From Margaritispora aquatica (taxonomy: Eukaryota; Ascomycota; Leotiomycetes; Helotiales; Discinellaceae), in NCBI GenBank assembly GCA_007644065.1, contig VJWN01000010.1, positions 1,426,001 to 1,490,000 of the forward strand: a stretch of 64,000 bases of DNA, written 5' to 3'. The notes under the pieces are model-generated. The model was not told the DNA's origin. It saw nothing but the letters and a program-made list of their open reading frames with translations, and searched no databases. Of this stretch, positions 1 to 64,000 are shown one piece after another (the first letter of the stretch is position 1; every line of letters starts with the position of its first letter). The position numbers were made by a program, and so were the translations under genes.

Positions 1-1931
1 CCGCTGGTGCCACGAAAGTAGAAACGCCAGTCTCGCGATCATAGCTCTGGTACGAGGAAGCGAGACGCTTTCCACCACCACCAGGGAGATCAACAACGAA
101 CTGCGGAGTCATGAAGCCGGCGATGCTGCCGCGAATTTCGCATTCCAGGTCGAGGATGGTCTGGAGAGGAGTGCGCAGGTCTTCGATGCCCTTGACGAGA
201 TCGCAGGCGTAGACGTAGTACTAGAGGGGTTTAGCGTTATGTATAGAGGCTTGGAAGAATAGAGGAGAGGAGCTAGAATCAGGGAGAAGGGAAAGAAAGA
301 AAGGAGTGATACGTACTGGTTGTATATTATTATCAGCGAGCTCTCTGATCAATGCCTTCATGGTCTCGACATCATCGTTCACACCTTTCAACAATACCGA
401 TTGATTCCTCACCACCACGCCATTGACATGTAGTTTATGTGCTGCTTCTCTCGAAACCCACGAGAACTCGTTGGGATGGTTGAAATGCGTGTGCATAGCG
501 ACCTGTTTGCCACGCTCCTTGCCAAGTTTTGCCAGTCGGATCAACTCGTCTGTCCAGAACTACAGAGCACTTAAGTCAGTTACTTGATTACTTGATTCCA
601 CATATTGAAAGCTTGCTTAATTTGAGATCGGATATTGCCAACCAAACACACCACTCGCTCGAATACTAGCAAAAGAGGAATCATAAAATGTAAGCTTACG
701 TCTTCGGGATCCAAAGTTCTTGAAGGATGAACGCAGAGACCTTTCGTTGCAACACGAAATCGGCGCACATGTTCGATGTCTAATAACTTATCTCCAATGA
801 AGCGCAATTGTTGTGGATCAAGCGAGTACGAATCTCCCCCTGAGATCACGACATCTTGAATTTCAGGTGTATTGGCGATATAAGTCAGCATCTGGTCCCA
901 ACGAGCCCTTATTGCCTTTAAAGGGCTTTTGGTCACAGTTTCGGTAGGTGCACCCACTGCGTAGGACCGAGTACAGTAGCGGCAGTAAAGAGGACAGTGA
1001 GAAGTCGCTTCACCCAGAGTTAGTTTTCTTTGCTTAACGAAGGTCGCTCATGTTCAAAGACGTACCCAGGAAGAGACATTTATCTGGGTACCTGTGGACC
1101 AAGCCTTCACATGGCGAATCGTCTTTTTCGTTTAGAGAGTCCAATGTGAGTTTGGGGTGATTCGGCTCGAAAGTCGACTTCATGGGAATGAATTGCCTCC
1201 GGAGAGGGTCAGAAAGAGGATTGCTCCAATCAATGGAGGCTAATATGTGTGGTGGAACTCGAATACTCATTGGCGCCATAGCTATTCCTTCCATTACATC
1301 TTGGACAAAGTCATCACGAGTCTTAATATGACTGAAATGTTCGTCATGTGGTATATCCTCCGGCAAGGTTTCTGAAAGAAATTTGAATAATTTATGTTTG
1401 CCTTGAACATCATTTGCAATCTAAACAAGCTCGTTAGCTAGTAGTTGGTGACTCCGGGGCAAATCTGCTTACTCCCCAGTTGTAGCTCAAGAACTCCTTT
1501 TCAGTTACATCTTTCCAGCGAGCCACCTTCTTCCAGTATGGCACACGATCGAACTTGGAGCCACGAAAATATGCAGGTGTTACTTTTTTGTTGGCCTGGG
1601 CAGGGCGGTTATCTGTGGTTGTAGTATCACTTTTCACTGGTACACTTTTCGTCTGTTCTATGTGACGTTGTTGTAGAGATGGGAAGCGTATACGTCTCGG
1701 TCGTGACGGCGGAAGAACGGTTTCTAGAGGTACCGTCACACCTTCATCCACGGCTGGTGCATTTACTTGCCCAACCTGTTCCTTTGGCTGAGCTGTCGAT
1801 TTAAAGAATCTCATGTTGTACTCATGTGAAGACCCGAGTAGCGATTTGGAGAATCTTTTGCAACATCGGAGCTGGGTATAGTTCATAGCCGCAGCTCTAT
1901 AACTTGAGCTCGTTGTAATAAGAGATGACAT
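1..1931 (-). CDS. L-lysine 2,3-aminomutase-like radical SAM enzyme (KamA family), 3' end beyond window
   Basis: KamA-family enzymes move the alpha-amino group of lysine to the beta carbon using PLP, S-adenosylmethionine and a 4Fe-4S cluster. Five exons fit in frame: 1931-1473, 1420-1066, 1007-700, 559-317 and 220-1 (continuing off the left edge), giving about 528 visible residues. The cluster-binding motif CPLYCRYC (CxxxCxxC) is at 996-973 and spans the canonical position just after the third exon starts. The PLP-lysine motif PGGGGK lies at about 85-68. The first roughly 50 residues are rich in Ser, Arg and Lys with few acids, which suggests a mitochondrial presequence (inference). An in-frame GTG upstream at 1967 is not a likely start, so the ATG at 1931 was chosen. 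The enzyme is best known from bacteria, and the physiological role in fungi is unclear. It could act on another amino acid such as glutamate. Confidence 0.9.
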
Positions 1932-3570
1932 GATAGATCTAGGATTATACTTGGTGTACAAGATCACGATAGTTGCAATTACGATGTTCCTACCACCTTG
2001 TAAGTATCTGTTTGTAGGTTCACATGAGAGGATGGGAGTGGTTTCAGTTGTGATATATTCTTAGATCAACTAGACTTACTTTGACTTTGCAACAGAAAAT
2101 TGGTTCGAGTGTGAGGATATGGAGATGTATATGACAACAGAGCTGTCTGGGAAAGCTCAGGAAGAGATGGGTTAAGGGTTGTATTTAGCTGTATCTTCTA
2201 AACGAGCAGGAACCAGAACAGGGCTGAAGTGTCTGTTAACAGATTGCAGAAGATCCACAAGCCTCAATACAAACGGGGCAACTAAAGCTGCTAGTCCTAT
2301 TTGCAGAAGCCTCATGGAAACAAACTCGACCAACAGCCTAGGGCGAGAATAGCTATTCCCTATTGCCACTCTAGCTTCCGGAAAAGACTGCGTACCTTCA
2401 CTCCGAACCACTAGAAAGTATCAGCCATTCAAATCGCCGATCCTTGGCTCAACAACGATTCGTCCCAGCTACCAGGTCTTGGAGTTGATGTGGCTCAGTG
2501 GACCCTGTCCCCATCAACTGTCAGGCCTCACACTGAGCGTTGTTGGGTGATGGCTGATTGCCTGATTCGCTGAAACAGACCCAAAAACCAAGTTGGTGTG
2601 GTTTGGAGGTTGAGTAAATAACGTTGTGTAAGTTCTCTTGCGGCACGCCTGATGGGTTATGTGCGTTGGTAACAAATAGGAGGAGTGAGAGGCAAGATCG
2701 ATGTTATTCCATTCGCTCGCATCATCCGTCTTTGTGTAACTTGAGGGTTTTCCAACACTTCAAAAGATATGCCGATGGGAAATATCTAGCTGAGAGTATC
2801 ATGTCTTGAGCTAGGTAACAAATCAAGCAGCTGGCAAATACCATCTATATTATCCACAGTTACCTTCATCGCCCCCGACATAGCTATTGCTCGTCCTTGC
2901 CATGATGTTGGTGAGGGGTACATGCTTGCCCGAGGAACACTTGGCAGGTGGATTCTTCTTGAAGTAGATAGAACTGGAATAGAATTCAACACAATCAGGT
3001 CATGATCTCAATAATCAATCACAGGGATAGGCTTAAGCTAAAGTTGGATGGATAAGCTGACCGTCATCTACCCCAACTTTGCGGCGTTGGATCGCTTGGA
3101 ATACGCACGATGTTCGATGGCTGCAGCACCAGGGATGTCGATGCATGCAGCGCCCAACTGGGACAAATGTTTCTGTGAAAATAGCAGAATTCCAAAGAAA
3201 GACATTGCAGAGAGGACCAATATAACACGGGTTTCAACCCAATCGCATGTTTCCCACTTCGTGCAACTTCGTGGGGCCAAAAGGACTAGGCTCATCTTGA
3301 TCCTGGGGTTGGGCCATTCTCGATCTGAGGCAAGAAAGGACACATAAAGGAATAAACACAAGGCAACATGCCGGTACACTTCGCAAGCTAGCAACACAGC
3401 CAAAGAGAAGAAAAACTGGGCGAAGCATAATCGCCGATGGGGAGCAGTGTAAAGGATTTTGCCTATGACCGCCTCCGATTCCGTTGTAGGCAATCTGGAT
3501 AGCTCGCTGGAGCAAGACAGACTGGATTCAGCTCGCAGAAGAGGGGCAAAGTTGACCCGTGACAAAAATG

Positions 3571-3616
3571 TACAGGCACATACACACATACACATATACA
3601 CACATATACATATACA
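3571..3616. repeat. CA/TA dinucleotide-rich microsatellite
   Basis: Alternating ACA and TATA steps repeat imperfectly across about 45 bp, a simple-sequence tract in the intergenic region. No function is implied. Confidence 0.7.
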
Positions 3617-5249
3617 GGCAGAGTATTATATTTTGCCGCGAATAGCTCATTGTTGACGGTTGACCACCAACCAAAGCCAAGGCCAGCGCTTACCAGCGAC
3701 TTGGAAATCCCATCCGTGATACACAAAACACAATTGGCCACAGAAAGCCAACGCGCTGAGTAACTTCAATGGGGCTGTGACTGCAGCACGCAATATAACG
3801 CCAGACAAAGTACTTGATAAGGAATTGCGTCTGTGAATAGCAAGGCCAAAATATGCAAGAGGCCAAATAGGTATGAGAAGACGGCTCGGAACACGGCAGA
3901 CAGTCCACAGAGGAGTTAGCTTAGATACATGAAGTGATAAAAGAAGGAGTTAAAGTTAATAGGAGCGACAGTTTTTCCTGGTCTCCATCAATAATGTTGT
4001 TGGAGCAAGTTGGAAACCGGGGAAAGAGTGGAGAGAATGCTAGAAGGATAAGGTACCTAGGGAGGAACAACAACAGTAACCAGACTGGGAGAACTAACCT
4101 ACCTATTAGCCAACCAACTTGTCCGCTGTTGGTCCCTCTCCAATTTTTGACCACAACACATCAAATAGTTGTGTTGCCAGGGCATGTTCAAAGAGGCACA
4201 TGACAAGCTAACTGGTTATAGTGCTTTCTATCACAGAGTACTGCATATTCTCACGGCCCAGAGCCACGTATCTGGAAAGTCGTGCAGGAGTGTAGGGTGC
4301 CACCAGATCCACAAGTCATAGCTTAGGTTTTTTATATCTCGTCTACATTGCAGCCAACAATGCGTCGGATTTGCCTCGGCGCAGAGTGTACTTCCATGTC
4401 AAGAACTGAAAGCAGTTCGAATATGTGGAGAGTGAGTATTGAGCTCAAACTTATACAGGTGGCGATTTGACGATCCAAAAACTTTATAAATCCATCACCT
4501 ACTGCTTGATTAGTATACTGGACTCTTCATATCAAGAGGAGGCACTATGTTTATGACTTGGCAGTTGCTTAGAATAGGATGTGGGTGGTGATGTTTTGTT
4601 TTATCCAAGTTTCTCAAGCCGGTGCCGTTTTGCGCATGATCCATTACACATGTTACCTGGAGTTTTAAGAACTTGTACTTGAAGTGGCATTTGATATATT
4701 TCAAAACACAAAGGCAGTGCTGTTGAGAAGTTTTTTGTTGGTCATTACAGATTTTAGGAAGCTATTCTTCCTCACCAAGTGGTGTAAACAAGATCTTGGT
4801 GGCTAACTACATAGAGGTTACTTCATCATCAATGGGAAACCATTCCATACAAGATTCAACCAAGGTAGCTGAATCAACCAACCAAAAGAACCTTCTCGCT
4901 GTCGTGTCCCGGGGAAAACACTAGCTATCAGCATTGAAGTTTCTCCAAGTCCTTTCCTAACATGGTTTCCTTAAAAATGTTTCCTGATTGTTGGTTTCTT
5001 TATACAATTGCTTCACTTAATGATCCAGAGAAATCAAGTCATAGGAAGGTGTTTTTAGATTGTCATTGCCATGATGTAAAGCAGAAAGTAGCCACACAAC
5101 TCGCCCTATAACCTGTAAACATACTGCCAAGAATTATAATATCCAACAAGAATTAGACATCAATAACCTCTGTAAATTCAATACTACGATTCTTGGGAAG
5201 ATGAAATAAAGAGAAATTTTATTTCTTCTGAGCCCTGGACTTAGACTTT

Positions 5250-5516
5250 TCAACTTCCGCCCCACATATAAGAAATCGGGCAATCCTCAGCAGAGACCTT
5301 CCCATATGTATATATCATCAACTCCCGTCGCGCCTCATCAACATCACTTGCTGACTTTAGTATTGTGACGAATGTTTGAGACTGGCTCAGTGCATCTTCA
5401 TTAGGTCCAAGGAACGTAAAAATACCTTGACTTGTAGCCAACGCGATGGTCGCTAACCTCGTCTGAGTGCCTCCATTATCTTTTGAGTATTCACAATAGT
5501 TCGACGTACTCTTGCG
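5250..5516 (-). pseudogene. Possible orphan exon or gene relic
   Basis: An 88-codon open frame without any ATG start ends at 5250. The translation is compositionally protein-like (mixed hydrophobic/charged, for example TRLATIALATSQG and ending SYMWGGS), unlike most random frames nearby. No family was recognised. It could be a relic of a decayed gene, an exon of an unresolved gene, or chance. Confidence 0.18.
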
Positions 5517-6064
5517 CTACGGTGTAGTGTTTCAAATTCAAGAAAGGGACTCATCAAGCTCTGTTCAGGTTGTGGCCCTCGTAATACACAAGAAAGCCAT
5601 GAGCTTTGAACGAGGCACTCGCCAAATCTCAATCATAAGCCGGAATTTTGTGCGAAGGTAAAAATTGAATTAACAATGCTCCATTTCATGTCATAATAAA
5701 TATGATTTGAGATATGTAAATATATTTGACTGAGAAATGAATGATGACACCTCTGACATTTCATTGATGGGAAAGCCTCAATTAAAACTTGACAAGCAGG
5801 CTAGCTAAAAAGGGGACATACTATTTGATCCGCAAAAGATGATGGAATTTATGAATACATACAATCTCAAAGTCAAGGCAAAGACGTGTCTGTTCAGTTG
5901 AAGGATGTAATTTTTCCAAATGTAAAATATGCAATTATCCAAATGTTGTGAACAAAACAGAAAGGAGTTCAGGTGCAACGAAAAGGACGGGAGGAATCGG
6001 CCGGGGAAATTCCGGATGATAATTTCATTGGCTCATCATGTGATTTAGCGTGGCAAGTTCTCCT

Positions 6065-6073
6065 CCCAATTGG
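6065..6073. promoter_or_regulatory. CCAAT-box-like palindrome upstream of the ATP synthase alpha gene
   Basis: The sequence CCCAATTGG carries CCAAT on both strands about 140 bp before the ATG. CCAAT elements bind the HAP/CBF complex, which controls respiratory genes in fungi. The match is short, so the assignment is weak. Confidence 0.3.
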
Positions 6074-6209
6074 AACTTCGATTCTGTCAACTCGCTCTTT
6101 CACTTGGATCTGCAGACCACCTCCTCCAACCTCCATCTCTACTCATCCATTCAATTGCTGTCGGCGATTGAATCTTTCTTCTCTCCTTTTCACATAGATT
6201 CTGGTCATC

Positions 6210-8506
6210 ATGTTCAGGAACGCTCTCCGCCAGTCTACGAGGACCGTGGGCGCAATCTCTGCCTCTGGCAGAGTCGCTGCGGTATGTAACATTGACGACG
6301 ATTTCTTATGTCCATCAAGCTGCAGACCATCTCAATCAATCCAGCGATCATCGCAGGACTCAATTGATTCATTGAGACGATATTGTTTGATGGTTGAGAG
6401 CTGTCTGCAAGCTTCGATAGCTCTAGGCTCGAGCATGTTGAGGTTTTTCGGGCTTCGGTTAACTAATGTTTTCATTTCAGGGACGAACTGCCGCACCAGC
6501 TTTCAACGCAGCATCAAAACAGATTCGAAGCTACGCTGATGCAAAAGCATCCCCAACCGAAGTTTCTTCTATCCTCGAGCAAAGAATTCGCGGTGTTCAA
6601 GAGGAATCAAACCTTGCCGAAACTGGCCGTGTCTTATCCGTCGGGTACGTTGCATCTATATCACCGACAATAAAACAACACATTGGAAACAAGGGGTTTG
6701 GAGTTGTGGCTGGATGTTATAACTGACGGGTCATAGTGACGGTATCGCTCGTGTCCATGGTATGAGCAATGTGCAAGCTGAGGAGCTTGTCGAGTAAGTT
6801 TTTCAAGGACTTCTAAATACCTCAATTGCTGATCAGAGAAAGGTTCGCCTCCGGTGTCAAGGGAATGTGCATGAACTTGGAGGCTGGCCAGGTCGGTGTT
6901 GTGCTTTTCGGATCTGATCGTCTCGTCAAGGAGGGTGAGACCGTCAAGCGTACTGGAGAGATTGTGAGTAAACCCGGATTGCTCCGCAGGAAGTAGAGAA
7001 ACTCATACAAGAAAGGTTGATGTCCCCGTCGGAATTGAGCTTCTCGGCCGTGTCGTTGATGCTCTCGGAAACCCAATTGATGGAAAGGGACCAATCAAGA
7101 CCACTGAGAAGCGTCGTGCTCAACTTAAGGCACCTGGTATTCTCCCACGTCACTCTGTCAACGAGCCAGTACAGACCGGTCTCAAGTCTGTCGATGCCAT
7201 GGTACCTATCGGACGTGGACAGCGTGAGTTGATTATTGGCGATCGTCAAACCGGAAAGACCGCTGTTGCCCTCGATACCATGCTCAACCAAAAGCGATGG
7301 AACGACGGAAACGACGAGTCCAAGAAGCTTTACTGTGTGTACGTTGCTGTTGGACAAAAGCGATCTACTGTTGCCCAGTTGGTCAAGACCCTTGAGGAGA
7401 ACGATGCCATGAAGTACTCCATCATTGTCGCTGCTACTGCCTCTGAGGCCGCTCCTCTTCAATACATCGCTCCTTTCACCGGTTGCTCCATGGGTATGTA
7501 TATTCCTCCCACTCAATCTCCCTGTTTCCGCCACACAATGACTACATGGATAAATCCTCGCTCTACCCAATCTTCTAAATATCATGACACAATTGCTAAT
7601 TCATTAATTTTCCTTTAGGTGAGTGGTTCCGAGACAATGGAAAGCACGCAGTCATCATCTTCGACGATCTGTCCAAGCAAGCTGGTAAGTTGACTACTCC
7701 TTACCTGATTTCTCCTGGCAGAGCTAATAAAATTGCTAGTGGCTTATCGTCAAATGTCTCTCCTTCTCCGTCGTCCCCCAGGACGTGAGGCTTACCCCGG
7801 AGACGTTTTCTATCTCCACTCTCGTCTTCTCGAGCGTGCTGCTAAGATGAGCGCGAAGCACGGCAGTGGATCTTTGACTGCTCTGCCAATTATTGAGACC
7901 CAGGGTGGTGATGTGTCCGCTTACATTCCAACAAACGTTATCTCCATTACCGATGGACAGATTTTCTTGGAGGCAGAGCTTTTCTACAAGGGTATCCGCC
8001 CAGCCATTAACGTCGGTCTCTCCGTGTCTCGTGTCGGTTCCGCTGCCCAGTTGAAGGCAATGAAGCAAGTTGCTGGTTCATTGAAGCTTTTCTTGGCTCA
8101 ATACCGTGAGGTTGCTGCTTTCGCTCAATTCGGTTCTGATCTCGATGCTGCCACCAAGCAGACCCTCAACCGTGGTGAACGTGTAAGTTATTGCCGAATT
8201 CTTCTCCTGATTATAGAGTTATAACTGACCATTCTTTCCCTACAGTTGACTGAGCTCCTGAAGCAAAAGCAATATTCTCCAATGGCTGTTAACGAAATGG
8301 TTCCTCTTATCTACGCCGGTGTCAACGGTCACCTTGACAACGTGCCAGTCAACAAGATTCTGCAATGGGAGGCCGATTTCATTGCACACATGAAGACCAA
8401 CGAGTCGGATGTGTTGGCCACAATTGACAAGGAGGGTGCATTGAGCAAGGACTTGGAGGCAAGACTGAAGGATATCATCACCACCTTCACCAAGAGCTTC
8501 ACATAA
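6210..8506 (+). CDS. atp1: ATP synthase F1 subunit alpha, mitochondrial
   Basis: Regulatory/structural alpha subunit of the F1 catalytic head of mitochondrial F1Fo ATP synthase, in the matrix face of the inner membrane. Eight exons join in frame: 6210-6281, 6481-6644, 6737-6793, 6843-6963, 7016-7493, 7619-7684, 7740-8182 and 8246-8506, giving 553 aa, the usual size. The first about 45 residues are basic and Ser/Ala-rich, typical of a mitochondrial presequence. The P-loop GDRQTGKT is at about residues 213-220, the Walker B region reads [10 protein letters not shown], and the alpha/beta signature [10 protein letters not shown] is at about 407-416. The gene has many short introns and highly biased codons rich in C-ending triplets, as expected for a strongly expressed housekeeping gene. 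The assignment is secure. Confidence 0.98.
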
Positions 8507-9803
8507 AAATGGCGGCGGTAATGGGAATGCTACTTATTTAACTTCTTTCTTTTGTTCTGGCATGATGGACTGGTGGGGTGGGGGTTGAACTGTATTGAAG
8601 TCATGGTGTTGCCAAAGAACGAAGATGGGTGGTAAATAGTGGAGCTGTAAAATAGAAGACGGTTGGTCCTGAATTTGGAGTGTTATTCTGGTTTTGTGTA
8701 TGCTTTGTCTAGCAAACTGCTGTCGTTTGTGTGATGATGTCCTAGCATTCCTTCGGCATTTTGCCTTCTCGATTTACACATGGAAGTCTATACACCCTTA
8801 ACATACAACATTGGACTTTTCTGAAGCCTCCTCTCAGTGCTCCTTCGATGTTACCCGTAATTTGACGTACCGTATTCTGAAGCCCATCTCCCCGCTGTCC
8901 TACTGGGAAATGTGATGATAATGAGGCAAGGTTCCTAGCTAAACACAAATATGACACTTGTGCAGTTAACACAGTAATATTCGCGCAACTGCTTTTTACT
9001 AGAATTAGTGTTATGCCGGCGGTCCCTTTCATTTGGTTGATCGACTAGTATATTACTTGTGCAACTTAACTCTGCAAGCTTGCACCTATCATCCCTTTGT
9101 TACTCGCCAATACAGACTATCCACAGAAATAGGCTATAACCTCGATCACATATCATGGATCAAAAGCAAGTTACAAGACATGGTTGTTTTCCTTTTTTAT
9201 CTCTATTTTAAATTGTTTTTGAGTTTGCTATGTATTTTTTGCTATCAAATGTACAATGATCATCCACTTCAGCTCTGTTCATCCTAATATCTACATATCT
9301 CTCGCCAAAAGAGATGCTAACTGAGGATGCCTCTAGGTAGTCTCTGAAATCAATCTTTCACGCTTTGAAAGTTGTACCGTGCCGAACCCATATGTAGCCC
9401 CCTACTTGCCCATTGGTGTTTATATGACGTATCCCCATCAACAAGTTGCTGCTTCACAGCCACACAAATATCTGATAGTGTATTCCAGATCTGCATGCAT
9501 GCAGCTTGAAAGAAAGCAGGTATGTCCATCCGTCGATGGCAAGAAAAAATCTTACAGAGAAGGAAAGAAAAGGGTATGTACATTAACAGAGATATGAAGA
9601 TCATCGAGCCTAATTATTTATCGTATGCCCGTTCTAGTGAAGAAATTATAACTTTAGTACCATCAATCATGTCTGGGTCATGATTCATGTGTCGTGTGCT
9701 GTTGACAAAGGGGTCTGCACTACCAACAATATGACAGCAAAATAACGAAGTTCGAGAGCAACTGATTCCGAAGAAAAGAAGCGGCTGTGAATGCTGCTCT
9801 GGC
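8507..9803. other. Intergenic region with 3' ends of converging genes
   Basis: Contains the 3' flank of the ATP synthase alpha gene and the 3' flank of the GAF-domain gene, which converge here. The open frames are short and do not show coding character. Confidence 0.5.
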
Positions 9804-12800
9804 TCACTCATAGCGTCGTGCTTGAGATTGATGCGAATCCAGTGAGTGCTTGCCCATGTGATATAAGTCTCCTTCCAGATGTAATTCGGTTGCCTCGTTG
9901 GCTGGATATGGTCTGGAGGGAGCGCTCACAGGCTCAGTCATGGATCGCAAGACTGGCCTGCGTGCAGGCTTCTGCAAAATTATGCTCTTCAACACTTGGG
10001 AAAATTCAAGAAGTGTCTGAGTCTCTTCATCCGCACAAAACCCCATAGAACGTGTTTTCCACGAAAAGACTCCCATGACGAAGCCAGAGTCTCTAACCTT
10101 TATAGGAACACTAGTATTGGGGAAAATAGAGATCAGACTGCCGTGCTGGTAGTTCTGATCATCACCATTGCGTGGCCAAGTCATGCCTCCTCGGGTCCGT
10201 AAAGCGCAAAGATGCGTCTCTGGACGAAGGTCAAGGGGTCTTGTCAATCCATAAGCAACTAGGATTCTGCTTCTCAGACCGCCAGGTCTCAGAAGAGCCT
10301 CATCTGTCATACCTGGCCGTTCTGGTGTAAGTTCTGCAACATATATCAGATCATAGTTATGTTTTTGTGCAAAAGCAGAGCAAGCCAGAGCTGCATATTT
10401 TGCCGCCTCGCTCTTCTCCCATGTTGGCGAGATTGCGTTGTAGATACTGGTTGATATCTCGCTGGGTGGAACTCTCGCCTTCAATTTCCGCGAAGCTGCG
10501 AACGAAGTTTGCGATACTTCCTTGTTTGAAGGGTTCTGATCCTGGTGAATTCGAGAATCCTGCCCAGATCGTTCATGACTAGGAGGCGCTGCTTGCTGCA
10601 CTATCTGTTCACTGTACACACTATGAGAGGTCTGAAGGATGAAAGTTTGTGGATGAAGGTTCTGTGACGCCTGTGGTTGTACCACACATTCATCGTACAA
10701 ATCTGGTGACGCTTCTTCTGGTAGTACCGGCTGTTCAAAAGCTTGCGATACCTTTCGGTGCAAGACTTGTCTGCGTTGGAATGTTTGGGAGAGCTTCTTC
10801 TGCATAACTCGTAAGCCAGAAGCAAATCTAGATTCTCCTTCTGTATCATGAGTTTTCTTGATGGTCTTTTCCAGTGCCCATGGGTCGCTTGGCATAATAG
10901 AAAATGAATCATCATCGTCAAAGCTTTTACTAGGCTCAGCACGCTTGTAGCAGGTATCCGCGGTCTCTTCTGAAGGTCGGTAATCGGTAGCAGTATCTAA
11001 AGATCCAGAACCTACTTGGTGCCTATTCACTTCAACTGCACTGTCTACTGAAAAGTCGTGAGAGTCATCAAACTCGTCGGCATCTGCAACGGCTAGGAAC
11101 TGAATAAGATCTAGACTTGGGTTATGGGATAGCTCATCTGCTAACAAGGATCGATCGGGAGTGTTTGGAGGATGCAAGCGGAGGGATGTCAGATCAGAAC
11201 TCGAAAAGGGTCTTGAGATCGAATCCTCGAGGTCGTGAAAGGTAGGCAACGATGTCTTCCCATTAAACGAAGCATCAGTAACCAGATTGGATTCCTCATC
11301 TTTGTAGAAGCTTTGACTTGCGTCAACATTGATTCGGTAGGCCTCGTTCTCGCGCGAAGGTGGCGGGGTATGGCTCGGACGGTTATCAGGTGGCAGAGCC
11401 TGATTGATAGAGTAATGTCCAGATGGGGGAGGTGATGTTGGCCTGTAGGATCGTAAAGCTGATGGCGTAAGGTCAGATTCGTATTCTGGATAATTATCAA
11501 TACCCAACAGCGGAAGCTCAAAGTTCTTTTGGTGAACTGTCTGAGCAGTAGGGTCCTTTCTGTTCGGTCTGAACTGTGCATGCATATCTGGGTTGAACAA
11601 TTGCGAAAGCTGCATATTCATTTCAGCCATGACCAAGGATCCAAACTCAGCAAGTTCTCGCCGTTGGTCTGGTGTAAAAATTTCTCGCTTCTCCTTGGAC
11701 CAGATTGCGAAAACTCCAACAACCAAGCCTTCAGGTGACAGAAGAGGTGCACCAGCGAAGAAGCGAATACAGGGTAAACCCTTCACCAGAGGATTTCTCG
11801 CAAATCGCCAGTCCTAACAAACAATTTAGTCATATGAAGCCTTTTGACGTCTACAGATTAACATACCTGACGTGCGTCAAGTAAAACCATGACCTCACTG
11901 CTGTAGAGCACATGAGCAGAAATGCTCATCTGCCTACCAATGCTAGCTTCATTGTATCCGGTTTCGACCTTCAGAATTTCGTGTGTTCGGCTGAATAGGC
12001 TGATAGAAGCGCAAGTGGTAGTAAACTTGCTCATTGCGGCTCGTAGAAGAGCTTCTACTCTATCACTGGACCACACTTGCCACAATGGATTGTACTGACA
12101 AGAGTAAGTCAAACGCTTATCCTCGTTGTGTGGTAGGATTGCAGGAAGGTATTCATATCTCGAGCTCAATCCTGGCGTAGCAGGTGGTGATATGATATTG
12201 TAATGACCCTGATCAATTGTTAACAGTATCCTCAAATGGTAGCTTTGGAGTTGCTTGTACCCCTATGTAGGATCGAATATAACGTGACCACATGTCTTGC
12301 TTGGAGAAATCGGGAGCCAGGAGGCGTGCGAGATCCTCAATTTCCGCCGCTCTGACTAAGGCAGCAATTTCCATAGCGGATGTAACTCTCGCTCCCATAG
12401 AACGTTTGCCTCGAGTAGCGTTCGCTTTATGGCCTGAATACTCGCTTGATGCGAGACCATTGAGCTTCCTGATGGTTTCTCCTCTCCGCCGAGCAATTGT
12501 GATTGTCGATATTGCAGCTTCAGAGTTAAGGTCGATTTCGGGACGTAAAAAGCTACTTGGCTCCTTTCGTGCCGACATTTTGTGCTCCAGAGGTTTCACA
12601 TACGGACATGGCCGTACCTGGTTGCGCAATAACTCGAGCCGTTCCTGGCGAGTTCCTACAGGGACCTCTTCTTCCTCTTCCTCCTCCTCCTCGTCAGTGT
12701 TGGTGTTGCTGGCTAGATCTGTCAAAGATTGCTTGTTGAATAGTCCAAGTCCGTCTGAAAGAGATTTCTTCTCGTTAAGAAATTGGTTTGAGAATGAGTG

Positions 12801-12863
12801 AAGGTTGGCGTGCGAGTTATTCCCCGCCTTCAGGTTAAAACGAGATTTGGAAGTGGAAAGCAT
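9804..12863 (-). CDS. GAF-domain protein with no recognisable output domain
   Basis: Three exons in phase 0 (12863-12261, 12208-11867, 11813-9804) give 984 aa. Introns are 52-53 bp with a GTTAAC or similar branch site. Residues 1-200 are basic and low complexity with a run of ten Glu near residue 57. A GAF domain spans the second and third exons (about residues 225-370), with the motif PCIRFFAGAPLLSPEG and the following VVGVFAIW typical of the family. A long disordered Ser/Pro/Asp-rich linker follows. The last about 200 residues have a second, weaker GAF-like arrangement (ALACSAFAQKHNYDLIYVAE, then VMGVFSWKTRSMGF). Similar N-terminal GAF modules sit in fungal hybrid histidine kinases, but no HisKA, HATPase or receiver domain is encoded here. 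A role as a small-ligand or redox sensor is inference. Confidence 0.8.
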
Positions 12864-15800
12864 CTTGAAATACCACCACTATAATATGTGCTCAAATTCA
12901 GATCATCAAGATTCTATTTTGAATTAGAAAGTGATGCTGATACAGGATGAGAATCGAAATGATTTTGCAAAACTGAGAGGCTGACAGCGAGTGAGATATG
13001 GTTGACGAAGTGAGCTCTTTCAACTCAGAATCTTGGCTGTTGATCGAACTTCGAGTTGCACCTTCAATCGCACCTTCGAGTTTATCTCGGAAAAATCTTT
13101 CTGTGGTGAGAACTCGTATTGTCCGTGTAGATCGCGTCCAAGTTGTGCAGCAGATTGTATGTGTAAGTTGCGCCTTCCTCTCCAGTACAAGCGAAACTTT
13201 GTCAGTGCAGCCGAATCGACTTCTGTACGGCAAAAGTTGCCTCTTTCTGAGTGAAAATGTCAGAAAGACGTCCAGCCATTAAGCCGAACAAATTATCCCA
13301 GTTCTTTGAAGGTAATAGGATATAGAATTGATGGGGAGTGTGGGCGACAAGCGGCCTGTGGGACGGATGAACAGCAATTGATAAATGGCGTGAACTTACA
13401 TGAAAGATGCAGTTGAATAGACCGGATCGGTCGCAACAAGAGCACTCGATCTCTCTGACTTCTCCCTAGCTATCGATTCGTGTTTTCCCAGAGCTGGACT
13501 CAATCAAAACTTCCTGTGCTTGGTATTGCGTCGCGTCGCAAAGGTTATGACTCCACAGATCGAGGATTAAAGCAGAAAAACACAAGATAATGAAAACTGA
13601 AGCGATTTGATAAACACTTTGAGAAGAAGTGTCGTATCAAGTGGTCTGGAATCGTAGAGATCGAAAGACTAGCATTGATTGCCGGAGTAAGTAGGTGAAG
13701 ATCAGGTTGGTGTTGTAGAATTCTGTAGGAAGGTGCTCGCGAGGTGACTGAAGGGCAGCAGGTGGGTAGCGAAAACTTCAAAAATTTATAGAAAGTGCGT
13801 AAAGTATGGCGACGTTAAAGTAACTCGGCTGCAGCTTCCAATAGGTTGAACAATCTGAATATCCCCTTAAGGACCTGAGAAAATTGTTCTGATTTTCTAG
13901 GTTCCTTCCAGATGGATATTGTGTGTAGCCTTGTGAGATATTCATTCATGCTGTGCCTGCCGAAAACAATAACACAACAACGATGTCTTGTCCTTCACTA
14001 CTAGGAGATAGTATGGTGTATACGTTGAGAGTGAGATGGGGTTTCAAGAGTCTATGAAGGTCGAAAAGATAAACACCTCCCACTGAGCAGCTCCAGACCC
14101 TTTGAAATTGTTTTCAATGTCAACTTTTGAGTGTACTGAGAATGAAGTGGATGTTGAGCATAATAGCTAGGGTATTATATAGAACCAAGAATTTCTGTCA
14201 ACACACGCCATGAGAAGGAAGCGACATATATTATGATAATATCGTACCTCATTTGAAAGACAAGACAAGCGTGTGGCTGAAAATGTCTACCACGATTTCG
14301 AAGATCACCATTGCAACACAGCATAATCTCGACCTCCGAACCGCCTTGATTGGTGAAATAAGTCCTGCGAGAGAGGTTACTTCTTTTCATCTATGATTTC
14401 CGATTGGCGCTTGCCGACGGCTGCAACGCAGGAATAAGATGTCTCAACTGAGATATCGCGGAAGTTGACCCAGATGTCTTCAGATGAGAGACCTCCCTTG
14501 ATAACCATGAAGATCTTATCCATCTACAGAAGTGATACTTCTCATCTGTCAAGCCGCAAAACGAATAATATATGACAGCATGTTCTGGGGAGAAGATGAT
14601 CTTTTGGTCAAAAGTAAAACACTAGTTTTGCTTTTGCAACACAAGCCCTCCCACAACCTACATTCGGTTGCAAAACTGTACACAAAAGAAAACCAGAGTG
14701 CTAATATCTCAGCAAAAGGCGTGTCTCCGCTTGTAGCTTCGTATTCATTGCTTAGAATATTTGATGCTCATTGAAATGCAATGTGGCCGTTGCGCTTAAA
14801 TTCCTTTGCGTAAGAGTACCGTTCCGCCAGCGTTTCTTGAACTTGTTTGACATCTGATGGGAAAAACAGATAAAAAGTGGATTGGTATATTACGAAAGAG
14901 GCGTCTTAGTGTTCAGAACTTGTAGCCTTGGTGGCGGATAGCTTTATGTACAGTATAATGTTGCAATTGTTATTTAGGTATGTAAGTTGATTTCCGAAAA
15001 TCGGAGTGCAACTGTAGCCTGACTAACTGAAGCACTTGATGGGACCACATGATTCAAACGCGTGGTGGAGCTCGATACCTATCTTACGTTCTCATAGAGA
15101 AGACTTCGGGTTTGATACCATCGTGAGCCGACCAAAGTGATATAGAGAAGATGTAGTAAAGCTGAGGCTCGTCGTGGTGCTTTTCCTGCGTAGTATTTGA
15201 AATTCAAAAGAGCTGTCGAGCCGTGACTCAGTTACCAACGGTACCAACTATGCGATTTCACAACCAGAGGCTCATTGGCGCGAGTCATTGCCAACTGGGC
15301 ACAGCGTGTGTGTTCAAATATCGGGGCCGTGGTATCATATTTTAAATTGCTTTTTTTCTGTAGGCTATGGCGCCGCTGTCACCACCAGTTTTCTGGAGAT
15401 GAGCGGGAGATATGCAGTACCTTACCCGAGTCGTTTGATTGTGCATCATCTGGATCTCGGTTCATTGTAGTTAGCATTGAAATTCAGAGAAGTGATAGAA
15501 GAAAAGCATGAGTGTGCACTCACTGATAAAAAGGCATCTTAGAATTTGTTTGGGATGCTCTGGGCCACACTGTAAGGTAGCTCCTGATGGGGTAGTTACC
15601 ACTATCCTCGCTTCGGGCTACAAAACAACAATCGTCACACAACTTTCACGTTCCTGGGGCCATATAAGATAGAATTCCACATGGTCAACTCAAATTAGGT
15701 AAGATCTGCATTTGATGTTGGCATTAATGTTATGGTCATGGTTGAGAGCTTCATGAGAATGTAAGATGTATGAACAATTTCCGAAAGAAATCCGTACTCA

Positions 15801-16156
15801 CTCATTCTAGTAGTTGGGGAGAGTCAATGCCTGGCAGCGCCTGAAACGACTTTTGAAGCATAGCCAAAAATAGTGGATGGGACGAATTATAGAACAGTAA
15901 ACTCTCAAATCAAGGAATGCTGTCTACCTTGTTTGATTGTTCTATGATGTGGATGAACCGGCAATATCTGCCTACATGGCAGGTAAAAACCCCAAGGGGT
16001 TCGTAAACACACCTAAACTAGCTGTGATCAGATTCTCAAATCGACATATTTTTTGCGTGCTCATAGAGTGGATCTATACTCCTACAACAGTGCCCAAAGT
16101 TTCCCCACCATTAACCATTACAATATTGCAACATCATTTTTTTGATAGTCTTCAAA
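12864..16156. other. Intergenic region, includes upstream region of GAF gene
   Basis: About 3.3 kb without a supported gene. The first kilobase probably carries the promoter and 5' leader of the GAF-domain gene. The rest is the 3' flank of the GT17 gene and unassigned sequence with short, non-coding-like frames. Confidence 0.5.
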
Positions 16157-17347
16157 CTATTCCCCTGGTATATCGCCGTCAAAATAATCCGTAAATCCAG
16201 CATTGGGTCCATCTCTGTTCAGCAGATATTTCCATCTATTCCGGTCTGCTTTCAGATATTCGGGAATGTCCTCATTATCCTCAATTCTGAGATACATCTC
16301 TCCCTTTCTATCCCATAAATCCTTGCCTTTCCGAACCCTGTCCATAATTCTTGTAGGATCCCTGAACACCTCTTGGTTAAGTCCTGTATGGCTGAAGCTG
16401 GACATCTTTGTGAGAACTTGCTCAATAGTCTCAAAACAAGTGCTACAATGCCAACCGGCATTGAATAAATCTGCTTTATCCCACCAGCCGACAAGTCGAT
16501 TGCCTCCTTCACCATTCCGCAGATCGGCTGGCAGGATTGTGTTCTTGACCCCTCCATATATTGTCGCTTGTCCGTGGGCCCATTCGACTCCTTTATGGAG
16601 GTTTTGGAAGCCGTAGTAATAGAAGCGACTTCGAATAGTGATACGTTTGGGTATATCGCAATTGCGCAGCACCATCAATGTTGCAGGTCGCGGAATCTCA
16701 TCGACGTCACTAACAACAATAATGTCTCCTAAATGTGCTTCTTGGCTACCCTTGAGTCCAGTAAATGTCTGAAGAAACATCGCATTTCGCTGGTAGTCTT
16801 CGAGATCCCACGTCCTCTTAACATTTATTGGTGGATTTTCGAGTAGATGGTAAATGATCTTGTCATGGAACTCTTTCAGGCGATCCCAATTATCCCTCAA
16901 GTACAGCGGCTTGGCTTTTCCTGTAAACGTTACAGCGCTTTCTATTATGACGAAATAATCGACAGTCGCTGCCAGAGTATGCAGCCTAATTTCCAGCCAG
17001 TCCAGCTCGTCGTTGATCATCAGAAGATCATACACTTTCCGCCGAGTTTCCCTTAGTGGATATGGCTTCCATAGATGCGCCAAACATAACGATTCAGCCT
17101 CTGGAAGAGGTAGGAAGCCATGGTGCTCGACCTCTTTGGCAGGATCCGGACGATGGGATGCCTCGAAGTCGATGTCGGCTCTGGTGATAGTATGCGCTGC
17201 TTTCGCAAAAGGATGCTTTCGGTCGTTCCAGGTAAGAAATAGGTAGAGAACGGCAAGAGCAAAGAGGATGTGTTTCCAACGGTTACGACAGACGTGTAAA
17301 AGCCCTCGGCATCGTCTCCGTACCCCAGAGGTGAGATGAAGCAACAT
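16157..17347 (-). CDS. Glycosyltransferase family 17 protein (beta-1,4-N-acetylglucosaminyltransferase-like)
   Basis: Single exon, 396 aa. A short basic N-terminus is followed by a membrane segment at about residues 26-42 (ILFALAVLYLFLTW), giving a type II Golgi-type topology. The GT17 core follows: KVYDLLMINDELDWLEIRL, then YFVIIESAVTFTGKAKPLYL and the acidic metal-binding stretch VVSDVDEIPR. These match the family of GnT-III-like enzymes that add a bisecting GlcNAc in animals. In fungi the acceptor is unknown, so activity on secreted-protein glycans is inference. The ATG at 17347 gives the membrane anchor directly, which supports this start. No intron is needed. Confidence 0.9.
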   Translation of the reverse strand: MLLHLTSGVRRRCRGLLHVCRNRWKHILFALAVLYLFLTWNDRKHPFAKAAHTITRADIDFEASHRPDPAKEVEHHGFLPLPEAESLCLAHLWKPYPLRETRRKVYDLLMINDELDWLEIRLHTLAATVDYFVIIESAVTFTGKAKPLYLRDNWDRLKEFHDKIIYHLLENPPINVKRTWDLEDYQRNAMFLQTFTGLKGSQEAHLGDIIVVSDVDEIPRPATLMVLRNCDIPKRITIRSRFYYYGFQNLHKGVEWAHGQATIYGGVKNTILPADLRNGEGGNRLVGWWDKADLFNAGWHCSTCFETIEQVLTKMSSFSHTGLNQEVFRDPTRIMDRVRKGKDLWDRKGEMYLRIEDNEDIPEYLKADRNRWKYLLNRDGPNAGFTDYFDGDIPGE

Positions 17348-18347
17348 TGCGCTGGCAGACTAATTTGCGTTCGATATAATAAAGTTTGCGCTACCGAGAC
17401 ATGATTGAGGAATTGCCCGGCAAGAAGTTGGACAATGGACGACGGAGTAGACCAGAGAGAGGTTCAATTGTCAACCTTCTTTCCTGCGCCGCATGCGCAT
17501 GCCATGGCATAGAGATACGAGATGATGGCTGTTGCACCATTCGACAAGCTCTCCGGTCTCCCCTGTTGAAAAGGGCTGGGGCCTAGTATGTTTGAGCTCC
17601 GGGCACCGTTTGTGTTAGTGAAGTGTGGGTTAGCGAGATGCTTGACATACATGGCAGATCATGGTCGCCACAGGCGAGAGAGAGAGAGTGTGTGAAAGTA
17701 TTGTGAATTTTCTACATTTTCATAATCAAACCAAGCGTAAAGGGACCAGAACCCTGTGCATGTACTGTGCGTGAGTATATGCGCAAGATATTAGTATTGA
17801 AAAACTTGGTGGACAAAATAGATGAAGAAAAACAATAATGCGATGTTGATGTTGGACAACAAATACTCGCCGACCGACTTGCAGGTTACCCTTGATACAA
17901 AGAATTACATCGCGCAAGTGTCAATGCAATTTCATACGTCAAATATAATCCTCCATCATACTATTCATGTTGAGAAAGTAATAGTCACCTGGTCCTTATC
18001 GTCCTTTCGTAGGCAAGCTGAAAACAAACACTAGGCAAGGCAGGTGGTGGTTGTCACCACCTTATGCAAGGCTGATTGATGGTTGCTCTTGGGTTTTGTG
18101 ATGATACCAATATCGAACCCCAACAAATCCCAAAGCTTCATAGTTTCTCAAATACGACATGAGACGATCGTTTTCCGCTGTGTTTAGCCATGGAAAGCTA
18201 CCTCTCTTGAGGCCTCCAGGCAACTAGACATGTTGAGACAAGCACTATTGGGCTTCAGAACTCAGCCTCGCTCTTAGCACAAGACCTAGATTTAAAAGCG
18301 ATCATCCTTCCAAAGGAATTCGATACAGAGCAACTGGCGATTGCACA
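17348..18347. other. Divergent intergenic region
   Basis: About 1 kb between the divergent GT17 gene and the gene starting at 18348, so it should hold both promoters. A short GA run is present near 17681. No coding frame was supported. Confidence 0.5.
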
Positions 18348-20760
18348 ATGAGCCAGGTGAAGAACAAACTGCTTGGCTTGTTCAGGAGGGGTACTGTCTC
18401 GGAAGGCAGTGGTGAAAGAGCTGAGCGAAAGGTGAATGTGAAAAGGCTCTACAGAAGATAAAGACTGACAAAGGGACAGGATCGCGAAAGAGATAGAGAT
18501 CATGACAAGGAGAGGGAAAAAGACCGAAATCCTGAGCGCAGGCATCGCAGAGCAGCACATTCAGATCATGGGCGGGAGCGACGTTCTGCTGATCAGCGGA
18601 GGCCGAGTAGAGCCCACGAGCATAGAGCACACACTCCGCAGACTCGCTCAGAACCCAGACGGTCATCTGGCGCAAGACCTATTCCAACTCCAAGTCCGCA
18701 GCCGATTCTCACGCAATGGCCACCCCGAGGATATGCGCTAGACGAGAGCATATCGCAAGGGAAAGCAATGCAATTGATTGCCTCGGGAACGCCAGTCTTC
18801 AAGGGTCGGAGACAGCCCATTGCGCATGCATCAGACGAATACTATCACCTGTTCGCGACCTGTGAAGGTGTCAGTAATGTGGGAAGTGACCGTGGCGGGG
18901 TGATGTGCGAACCTTTTGATTCTTGGACAATGAACCTGCAAAGTTCGAGCGAGGCAGAACACCCATGGGAAACGCTGGAGCAACCAAGTATGGCTTTCTA
19001 CCTAGGAGCCTTGCCAGGCACCATCACGCTCAATCACTGGGTGACTTTATCTGGAAATCCGGCACCAATAATGGAGTTGAGAGACCCAGGAGTGAAAGCT
19101 CGTGATGTGGAGTTGTCTGTTGTGCTTGAGAGATTGATCTACCTGGAAACAGGATTTGAGGAAAAATTTGAGGATCTGTTGTACAAAAATCTGTATACCA
19201 ATTTGCTGAGGGATCCTGAAAAGTATTTAAATCCCCATCGATCCATGGAGAAGCAAATCACGGACTTGATTCTGGTGCTTTCAAGAAAGGATTGGATCGA
19301 TTTTAGCAAGCCTGAAAATCAGGTCGTTGCGAAATTTTTCGCCAATGTGACATATACAGAACGCGGACAGTACAAGATATTTTTCCATCAGCTATTGCTG
19401 AGCATGGAGCTCTATATGAGAATCCACAGCAAACAACATGCAGCGAAACCCAAAGAAAAACTTCTTGCTCAGTTGCCGTCACGAATAGCTTGGGATCTGG
19501 CTTTGGCGAGAAGATGGAGAGAATGCATGACTATTGAAAAGTTCAACACTGCCGGTAAGGCATCCCAAAGTGAGTTTACTTCCAACATAGACCGAGAATC
19601 CTCCTGATGCTACAACAGTACGTTTTCATCTTGAGGCAAAGAAAGATCAAGTTAAGGCACTGCGGAAATTTGCAAAGGCTATGAAATGGCCTAATCTCGC
19701 AAGAGTAGACGATGTTCTAAAAGAAAGAGATCCAGAGCACCAGCCGCTCGAGGACCGAAGCTCTGATGCAATGTCATATTTCACTGGAATGGTTCTACCC
19801 GGAGTTACACTGCCATGGCTTATTATGAACACTCTGATTGATTGCGATGATGATGCAAGCAAATCCAATGCCCTTGCAGAACTTACGCATATGCACCCGG
19901 CCTCTGGCTTCCAGTACAAAAGTACAACATACTGGTCAGCTACTTCAATTGTTGGTAAAGTTCTAGCACCAACATGCCGCTCTATTGGCGGCTGGGTTGG
20001 TCCTGCTCGTCCAGCACCCGATCTGGCACGGAATCAGATCGCAAGAATCAGACAACGAAAACCCAAACAAGGGTTAGAATTGGAAGATGTTAGAAGTATG
20101 ACAGAGAGATCGGATCCTCTTGGACCTCCTGCTCAACAGTATCCTGTATCTGATTACGAACTACTGCAGCCTGAGCTTGACGGTTACTTCTTCATCAATA
20201 CCGTTCGTGTTGAAAAGCTAGCTTTAAGGCCAGTATCAATTGCAAGCGCACCCGAAAATGCAAACAAGGACAAACCTGTTGTTTGTGATGCATCTATTCA
20301 ATTTGCAGTCGATGGACAGTCATGGCCTCTGAGATTGAGCTATGATGTATCGTACATAGCTGCGTCTCCTTGTGCTCGAGGTCCTCATCCTTTGTTTTTC
20401 GACTACATATTCAAATCTGTCAAGGTTGACGGTATCCTCACTATTCGGGATTGGGGCAGTTTGAATGGAGGTCTAGGCTCTGTTGGCTCTGGGTCAAACA
20501 GTGCTGTTGGTGCTAAAAGCAGTGAAAAAGGGAAAGATCGCGATATTGACAATGAGACAGAAAAGGTTCTTGTCATTGAAGCATTCGGTGTGCCGGACAA
20601 TGAGGTTCTAGCTCGCGCCTGGTGTAGTCATTGGGGCTTATGTGCAATTGTTGCGAATGTTAAGAGGACCTGCATGGCGTGTGCTATTCGGGAAGCTTAT
20701 GCTGCTTGCTTGAATGTGGTTATACTGGTTCAAGAGCAGGTTCTTAATGATGATGTATGA
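18348..20760 (+). CDS. Unrecognised 771-aa protein with charged RD/RE/RS-rich N-terminus
   Basis: Three exons join in frame: 18348-18431, 18480-19569 and 19619-20760, with introns of 48 and 49 bp. The first exon (MSQVKNKLLGLFRRGT...) is inferred because the main frame is blocked by a stop just upstream of a good branch site (CTGAC) and CAG acceptor. Residues about 29-100 are rich in Arg, Asp, Glu and Ser, resembling RS/RD-type disordered regions, and a Pro-rich PIPTPSPQP segment follows. The remainder is a globular-looking region without a motif I recognise, containing helical stretches (LERLIYLETGFEEKFEDLL) and a Cys-containing C-terminus (RTCMACAIREAY). No function is proposed. Coding support comes from length and from two clean splice junctions. 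Confidence 0.75.
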
Positions 20761-21644
20761 ATGAATAAACGAAGGAACTGGTTGGAAGGAGATGTGGGCT
20801 TTCTATGCGTATTAAGGTATGAAGACATGACATGATGGGCACTGTGCCAGTATCAACGTGGTTGGTGGCCTAGATCGGCAAGGAAGTCTGGATGGAGCAT
20901 TGGTTATGGGACATGGCAAGAGGTTAAAGGGCAATGGTGGCATTGAGTGTGAGGTACCTTATACCCGGCGTTTAAATTTTTGTCCTACATGGTCCATTGG
21001 GCCTCAACCGCATGCAAGTAAGTCTGTCTTTACAACGTTTTTGCCTGAACATATGTGTCAGCGGATGAGAAGGCTCTTTACGATGCATTTTTCGCATGGC
21101 AACGAGGTCGGCCAAGCTCATCTTCGTCAACGCCAACACCTAGCAGATGTACAAGTATCTAAGTATCTAAGTATCACAACTATTTGATGGAAACCATGCT
21201 TTCCAATGTGCATAGCGATTAAGCATATTTTAGGGCGTCAACCCTAAACTCTTTTGACCTCTATTTTATATTCGACGATGATAAACTTTGTCCGAGGGCC
21301 CCACCTCGGAATGGCATCGCCATAGATCTAAGCACCTGTATATGCTTTTGCAGTAACGGGCTACACTGACGTACTCGCTTGCTCCGTCGGCTTTACGAAC
21401 ATCGTGCAGCATGTGGATCTGAGTGTGCTGCACTGATGATCGGGCGCCGATCTATATATCAGCTATGCTGTCTCTTACCACGGATCAATGCTTAATTATT
21501 CGTTTTTGCGTCAGCTTTTATCCTCTCCTAATTCCCATCCAAAGAGTGATCCTTGGCGTCTGTTCGCCACTTGAACCTTAAAGTAAGCTCCTTGCTGTCA
21601 AGTGTTACCTCCCGCACACTAAAGCCCGGGTACAAATTTAGATA
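20761..21644. other. Intergenic region with a short octanucleotide repeat
   Basis: Holds the 3' flank of the preceding gene and the promoter of the reductase gene. A TATA-like ATCTATATATC lies near 21450. An AAGTATCT unit is repeated nearly three times at 21153-21175. No gene was supported. Confidence 0.5.
21153..21175. repeat. Tandem octamer AAGTATCT, about 2.9 copies
   Basis: Three consecutive copies of AAGTATCT (the last lacking its final T). Simple repeat with no evident function. Confidence 0.8.
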
Positions 21645-22773
21645 ATGGATTTTAGTCAGAACTCGGACAAACTCGTCCTAGTGACAGGTATAAATGGCTA
21701 CATGGGCTCCCAAATTGCAGCCCAATTCTTAGAAAAGGGCTTTAAGGTTCGAGGAACTGTACGCAATCTTTCGAAGGGGTTGAATATCAAGCGTGTCTTG
21801 GAGGGAAAATATGGGGATAGCGAGGTTGAGCTTGTCGAAGTTGAGGACATCAACATTGAAGGTACTTTCGACGAAGCTGTCAAGGGTAGGTCTTACGCCT
21901 CCACTTTCCAAATTTGAAAAATACCCTCTTACAAAAAACAGGAGTGTATGCAATTTCATACACTGCATCAATTACAAGTATCTCACCAGATCCCGAGAAG
22001 GTTATCGCCCAAGTCGTTGCCTCCGTCCTCTCTATCCTCAACTCGGCTTTGGCTCACGCTCAGCCTACCCTTAGGCACTTCGTCTACACCTCGTCGTCTG
22101 CAGCTGCCGTGCGAGCTGTTGCTGATGTCCCACGAGATGTCACTTCCAACACGTGGAATGACCTGGATATGACAGAAGCTTGGATGCCGGAGACTCGAAG
22201 ACAAAATGGACATGGCTGGATCGTGTACGGTGCAAGCAAAGCTATGGCTGAGAAGGCACTTTGGGATTGGGTAAAAGATAAAGAGGTGGGTTTTAGTGTT
22301 AATGCTATACTGCCTGCTACTTGCATTGGACCTGTACTGTGTAAGGAAGAAGCGAGCAGCACTGGACCGATGATTAGAGAAGTGTATGAGGGACGACTGG
22401 AACACGTATTGGGTGTGGCACCTCGTAAGCTTTCGAACTCTCACCTATCTAGGGAAACCATCTAACAAAACCAGAACACTTCGTCTCTATTGAAGACACA
22501 GCCCGACTCCATGTTGCGCCTGTTCTCTTTCCAGATGTAAGGAATCAGCGTCTGTTTGCTTGGAATGCGCCCTATAATTGGAACAGCGTGTTGCATGTTT
22601 TGCGAGAAGTGCGGCCGGAGAAAAAGTTCCAAGATGACGTCCAGGGCCTTGGAGAAGATTTGACTACGGTTGAAAATGGCGATGCAGAGGCGCTGCTAAA
22701 GCGAATGGGAAGAGACGGATGGGTTGGATTACGGGAGTGTATTGTGGGGAACTTGGAGAGCTTGGGACTTTGA
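21645..22773 (+). CDS. Extended short-chain dehydrogenase/reductase (ketoreductase / cinnamoyl-CoA reductase-like)
   Basis: Three exons (21645-21885, 21942-22424, 22475-22773) give 340 aa. The N-terminal NAD(P)-binding motif TGINGYMG fits the extended-SDR TGxxGxxG pattern. A conserved Arg in VRGTVRN suggests NADPH preference. The catalytic Ser lies in FVYTSSSAA, and the YxxxK pair is seen in YGASKAMAE. This is the NAD-dependent epimerase family branch that contains Gre2-type methylglyoxal/ketone reductases and dihydroflavonol or cinnamoyl-CoA reductases. The real substrate cannot be told from sequence. It lies about 4 kb from a hydrolase, acyltransferase and regulator gene, so a role in a small metabolite pathway is possible but unproven. 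Confidence 0.9.
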
Positions 22774-23794
22774 AGTTGCCTACTGCTGGATCATGAACTA
22801 CAAGATCAGGTGCAGTGTTTCTGTCTTTCTCGACAAGTCTTTGCACATACACACTTGGAGCACGGTATTTCTCCAAAAGAGCTTTGGTCTATCGCTTCAT
22901 TGTGCAAATCGGCAGTGATACCTATAAATTTTGATTTGGATTGGATTTGTGTTCAAATTTCTTGATGGCCTGGATTTTCGTCGATCACGGATGCCTTCAA
23001 CTTCTTGTTATGGGATAAGTCATCCCTCTGTCCCTCTTATTCTCTGTTACCTAGGTAGGTGGTCAGCTTATGCAAAGAAAAAACGATTCTCGAAGGAGCA
23101 TATTACCGTGAACTTTGTTCCTCAATCTGATGCATACCAACTCTAAGCTACGAGCTGAATCCCTGATACTATATCTACCTAAGATAGTAGGTAGTCTCAA
23201 ATTGCTATCCCACAGTCATGTGTCCATCCTCGCTTGCAGACTCTACGACATTTGTTGAGCAGCACTTAGCTTCCCCGATATGGGAATTCTCATATCCGAT
23301 GATAGATCCTTTAGAGGTTGAGGGGATGCGAAGAAGGATTCTCTTGACGGGATGTTGGAGCTTTCGCCATCCATCCTACACCGACTTTCTTGAAGTGGCA
23401 GAAGTGCACACTGTATGCGGGAGACGGTTGGCTTCATGCGCAAATCATGAAATCAAGATGGACTTAGTGTTGCTGTCATCGTTAAGAAGGGCGCTTTCTG
23501 GAATGGCAGACAAAAAGAACTTCTCGCCATGTGAGATTGGCTCGGATACGGGGCTAATGCCCCAGGACGGTAGAAGGTCACTTCACAACCTCAATTCAGC
23601 TATCATGATGCATGAGGCGGCTCAAAGAGAAGCAGTGGCAATAATAGCTCACTCAATTTAGAAAATAACGGTGTCGGGCAACAGAGCTTCATTGAAAAAT
23701 TTGAGCAATCAATAGAGCGGATCGTCTCCATTTGACCTTATTGACCCCCGGATTATCATGGGAATAATATCTTGTGCTAACACCATCCAAAGAT
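22774..23794. other. Intergenic region with one weak ORF
   Basis: About 1 kb. It contains a 147-codon ATG frame at 23218-23661 on the plus strand without recognisable motifs or introns. I could not support it as a gene and list it among the rejected items. Confidence 0.4.
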
Positions 23795-24049
23795 TTAGAT
23801 ATTCTCCACACCAGTTCCGTTACCACTTTCTCCACCACTGGTACCAATGAACCCCATATAAGGGTTCTTGAGATTCATCTCGCCATCATTTATACTATAT
23901 TGGTAAGTTTCAGGAATCATGTTGGCAATTGATGAACTAAAGGAAAGAGTGTCAGGAATGGCGACAAAGATTTGGAGCGATTTGGGAAGAGGTTACCTTT
24001 TTGATGAGGGGTGTTGATTCTTAAGTTGTTTTTGAGACGACGAGAAATT
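23795..24049 (-). CDS. Tiny Gly-rich-tailed protein, copy A (N-terminus unresolved)
   Basis: Two exons are clear: 24049-23997 and 23936-23795, joined by a 60-bp intron with a TTTAG acceptor. A further upstream intron (GTACAC donor, perfect TACTAAC branch site, GTAG acceptor) precedes the first listed exon, so a 5' exon exists, but it shows no in-frame ATG. If translation starts at the internal ATG in the last exon, the product is about 41 aa (MIPETYQYS...). The C-terminus reads GFIGTSGGESGNGTGVENI. Copy B at 24975-25246 has the same exon layout and a matching tail, which is the main evidence that this is a real gene. No family was recognised. Confidence 0.5.
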
Positions 24050-24974
24050 CTACCATTTGTTAGTACGGTGAAGGTATGAGAGGCGCTGTGGAAGAGTGTA
24101 CCTTGAAGGGAGATGGGAGGGATGGTTAGATGAAGAGGTAAAATGATGGGAGAATATATGATTAAATACTTGAAAGTCTGGGTTCTTGCTTGTCCAAAGC
24201 GTGCTGGCATTCGACCTTCTTTCGATTCTCCAAATCCTCTGCCGTGTCTCTCATTCAGCAGCGTCCAGTCATTGTTGTACTCTTTTGTGTATCTCAACCC
24301 GTGTATATTCTTCTAATTTCGTTAATGATACGCGAGTTGCGTCGAGGGCTTTGACCAGTAGAAGCGGTCAGTTGAGAGAGAATCATCCTTTTCTAAAAGA
24401 GTGGTTGTGAGAGTTGCATGATATATCTGTGAATAGTTCGATTGTAGACTGAGTTCGGTTATATGCCCCGTCTGTGTCTCAACATACAGCATGTCTTCCC
24501 GTGAAGACTGCAGGAGGAGCATATGTTCCGTCCCTCTCTCATGTATTTACCTTGATTTGAACCGCTTCTATTCACGTTCATTGACCAGATGTTTCCCGCT
24601 CTTGTTCCGTGTCTTTCCTTTGCGCATGTATTGGACAACAATTGCGTGGAGGCTGGCTGAATGGAAGCTTTCCCAAGCGAGGTCCAAACCAGAGCATTCA
24701 ATGCTACAGAATTTCTTTCTCGTGCGCTTAGGCTCGAGAACCGTCTGTGATTGTGGCGAATGGCAGGACTTGAGTCCTTCGCCTTTCGCTTAGCGGGAAA
24801 TGATTTTACACTCATGTAATTTGCAGCAGAATTCATATCGAGACCACGAAAATAGTTGAGATTGCAATTTCATTGAAAGGACAGGACAGCCAATTGTTAA
24901 GAGACGTCTCCCTTTGGCCCAGGCGACACCCAAATTACCTATTCTAGCTAGTACCCGTCAAAAACCTCAGTTGT
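24050..24974. other. Spacer between the two tiny paralogues
   Basis: Holds the 5' part of copy A and the 3' flank of copy B. A 125-codon minus-strand frame (24459-24836) shows no homology and no clear splice sites. Confidence 0.4.
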
Positions 24975-25246
24975 TTAGACAGTCTCAACACCCGCCCCGC
25001 TTCCACTCTCGCCTCCGTTGGTACCCATAAAGAAAGGAGGATATTGCGCTTTCTTGAGGCTCTCAACGAAAACCCCACTTCCGCTCTTGCCAACAAATCT
25101 AGATGCTCCAGAAATCATGTTTGAGGTGCTTTGATCTGAGGAATTTTAGCTAAATAAGTCACGAAGTTATCAAAAAGAGCTTACGTTTTAGAGTAAGTGG
25201 ACTCGAAATCTTGCTTGGTGTTCTTTTGCCAGGAGGTGAGGAGATG
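24975..25246 (-). CDS. Tiny Gly-rich-tailed protein, copy B (N-terminus unresolved)
   Basis: Paralogue of copy A. Exons 25246-25185 and about 25128-24975, the intron having a GTAAGC donor. The acceptor that preserves the frame is an AAAG at 25129-25130, while the nearer consensus CTCAG would shift the frame, so this junction is uncertain. An upstream intron with a GACTAAT branch site ends at 25247. From the internal ATG the product would be about 47 aa, ending FFMGTNGGESGSGAGVETV. The shared elements with copy A are SxxQKxxxK in the middle exon, xSNM before the last exon's Met, and GTxGGESGxGxGVE at the end. A membrane segment or signal peptide is not visible. The function is unknown. Confidence 0.5.
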
Positions 25247-26654
25247 CTACAAATTATTAGTCTCCTAATGCTGTAGGCATACTTGGGAAGCTTACTTTCG
25301 AAAGTAAATAGAGGGATGATGAAAGGTTGTCGATGAAAAGCAAACAGCTGGCTACATATAACTTACAAGATACAACTAGGAGCTGCTTTGCATCACTTCA
25401 CAATCTCACATCTATCAGACTTCCTTGTCCATTATGTGCTATATCTTTTGATCGGCAATATTTATCACCAATTTAGTTTTTGTGTTACGGCTTTGGTATC
25501 TTCTCACGATCGACTTGGTGCATCACTGGTGTTAGACAATACGACAAGCCCCAACACAAATAGTTTCTATCTACTCATATTTCTGTACTATGACTTAGAA
25601 GATTTGGAAGAACTCAAAATATTTAAATATCCATGTCAATCTTTTATCTGATGAGGAAAATATCACCACGACTTGTTTTCACGCCAATGCTTCTCACTCC
25701 TTTGATGTGTCTTCATGCAGCTTTCCTATTAGTCGCCGTATCTTCGTTCTCGTATGTCTTACGAGTACATTAAATTGGCCAAAAGTCTTCCGCATATAGT
25801 TTTCTCTATATGGAGTAGGCTGGGGCAATGGCTTTCATATGTAGATCTCTCTCCACAGAGTGCGCTGCGTATATGATTTTCATGTGTAGGTTTCCTTGCA
25901 TAAAGCAGGCTGGCACAATGAATTATACACGTCTCTTTCAAAGATTGAGTTATCAATTCTCGTCAAAATTAAACATTAAATGTGATTGAAAATCAAAGTA
26001 TATACGCCTCTAGCTAAAGGTCTACAGCACAAATATTGAAAACAGTTTTTGATGATGAACTGATCTTGAAGTATTAGTATGGTCGGATGTAGTGCCAAGA
26101 GATATTCTCTGGGGAACACAACAGACTCGGGTGGCTTCCCGCACCTGAGCGTGTGGCCCCATTGATCCCCTTTCTTGTGTTCTCTTTGATATTTCTCTCA
26201 TTGCACATGTTTCTTCGATTAGCTGTATGTCTCGGACATGTACCTCTCAACAATTTCGCCCGACTTCTACCATCAGATCTATTGGTCAAACAAACGAAAA
26301 AGAAAACACCTTCATGCAGCACTGACCGCATGAGACAGGACCTCATGACGAGATATTAATCATTGACTCGACGAGACTCGGCGCGGCAGGACATCTTATT
26401 TGCTTCTGAGCAGCTGTACTCGCCTTGCCAAAAATCTGTGATCTACTCGAACTCTTGAGCAAGGGTATTTAGCCAATTGGATGCTCCAGACTCTTCCAGG
26501 ACAAGCCCCTTGTAGGTTGAGGACACCTGAAAAGGGCGAAGAACATTGATTGAGGTATAACAAGAACTGTGTAACTGTTCCAGTAGCCTCACGGAGGAAC
26601 TTTTCTCACAAATCACGCTCGCAGTTCGTTGTAAATTTGAAGTGATTTTCCAAC
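25247..26654. other. Intergenic region with a degenerate minisatellite
   Basis: Carries the 5' end of copy B, a degenerate three-unit minisatellite (about 25801-25935) and the upstream region of the hydrolase gene. No additional gene was supported. Confidence 0.5.
25801..25935. repeat. Degenerate minisatellite, about three 42-47 bp units
   Basis: Three consecutive units share the pattern of a CTCT/CCTT start, a central GCTGG or GCTG core followed by CAATG or TATATGA, and an end like CATATGTAG / CATGTGTAG / TATACACG. Divergence between units is high, so this is an old duplication. Confidence 0.5.
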
Positions 26655-28664
26655 ATGGAAGCGACAGAAGTTCAAGATTCAGATGCTCAAGTATTGAGTC
26701 GTTTGAACGAGGTCTTAGATGACATTAAGGAGATCAGAGAGCTCTACCACGCCCCTTCTCTTTCATTTAGCGTACTCCATAAGAACCAGGTGAGTTCATT
26801 CTGGTAGTTAAGCTTTCTAAGCGTTGTACCTAGTTGGGGCTTGTTGGACATCTTGCTTAAGCTTGCCAATGAGGCCGAAAGTACTGTACTGATTATGAGC
26901 TTTGGAATAGACTATCTTCCATCACAGTCTAGGAGCTCGAGATGTGGAAACACAGCAGCCAGCCGATGAGAACACTATTTATCATCTTGCTTCGATATCT
27001 AAGAGCTTTCTCTCTGCACTTGTAGGAATCGCTGTTTCTGAAGGCAAGATCGGCTGGAAAGCTCCGATTACTACCTACCTCCCGGATTTCAAACCTTCTG
27101 ATGACCCGGAGGTTGGAAAGGCGAGAATCCTTGATTGTCTCAGGTATGTTCCACCCAATTTGGTACTTTACAGGAACTTGGATGTTTAAGATCTGAAATA
27201 TGGTCTGAAATTTCGTCGAACGACAAATTCGTGTCCAATAACCAGAAAGCCGCTCTTACTTTTATTTATTTATTTATATACGCTAACATTAACAAAGACA
27301 CTCGTCTGGTCTTGGCGATGCCGGTCATATGATACTTGGTCCCAGAGATTTTGGTTTGTAAGTGACTACTGAGAACAGAGACTGCTTGGTATTCCGCTGA
27401 CATAAATGCCAAAAGGGTCAAGGAAGAAAATTTCATCGAGTTCTTGAATCAATGTCCCACTAGGGGTGAAGATGGGGAGAGCAAAGCTAACAACTGGGCG
27501 TATAGCAATGCCGGATATGGAGTCCTTGCATTATGCCTCCAGAAGGTATATGGAATGAGATACTATGAAATCCTCCAACAAAAGATTACGCGACCTCTGG
27601 GTTTAGATGATACGATTGTGAGTTTTAAAGAACTGGCCACCAAGTCCAACATTGCGCATTCAACAGCCACGCTTGAGGACGGGACGGTCGTCCCACTCCC
27701 CTGTCGTGCAATTGATGAGACAAACACTCCGATGCTCGCTGTGGTGGGAGTCATGAGTAGTTCAAAGGACTTGCTTAGGTTTGCCCAAGCTATCATGGAA
27801 GCTGAGAAGATTGAGAACGAAACCCCAGATGATCGGCCCCCGGTTTACCCACCAGGCAATCCATTGAGAGAGGTGTCTACCACCCGCGGTAGAGCATACT
27901 GGAGCCGACCTTGCTATGATAGCTTCCAAAATGAGGCTCGATACTGCTTTGCGTGGTTTCGGGTAGTTATGCCTTCATCGACACTGATCACCCTTGGCCT
28001 GAACTCTCCTACCAAAGAAGAGCCTCTGGATGAAGAATTTATCCTCGGCAGGGAGTCCCCCAAAACGGAGGTGCTATTGCACTCCGGTGGCGCCCAAGGT
28101 TCGACCTCAATCATGTATACATTCCCAAAGACAAGCAGCGCCATCGTTGTCTTTTCAAACAGCTTTGCAGGTGGGGATGCAGCTGAGGCGACAGGCCTGG
28201 TGCTTATTCAAGCCTTGCTTGATTTGAAGCCACGAGTCGAGGTGCTCAAATACGGAAAAAAGGCAACTGCAAAGGCTGCAAGATACTACGAAGAGGCTAT
28301 TGAGGAATGGCGCAAGACTCGAGATATCAACATAGAAGAAGCACCCCAAACAGAATACGTGGGGAAGTTCACAGCCCGCACGCTTACTTTGACTGTTGAG
28401 CTTGAGCGATCGGAATCAGGAGAGGAACAGCTGATGCTTACATTTGGGAAAATCCCAGAGACAAAGAGAAAGCTTGAACTGTATGGGAAGGATTGCTATA
28501 GCTGTTTCCCTACAACCAAAGATGAGTGGTTGAAGGAGTCTCTGAGGCATTGGCAGGGGACGACTGGCGTCTTCATATTTCAACGAAACGACCAAGGCGA
28601 GGTTACAAGCATATTATGGAAGTATACCACAAAGGAAGAAGCGGTTGTCATGGTCAAGCAATAG
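26655..28664 (+). CDS. Class C beta-lactamase-like serine hydrolase
   Basis: Four exons (26655-26789, 26911-27143, 27298-27357, 27416-28664) give 558 aa. The catalytic SxxK motif appears as SISK at about residues 71-74, the YxN motif as YSNAGYG at about 172, and an HxG-type third motif as LLHSGGAQG at about 365. These are the three active-site elements of the beta-lactamase/transpeptidase-like (PF00144) fold, which also includes esterases, transesterases and D-peptidases. The second exon start at 26911 restores HHSLGARDVE, which matches the family's xGxRD strand. No signal peptide is visible, so a cytosolic place is likely. It converges with the acyltransferase gene 214 bp away. Acyl transfer or hydrolysis in a metabolite pathway is inference. 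Confidence 0.88.
27261..27280. repeat. TTTA tetranucleotide repeat inside an intron
   Basis: The second intron of the hydrolase gene contains a short TTTA run, explaining part of its unusual 154-bp length. Confidence 0.6.
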
Positions 28665-28878
28665 ATGTAGACTTCTACACAAAGTGAATAGATAGAAAAG
28701 GGCCGAACAAACAACAGCAGTATAGAATCAACCATCAATGCAGTGTTATATCTTCCAAGCCTCATTGTGACAACAATAACAACAACACACGTACAATCAG
28801 AATTACCTAGCTGAGTTGTTTGGTCATGTGCCTTCATCCGACAATCGAATTTGGACTTGTAAAATTACTATCTGCCGA

Positions 28879-30422
28879 TTAAGCCATTTCCAGCAACTCT
28901 CTCTCCACTTCTGGCCATAGGTCGCTTCTCAAGTTGCCCTGAATCCAATACCCGCCAGAGTGATCCATTCCCAGAATCGGCCAGCTACCACGTGGCGAAA
29001 GGCCATTGGAGTGGCCATTCAAGTTTACAAAACTTGGCTTCGAGAAAACCGCTGGTCCATCATGCTCCGCCCTTTTCACCACTGCTCCTCCAAAATCCAG
29101 CTTATAAAATCCAGCCTTGATCCAGTTCGAGAAAATAACCATTCTAGTTCCTCCAGTCCCGAATGAAGGTGGCCAGCCAGTCTGCTCGACGGCTTTACGT
29201 GTAAGAGCAGCTAGTGCATGGACTTGAGCAGGTGTTGTTTGTTGGACGATTGAACTACGGATGAGCGAGGCGGTGTATGCAAGAGGCTTAGTGAGAATAT
29301 CCGAAGCCGTTCCAAATGCAGAAATGGTGAAGACAGCATTGGAGAGATACACACCAGTTGATGGTGGTAGAAGAGACGAAGAAAGAGCTTGACGGAAATT
29401 AAAGGCATTCATTATAGAAATTTGACGATTTGAGGTACAGCTTTCATTCTTCAGAGCGAGCCTAGTGAGATAAGCGCACAGAACGTCCCCATCAGAAATA
29501 AATGGTGGAGTATGCTTCTCCAAATCTGGCTCGGATTTTGAATTGGTAGCGAGGAATTGCAAGGCAGTGGTTTTCATAGCAGCTATGTGGCGTCCCGGAA
29601 TATAGAGGAGACGCTGGGAGTCTTGGTAAAAGATGAGATCAAAAACATAACGAATAGTGAGCTGGAACTTGTTGAAACCAGTAAGAAGGTATGTTGCGAG
29701 CGAATACGGTTCCGTTGCCTCAGTTCCCAGCATGGAGAGGGGATCTTTGTCGAAATTACCGATGGAAGGAATTTCTGATTCTTGCCCGTTTAGAACCATG
29801 GTCCACGCATTGAGAACCGAGGACATTGCTGTAGCATCTAAGAAAGTATGAAGCCAAGATATTGAGACCAATGTAGCATCTTGAAATGATACAATGTGTA
29901 AAGATAGCTGCGGCTCATCTGCGTATAGGAAATCCTCGAGCAACTTAGGTCCATCTTTTCTGTGAGCGAGATCCCCGAGCTCTCCAAGGTCACTATAGAT
30001 GGCGGAACCATCGGACGGCCTTGGTATACGCGAGGCCAGAGGATGATGATTGATGCCTGTTTCATGAGCTTCATGAGTATACCCGAACCCAGGTCTTGTT
30101 GCGTCGTAGGCTGCTGGTATGTGGTATTCGAGTTTCCCATGAGGCTAGATAAAGTTAGTCAAAAGATCTCATAAATATAGGAGCAGCATAAAATACGAAC
30201 AGTCATTCTCAAGCGAGCTCCAAGCTTTCTCCAATCTCCAATTTCCATTAGTCTCGCCAATGCGGAACGAAGTCGTTCGGGATCAAGGATATCATCGAAA
30301 CGCAAAGTGATATACAATACTACAGACCTATTGATGGCGTTATCATCAAAGATATGTACCGGGACGATGGTATCTGTAGAGACAGTAGGAGGAGTTTTGT
30401 ATGCTGTTCGAAACCACCCCAT
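28879..30422 (-). CDS. BAHD / PF02458-type acyltransferase
   Basis: Two exons (30422-30201, 30144-28879) give 495 aa. The donor is GTTCGT, less common than GTAAGT, but the acceptor TATCTAG and phase-0 joining give an uninterrupted protein. The acyltransferase motif HxxxD is seen as HTFLD at about residue 173, and the C-terminal structural motif DFGWG is represented by DFGGA. The family transfers acyl groups from acyl-CoA to hydroxyl or amine acceptors and is frequent in fungal secondary metabolism. The ATG at 30422 (MGWFRTAYK) was preferred to an upstream in-frame one because typical family members begin at this point and a TATA-like stretch lies near 30630. It is on the same strand as, and downstream of, the regulator gene. 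Confidence 0.87.
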
Positions 30423-30816
30423 TGTAGAGCTTAGTTTGTATTTGCGAGGAGGTCTGATACTGGATGAATCTCGATGCCTGGTGTGCCCAATATTAAATGA
30501 ATGGATTTCAAGAAATTGGTCAAATGCCACAAGAGACAGTGTGAAGAATAAGCAGATACTGCAGAAAAAATGAGCGTGAAATGCAACACAAGTGACATCA
30601 AGATGAGGCCAACAGCTTTTGGCATGGCTCTAGGTATATATACGTGATTTCGCAAGTTGACGATCGGGAGCCCCTTGGATTGATGCTGGCCAAATCCAAG
30701 GCTCGCTTAGAGTCAAGAAGTGTGCTCTGATTGGTCCATCTCAACTATTTCCTAATCAGGTTAGGGACTGCTTCCCACTTTGATTGATAAGGTGGACAGG
30801 TTAAGACGAACTGGAA
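30423..30816. promoter_or_regulatory. Acyltransferase upstream region
   Basis: 394 bp between the regulator stop and the acyltransferase start, both on the minus strand. It includes a TATA-like TATATATAC near 30632-30640. No gene was seen within it. Confidence 0.4.
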
Positions 30817-32793
30817 CTAGATGCAATCAAATCTGAAGTCCTCAGCTTTCCCTAGAAGCGTCTGACTTGATGCTTGGCAGACGAGTCTTGCCTGAGTCTC
30901 TCCATTCTCAGCAATCCATCGCAGCTGTGCGCGCATCCATTCTTTTTGGCGCTCTGGGATTGCCGAGACGCTGCTTGAAAGATGCAATGGCCATATCAAT
31001 GAGAATCTTCCTGTATGCTTTGAGGGCTTCTTGAGATTTGTCATAGAACTCTGTGGCCACAGTAGCATGTCCTCATGAATGTGGATAACAAGAGATTTGT
31101 TCTTCAATTCCGCTACATCGTAGCCGAGGAGAAATGGGACACTCGCACAGACATCGCTGACAAGCTTTATATTCAGCCTTTCAATGTCGCTGATATTTAC
31201 CTCGCGATCGCAACTTCTGCATTCTGTGATTCGCATAATAATGGATTGTATGATGAGACGTGACACGCGGTATAAATTCCACACCCGAGCGACATAGAAA
31301 TCTGGGTATTGGTGAAGCTGGTGCAGGGTGTAACTTGTAGTCTTGGATCCTGGATTATATGTTGGCCTCATGTTCGTGGAGACGGAGTAATGCCACTCAA
31401 CAGGCACAGCTCTTGCCCATTGTACGAGCTCATGATCTAGCTTCTTGGCAGCTTTAATAAGGTCGGAAGTTGTTCGCTCGCTAATGAGTTGAGTTTTTTG
31501 TGACAGTATATCGTTGGCTTGAGATTGTAGTAGAGGTACTTTTATGGTTTTCGAAAGAAGCTGGTCCTCGACGTTCATATGTGACGCCACATCGCCGGAA
31601 ATGTCATCGAAAATCGGGTCGACTGGTCGAGCAATCTGTGCATGGCTATTGATCTTGTACAATTTTAGGAAATATATCAGAACTAGACAAGACCCGGAAA
31701 CTTACAGCATTTCTACGAACAAATAAAAACATATTGCACTCTAGTGGTGTTACAAGTTTCTGTCTTCCACGAGCACGGAGGAGTGCCACAGCCCCATCTA
31801 CATGAGAATCCCATGCTGACCTGCTTTCCTGGTCGAACATGATAGTCTTGTAATCTTATTAGTGCTTTAATAGATTTTGGCATGCCGATGTTTTTGGAAA
31901 GGTGGAATATAAAACGTACCTCATAACCACAAAGAAGAAGCACAGCATACAGAGTCTCATCCATTATGGCTTCTACTGGATTTCGAATAACCCTTTTCAA
32001 GGCACTAATGGCCTGTATATAGTATCTTCTGGATTCCTTGACCGACTGAGGATTATGATCCCTAATTCTAGAATACTGTAAAATTTAGGTGCCAAAATCG
32101 AATCAAAGAGCCCCTGAAGCATGACAGTAGATATCTATGCCCATCCCTGACTCTAGAGAATGGTGATGTATTGAAAGAAGTTTAGGCATGGTATTAGAGG
32201 AGACATACTGTTGCATGAGATATCGCCCGAGATGCAAGATAAAGCACTGACTTCTGTTGAGTCCTTGATAATAGAGTCGGGAGCTGAGAATGGAGATCTA
32301 GCGAGTAGTCGAATTTTGACAAGGTGCCCACGGTAGACTCATAGAAATAACAGAATGCCTGGTCATCGAAGGAAGACAACAAGCACAACTGCGAAGGACT
32401 TTCAACATTGCCTCTATTGTGGCCATAGAGGGGGCTCAGGGGAAAACGACAAGTAACGCCATTCTCTGTCGAGTGAGGGTCTTGTGGTCCCCTAGCCTTC
32501 AATTTTGGCAGCTTTGCCTTCCCATCCTCAAACCGAAATATGAGATCAATATCTCGTTTGGCTCCGCCGCAATTTTTGTTTAACCTCACACATCTTGAGC
32601 ATCTTGGACGTCCTGCGTCGCACTTTAGCAGCAATTAGCGACGCCATAGCCCTCTAATCTTGTCTGTTCATGATTCTTACTTTGACATGTGCTAGGCTAT
32701 GACAACTTCCATCAGTATGAAGACGATTAGGCTCAGTCACCAGCTCACCTGCAGTTTTCACATGCACGACTCGGCTTTCCAGTAAACGTCATC
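30817..32793 (-). CDS. Zn2Cys6 fungal transcription factor
   Basis: Six exons are proposed: 32793-32750, 32697-32682, 32622-32209, 32075-31920, 31846-31706 and 31653-30817, for 535 aa. The N-terminal cluster reads C-x2-C (CENC), then after six residues CDAGRPRC-x2-C and finally C at NKNC, the usual Zn2Cys6 spacing. The spacing requires the 16-nt second exon, because the frame entering the third exon is closed by a stop. The last four exons read as an uninterrupted fungal-specific regulator domain (LYAVLLLCGYE, then SAWDSHVDGAVALLRARG). It sits upstream of the acyltransferase on the same strand and could regulate the nearby enzymes, which is inference. The microexon needs transcript proof. Confidence 0.85.
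32682..32697 (-). other. Proposed 16-nt microexon of the Zn2Cys6 gene
   Basis: Flanked by an ATAG acceptor and a GTAAGA donor on the minus strand. Including it gives exactly six residues (SLAHVK) between the second and third zinc-binding cysteines, the canonical count, and keeps the frame. Without it no combination of nearby splice sites joins the first and third exons in frame. Confidence 0.6.
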
Positions 32794-33536
32794 TTAGCTT
32801 CAAAACAATTGCCAGATTTCGCAGCATCTAAGTCACCTCAATGTTACTGGGCGTTGCTGTTGAGTAGGCAGGAAACATTTAAGCTTAAGTGCAGATAAGG
32901 TAAGGTAGAACCGTTGGGGGAAAAGGGCCGTGCTGCTCAAGTGAAGCGTGTCGTGATCACGTCTGAGGGTTGTGGAGAAACGCGAAAGTTCAGCAAATCA
33001 CGTGAATATGGCGCTACTCGTATATATCCTTGCCCAGCTCTTGAACTGACTCCTTCAAGCCTCTGTCATCATTGGACGTGTTACGAGCAACTCCTTTGAA
33101 CTTTCATGGTGTTGACATGGCATGGGACAGGGAACCATACGAAGCATCAGCCTCCGATGATTTGAGCCTTATCCATGAACACCAAACCCGAGGGCCATTA
33201 AACAATTGGAATCCATCCTCAAGAATTTTCAAACCATGTCATATCTCGATATAACCCAGGTCAGATCCAGTTACTGCTGACGTCGATCATGCCAATTGAG
33301 GCTTTTCTAGAGATTTGGGGGCGTGATTTCGCATTTCGAAAATCGACAGTGACAATGCAAACATGCAGGGATTTTGACAGTACCTAGAGGCGCAGTTTAC
33401 AGAACCACGAGATGATAAAAGAAATCAAACTCCCATCTTCGAGGTTTCCCTTTTTGTCTGGCTACCGCTTTCAATCTTCCAGTCAATATATCCCAGTGTT
33501 TTCAGCAACGGAACTCTGCTCCATCACATCATCACG
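32794..33536. other. Divergent intergenic region
   Basis: 743 bp between the regulator gene and the small secreted protein gene, transcribed away from each other. It should hold both promoters. Nothing coding was supported. Confidence 0.5.
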
Positions 33537-34267
33537 ATGCAACTCTCGCTTATTTTCTTGGCCGTCGGCACTGCTCTGGCAGTCAGCCTCCCAAACCCAA
33601 TCAACGCGAGGGCTCTCGACTCCTTCTCTGGTGAAAATGGGTTATATAGTGTTGTGACTGCTCGAGATGGAACACACATGGCAACCTTCACTCCCTTCGA
33701 GGAGTTGAATGCTGTCATCGAGGAGCGTGACACCACTGTTGTCGCAAGAGCAGAGGAAAATACTTCGCCAAATCTGGAGAAGCGTCTTGACTGGGTCATC
33801 TACTGTCAAACCCCAACACAATTGAATGCCGATGATGTGCTTGCTGCACAGGCAGGTCTTAGAGCGTGAGTAGTCTCCAAGTGAAATCACTGTGCCCTTT
33901 CGGTATCACACACTAACATATTCGCAGCTCCGTTGGCAACTTCGGAACCTTCTTCACAGCTCCACACTGGGCATTTGTACGCATGCCCTAACCACACTAT
34001 CACTCAGTACCAAAGAAAGCCTCACTAACATCAAACTAATCACAGGTCAGACACAACAGCGTCATCGCCTACTTCTGCTCCTACAGCACCAGCGCCAACG
34101 GCTTTCTGGTCCTCCCAAGTGACATCAACACCTACGAGGTTCAAATTGACAACGGCTGCGGATGGCCCAGCGCTGGATATGATTACCGCATCGCAACGAC
34201 CAGCTTTTCTGTTGGTCGAAGAGCGTATGGTGGGGAGATTTGCACGAGTGGCTTCACGGGGTGGTGA
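33537..34267 (+). CDS. Small secreted protein with Kex2 site and four-cysteine mature domain
   Basis: Three exons (33537-33865, 33928-33976, 34046-34267) give 199 aa. Residues 1-16 form a signal peptide (MQLSLIFLAVGTALAV). A propeptide of about 65 residues ends at a dibasic site, NLEKR, typical of Kex2 cleavage. The mature part (about 115 aa) has four cysteines (IYC, YFC, NGC, EIC), allowing two disulfides, and ends GFTGW. I do not recognise the family. The layout is that of secreted fungal effector-like or antimicrobial proteins, but no function is claimed. The exon order and phases are clean, including a CACTAAC branch site in the first intron. Confidence 0.8.
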
Positions 34268-35144
34268 ATAGTGAACTCGGGTGGAGTGCTAGGTTGAAGG
34301 TGATTCGGGCCAAGAGATTTGCGTCGCGAGGTCTCGTTGAGAAGAAGTTGATTGGAATGAGATGTGTCGGCTTTGATCTGGCTGGATGTTGATATGAGTG
34401 GTATGTCAAGAAAGTGAAGAAGCCATAAGCCACGATGATTATTGTCAGCTAGCAAGTAATTCTCGTCGTCAGCATTTTCGAACGTGAACATTGGCTTAAA
34501 CGTGCAAGAAATGCTATGTGAAGTAGTTTCTACACCTTGCCCTTTAAATCATTGAGCTTGAGCACTGGCTCACAAAGAATTTGTAATTAAAGAATGGTTC
34601 AGGTAACCAGGTGTTGTTCAGCAGAATAATCTGACTTTACCAGAGGCAAAGAAAGGGGCACAAAGGAGATGTATAGAAGAGATGCATGTAGAGAAAAAGG
34701 ACCTATTACTAAAATTGCATTTTGATACTGCAAGTCATTAAGTAGGTATCTTACATATGTCAAGCCGTAAACCTCCAATAGCCTCTACTCCACCACCACA
34801 CACATCTAGCCATCTCTATATTCCTTTCCATACCTCTTGACCCAGCTTCTTCCTCCACAATGCACAACCCTGCTATAACCACACTTTTCACTCGGCTCAA
34901 CCATACTTTCAAACAACAGCGGTACTAGGACATTCATTCATACACCGCCACAACGAAAACAAACAAGTAGAAAGTATAGCCACAGGCCATGAATTCCATC
35001 CGATCTATGCAAATCCAAAACTCCAAGCCATCTAGACATTAGGATGAAAGCCATCCGAGAAAACCAGGCTGGGTATCGTATCGTAGAAGTGCTGGCCAAC
35101 CCTGCGAAGCACTACATACTTCATCTTCCACCAGGCTTTCTAGT
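34268..35144. other. Intergenic region between convergent genes
   Basis: 3' flanks of the small secreted protein gene and the Mnn10-like gene. No gene was supported. Confidence 0.5.
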
Positions 35145-36624
35145 TCATAGCCTGACTTTATGACCAGTCATTTTCTCCCACAACACAGCTACCAAGTCTT
35201 CCTTAAATCGCTCCCACGGATTACGGTTCAGGTAATTGCTGAGTTCTCGGAAATTGTACATCTCGCCCCAACAATCTCTGCCCCACTCGCACCCAGCCAT
35301 ATTGACGACAAAATCGCGTTCCTTTTCATTGTAGTGGATGCGAGTATCGTTGCCATTTTCGGAGCAGGCACCTTGTGGAAAACTATTGATCATTCGTTGT
35401 GGGATAAATGCTGTGTGTGGTCGAATCCAGGGTTGGTTAATGTATAGGAATTCCATTGCGTCCTGTTCCTTGTGTTCCCACTCCATGTGCTTCTGCTCAT
35501 AGCCTACTGGATCCCACCATACGTCTAAGAGCCGATCTGTCCATGCACTGCGTCGGACAAAGAAGGAACCCAAGTTGAAGCCTGAACAATCTTGTGGGAT
35601 GATCAAATTGATTGATTCAGGCTTGTCGTCACCCACCGGACTTCGCGCCTCTATGTCCAGGTGATCAGCTGTGAATGGATGTGAGATATTCAGTGGGTTG
35701 TATTCGTTGATGTCGCGGTAGGTATTCGCTGCGAGGTTGTTGAAGATGTGCGACTGAAGAGAATACGACGGTTCCATAACAAAAGTATTCAGGTCCATCC
35801 ACCAAAACCTAGCGTAAATTAGCACATGTGCAAGTACACATTCTATGATCTTACCATTCCGCTTCTGGGTATTTCCGTAGACAATTTCGAATCGTGTCAA
35901 CCTTCTCCCAACTCTCTCTCCACTCATGAGCATATCTCTTCTTTGTGCTCATGTCTACAATTTCTAGGTCGTATCCCCAACGGTTTGCGTATTTTTTCTT
36001 GTTTCGCACACTATCCCTCTCAATGGCCCATTCTCGAGGCCCTTTCCATTCCATAACACCACCTCCTTGGTTTGCTGCAAGGATGATCACAAACTTCTTT
36101 CCACCTCCAATTGACTTTGCTCTCCTCCAGTAGTAATGTAGAGCTGACGCCAGTTAGCACAGTTTCAGAAACTGGAAAGTCAACTTACGAGTGATCCAAA
36201 ACAGAATATACATCACCACAAACGCAACGACAAGCATCACTCGTATTTTAGTCTTGCGACTTGTCTTCTTCACCATGCTCTTCACACGTGCTATCCTATT
36301 GCTCATCTTTCCCCACCTTCCTCGTCCAAGCTTCTCCTTCTCAGCATATGACTTCTCCTCTGCCATGTTGAAGCTCGGCAGGCTATTCGAGATATTTCTA
36401 TAGTGCCGATTGAAGAAGCCATTATTTTGTGTCGAAAACGAAGGATATCCATTGACGCCCTCTGTTTTCGCCTTCGCAGATTCCCATGTCACCGAAGAAC
36501 CTGCTCCATTTGTGCCTCTGTATGATTTTGCAGGACTGGATCGTCCACTGTTTGCGAAAGGGCTGAGACCAGGACTTGCCCATCCACCCCCAGGTCTAGG
36601 GGATGGACTTCGCGATAATGACAT
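35145..36624 (-). CDS. mnn10: GT34 alpha-1,6-mannosyltransferase, Mnn10-like
   Basis: Three exons (36624-36189, 36143-35855, 35808-35145) give 462 aa. The enzyme belongs to the Golgi mannan polymerase II-type complex that extends the alpha-1,6-mannan backbone on N-glycans. A Ser/Pro-rich cytosolic tail (MSLSRSPSPRPGGGW start, as in other filamentous fungi) precedes a membrane segment MLVVAFVVMYILFWI at the end of the first exon. The luminal domain includes FVIILAANQGGG, RWGYDLEIVD, the active-site stretch FWWMDLNTFVMEPS and the late NLIIPQDCSGFNLGSFFVR. The frame is open upstream of the chosen ATG but contains no ATG for over 300 bp, so 36624 is the supported start unless an upstream exon exists. 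Confidence 0.92.
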
Positions 36625-38998
36625 TGGCAGATTTGGAGTACCGGGAATTGTTTCGAGGGTGCTAAAGCTGCGACCTAGCGATGTGTGCGATGAGGTATGC
36701 GATGGTGCTTGGAGGGTCAACTCGGACGGCACATTTGAGGCTGAAGACCGTCTTCGATGATGGCCAAAGGAGCCGGGTTTCGAACTGGTGGAAGACGAAA
36801 ATGCGGCCGAGGGGTTTAGAGAAGCCAGGTTGACTGTTTGAGAAGAACCAGATGGCTTGGACCGTCTGGATCGTTTGGAGAGTGCGAGGAATCTGATTAC
36901 TAAATCAATTGGGGAGGCTACGCTGGGATGCGTCTGAAGGTTTCGGGTGTTTCGTATTCCTTTTTTTGATAGATGTGTTCACACTTCAACGTTCGTGATT
37001 CTAGCACGGCAAGGTATTTGATTCGTTGAACCGCAGAACTATGCAGATACGAGATACTCGAGGCAATTCGTTCGTATGTACTGAGGTACACAGAACCTGC
37101 GATTTGGTCGTTCTAGGAGCAGAGTAATTGTTATGGTAGGCGACTTGAGTACGTATTTGAAGTGGAACCTCAACTGCTCTGGTGGGGCTTGGCGGTGCTT
37201 CGTATTTTGATAAGGATTTGGGTTCAGGGTGTTCTTGTTTCACTCTTCACTTCGCACGATCGAGATGATAGTTAATGAAGCTGTAGAGAATTTGAAGCGC
37301 AAGCAATTGTGAACTTTTGGGGAGGAGAAAAGAAATCTGGTCACAAAATTACAGTATTAAAAATGACCTTGCTCCCTCCACACGTTTAATTAACGTTCGT
37401 CGAGGATGACTTGAGTGGATACTTACGCTGATTAGATCACGGACATTTTCGACATTACCCCTTTTTAGTTCGAGTCTAAGGGACGACTCCTATACCGAAG
37501 TAAGGTATACTAAGGAAATCTCAACCTCACTTCTATGTCAATGGAGAGTTTGAACATCACATCAAGAAGCTCGCCCTGTGAGATCATTTGCAATGCTATG
37601 ATTCGTACCTATCGAGTACCATTCGATTTGGTAAGTGAGGTGAAAATTATGGAAGAATCTGAAGACTCATGTGTGGACTTCAGTAAGCTTTTAAGCGTAA
37701 GTATACCTATGATAGTCATCATATCATAGCAAATCATTCTTCATGGCCAAGTCAACATCCCAATGGACATCGAACGCTATCCTGCTCCTCTCTTAAAGGT
37801 AGGCAAAAATCTCAGTTCTCGATCATATATCATAAATTTTATACGAACTTGGAAATCGAGAGGAAGACGTCCTTCAACCCTCTGGAAGGCAGTGATAATT
37901 TCAAGGCGAACGGCTTTCCTTTCATATCCAAGTTACGGCGCTAAATCCACGATTATTCGCAGGCCAGCGGCAAACCACTACAACGCCCATGGTTTGTATG
38001 GTGTGCATGAGATGAGGCTGAAAACCCCCTGTCATCCCAAAAGAACAAAGACAACATCTCATCTTCTCACACCAAATCTCACGTCCCGCATCTCATCCGC
38101 TCAACCACATCTCATGACAATAACGAATCCAAGCAGAGTGAAGGATAGGATCTCATACTACTCTTCCAATTAAACTCAGTTTTGCCCATTCTCTGGCATG
38201 CTAATGGTTCAATTTTAGTACGTCCAGCCATGACCGGTTGATTGGGTCTGGTGTCTTCGAAGCGCCCTGATCGGAGATATTTGTCGTGAGCGCTTAATGC
38301 AACGACATCCAACGAACCACCATCCAAGGATCTAGAGAAAAGAAGAAAGATCAAAGTGAATGGAACGGCTAAATGAGACTAATAGTAGCAAAGAGCGATT
38401 GCTATCGAATCATAATGTCCTGTCTTAATTTGGATGAGTAAACTCCACAAGCCTCGAACTGAGGTGGGACATCTGCTGTCGTACGTCGTGACCTTACTAA
38501 CTTGGTCTTCATCGACCGGCCATGAATCTCGAGTTTCATTTCTGTCTTCATACTTGCTCTTGCTCTCTTATCCATCTTACTTCCGGTTTCTCCATGCGTT
38601 GTTATTCGTAATCTTTGTCGAAAACTTCCATTTTCACCTTCTTTGTTTTTGATCGAGCTTCACAGTCTTTACCTATTTTTGTCGCTCCAGAATTCATCGT
38701 TGCTCGCCTCACTACTATTGTCTTTCTTTTAACCATTGTCACCTACCATACGAACTATACACTACAATGCCTTTGTTTTTTTGTTGATCAATGCGATGAC
38801 ATTTTCTCCTTCATCTATGTCGAGGATCCCGAACCACCATTCCCACAGCCTTCTTGCATCTCCCGATCGATCTTTCCTTCAAAAGAAACAAAACAACAAG
38901 CAATACAACTGCACTGCGGAATTCACAAACTTTCACCAATCTCGACATTCTGTAGAAGCAAACTTTGGTAGGCCTGCAGGTGCTTTCACTTGTTGAGT
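36625..38998. other. Divergent intergenic region
   Basis: 2.4 kb between the Mnn10-like gene and the large membrane protein gene, transcribed away from each other. The part next to 36624 is an open frame without ATG and probably 5' leader. Around 38049-38115 there are repeated CTCATCT/CTCAC words. Nothing else was supported. Confidence 0.5.
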
Positions 38999-41900
38999 AT
39001 GTCTCAAGCTAGCTCAGTTCCAGGAGCAAATCGCGTACCTCAACCCTCGACCAGTCGCACAAATAATCCATTCAATACTGTTTTTGATCACCAGGAAGAT
39101 ACTGAGGATGAGTGGTGGGACGAAGATACTACAGATTCAGCCTCTATCAGTGAGGTTGAGACGAAGCACAAAAGGAAATCTTCTGGGGTCAGCATACCTA
39201 TTGGGCTTGGATTAGTTGCTGCACCTGTAGCTAGGACCAATACTCGGAAAGTGGATAAAAGGTACTCTGTCCAGAAGCCGATCAGAGAGAAATCGAAAGG
39301 TCGACAGAGGAAGCAGAACGCAAGAGCAGGAATTAAAGTGGTCACAAACTTTTCGCGTCATCAACCAACAGAAGCCCCGGTTCAATTGCAACCATCAAGA
39401 CAAGTAGGGTGTTTTGTTGATTTGGCAGCTTTACAAGCACTCAATGGGGAGGACCAGACTCAACCATCAGGTGGATTTTGGAAGTCGAAGAAATCGAAAC
39501 AGTCAGCAAATGTAGACAGCTCTGCACAAAATGCTTCATATAACGAAAATCTTAGCCCAGCGAAAGGCCACCCGGTCTTTACCCAGCGCATGGCTGGAAA
39601 GAAGATGTATCATGTTCCTCCTCCACTCAGGCTGAATGAGGATCTGTCACCAAACGACCGACCTATTGTCATTGGCATCTCAATCCCCTCAGCATCTCTC
39701 GCCGAACATGCAACAAGCCCAGGAACGGCGACAACAAGGCTAGTTCCGAATTATGAGCATCGTACGCCAACCAACCTAGAGTCAGAAACACCAACAATCA
39801 TCATTACACCAGCCCAAGAAAGTGCAATCTGGACACCTCTGGATATGCAAACGAGAACCGGATACCCCACCCACCCACAGAACCAAGTGCCCCCCATGCC
39901 GTCGGTCCCTATTTCATTCTTGGAAGGAGAGAGGGAGCGGATTGTAGCTCAAAATAGCTATTTCTCTCCAGATTCAGATGACGCAACGAATTGGGATGAT
40001 GAAGAGTTTCCAAGATCTCGTGTCGTCTCTACGGGCACAATTTTCGAAGAGGACGAAACTCCCATACTTGACAGGAAGGATCGAGTAGCATCATCGACTG
40101 TAAGACCTCGAAATGCTAGTATCAGTACTGTTGGAACTCAAAGGCGCTCTCTGGGATGGTGGAATTACATCACTACCCCGTTTCTGACACGGTCAAACAC
40201 TATTGCCAGCCCAAATACTGCCACCGAGCCTCCACCAGCTCTTCCCAGCCTCGCAGTTGCTGCTGCAAAGGCTCAAAATAGTGAAAGAGATGCAAACAAG
40301 TGGGATAAGCAATTCTCACCTCTTACCCCAGCGACATCTACAACAATAGCATCTGATTCTTGGTGGGATGCAGATGTCAAGGAACGGAAGTCTTTGGCGC
40401 AATCAACTATTGTGCACGAGACGAGACATAAAGTTCAGACGTCGTCCGCAACACTTCCAATCATTCGTTCAGATGCAGAAGAAGCAAACTCGTCAGGCAT
40501 TGTCTCTCAACACGCAACTCCACATATTCCATCGCCAGATCTTGGGACTGATCCCGCGTCTGCAAGTAGCGAAGAAAGTCAACATGTAGCTGGTCTACCT
40601 CAGACGACAAGCTTGCGGAGCAACAACCCGTTCGTTCAACCTCGGATGAGTGATTTAAATAGACACCAGTCCCAAAGTTCTAATGAACCAGCTCGCCAAG
40701 TCGCGGCCCCCGTGTCTGTGACAATCAATATCAATAATGTAGCAGCTCCCACTCCACCTCCACCTTACTCACCCACGCCTACTAGAATAAGATACAGAGC
40801 TATTTTACCTCCTTCAGACCCACCAATTGCCTCGACTGCCCCAATCGTGGAGCAACCGCTTTCACCCGGTCCAATTTCGCCTGGTTTACAGGCAGCGATG
40901 TCATCCCGAGGAGATATTCCTATGTCTACAGTTCCTTTGACACCGCCTGCTCGGAGACCTATCAACCTTAACTCAGGCTACCCCGAGTTGCCAGTGCGAC
41001 AGAATGGTGGAAATTTTGTGAGCGAATATATTCTTGCTCCCTCAAAGCAAGCTAAAAAGGCCGAGGCAAAGCGTCAAAGATATGAAAAAGAGGAGGGCAT
41101 TGCTCGAAAAGCTGGCGGGTGGTGGCGTGGTCGTGGATGCATCTCCAACAATGGATGCTATGGAAGGAGTGGTGCTGAGGGTCGTAAGAGACGACGCTGG
41201 TATCTAGCACTGATTCTCATATTCCTTTCCATCATAATCTTGGCTGTCGTGTTGGCAACAACTCTCCATCGAAAGTCAAACACGGTTGTAGAGCCATCTC
41301 AATGGTTAAATTTGACAGGATTTCCACCTATCTTCTTAGGCATGTCAACCGTGGCAGCTCCGGTCAATATTCTTGCAAACACAGGATGTGTATTCCCAGC
41401 GACACAGTGGAGTTGCGATTTACCCAAGGAGCTTCATGCTTCAGTTGCCCCCAACGACCCAAGTCAGCCCAACTTCTTCATTTATATGCAGTGGGATAAT
41501 AGCAGTTCAACAAACGCCACTTTTGCCAACGTCACAGGTTCAAGGACAGTCACAAGGAGGCTAGTTGGGAACCCAGTGTCTGCCAGACAGCTCATCAAGC
41601 GTTTATTACTCAAGACTCGTGATATTGTCACATTCGTTCCTTCGCCAGCACCTCCTACATATGCAGAGGCCACATTCTTGGGCAATACAACAGATGGCAT
41701 CGCTTCTAATCTCAAAGCTGGAGAACCAACACCATTTTACATATCACTCTTGTCCAAAGCGAACAGTACGATTGGCAAGAGACAGGTCTTTGAACGAGCT
41801 ATTTCAAACTCATCAAACGCTTTTCCAAATGTCACAGATATCATTCCAGCACCAAGCTTAAATCCAGACGGAACTGCAGCACCAGCGAACCTCCTTCCAT

Positions 41901-42487
41901 TTCCCAAGCAACAGCCGATCAGGCTTTACGATCGAGGTTTACCTACCGAACATTATGGCTTTTATACATATTTCGATCGATCAATATTCTTGAAATCCTT
42001 AGCACTTCTGAACAACTCCAACATTGGCAACGGAGAAGTTCCAGCGGATCAAAATGGTGGTGCTACGGAGTCTGAGGCTGCTTTCAGATGTACTTGGACT
42101 GAAACTCGATTTCTTGTGCAGATGTGGACTCGGCGCAATACCACTGCTCGCCTGCTGAATGGCACTCATGTGTCAACTCCAGCAACAGCTGCAACCGACC
42201 TCAAGCAGCCTGGATCATTCCCTTACCCTATCACGATCACTACAGATAGACATGGAGGTGATCCAACGAAGAAGCTGATCTATTGTTATGCAATGGACGC
42301 CCGAGAAGGCATCATTGCAGGAAGTGGCAAACTGAGCTCTGAGAGTCGTGGCTTTGGAGGATTGGCTATCAACCCTTCCCCGGGCTTCTTCTCGAATTTC
42401 ACAGATACGAGTCTCGGAGGCTTTGATGGTGGAACAGGAGGATGTAGCTGCCAGTGGAGTAATTTCCAGAATTTGGTAGCATCTTAG
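38999..42487 (+). CDS. Large single-pass membrane protein with disordered cytosolic tail
   Basis: Single exon, 1162 aa from the ATG at 38999. Residues 1 to about 730 are low complexity, rich in Ser, Thr, Pro and charged residues. They hold two NNPF motifs (near the start and in SLRSNNPF), the type bound by EH-domain endocytic proteins, and several Trp pairs (EWWDED, GWWNYITTPF, SWWDAD, GGWWRGRG). A membrane segment lies at about 735-757 (YLALILIFLSIIILAVVLATTL), preceded by a strongly basic patch (RKRRR), which predicts the N-terminus inside. The roughly 400-residue exterior part has many N-x-S/T sites and a few cysteines, ending GGCSCQWSNF. I do not recognise a catalytic domain. A role in the cell wall or plasma-membrane surface is inference. 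Confidence 0.88.
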   Translation: MSQASSVPGANRVPQPSTSRTNNPFNTVFDHQEDTEDEWWDEDTTDSASISEVETKHKRKSSGVSIPIGLGLVAAPVARTNTRKVDKRYSVQKPIREKSKGRQRKQNARAGIKVVTNFSRHQPTEAPVQLQPSRQVGCFVDLAALQALNGEDQTQPSGGFWKSKKSKQSANVDSSAQNASYNENLSPAKGHPVFTQRMAGKKMYHVPPPLRLNEDLSPNDRPIVIGISIPSASLAEHATSPGTATTRLVPNYEHRTPTNLESETPTIIITPAQESAIWTPLDMQTRTGYPTHPQNQVPPMPSVPISFLEGERERIVAQNSYFSPDSDDATNWDDEEFPRSRVVSTGTIFEEDETPILDRKDRVASSTVRPRNASISTVGTQRRSLGWWNYITTPFLTRSNTIASPNTATEPPPALPSLAVAAAKAQNSERDANKWDKQFSPLTPATSTTIASDSWWDADVKERKSLAQSTIVHETRHKVQTSSATLPIIRSDAEEANSSGIVSQHATPHIPSPDLGTDPASASSEESQHVAGLPQTTSLRSNNPFVQPRMSDLNRHQSQSSNEPARQVAAPVSVTININNVAAPTPPPPYSPTPTRIRYRAILPPSDPPIASTAPIVEQPLSPGPISPGLQAAMSSRGDIPMSTVPLTPPARRPINLNSGYPELPVRQNGGNFVSEYILAPSKQAKKAEAKRQRYEKEEGIARKAGGWWRGRGCISNNGCYGRSGAEGRKRRRWYLALILIFLSIIILAVVLATTLHRKSNTVVEPSQWLNLTGFPPIFLGMSTVAAPVNILANTGCVFPATQWSCDLPKELHASVAPNDPSQPNFFIYMQWDNSSSTNATFANVTGSRTVTRRLVGNPVSARQLIKRLLLKTRDIVTFVPSPAPPTYAEATFLGNTTDGIASNLKAGEPTPFYISLLSKANSTIGKRQVFERAISNSSNAFPNVTDIIPAPSLNPDGTAAPANLLPFPKQQPIRLYDRGLPTEHYGFYTYFDRSIFLKSLALLNNSNIGNGEVPADQNGGATESEAAFRCTWTETRFLVQMWTRRNTTARLLNGTHVSTPATAATDLKQPGSFPYPITITTDRHGGDPTKKLIYCYAMDAREGIIAGSGKLSSESRGFGGLAINPSPGFFSNFTDTSLGGFDGGTGGCSCQWSNFQNLVAS

Positions 42488-43044
42488 GCTTGGGGTATTT
42501 TATAAAGGAGAATTGCATAGCGTATTAGGATAGTTCCTGGGGGACTTCTTTGACATTCTGATAGCATAAAGGAAGTTTTGACAAACAGAGGGTTTTTAGA
42601 ATAAAATAATGAATTAATGGAAATGAAACATGTGTTTCCCAATGTTTTGTTTGCTTGCTTGCCTGCCCTCTGTGTGATGTCCTGAAAGTAGTGTTTCTCA
42701 GGGTAAACACCGGATGAACTTGGCCCTGAACGGAAACGTGTGCCTGGTGTCCGGCGGCTCGAGAATATCCTTGATCCCTGCACGACAATGGACCAGGAAC
42801 CAGTTCAACATCTTCCTTCAGCAATTGGAAGCCTCTCTATACTTCCACGATCACAACTTGCTCTCCACGAATACCACACGCCCTCAATCACCTTGTTGGC
42901 TTCCTGAACCCTCAATCTACGGGTTTGATCTTTGATACTTATTTATCGGTCCTTGAACACTGCCCACATCGTACAGCAAGAGCGAGGAGCAGAGCTACAA
43001 CCTCTACATACAACGAATAATTTCCAACTAGGACGAGTAGAGAG
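42488..43044. other. Intergenic region
   Basis: 557 bp between two plus-strand genes: 3' flank of the membrane protein and promoter of the Cys-rich protein. No gene was supported. Confidence 0.5.
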
Positions 43045-43889
43045 ATGCCTTCCATTGCAGAAGCACCAATATCACCTCACTCAGGAGGCAAGAAGCGGAG
43101 AAGAGATGGAGATGCCCCGGCGTTCGAGGGAATGAAGATGGCGAGGTTGGTTTGCCTTTTGATCTGGGCTTTGGATGCTTATTGACTTTTGGTAATTCCA
43201 GTGCATTTCTCCGACGCCCGGCCTACAACAATGAAAATCTATACCCTGGTTTTGATGATGAAAATAGTCTGAGTGAGGAGATTTACAGGCGGCAATTGGT
43301 GGCCAAAGCGATGAGGCATGATGCTAAGAGGCAACGGATTCCGGTGCCAGATGTTCATATTCCGGCGTCATCTTCCCATAATCACGAACACTTGGACACA
43401 AGGACTCAGGGAGCGAGTATGATGGACATTGATGCCGATATAGATGTTGGTGCTCCGGATAGCAGAAGTGAGCCGGTACAGGTGCAAGAAAGGAAGCCGG
43501 AACTAGATCTCAACCCATGCCATGTTTGCAGGCGGAAACCAACCGGGAAGCAAGAGCTAGAGTCATATACGTATTGTCAGACCTGCGAGAAGCGGACGTG
43601 TGATGTGTGTATGCGGAAATGTGCCGGCTTGGGTGTGAGGGAGGAGCTGAAGAGGAAGGGCCCAGTTGTGCATACCAGTACCAATGGTGTTTTGGAGGAG
43701 GATATGCTTGTTCTCTCCCCAACTGGAGAGCGAGGGGTTGGAGAGGGACCGATTGAGAGGCTGGGGAGTGTGGAGAGGCCGGAGAGGCATGGGCATAGGG
43801 ACTTGGTGTGTAGTCGGTGTTGTAGGGAGAATGGCTCTGATGGAGAGGTGTGGTGTTTAGGCTGCTTGGCGGCTGTTAAGGGTGTTTGA
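43045..43889 (+). CDS. Cys-rich zinc-binding-like protein
   Basis: Two exons (43045-43145, 43202-43889) give 262 aa. The intron starts with GTTGGT and ends with CCAG. The N-terminus is basic (GGKKRRRDGD), resembling a nuclear localisation signal. Cysteine pairs follow in order: CHVC, CQTC, CDVC, KC, then CSRC, CC and CLGC. The spacing resembles a treble-clef or zinc-ribbon domain with about five CxxC pairs, but it does not match a RING or PHD consensus I could confirm. Acidic stretches (MMDIDADIDVG) separate the two parts. A nuclear, zinc-binding role is inference, and no pathway is proposed. Confidence 0.75.
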
Positions 43890-45747
43890 TGTTGGTGTAC
43901 GCCGGTGGATTGGTTGGTTTATGGGTTAATGGATTGATTATTATCTTTTGAGCGAACGAGCGTATATGGACGACATGAGATATGAATACCATAGGATTGA
44001 ATGCTTGTACGCAAGCCCTATCAGCCACGACTTCAAGTCCCTGAGTTACTATTCGATCCTCAGTTCTTTTGTTTGTCATGCAAGCTCATTGGAAACTAGC
44101 GACTGTCAAATGTCATATTGCACGCCAAGTGGCGTACATACCTACGACTTGTTTCATGTCTCCTTGCGTTCTTCAGATGTCCTTGACCTCTATCATAAGG
44201 GAGTGTCGAAGTAGTTTTGAAAATTTTGAATCAAATTGTTTAGTTGGCTATACGGTTTTGCTGGATAGCTGTATGACCTTCGGATTTATTGCAAGGTACG
44301 ATATATTCTCGATTATTAGCTATCCACATTATTGTGGATAGACACGTACTTAACTGTGACCAAAAATTCACATCCGTTACCCTTAGTTTGGCGATAGAGT
44401 TTAGCATTGCCATAGGACCTGTTCTGTTCTTCTTCTCGAAGTAGAAAGATATTAGAGCAAGTCTGTAGCTAGTCATAAAAGGCTAAGCGAGCCAGGAGCG
44501 GGAGTAGTGGAGACCTCTCCATTTAGTATCTTCGAATTTCACTATATTACCGTCTATATGCGACTTAATAGCCCCTACACCAACATTAGAATGGGATGAA
44601 ATCGTGTGAACATACTAGCAATGACTTCCTCGCTTTACATTGATGTTGTTGTTTGCTAGTCCAGAGGGTGGCCTAGGAGTAATGGGACAATGTCAACAAG
44701 TACTCGTCTATCTCGGAAGCCTAGAAGTGTTTATTATCGTGATTTCTATGAATGGCATGTGGAAAGCACATGCTAAACCTCCAGCTTTCTGGTTTCATGG
44801 TTTCATGGTTTCAGGAGAAGGCGAGCAGTACTCTAGCGGGGCTGAGACAAGATCTCCTGCTTGAGCTTGTCAGGGTTGGTGTCATGTCTCGGAAACACCT
44901 AACTTTACGCAACACTCGTTTATAACTAAATAGGTGAAATCGTGTGTTCGTTGAAGCTGCTTCGCCGTGACTTTTTATTCTACTCAGAGACTTACTGATT
45001 AATGTTAAATGAGAAAGTCGTCTTACAGACCCCAGTCATACAGAAACTCTCATTAGTTGCCTATTGAATGGTAGGTAGGTATCACTTCTTGAAGTGGAGC
45101 TCGTCTAGCACTCACACGCACTCAATACTCGCTTATCTAACTCTCCGTTCTTCCCTACCTCAGGTAGGTACTGATAGACTGTGTCAGATTTGTCAAAAGC
45201 TCTCCTCGAATTGGAACATCAGATTCGCTGAAACAGCATGCAGCGGAAGTTCTCTGATTTGTACGGTGTCAAATTCTAGGTCTCGGCAGTTTTAACACAG
45301 TTTATCACTTGAGCGGTTAAGTTAGCCGTATCATTATAGACACACTTTTCTTAGATCGAGGCATAGCTTACCTAGCCATCTATTTGCATTAGTCAGAGAA
45401 AATCGCAGGCTGCTGATATACTGCCGTCAATCTAGCACTTGGTAATATTTTATCACCCGCTAAGCTCGTACTGGTACCTCATGCACTGGTATCCAACTCC
45501 ATAATCATCAGGGCAGATAGTGGAACATGTGTTGCGCATCATCTTGTGATCGTGTAAGGCAAGAACACTAAATCAAGTGTTGATTGCCATAGTGTCACTG
45601 GCCCAATTCTGAAAGGGTCGATTGACATTGAGAAAGAAATGGTTATCGAGCTATTTTCCAAATCGTCAATACCCCTCTGCTTGGTATAAGAACTCTATTT
45701 TCTCTTCTTTACTTCTTCTCATCAAGAGCACATCTCATATCCGCAAA
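43890..45747. other. Gene-poor intergenic region
   Basis: 1.9 kb with only short frames without coding character. A TTTCATGG word is repeated at about 44790-44815. Presumably it holds the promoter of the following secreted-protein gene, whose probable TATA-like GGTATAAG is near 45682. Confidence 0.5.
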
Positions 45748-46634
45748 ATGATCGCAATCAATCTACTTCTGGTTGCACTTCTGACAAAATTTAATTGCAG
45801 TCCTTTGAATGCTCAAGTTTCCGTTACAACAAGCACCGGAAATGTCGCCCATTCAAGTTCGGAAGTGAAGTATCTACCTTAGACTCTCCGAGCTTCTTGC
45901 TGCCTCCTACTGATAAGTGACCTGCAGCGTGAGACTATTTTCCTTGAAAGCATTCACTGGAACCGAGATTGACTTCATTGCAGGCAACAACGAATGCGTG
46001 GAGCTCGTTAGTCCCGTCAAGCAGCACATCGGATCGGCTCAATTTGATCTCGCTAGCATCAGCAACTGCTCTTTTTTTGCTGCTACTTCATGCGCAGGAC
46101 CGATTGTGCTGGAGACAAATCAAAAACTGTATCGACTGTTTCCTTGGGGATACAAGGCCGAGTCTTTTATGTGTTTTCTTCACGATCAGAAAGACGTGGC
46201 CGCTGTGGCTACACCTCAACATCAAAAGACTGGATCTGCGGTTCTCGCGCACAAGGTCCACTAAGTCTCGAAATCAAACAAGTACGTTCTCCTCGCACGA
46301 GGCTGGATATTTGACTAATTGAATTTCTAGGGTGGTCCTATACAACGACTTTGATTTCAACGGCGACAAGGCATCCTTTAATGTCTCGCCAGACACTTGC
46401 TACGATCTGGAGGCCAAGCTGCTCAACTATGTTTTATCTGCAACTCTCGGTTCGGATCTATGGTATTGCACCTTTTTTGCCAGTTCTAGTTGCAACCCTG
46501 GCTTAGATAAGGATGGCAACACTATTACACTATTTACGCTTGGTGCGGGGGAGTATGACAATCTCTTTCTGGATGGAATGGACTTCACCTCATTTGAGTG
46601 TGCTCTGTATCTAAAGGGTGACGAGTTAAAGTGA
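45748..46634 (+). CDS. Secreted protein with two beta/gamma-crystallin-like repeats, splice model incomplete
   Basis: The first exon (45748-45869) encodes a signal peptide (MIAINLLLVALLTKFNCS). The second exon begins at 45928 and carries a repeat reading VRLFSLKAFTGTEIDF...CVEL...CSFFAATSC. The last exon begins at about 46332 and carries a second repeat, VVLYNDFDFNGDKASF...CYDL...CTFFASSSC. Both follow a beta/gamma-crystallin-like pattern of a hydrophobic-Tyr strand, FxG and a conserved Cys/Leu. The frames of the two exons are compatible only if the in-frame stop at 46262-46264 is removed by splicing, and no single junction I tried does this cleanly. It may be two genes, a broken gene, or an unrecognised intron. 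The function is unknown. Confidence 0.55.
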
Positions 46635-47882
46635 GTAAGGGATAGACTTGTTGAGCTATTTGGAGGTCAATGGTAGTGTGCTCTGTTCAAGTATTAGTTG
46701 TGTTGGGTTCTTCATTTGGTACTCATCCTAGTTGCAATCTGAACTCGTCTTTGCACTATCCTCGCCTTGCAATGCTTACTGCTTTATAATGATCTATATT
46801 GATTAAATGAAATCTAAACGGATCTTATTTGGCAGCATTGTACAGAGGGTAGACAGCGTTATGCACTTCTACGTCTCATAGAAATGGAGCAGGATACCCA
46901 ACTCTCCAACCTTGATTGGTATTTCAAGGGTTGGGGAGCACATGACCTTGTCATTCTCTGAGTGTGGTGTGAGGATGTTTTGTATTTCTTGTTCAGATTG
47001 AGGCTTGCTGGTAAGGTGACTGAAACAAAGGAGGCATATTCCAGACCTGGGACAGCAATAAGACAAGTATCACCACTTTATTGGCCTGGCTGTCTATTAT
47101 CGTGGTGAACATCCAATAAGATTGGCAAAGCTTCAAGATGTGTTCAGCGCAATTTTCGTACTAGGAACTTTCTGGTGCCACAACCAACGCCACAGACAAG
47201 CAAATAAATTTCGAGTCTCGGTTGCTGTAGCTATCCATTTAGGAATCCACCGGAGAGAAGCATTCGTAACGGGAGTCATCAAAAAAGAAGGATACAATAT
47301 CGTCCTAAGCATAGATATAAGCCTACAGACAATATCGTTCTAAGTGAACTACCCTTAATTTAAGAAATCTCGACTGCCGGCTTGTTTTTAGTAGGTCAAA
47401 ACTTTGTTTTGTCTAACTGGCTTTAGCGTATGAGGAAGAAGGAAATCAATCAAGCTCAAATAGGAATCTCCTAGCCCCCATTAATTCGTTTACTGGTGGC
47501 GTTTGTCCGTGCGAAGCGAGGTTTGACCCTCAGCAAACTCACAACACTGAGGAGACTCGCATTCACCAAAATTTGAAGTTTTAACTCCGATTCCATTACT
47601 GAATATCGCTGTGGTCGACTGGGTTGGAACTCAGCTTTCCACAGGGCAAGTACCTTATATCAGCGTACTAGACATATTGCTACCCGCTGAAACTCACAGA
47701 CTCAGCAACCACCCACGCGCACTTGTATTTACTTTTCGCAGCCACACCACACAAACTCTAGAGCTACAGAAGATAATTTCCACATTTTTGTCTATATGTT
47801 GAATTAGCTCTGAAAATATAAGGACTTACCCTTTCCCTCCTTGAATCTATTACTTTGGTCAAGCATCTGAAAATTTTGCATA
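46635..47882. other. Intergenic region
   Basis: About 1.25 kb between two secreted-protein genes. No coding frame was supported. It should contain the promoter of the glucanase gene. Confidence 0.5.
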
Positions 47883-48854
47883 ATGTTCGTCTCAATTTAT
47901 CTGGCTTCAGCCGTCCTTGTGACTTTAGCAACTGCTCAAGCGACATTCCCAGCTTCCAGTAAGCGAGGCCTCGTCTTCGTCCCAAATGCAGCATGGCCTC
48001 AAGATGACAAATACTGGGCATCCTCTAGTAGTGACATAACATGGTATTACAACTACATGTGGCAACCATCCGCAGCATTCGCTGGTGTCCCACAGTCAAA
48101 GCTAGAGTTTGTGCCTATGGTCTGGGGTGCGCAGGCACCATTTGAAACACAATTCCTCAACAACATCACGGCTTTGATCAAAGGCGGCAGGAACATCACA
48201 CATGCTCTGGCATTCAATGAGCCTGATGGCCCTTGGTCACAGGGTGGAAGCAACATGAGCGTCAAGGCGGCTGTTGAAGGCTGGATGAGGGAAATTGTGC
48301 CACTGCAGCAGATGGGTGTCAAAGTCGGAATACCTGCTGTGACCCAAAGGGGCCTGGATTGGTTGGCAGACTTTGTGGCACATTGTTCGAATTGCACACT
48401 TGACTTCATCCCAGTGCATTGGTATGGGAATTACTCGGGACTGCTGGAACATGTTGGGAAGTTCCGTAAAGCGTGAGCGCTTAACCTCACCTTCACTTCA
48501 GATCACCACTAACACAATATCAGATACCCGACTTCGAAGCTGTGGGTGACTGAATACGCCTACGATCATGTCTCTCTGCACGAAAGCGAACTGTTTTTCA
48601 ACATGTCAGCCAATTTCTTTGATACTACTGACTATATCGAGAGGTATTCGTATTTTGGGGCGTTCCGGAGCAACATCAGCAATGTTGGACCGAATGCTGC
48701 AATGTTGACTGCAGATGGGAAGTTGACGAATATTGGAAGTTGGTATCTTGGTGGAGTGGCGACAAACAACATCCCTTCTTCTGCAAGCTTGAGTATGAGA
48801 AGCGGTTATGCTTGGACAGCTGTATTGAGCATGATCGTTGTAGCATTGGCATAG
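47883..48854 (+). CDS. GH128-type endo-beta-1,3-glucanase, probably GPI-anchored
   Basis: Two exons (47883-48472, 48524-48854) give 306 aa. A signal peptide ends at TAQA (about residue 20). The glycosyl hydrolase catalytic core (PF11790, Asl1-like) follows with GRNITHALAFNEPDG, the Glu of FNEPD (about 114) as probable acid/base, and WVTEYA near 207, whose Glu is the probable nucleophile. Several N-x-S/T sites are present. The C-terminus is a small-residue region, SSASLS, followed by a hydrophobic tail (TAVLSMIVVALA), the pattern of a GPI signal. The family hydrolyses beta-1,3-glucan, so cell-wall remodelling is the likely role. Confidence 0.9.
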
Positions 48855-49965
48855 GGGTATGACGAGGGCCAGAAGATTAGTAGTTTACAATATGGATAAG
48901 TGAATACTATTTCCCCCATCAATGAGTGCTTATACGGTAAGAAATGTCCAATCTCCCACTCATTTTCCCTATCTCCTGAGCTCTCCACCTTTGAGGATTA
49001 ACCTGTTCATGGCTTTGCTGAAGAATTGGATGTTCCATGCTTTGCCAGACTCACCCAACCCTTTTAACGGTCAATATCATCTTTGCTTGTCTCGCGAAGG
49101 TGACTGTTGTGAGAGTGGTGGGGTAATTGCCAAGCAATCATTTAAGCGGAAACCCCTGACCGGCACATCAGCCGAATGGGGAACCTGGACCTTGAAACGA
49201 CAAAGTGGACAAAGCCACGCGTCTTTCAGAAGGATTCATCTCTTCTGGAAGAATGGAAAAAAACATCAGGATCGGTTCGACGGAACACAAGGTGTATATG
49301 AGAAGTGTTATTGGCGGATTCCAAGTAACCCCTTATTCCTACCACATATAGGTAAGGATGCCGGATATACTTGATCATGAGAGCGTGATAAACCTATTCT
49401 CGCATAAGAGCCGGAGATGTAGGATACATACAAAGATACAATTGGAGGATCAAAGAGCCACCGGCACTGCACTCCACAATGCACTCCATTGTTCATCGGA
49501 ACCGAAAAGATGGGGCAACATAACGGATGAACCAGTTCAAGCGTTAGCATCAAGCTTCGATATGAAGGTTAATCTAATGGTTAATCTAATCTGACGATCA
49601 CGGGGCGCCAGCACGGAGGAATTGAGATTGGTATGGGACTCAGGAACAGCACACACAGGCAAAGAAGCAGGATTTCAACCAAGGCATCAGCTCCACAGCA
49701 CGGAAATTCCAGCATAATTTCAATCCACCAGTGCGGTATTCAGGTCCAACCCAGGATACGCTCTCGTCGGTAGCATCCTCCCGCTGGCAGCCAAACCGAA
49801 AGGTCGCCGAGCAAGAACAAGCCTTTTGAAAACACTCTGTATAAATACCAAGATGTGCCACCATCTCTTGGCTTGCTTGGCTCACAGTCAGTATCTGATT
49901 CTCACTCTCTTGTCTCGATCTCATCTGTGCCAATTCAGCCAAGCACTGTACTTTCACCCGCCACC
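48855..49965. other. Intergenic region, promoter of the polygalacturonase gene
   Basis: About 1.1 kb, holding the 3' flank of the glucanase gene and the promoter of the pectinase gene. Open frames at 48922-49374 and 49640-50065 are non-coding-like or antisense. Confidence 0.5.
49840..49847 (+). promoter_or_regulatory. TATA box of the polygalacturonase gene
   Basis: TATAAATA lies 119 bp before the ATG, at a normal distance for a highly regulated secreted-enzyme gene. Confidence 0.55.
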
Positions 49966-51375
49966 ATGCACGCCTCTTTCGCTTTCGTCGCGGCGCTTCT
50001 CGCCGCGCCTGCGGTTCTCGCCAACCCCGTTGCCATGCCCATGCCAACAGCCGCTCCCAGCCCAAGGGAAGTCGAGTTGGCTCTTGAGAAGCGCGCCGTT
50101 TCCTGTACCTTCAGCGGAACGGCCGGTTATTCATCCGCCATCAAGTCCAAGGCTTCTTGTGATTGGATCGTTCTCAGTGCGCTGACCGTCCCGGCCGGTG
50201 TCACTTTGGACATGACCGATTTGAAGGACAATGCTGTCGTTGTCTTCTCCGGAAAGACTACCTTCGCTTATGTCAGTATTTCTCCCGTGTTAACAATCAT
50301 CGAAAAGTGCATTTGCATCCTGGTCGTTTGAAGCTTGCCGAGACCCTCACTAACATATTGTGTAGCACGAGTGGGAAGGTCCTCTCTTCGCTGTCAGCGG
50401 AACCGGTATCACTGTTATCGGGAAAACTGGCTCCAGTCTCGATGGAAACGGAGCCTCTTACTGGGATGGCGGCGGTGGATCCAGCGGTGTCACCAAGCCA
50501 AAGTTCTTCCAAGCTCACGACATCACCGACGGTTTGATTGAACAGTTGACCATCACCAATGCTCCAGTCCAAGTTTTCAGTATCAACGGTTGCACAAACA
50601 CTGAATTCGCTTACATCACGATTGATAACTCTGCTGGTGATGCACTTGCCAAGAACACTGATGCTTTTGATATTGGTTCTTCGGATGGTATTACCATTGG
50701 TATGTGCTATTCCAAGTACTGTGCTTTTCATACTAACTACCTACAGAGTATGCCACCGTCTACAACCAAGATGATTGCGTTGCCATCAACTCAGGCACCA
50801 ACATCATCTTCAAGAATGGTTACTGCTCAGGAGGCCACGGTCTCTCCATCGGATCCGTCGGTGGCCGAACAAACAACGTCGTCAATGGTGTTCAATTCTT
50901 GACCACCACTGTCACCAAGTCCGTTCAAGGTATGTTCCTCTATTCAAATCATGTGAGTTTCAAAGCTAACACTTCATAGCCATCCGTGTCAAGGCCATTG
51001 CTGGTGACACCGGAACCATCAACGCTGTTACCTACAGCGGCATCACCATGTCCTCCATCTCCAAGTATGGTATCCTGATTGAGCAGAACTATGATGGAGG
51101 TGATCTCCACGGAACCGCCACCAGCGGTATCCCCATCACTGGTCTGGTCCTCAAGAACATTGTTGGAACTGGTGCCGTTGCTAGCACTGGTTACGATGTA
51201 AGTATTTTAATTCTCGAAGTTACACGGAGATTTTAGCTAACAAGTTGATTAGGTTGTCGTTACCTGCGGAAGCTCCACATCCTGCACTGGATGGACTTGG
51301 TCTTCTGTCGCCGTCACTGGTGGCAAGAAGTACGCTTCATGCACCAACGTCCCAAGCGTCACTGTCTGCTCGTAG
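49966..51375 (+). CDS. Endopolygalacturonase (GH28)
   Basis: Five exons (49966-50271, 50366-50699, 50747-50929, 50980-51197, 51253-51375) give 387 aa. It cleaves alpha-1,4-linked galacturonan in plant pectin and is secreted. A signal peptide ([19 protein letters not shown]) is followed by a propeptide ending at the dibasic site LEKR, typical of Kex2 processing. GH28 motifs appear in order: NTDAFD (about residue 199), QDDC (about 221), GGHG (about 244) and RVK (about 277), the last with Val where most members have RIK. The right-handed beta-helix repeats are evident, and Cys positions fit. Codon use is C-rich, consistent with strong expression. The ATG has a good CCACC context. Confidence 0.96.
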
Positions 51376-52268
51376 ATGGAAAACAAGCTTGTCGGAGATG
51401 AAAACTTGGGTCATTACTTGATCTAAGCAGTGTCTTTCGCCCATCAAAACTGCACCTTCTGTACATATGGTGCCCTTCAATTTGTACATTTCTTCCCATG
51501 TATATAGCTTTCCGGTTCTGGTCCCGACCTCATGATTGGAATAGCTCTATAGCCAAAATGAAAGAACCTTTGACCCCTTTAAGCTCGGCTAGTGATGACA
51601 AAAACTATATATATCGTGATGTGCCTGCAAAATTTGAATTAAACAGCAGACGTCAAAACTTCGAAGGAGTAAAACCTCGCTTATTCTGGGCACCAACTTC
51701 CTCCTCACTGTCCAACAATCCCTCCGACCAAGTACAAGCCTCGTCTTTCTCAGTTTTCACAATACCAAGTACGCGAGATTCTCTTTCTCCTCGCAACGCC
51801 AAGTATGAAAGAAACAAGTCACAACTTTTCTTCTTCCAAATCCACAATAAGATTTCCTTTGTCTTCATGTGCTGAAACTCAAATTGAACACCAAAGGAAG
51901 CATCATGCCTTCCTTTGTACCACGATTTCTATCATCGTTAAAACAGACTGTTGTATCTAGGCCTGCAACATCCAACAACAAAGATACAATCTCAGAGCCT
52001 TAAGCAACAATGACTTTGTCCTTCTTCTCGCACTCAAAACAAGACTCCATTCTCAAGCATATCGACCACCTGGCTGCAGTTGTGTTTTCGACTAACGTTA
52101 TTTCTCTCCCTGAATGAGTAAGTGTTTGTTGACTGAATACTGCGCACTCGAATTTTGTAGTAATCTTATTTGATACAAACCATTTTTATTGCGATCTCGC
52201 AACCAACGCAACTAACCCAAGCTAAGTTGGCAACCTACCTGACAGACCCGTCTACTTTTGAGTCCTAT
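51376..52268. other. Intergenic region
   Basis: About 0.9 kb. It contains the 3' flank of the pectinase and the promoter region of the Ser-rich protein. In-frame upstream codons extend the next frame to 52170 but without a supported ATG. Confidence 0.5.
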
Positions 52269-54189
52269 ATGGCACCTTCTCTCTTCTCTCTCTTCAACCA
52301 CTCCAAACAGCGCGGAACCACTACGCTGTACGGCTGCGGCCACTCCACCGCCAACTCCATTACCGCCACCCACCCATCTCTTTTATCCAAGCTTTTTCCC
52401 AACACCAACATTTACCACGAGCCTGGAAACTGCCCAGCATGCACCCTCAAGATCCAAAAAGAGCTATCCAACGCCTCAACGCGGCAACAGCAAATCCGCC
52501 AAAACGCCGAATTAGCGAGCTGGCGCGAAGGACGGCGTGACCCAGCTCCTCCGTCCCGGGGGATGGAAATCAGTATTCGGTTGCTGGCTAGTGCTAGAGA
52601 GGAGGAGTGTGTGAGTGAACTCCAGCGGTTGAGGAGTAACTCGAGCTCGTCGTCAGCTGGGCTGGGGAAGGGAAGAAGGAGGGTTTACGCTAGAGATAAG
52701 GAATTGATAGAAGGACAGGGAGAGATCGATGCGTGGCAGATGCAGAGGGAGAGGGCGGTACGAGAGCAAGCGATACTAGATGCCGTCAAGCCGGCATCTA
52801 TATCATTCGCTTCCTCTTCCACCCTTTCATTTAGCGCTTCTCTCACATTGCCAACCAGCTCTGGTCCTGAGATTCTAGTTCCCAGCTCTAGCTCTAGCTC
52901 TAGCTCCTGCACAGCACAAGCATTAGAATCTACCTCAAAACTAGACAAAGCTAGCCAAACCACCTTCCCACCCCGCAGAAGTCGCACAACCACGGACCCC
53001 AGCTGGCTCCATTCTAACGAAGGATGGGAGCTAGATATAGGTAGTCCCGACCTATCAGATATTGGGTTCTCACCTGCTCCAGCGAAATGTGATGCGAAGC
53101 CGAGGTTGATGCCTTTCATTCATACATCGCAAACTGAGCCAGACAGAGAGACAGTCTCCTCGCCAACTAACTTCCCAGTTCCTGGCCCTCCTACCAGCAA
53201 GACATCGCACTCGTCCGCGCTGACCAAAAGGTTAAGCGAGATAGTCCCCGACTCCAACTTCGCCTCTGCCAGCGAGAAAGAGCGGGAAACACATCCGGGA
53301 TGCTATCGCTCGTCAACGTGGGGAAATTTAAACCTAAGGTCTTGCTCCGCCCCGCTGACGCTGACATCTGTAGATACCGCTACCGCTACCACTGCTATAG
53401 TGTTGGATCCTGAGTTTGAATTAGAGTCCGAGTTAGAGTTAGAAGCAAATTTACCTTTAGACGTAGCGGAAGAAGTAGACGACACAACGAGCTCGGCAGC
53501 CCACTCTTCGCTTCGAATGGATGAGAATGAGAATGAGCAGATGAGTATGGGAGAGATAGTATCGTTAGTGCCGCCGTTTAGGGCAAATATCTACCCGCCA
53601 TCCTCATTCCAGCTCCCTCCACCAACATCAAGAGAGATCTTCTTCTTCTCTTCCTCCTTTCCCTCCTCACCAACCAAAAGCCCTTCCCCCACCCCCTCCC
53701 CTCCCGCATCTCCCGCACCTCCTGCATCGCTAACAGCACAAAACCATCAACACGCCCACGCCCACATCCACATCCACCTCACCTCACCGCTCCATACCAC
53801 GCTCCTGTCACAAATAACGCAATACTTCTCGCTGCCCTCTCGCTATAAATCTTCCTCTCTCACCCCCCACACCCTCCATACCGACCCTCCTCCGCCGTCC
53901 AAAATTCATCCGCGGCTTCATCACCCCGGGGACAAGCGACGTGATCCGGCTCTCCTCCCGATTCGTCAGAAACGGGGGAGGTCGAGATAGGAACGGAGAA
54001 GGGGAAATAGCGTACCTAGTGCGAAGCGAGAGGGATGGAGAGAGGATGATGGAGATTGGACGGATGGTAGTGCGATTGTGTTGGCCGGTGGGAGGGTTGA
54101 TGTGGGAGGGGATGAGTGGGATTGTGCTGTTTGTGGGAGTGGGAGTGAGGAGGAGTGCCGCAGTGAGATGGTATTATAAGCAGAGCTGA
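52269..54189 (+). CDS. Ser/Pro-rich low-complexity protein with basic, acidic and His-rich regions, C-terminus uncertain
   Basis: Starts at the ATG at 52269 (MAPSLFSLFNHSKQRG). Read to the first stop it ends at 53990 (573 aa). A one-intron model with donor GTCCAA at 53897 and acceptor GTCAG at 53967-53969 gives 615 aa and ends at 54189 in a better-looking frame (EIAYLVRSERDGERMMEIG). The early CxxC at CPAC and the YGCGHST motif might bind metal, but that is guesswork. The middle is acidic and Ser-rich, including an AGCTCT nucleotide repeat encoding Ser runs and a Glu/Leu run (ELESELELE). A His-rich PxxHAHAHIHIHL segment precedes the end. I do not recognise a family. Confidence 0.55.
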
Positions 54190-55223
54190 GTGGTAGCAAT
54201 TCAGTAAAGGTAGGCTTGGACTTAAAATCATCACCTAGCCCCGAGAAAAGAGGGGGCAGTTTTGATTCTGACTAGAGATGTAATACAGATCTATCTAGTA
54301 GATCCGATTCCGCCTTCGACAAGCGAGAGAGAAGACAACGGTTGCTTGTGTATGTGCTCGAGGAGCAAGGATGGAGGTAGAACAAGAAGAGTAGGAGTAG
54401 AAATAAAGGTAAAAATAGGATCAAGAAAGAGTAAAAACAAGTCTAAAGATCCCCCAAACCTCCCAATCCCCAGAATGCAGAACCAATCAATCATAAACAA
54501 CATCACCAACCATCCTCCCAATCTTTGGCGGGATTGACCTAGCTCGAGAAGTTGCAAGTGAGAAACAAAAACCAAAAATTGTAATTGGAATCATGAGTTT
54601 GTATTCGTTTAGTTCGATTCGGTTCGGTTTGGAGAAATGGAAATGAGAGAAAAAGTATGGTATGGTATGATCGAGTAGCTAACTAGCTAGCTACCTCCCT
54701 GCCTAAAAAGCTGTTGTCCGTCCAAAAGGCCCGATATTTGGAGTTGTTGTAACAATAGGAACGTTGGAAAGGGATCCAACAATCTTACCATAAGCAGATC
54801 CTCCGTCGTTGAGAGTAAGTCGACTAACCTACTCATGAACTACTTATCAATACGACATCGGCTGGTCAGCTTTGACAGGAGAAAAAAAGTCGCAAAACAC
54901 TTTATGGAGCAGAGCAACCGAGGTATGATACAATTCATTTTGATTATCCTTCAATATCATAACAGAGTAAACTTTACACTTCCTTCTCAGTCTCCCTCTT
55001 CATTCCCACATTCCCGAAAGCTCAGTCTTCGTCCATTTCAACTCACACGCCAAAGAGAAATCACCAGCCAAGATATCCATAATCCTGACAATAAACCAAC
55101 AAACGTGACTCAAAAAAAGAACCGCACAACAAACGCAATCGATGCTAATCGTAAGCTCATCGCTCATGCAGGCGTTAAGGCAATCGTGATACACTCTCAC
55201 ACACACAATCAATACTTCGTATT
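54190..55223. other. Intergenic region between convergent genes
   Basis: About 1 kb. Antisense and short frames occur (for example 54835-55227) but none shows coding support. Confidence 0.5.
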
Positions 55224-57041
55224 TTAGAAATCCCAGAAATCACCACCAGTCGCCTGCTGCTTCTGACTCTTGCTAGCTTGAAATTTGCTTGGCTGGTTTC
55301 GTCCACCAACCTCCTCACCATCACTCTCATCACCGAAACCCCATGATCGTCCTGTGCCCTTCTTACCACCCATTCCATCACCTCCAATAGCAATAGCTTT
55401 GGATTTCTCAGCCTTAGCTTCCAAGCCCTTTTTGCCTCCCATTCCATCACCAGCGATGACGATTCCCTGAGGCTTGTCGATCCTGTTGCCAGTGTGAGAT
55501 TCGGCAAGAGGACTCTTCATTCCAGCGCTTGGTCTCGAACCATTGGATGGGACGTTCTCCTTCTGATTTGGGGATTGGTCGTATGTAGACCAATTGGCAT
55601 CCATCATCTTGACAGCCTTCGCGCGATCATCTGAAAGAGGCCCCGGCGCGACTTTACCAGCAGGAGAGTCATCAGTCATGGCGAAATGAGGATCAAAGAC
55701 CTTACCTCTCTCCTTGGTATTTGCAAGAGAAGGTTTAGATTGGTGCTTTGGCTCATCATCATCGAACATGTCGTTCTTGTACAGACTGTCTCCATTGGCT
55801 TGGCCTTGTCCTCTTGGTCGTCCGATCAGACGACGTTCAGCTTCGGGAGTCCCATCATCTTGAAACTCGAAATGGGTCTTGGCATCCTTGCGAGGCTTGT
55901 CGACCTTTCTCATTAACATTGGGGTGTTTATATTCTCATCATCACTGTTACCCCAATGACGAACCTCGTTGGCACGAAGAACCTTGGTGGGAATGACCTT
56001 CTGAGGTGTCTTGAAATCGTCAAAGTTCCAGTTGCTACCGTGCTTGGCGGATTGGATTTCCTTCTGGGGTTTAGCTCTCGAGTATGAATCGTCATCTCCA
56101 CCCTCTGCAATTTCGAAATGTTGATATCTGGCTGGGTTAGGGCGGTAAATCTTCTCGGTTCCTAGATCAACAGATTGCTCTTGGGCATCGAAAAGTCGCG
56201 ATGGTCCGTAATTCTTTGATGCGCCGACTTTGGGAGCTCTTGGATTCTTGGATGGCGAATCGGCACGGTCGTGTGAAGCTCTGCTCGAGGTGTCTCTAGA
56301 TTCGTCCGACTCATCTCCATTGAACAGGTCGTTGTAGTTACGCTGGTTTGGCTTTGATGTTCCCTTGGGTGCAATGACATTTGGCAGACTCTCCTGGATA
56401 TTCTTCTCGCGAGGTGCAAAGAGTGCCAGGGAGGCATGAGGATCACGGGTGACATTGGTAGAGTTGCCCCTTGACCGAATGTGCTCTGGAACCTCCTCAG
56501 TGCTAGCTACCTTGCCCGCACATTTAACGCTGTTTAGAATCAACTTGATTTGATCATTGCCATCCCGAATGGGCCAGTTTCGTCCGGTTTTACCAATAAC
56601 ATCAATCAATTTGAGAAGAGATCCCTGATCCCAACTCTCGCGGATCTGTGTAATCTTTCCGTTCGCATCGAAGCTCACAATGTGAATCTGCGAGTGTTAG
56701 CATGCGCATTTAGACTGGAGGATTGGCCGTACAATTGGGAAAGTGACAGTTCGGTCTGCCAGGAAATTATCATCAAGCCTTGGCAGATATGCGCCGCCTC
56801 CAGCCAGAAATTCTATGCATGTGGAAACCTCGACTGCAATGGCGTTTGAGCTCTCGACCACATCAAGGAATTCCTCCTTCTTCTTCTTGAGATCGTGGGT
56901 TTGGCCATTGAGATGCTTGATAATTTCTGCCGAGCCATTCAGCGTGGTGAGAGTGGTGATATAATGGAGAGACGCGTTCGGGGCGAGGAATGAAGCGTTT
57001 GGAGAAGCAAGAAACTGGCTGTAAGCAGCTTGGAGCGCCAT
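55224..57041 (-). CDS. NTF2-like-fold N-terminal domain protein with long disordered tail
   Basis: Two exons (57041-56733, 56687-55224) give 590 aa. The first about 140 residues look like an NTF2/SnoaL-like fold: ALQAAYSQFLASPNASFLA opening helix, then alternating strands ending VHIVSFDANGKITQIRESWD, the typical beta-strand signature of that fold. The remaining 450 residues are disordered and charged, with many RxxS/D segments and an internal repeat in which GDGMGGKKG occurs twice near the end (about 55434-55459 and 55362-55391). The end is GGDFWDF. The role is unknown: NTF2-like modules bind small ligands or mediate protein contacts, such as in mRNA-export adaptors, but no such link can be shown here. 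Confidence 0.85.
55362..55459 (-). repeat. Two-copy GDGMGGKKG coding repeat
   Basis: Inside the NTF2-like gene two copies of a block encoding xIxGDGMGGKKGxxx lie about 70 bp apart, indicating an internal tandem duplication. It sits in the disordered tail. Confidence 0.7.
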
Positions 57042-59002
57042 GCTGATTTTTTTGTTGTTGTTGTTGTCGTTTGCAAATAAAGGGAGAATCTAGAGACGTG
57101 GCCGATATTTTACGAGCGCGACCTAATCTGCAGCCAAAGGTGACAGCAAGACGAGACAACAAACGTGAAGGAAGGGGCTCCGGAACGTGAGATGTGGAGA
57201 AGATGGAAGTTGGCGGTGGTGGTCTGGATGGAAGATGGCAGTTTCGTTCTGTGATAGGTACGAGTAAGGTATTTCGCCTCGTGTCAACAAACAATAATCG
57301 CAAGCTTCAGATGAACAAAATGTTGCTTTTTCCTAAAACAAGCACAAGAATCAATCTTGACTTTTTTTTTTTTTGGTTATTATTTCTCTTCCAAGTAAGG
57401 TACAATACGCCTTTCAAATATTGATGAATGATGAGAATAGGGGGTTTCTCAATTGCGTGTGGGGTCTGAGTCTGAGGGGAGCGTGAAGGATCCGAGGACG
57501 AATTGAGTGATTGTCCACTGGGTTTGTTTATTTTGAGGAGCAAAATATACCGAATGGAGGTTAGATTGAAGTTTCTCTTGTATCAGATAGACAGACTATT
57601 TCTCTATACAGTTTAGTGCTCTTCAGGATCAGACTTTCTCATGCATGTCAAACGGCACCGATTTTGGGAGCCGAGGATTGGGGATATGATTGGGGAGAGG
57701 ACAGGCCGTGACAGGATAGAGTTGAGAGTTTCAGAACTCTAACCGATGCAGGGGCCGATGAGAGTGGACACTTGATAGGTTGGACACAAAAGTGGCAGAA
57801 ACGGTCAGGTCATACATAACTTACCTTCATACAGTATAGTATAGTAAGATCTTACTTACAGTCCTTGGTAGGCGAGGTGGGAAGAGATATACTATGGAAA
57901 AGAGTATATTTGAGAAGAGACGAGAAGACAGAAGAGAGAAGTGGGAAAGGAATTAAGCAAGTAATCGTGATCAATGTGACCAGTGTCAGTGAGTGGGCTT
58001 GTTCTCGTCCCCCCGTGCTAGCTCAGTTCTGCTTTGTTTTTTCATCCGAGGTTTTCTCTCCATATACAGTGTCCATGTGTCCATGTGTCAATATATCGAT
58101 ATATCGATATATCAATATATCACGTCCCTAAATCTCGGCTACGGGAATGTCAGTCATGGAGAAGCTTTCCCTTCCTTCAGATGAGATGATGGTCAAAGTC
58201 ATACCGATATCGTGAGGTTGTGTATCTATCCATCTCAAGTGAGACCTTCCTGTCTTATTTTCAACAAGTATATTCCGAGGACAACTTCAAACATCTTCAA
58301 CTCTCACCGTCGCAGCCTCATGCAATGGAAATATCTTCATGACACATGACACAGGAGAGTCAGGAGGAGAATGAGCAGAGTCATGAAGAACAACAAACAA
58401 GACACAGCTGGTTCGGCAGTTCGTTCACTGCTGAAGATCTTTTCTCGCCCTCTCTCCCTATTCCCTTTTCATCCCAAATCACACCGACTCCCACAATCGG
58501 TTCCCGATGTCCCACCTCAATCGCCCAAATGGCGTAAGGTAACGGCACAATCCTCTTGTGGCTTGTTTCATGTTTCGGTGACGCAGAACACCACCATCAA
58601 TCGCTGGAAAATGTTTCTCACGCCCCATCATCCACACATTCAAAGTGACCCAATCATAAACCCCCATTCCGTTTCATGCTCAACCATCTTCAACCCCATT
58701 TGGGAAGCGGCTCAAATGGATTGTTTGCTTGTTTGTTGTCGTTGTGTGCACTAGTCGTAGGGGTGTAGGTGCGTAGGTGCGCAGGTGCGTGCAGAAGTGA
58801 CACCTGCAGGTTATCTCCGTACATTAGCTGAAGATGCATCATGAGTGAGCGCTTGCTTCCTTACCTACTTGGGACTGGGACCGGGAGCTGAAAGCTTGGT
58901 CTTTGTCTTTGGATAGCTCGAGGCCCCAAACATAAACTGGACGGGTACCCCAGTCTTGTCACAGTTTGATACTTCGGATCATTTCCATCCAAGAGCTTAC
59001 CC
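57042..59002. other. Divergent intergenic region with simple repeats
   Basis: 2 kb between the NTF2-like gene and the HeLo-SHD-RA gene, so both promoters lie here. A poly-T run lies at 57362-57375, an ATATATCG repeat at 58090-58121, and a G/T-rich GTAGGTGC-type repeat at about 58761-58795. Short frames are not coding-like. Confidence 0.5.
58090..58121. repeat. ATATATCG tandem repeat
   Basis: Roughly four copies of an 8-bp ATATATCG/ATATATCA unit. Simple repeat in the divergent promoter region. Confidence 0.8.
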
Positions 59003-60739
59003 ATGGCGACAATCATAGCAGTTTTACGATCGTGCATGGAGAGCTTCAAGTCGATCCTCACATCACAAGAGTTCGGTGCAGAGTATGAATTGCTTTGCAC
59101 AGAGCTTTCAACTCAGTGGCTGAGAATACGACTATGGGGAGAGTCGGTGAGTGGTGAAATTTCAATCCTATTGCTTAAGCTAATCAACCAGGTCGGCCTT
59201 CGTATCAACGATGCAGGACATCTCCAAAACTCCCTCTTCCAAAGACCAGACATTGAGTCAACTATCACTCAATGCATCAAGAGCATCGCCTATCTCCTGA
59301 GCGAAATCGAGGTGCTACGGAGAAAATACGAACTCCGACCTGCTCTCATTCCAGCTATCAAGCAGGTTGAGAAATCAGTCCGAGCATGCAAGTCTATGAG
59401 CACCTTGTCGGACTTCAAACGCCCGGCATCGTCAATGAGACAGAGGATGAAAGATAACCAGAAGCAAACTTCCTTTCTGGCAATCACAAAGTGGGCTCTA
59501 TGCGATGCAAAGCGATTTGATGAGAAAGTGAAGCGATTAAAGGGATTGGTTGATGGATTAGAGGATATCTCCTATGCAGCTGGTATCGGTCGAACACAGC
59601 CATCTCGTCATGCACCAACGCAAGAGGAAACCTTACCACCATACTCCATCACTCCACCACCAACACAAGATCCCCCTATCGATCCGGTCACCCTCGACCC
59701 AGGTATTCTCGCCCACCACGTCGCCTTCAAGCGGTTCATCGGCCTCCACACACGCAGTACTTCCAATTCACGGTCAACCCGAGCCCGCCCAAAACTAATG
59801 AGCCTCTCCAACACCCAATTTAAAGAACTCCGCATAGACGTGTACGACGAGCTTCTCCGCCGCCAGTCCCTCTCCGCTCCCCTCTCACCATGCCTAGTAA
59901 GCAACTTGTCATACCACCCAAAACGCAACCAAGCGCGCGAGAAGCTCGCCACACTCGCTCTTCATCGGTTCAAAGATCTCACGACAGACGTAGTAGACGA
60001 GCTCGAGAGACGCTTCACATCGTTGCAGATGCAGGCTATTGATGAGTTGGAGCGAGCGGTGCTGGTTCCCGATGTCTCGACGACGTCACTAGGTGGAGAT
60101 GACATGAGGAGGTATGGGAGGGTGCAATTGGATGCACCACCACGAAGACTGAGGGAGAGGGCATCACATCCAGCTTCCTTCTCGAGACCATTTGGACCAA
60201 GCACGACTCCAACACCGGCTCCGATTCTCGCGAGAACATTGACAGTGAGGGTAGTGGATGTTTCGAGGGCGAGAAAACAAGTCTCGCCAATGACTCGCCA
60301 CTCCTCCCCGGCACCACACGCCCGCTCAGCCCATCTCTCACAACCACCTGAGGCCCTAAGCTCGCATCCCAACCCATCCGACCCCACGAAAACCAGAACC
60401 ACCAGAGTCACCCTTCCTCCCAACCCCTCCAGCAGCAGCAGGGGATCAGTCGAGATCTTCAAGTCCCTCCACGTCTCCATGACCGACCAAACATACAAGG
60501 TGCTGCCCGCCGCGCTGAAGAAATACAACATCAACGCGCCATGGGAGAAGTACGCGCTGTACATCGTGTGTGGTGATGTGGAGAGGTGTCTGGCCATGGA
60601 TGAGATGCCGTTGATGCTGTTTAAGCGGCTGGACCGGGAGGGGAAGAAGCCCATGTTCGTGTTGCGGAGGATTGGGCCTGGGCCTATCGCTACCACGGAC
60701 TTGGTGCCGGAGAATAATGTCGTGGGTGGCATTATATGA
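59003..60739 (+). CDS. HeLo - Spa2/GIT homology - Ras-association fusion protein
   Basis: Two exons (59003-59146, 59192-60739) give 563 aa. The 45-bp intron is in frame, has a GTGAGT donor, CTAATC branch and ACCAG acceptor, and removing it restores WGESVGL, a hallmark of HeLo domains. The N-terminal about 130 residues (FGAEYELLCTELSTQWLRIR and LLSEIEVLRRKYELR) match the HeLo/prion-inhibition family. Two repeats follow at about residues 247-272 and 297-325 with the Spa2/GIT homology pattern KLxxLSxxxFxELxxDVYDELLRR. A disordered linker leads to a C-terminal domain at about 465-548 with KVLPAALKKYNINAPW and GKKPMFVLRR, which matches the Ras-association domain of Ste50-type MAPK adaptors. The protein therefore combines parts found separately in polarity scaffolds, MAPK adaptors and fungal cell-death proteins. 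Its function is inference. Confidence 0.87.
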   Translation: MATIIAVLRSCMESFKSILTSQEFGAEYELLCTELSTQWLRIRLWGESVSGEISILLLKLINQVGLRINDAGHLQNSLFQRPDIESTITQCIKSIAYLLSEIEVLRRKYELRPALIPAIKQVEKSVRACKSMSTLSDFKRPASSMRQRMKDNQKQTSFLAITKWALCDAKRFDEKVKRLKGLVDGLEDISYAAGIGRTQPSRHAPTQEETLPPYSITPPPTQDPPIDPVTLDPGILAHHVAFKRFIGLHTRSTSNSRSTRARPKLMSLSNTQFKELRIDVYDELLRRQSLSAPLSPCLVSNLSYHPKRNQAREKLATLALHRFKDLTTDVVDELERRFTSLQMQAIDELERAVLVPDVSTTSLGGDDMRRYGRVQLDAPPRRLRERASHPASFSRPFGPSTTPTPAPILARTLTVRVVDVSRARKQVSPMTRHSSPAPHARSAHLSQPPEALSSHPNPSDPTKTRTTRVTLPPNPSSSSRGSVEIFKSLHVSMTDQTYKVLPAALKKYNINAPWEKYALYIVCGDVERCLAMDEMPLMLFKRLDREGKKPMFVLRRIGPGPIATTDLVPENNVVGGII

Positions 60740-61689
60740 TGTGATGTGTTGGCTTGGAGCTGGAGTGGGTTGCGTCGGCATGGACTTAGTGTTCAGGTGT
60801 AGGACTCTTGAAGCATGGTGTCCTTGTTCATTCTTGCTTCTGCTTCTTTTCTTCTTTCTTCCACCACATGGTGGTGCCAGGACCTTTTTTTTTTCTCGGC
60901 ACGTTAATCCTGTCCTTTGCCCACGGGCACTGTGTTTACAGTTTTCTGTTTCCCCAACTTTCCAATACCAATATCCACGAATTGAATGAAAATTACATAC
61001 ACACAACCATTTCGTGCTCTTTGTCTTTTGTGCTTCTCCTACTCTAAAGACTTCCAGCTTGGTAGGAAGCATCGTGTTTTTCATCATCTGGCTTCTATAC
61101 CGCGATACCTAACGTTGATATGCCATCCATTCCATTTAAGATACCTACTGATACTGACCTATCCCACCCCGCTACACCATTGTCTGGCCTTGAGCACAAC
61201 ACAAGATAGCACACACATAGAGCTTCACGTACCTACCTATCCACCGAGGCAGTATTCTTCCCAATCTGCTCCGCAAGTCCCGTTCTCCACCGCAGCTATA
61301 TTTCTCCCACAGAATATCTTACAGGAATCTCAAATGCTATTTCGGACTTCAACTCGTGTGATTCATCAAGAAGAAATTGATTCTTTTAGGCCGGGGATTA
61401 TTAAGAGAATTATGGCCACCACGGAAGATCCCACAATTAGCAAGATCTACATCAAGAAGCACTTATTAAAACAATTGTAAAACTCTGGTATATATAGTTC
61501 TAATGAGAAGCGCCAAAGAAAACACCTAGTGGTACTTGTTAGCAGGATATGGCAATCAAAAGATATAGATCTTAACTCACCCAACATTGAAAACAAAGTC
61601 CAAACAGCGGTTATACTCCAGAGAGGAGGAGGGCAATACCTATCAAGCGAAAACGCATCAGCTCGAATCCTTCAATCGGATAATGTAAC
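60740..61689. other. Intergenic region between convergent genes
   Basis: 0.95 kb. A poly-T run lies near 60883-60895. No gene was supported. Confidence 0.5.
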
Positions 61690-64000
61690 TCACAAATCTC
61701 TAGCAAGTCTCACAAACCCTGCCCAAAATAGCCATTGTCCGATAAATGGCAACAGCATGAACAGCGGAGTAAAGGAAATGGCTTCCAGCTTCTTTTGGTT
61801 CAGTCCCATGGTACCGAGGATGTCGTCGATAGCGAGCCCCTCTCTTACTTCAACTGCCTCGACGATCGTTTCCTCTGATCTTTTCTCATTCGGTTGTGGT
61901 GAAATCTCATCAAGTTCATAAAGATAAAATTCTTCCTCGGGCTTAACTGGATCTCGCCACAAGATGCAGACCTTCACAATGGAACGCCATATTCTCCGAC
62001 AGGCCCCCCCAAACTCCTTCATGGCGCGTACCCATGAATCCCACGCTTCGCTACAAGCATAACCGAATCGTTGTGCAGACCTTACGAAAGGCGCCCAAAC
62101 ACGCATGGCCAGCACTCTCCAAATCGCTGCAAGTGCTCTCTTGACTAGAACCCACACTCCGAGGACAAGACCTAGTTGGTATACTAGGAGACCACCCACG
62201 CTGACTAACCAGATCAATGCGCCAGCGTACATGATCTAAGAGACAGGTCGGATTAGCTCACTAGATTACCAGGGGTCGGAGGTAGAGTGGGAATACATTA
62301 TTGTAGGGAAAGAAAAAACAAGGGATATTCAATTATGAAATCAACTGTGCCGAAATGAGGCTTTGTAGATTTCCCCCCAAGAAGCAAATTACAGATGCTC
62401 ACTCACCATAGCGTCCCAACCATGTGGCATCCCCTTCAGTTTGTTCGCTTGATAGTAACCCTTCTTCCTCGCAAAATCCACCGTCATCCCCAAATATGGA
62501 GACCCAATAAGCTGCAGTACGATTTCAGCAAGAAGACTATCAAAGATCAAAGTTTTAGCACGTTCCACCAGAAAGGTCGTCTGTGGAACCCCTACCTAGA
62601 CGCGCCCAGCGAAAAGTACATGCTCTTCTCATTCTCTACCGTTATGAGCGCCGTAGCCATCCACGCAATCCTCGGCCTCGTACACCAGAACAACACCAGT
62701 GCCCCAATTGGCACGGCCTCGAACCCGGGCGTGTGCTGCACCAAAAGCGCATTGACGAGATTCGCGAGTATGTTCAATGTGACTGATATCAGCGCCATCA
62801 CGGGCCAACCGGCTGAGCCGGGCTTGCCCAGATAGCCGCATGTGAGTCTCTGCACGATCGTGCGGCGGCCGAGGATGAGTGTGGATATGCCGACGAGGAT
62901 GTTGACGAGAGCGAAGGAACCGAGGATCGCGGAGGCGGAGTGGCATTCTGTGTCTTGGTTTGAGGCGGCTTGGATGTACCAGTCCCATGGAATAATTTCT
63001 TTGTGTGCTGTGTGTGACAACTCTTGGAAGTCGGCCCAGGAACTGGTGTTGAATGTTGCTTTGTTACAGGTATTTAGAACCCACTGAGAAAGAGTCAGGG
63101 AAATCGTCTTTCTGAACGAGAGATATAGAAGTGATTGGAGGAGAGATTGATTCTCCTGAGACAGTCGGATGCCTCAAGCTTTCAAAAGTCATATGATTTT
63201 ATCTCATAAATGAGAATCCTCACATACCTGAACATAAGAAGATGCGCCTGATTCTCTTCCGCCGGTATTGCAAAATTCAGGGCAAGAAGTTCTCTGTAAA
63301 CTCTGGCAGAAGCATTCCTTCGGACCTGGAAAAGTTGTCAAATTCCAACACGAGTGTGTGATATTCTGTACTTGAGGACATAGAGACACGTTATTAAGAC
63401 AAGAAGGTGCCTCGCCGCTAATCTCATTGATATATCCTACTAGTGATTCTCTAGGAACGAACGGTGCAACAGAAGTTGAAGATATCGTTGAGTATTTCCA
63501 GTCCGCAGTGGTGGTGGAAGAATAATCAGATTGGAAAACAATTGTTGAGCCAGCGTACATGTTCAAGATCTCGGATGTAAGATACAGCGTTCGAGCTGTG
63601 ACACCCATGAAAGCGTAGCTGTTCTGGCCATATATGAATGTGGTCTTCTTGTTATAATTGCTATCGCAATAGAAGCCTGTTCCTCGCGAGTTATACAGAG
63701 TAACACACTCTCCAATACTGTTATGGAGAGGAGGTACCATTTAGCGATATATCAGATCTTATGCTGGATGATACGTACCAAGTTACAGTGCCTGGATCGG
63801 GATTTTTAAAATACCCACCATTAGATACGCGAGCAGAATATTCGGATTCCCTCAAGGCCTTGCAACGAGTAACAACGTTGCTACAAGAGGATCCCTTAGA
63901 GGCACAGCAGAAATACGAGTTTTGGATTACGCAGCTGTAGCTCGGAGTAGATGTGCCAGACCACATCCCTGACCCGAGAACGTCAACAAACGGAGTCTGG
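61690..64000 (-). CDS. Multi-pass membrane protein with Cys-rich exterior region, N-terminus beyond window
   Basis: Six exon segments join in frame: 64000-63779, 63717-63228, 63083-62596, 62536-62407 and 62235-61690 (the first runs in from the right edge). The visible first part is Cys-rich with N-x-S/T sites (YSCVIQNSYFCCASKG, FCQSLQRTSCPEFC), suggesting an exterior domain. Hydrophobic segments follow: ILGSFALVNILVGISTLIL, VMALISVTLNILANLVNAL, an AVPIGALVLFWC stretch, then MYAGALIWLVSVGGLLVYQL and finally FTPLFMLLPFIGQWLFWAGF. The end is a charged cytosolic-like stretch preceding a last membrane segment. No family was recognised. It is reminiscent of fungal Cys-rich membrane receptors, but that is guesswork. 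Confidence 0.72.

Follow-up and report, generated by a model that had tools for sequence, protein, structure and literature searches.

The window, that is, the whole stretch of 64,000 nucleotides from Margaritispora aquatica that was analysed, carries on its plus strand a single gene at 59003-60739, which starts with the ATG at 59003, has one intron and encodes 563 amino acids when spliced (Table 1). The open reading frame of 58970-60739 runs through all domains even in the unspliced sequence; the intron contains no stop codon, and its length is divisible by three. Removal of its 45 bases increased the Pfam score of the HeLo domain from 88.0 to 99.2 bits. By eye, five relatives (P0002, P0015, P0016, P0021 and P0023) show an insertion of residues here that looks like an unspliced intron.

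Pfam analysis of the spliced protein identified HeLo (PF14479; 99.2 bits, cut-off 23.2), GIT_SHD (PF08518; 69.2 bits in two stretches, cut-off 21.1) and RA (PF00788; 46.5 bits, cut-off 21), each at more than twice its own cut-off. This is the domain order read from the letters in the earlier note, which had proposed such a scan of the 563-residue product for all three domains and would have taken a lack of SHD or RA hits above threshold as a refutation; both hits were obtained. The motifs it quoted were also found: WGESVGL, which spans the splice junction, two SHD repeats, starting at residues 249 and 299, and KVLPAALKKYNINAPW, which lies inside the RA domain. Among proteins of known structure, the sequence matched the SHD of Neurospora crassa SPA-2 (6lag, 3.8e-18), HET-s/S (2wvo, 1e-7) and GIT2 (6jmt, 1.2e-6). 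Since the open frame spans the domains and relatives match end to end, the presence of HeLo, SHD and RA in one continuous gene is confirmed at the level of sequence.

Further upstream, the window holds frames for a glycosyltransferase 17 (16157-17359, minus strand), a beta-lactamase-like protein (27366-28664, plus), a transferase family protein (28879-30144, minus) and a GMA12/MNN10 galactosyltransferase (35145-35948, minus). A frame of 1171 amino acids at 38972-42487 (plus) gave no Pfam match above cut-off.

Table 1. Features of the chimeric gene, in window coordinates
Feature	Position	Strand	Description
Exon 1	59003..59146	+	Residues 1-48; start of HeLo with shortened membrane segment; start pattern common to relatives
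Intron	59147..59191	+	45 bases, GT..AG
Exon 2	59192..60739	+	Residues 49-563 plus stop
HeLo domain	59012..59572	+	Residues 4-175, split by intron; Pfam PF14479, 99.2 bits; HET-s/S structures 1e-7
LPPY	59633..59644	+	Residues 196-199; PPxY position of relatives; candidate WW-domain ligand
SHD region	59711..60037	+	About residues 222-330; residues 222-325 aligned to 6lag; end set by eye
GIT_SHD repeat 1	59783..59866	+	43 bits in profile search of genome
GIT_SHD repeat 2	59933..60013	+	38.7 bits in profile search of genome
Conserved linker motif around RRYGxV...PPxxLxxRAxHP	60104..60172	+	Residues 353-375; family consensus
Ste50-type Ras-association domain	60434..60670	+	Residues 463-541; Pfam 46.5 bits; 78% to own Ste50
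C-terminal VGGII	60722..60736	+	Counterpart of Ste50 end PPGGII/PPGGVL, by eye

Relatives and their linker motif

With an E limit of 0.001, a search of the whole database gave 174 proteins. Among the best 120 of these matches, at least 49 proteins (P0001-P0049) combine HeLo with SHD, and 45 of the 49 also carry RA according to precomputed domains, the exceptions being P0023, P0038, P0040 and P0044. From P0050 on, the matches listed are proteins found through an RA domain of the Ste50 kind, plus one further relative, P0077. A HeLo plus SHD profile retrieved 58 proteins in all: first family members or their fragments, such as P0126 with HeLo alone in 225 amino acids, and then ten Spa2-like or SHD-only proteins. 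With residues 1-200 alone as query, 36 of 556 candidates were hits, every one of them a family member. Because HeLo and SHD occur together in 49 proteins, 45 of them with RA, the arrangement is not a chance fusion, and on this sequence evidence the chimeric family is real. All 17 named taxa that were looked up belong to Helotiales, so far the only source seen in a search that picks up relatives if they have short words in common with the query and a similar length. The search for the same architecture suggested in the earlier note thus yielded dozens of relatives with the same domain order. Its statement that no such protein had been described holds for the literature searched, in which we found no description of a HeLo-SHD-RA family, but the databases already contain dozens of predicted members, some labelled as 'prion-inhibition and propagation-domain-containing protein' or 'Adaptor for signal transduction'.

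In the predicted model of relative P0001 (52 rows), confidence is high for the SHD, where most blocks score at least 90, and for RA, which lies mostly above 95. The helical N-terminus is moderately confident and the linkers are disordered. Structure 6lag tops both fold searches.

The linker between HeLo and SHD contains a feature that is new for this family. A PPxY motif is present within the 110 residues before the SHD match in 50 of 53 family rows, while shuffles give 1.3 (for all counts over 53 rows, the fragments P0122-P0127 from the HeLo plus SHD profile search were left out). The three misses are the window protein (with LPPY, known as a variant of WW ligands), P0121, in which the motif was lost, and P0138. 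The linker of P0138 has PPEY and PPRY but was counted as a miss, since its SHD match began late and the count window was misplaced. PPxY is absent from the Spa2-type frame of the genome and from nine of ten Spa2-like rows; the remaining row, P0136, has one behind the SHD, and P0128 has an LPPY. The conserved PPxY of the family is a candidate ligand of fungal WW proteins such as SOFT/PRO40. Thirteen WW matches were found in the genome, 12 of them over cut-off, and a 674-aa frame combines three WW matches with a HECT-like part recognised by eye.

Kinship with Spa2, Ste50 and a MAPKKK

The 42.4-Mb genome that holds the window contains five HeLo loci, the window's included. SHD repeats occur in one further gene and RA at three further loci; the chimeric arrangement occurs at one locus. 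One of the RA loci is Ste50, with 84-90% identity to Ste50-like rows. Since separate Spa2- and Ste50-type genes are present (both read as single frames, not as full gene models), the chimera is extra. Its RA domain is 78% identical to that of the genome's own Ste50 over 82 aa, and its SHD is 50% identical to that of the Spa2-type gene over 115 aa.

In yeast Spa2, the SHD groove holds a short helix of Msb3, Msb4, Ste7 or Mkk1 and is lined by Leu 48, 51, 59, 98, 101 and 109 together with Lys 97 and Asp 112 (or Asp 62), as given in the cited passages of PMC12831199; in N. crassa, the groove of SPA-2 serves for CCP-1 (PMC7275032, passage cited). Each of the groove residues is kept in KLMSLSNTQFKELRID and KLATLALHRFKDLTTD of the window protein, according to our own mapping by the published spacing rather than by the yeast sequence. 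The repeats follow the spacing K-L-x-x-L-(7)-L-x-x-D. A loose pattern of this kind was matched by both repeats in 45 of 53 rows, by one repeat in seven and by none in P0138. The window protein therefore has a two-repeat SHD with a hydrophobic groove, like the polarisome scaffold Spa2/SPA-2. It differs from Spa2 in having HeLo and RA instead of the Spa2 region beyond the SHD (PF23742), for which Pfam gave no match in the window protein, and its SHD belongs to a separate clade: in an unrooted SHD tree, a branch divides 52 family rows (P0138 was absent) from 11 Spa2-like rows, with a support of 86/97 and recovery in 89% of bootstrap trees. With another SHD gene in the genome as well, we do not regard the protein as a Spa2 ortholog.

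The kinship with Ste50 extends to the C-terminal end, which by eye reads PPGGII in the Ste50 rows P0050 and P0052 and PPGGVL in the genome's own Ste50; a PPGGII-like end is common to Ste50 and several family members. By sequence, RA and tail are thus akin to Ste50 and SHD to Spa2. Unlike Ste50, the window protein has HeLo and SHD, and no SAM domain like that at the N-terminus of Ste50 was matched in it by Pfam at E up to 10. Family and Ste50 rows do not separate cleanly in the RA tree (6 changes). The RA of P0003 sits on a zero-length branch among Ste50 RAs, whereas other members evolve fast; gene conversion from Ste50 is a possible cause. P0086, an 891-aa metagenome protein, joins ankyrin repeats to a Ste50-like RA end and is either a fusion or a faulty model.

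Four relatives contain an additional SAM-like stretch of about 90 residues, located between SHD and RA in P0016, P0017 and P0030 and after RA in P0138. It is 72% identical (1.8e-44) to part of a MAPKKK on C7, a 1867-aa frame with a C-terminal protein kinase which we take to be Bck1 of the cell-wall-integrity pathway. The name Ste11, used here for another gene of the genome, is likewise presumed; kinase and RA/SAM-like parts were seen in the sequences of both. The genome's own Ste11 was rejected as the source of the module because its matches are weak (E 0.019-0.095, against 1.8e-44 for the C7 MAPKKK). What is shared with the Bck1-type MAPKKK is this module in the four relatives; the kinase is not, and the window protein itself lacks the module. 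In a tree of 27 HeLo plus SHD rows (P0009, P0016 and P0021 trimmed at the default length of 360, the four SAM rows grouped by trait), the module needs two changes, and a single clade of the four rows was rejected (p-AU 0.0001). The copy in P0138 is 43-48% identical to the other three and 49% to the kinase. The distribution is best explained by two captures, although the module may also have been gained once, then lost in some members and moved.

The HeLo domain

The usual description of HeLo domains is that of death modules that attack membranes. The domain of the window protein is conserved across the family and, like HET-S and other HeLo cell-death proteins, is recognised as HeLo by Pfam and matches HET-s/S chains. 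The segment that HET-S inserts comprises about residues 1-34 (PMC3531502, passage cited), and a 2025 review likewise states, in the part cited, that HeLo relies on its extreme N-terminal helix (PMC12881547). Unlike in these proteins, the N-terminal segment of the window protein is shortened: residue 1 aligns at about HET-S residue 11, so that about ten residues of the membrane segment are missing. In four Mollisiaceae models the start lies even further in, perhaps because of how they were annotated. The segment is also less hydrophobic. The best 19-residue hydropathy is 1.21 in the window protein and 0.23-1.52 in 20 relatives (1.05 in P0006, scored apart because of about 60 extra residues at its start), compared to 1.89, 1.98 and 1.61 in the three sibling HeLo genes of the genome with a readable start. 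The two ranges nearly touch, since the relatives reach 1.52 (P0021) and the siblings begin at 1.61.

HET-S positions 23, 25, 33 and 86 correspond to E13, F15, E23 and S79 of the window protein when read by hand from the alignment. Neither the HET-s prion domain nor a fused NLR part was matched in the window protein by Pfam (E up to 10). Among the 14 single-frame ORFs of the window, no NLR or HET match was obtained (E up to 0.01), in a scan that is blind to short and many-exon genes. In P0077 from the powdery mildew Golovinomyces and in the close P0121, SHD and RA were matched and no HeLo match is listed, as if HeLo were dispensable in this lineage and had been naturally lost.

These data bear directly on the hub proposed in the earlier note, which linked GTPase, MAPK and polarity signalling to HeLo-mediated death or self-recognition. 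The signalling half of that proposal is a fair inference given the kept SHD groove, the Ste50-like RA and the MAPKKK module in four relatives, but the link to death is doubtful. According to this view, the protein would be an executioner under polarity and MAPK control: binding of a GTPase or a MAPKK would free the HeLo bundle, which would then permeabilise the membrane and kill or seal the compartment. The conserved domain, its alignment to HET-s/S and the acidic residue and phenylalanine kept at HET-S positions 23 and 25 are consistent with this; HET-S itself acts through its N-terminal segment (PMC3531502, passage cited). Against it stand the late start and lower hydropathy of the N-terminus, the replacement of HET-S E86 by S79, the missing prion domain match and the unrecognised HeLo of P0077 and P0121. 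As far as sequence can tell, the short and less hydrophobic N-terminus makes a membrane attack less likely, and we consider such an executioner unlikely. Some membrane action is possible, because E13 and F15 are kept and P0021 comes close to the least hydrophobic sibling. Judged by its conservation, the HeLo domain must do something specific in the nearly all members that keep it.

A proposed adaptor and its alternatives

We favour, with a probability of roughly 0.5, a chimeric adaptor that would assemble MAPK and polarity proteins at the membrane, rather than a killer. What it binds, where it acts and in which pathway are what we infer from its parts. The RA domain would bind a Cdc42- or Ras-type GTPase, or an Opy2-like partner such as is known for Ste50, and so place the protein at growth sites. 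As in Spa2, RabGAPs and MAPKKs of the Mkk1/Ste7 type would each dock with a short helix in the groove of the SHD. PPxY may be held by a WW protein, either an Rsp5-type ligase or a cell-wall-integrity scaffold of the SOFT/PRO40 type. The HeLo bundle, with its killer segment shortened, might serve self-assembly or peripheral membrane contact. A SAM-like module of the Bck1 type appears to have been added in two lineages, which would make the cell-wall-integrity cascade the likeliest client pathway. PRO40/SOFT would then have a role in the same cascade, but we claim no sequence relation to the window protein. In Sordaria, the WW domain of PRO40 was dispensable for the partners tested, according to the cited part of PMC4154660.

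Some observations do not fit such a scaffold well. By itself, it does not account for a HeLo domain kept in nearly all members. In 8 of 53 rows, at least one of the two SHD repeats escaped the groove pattern, the RA tree does not part family from Ste50 rows cleanly, and the window copy has LPPY instead of PPxY and no SAM module. Furthermore, the coiled coil and neighbouring part through which Spa2 goes to the tip (PMC7275032, passage cited) are missing in the window protein.

Similarly improbable to the executioner is a competitive decoy, in which SHD and Ste50-type RA, separated from the rest of Spa2 and from the SAM of Ste50, would titrate partners and dampen signalling. Neither SAM nor any other Spa2 domain was matched in the window protein, and separate Spa2- and Ste50-type genes exist with which it could compete. 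A bare decoy, however, would not need the conserved HeLo, PPxY and further linker motif, and the probably twofold gain of a MAPKKK module suits an assembling scaffold. A ubiquitin-ligase adaptor, whose PPxY would bring a WW-bearing HECT ligase to polarity or MAPK clients bound by SHD and RA, seems to us slightly more remote. It agrees with the PPxY in 50 of 53 rows and with the 674-aa frame of WW matches and a HECT-like part, but the window copy has LPPY, P0121 has lost the motif, and the 12 WW matches over cut-off offer other candidates. That two or three neighbouring genes were read as one is extremely improbable, since one open frame passes through all domains and dozens of relatives with the same order sit on other contigs.

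Going beyond the adaptor reading, one may speculate, with little confidence, that a cell-death fold was recruited early in Helotiales into the core of a growth-polarity and MAPK scaffold. Such a protein would sense the Cdc42/Ras state and cell-wall stress signalling, and its HeLo bundle could be switched to assemble on the hyphal membrane, to seal it or to breach it. Tip growth or fusion would then be tied directly, at the molecular level, to regulated death. With a HeLo domain joined to the Spa2 effector groove and to the part of Ste50 that reads GTPases, and with a MAPKKK module that was probably gained twice, the family would be a case of this fold at work in growth signalling. It could provide a concrete handle on the coupling of death decisions to tip growth and cell-wall stress signalling.

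A further HeLo gene of this genome lies on the minus strand of locus L014 (G000:C47:624500-632500) at 3138-4802. Its frame contains HeLo (102 bits), which resembles that of the window by eye, followed by what weakly resembles (16 bits) the first part of a GTPase of the Ras family. Further Ras matches, of 78 and 36 bits, lie in the two frames after it, and from the sequence the locus would be either a HeLo-Ras fusion or two abutting genes.
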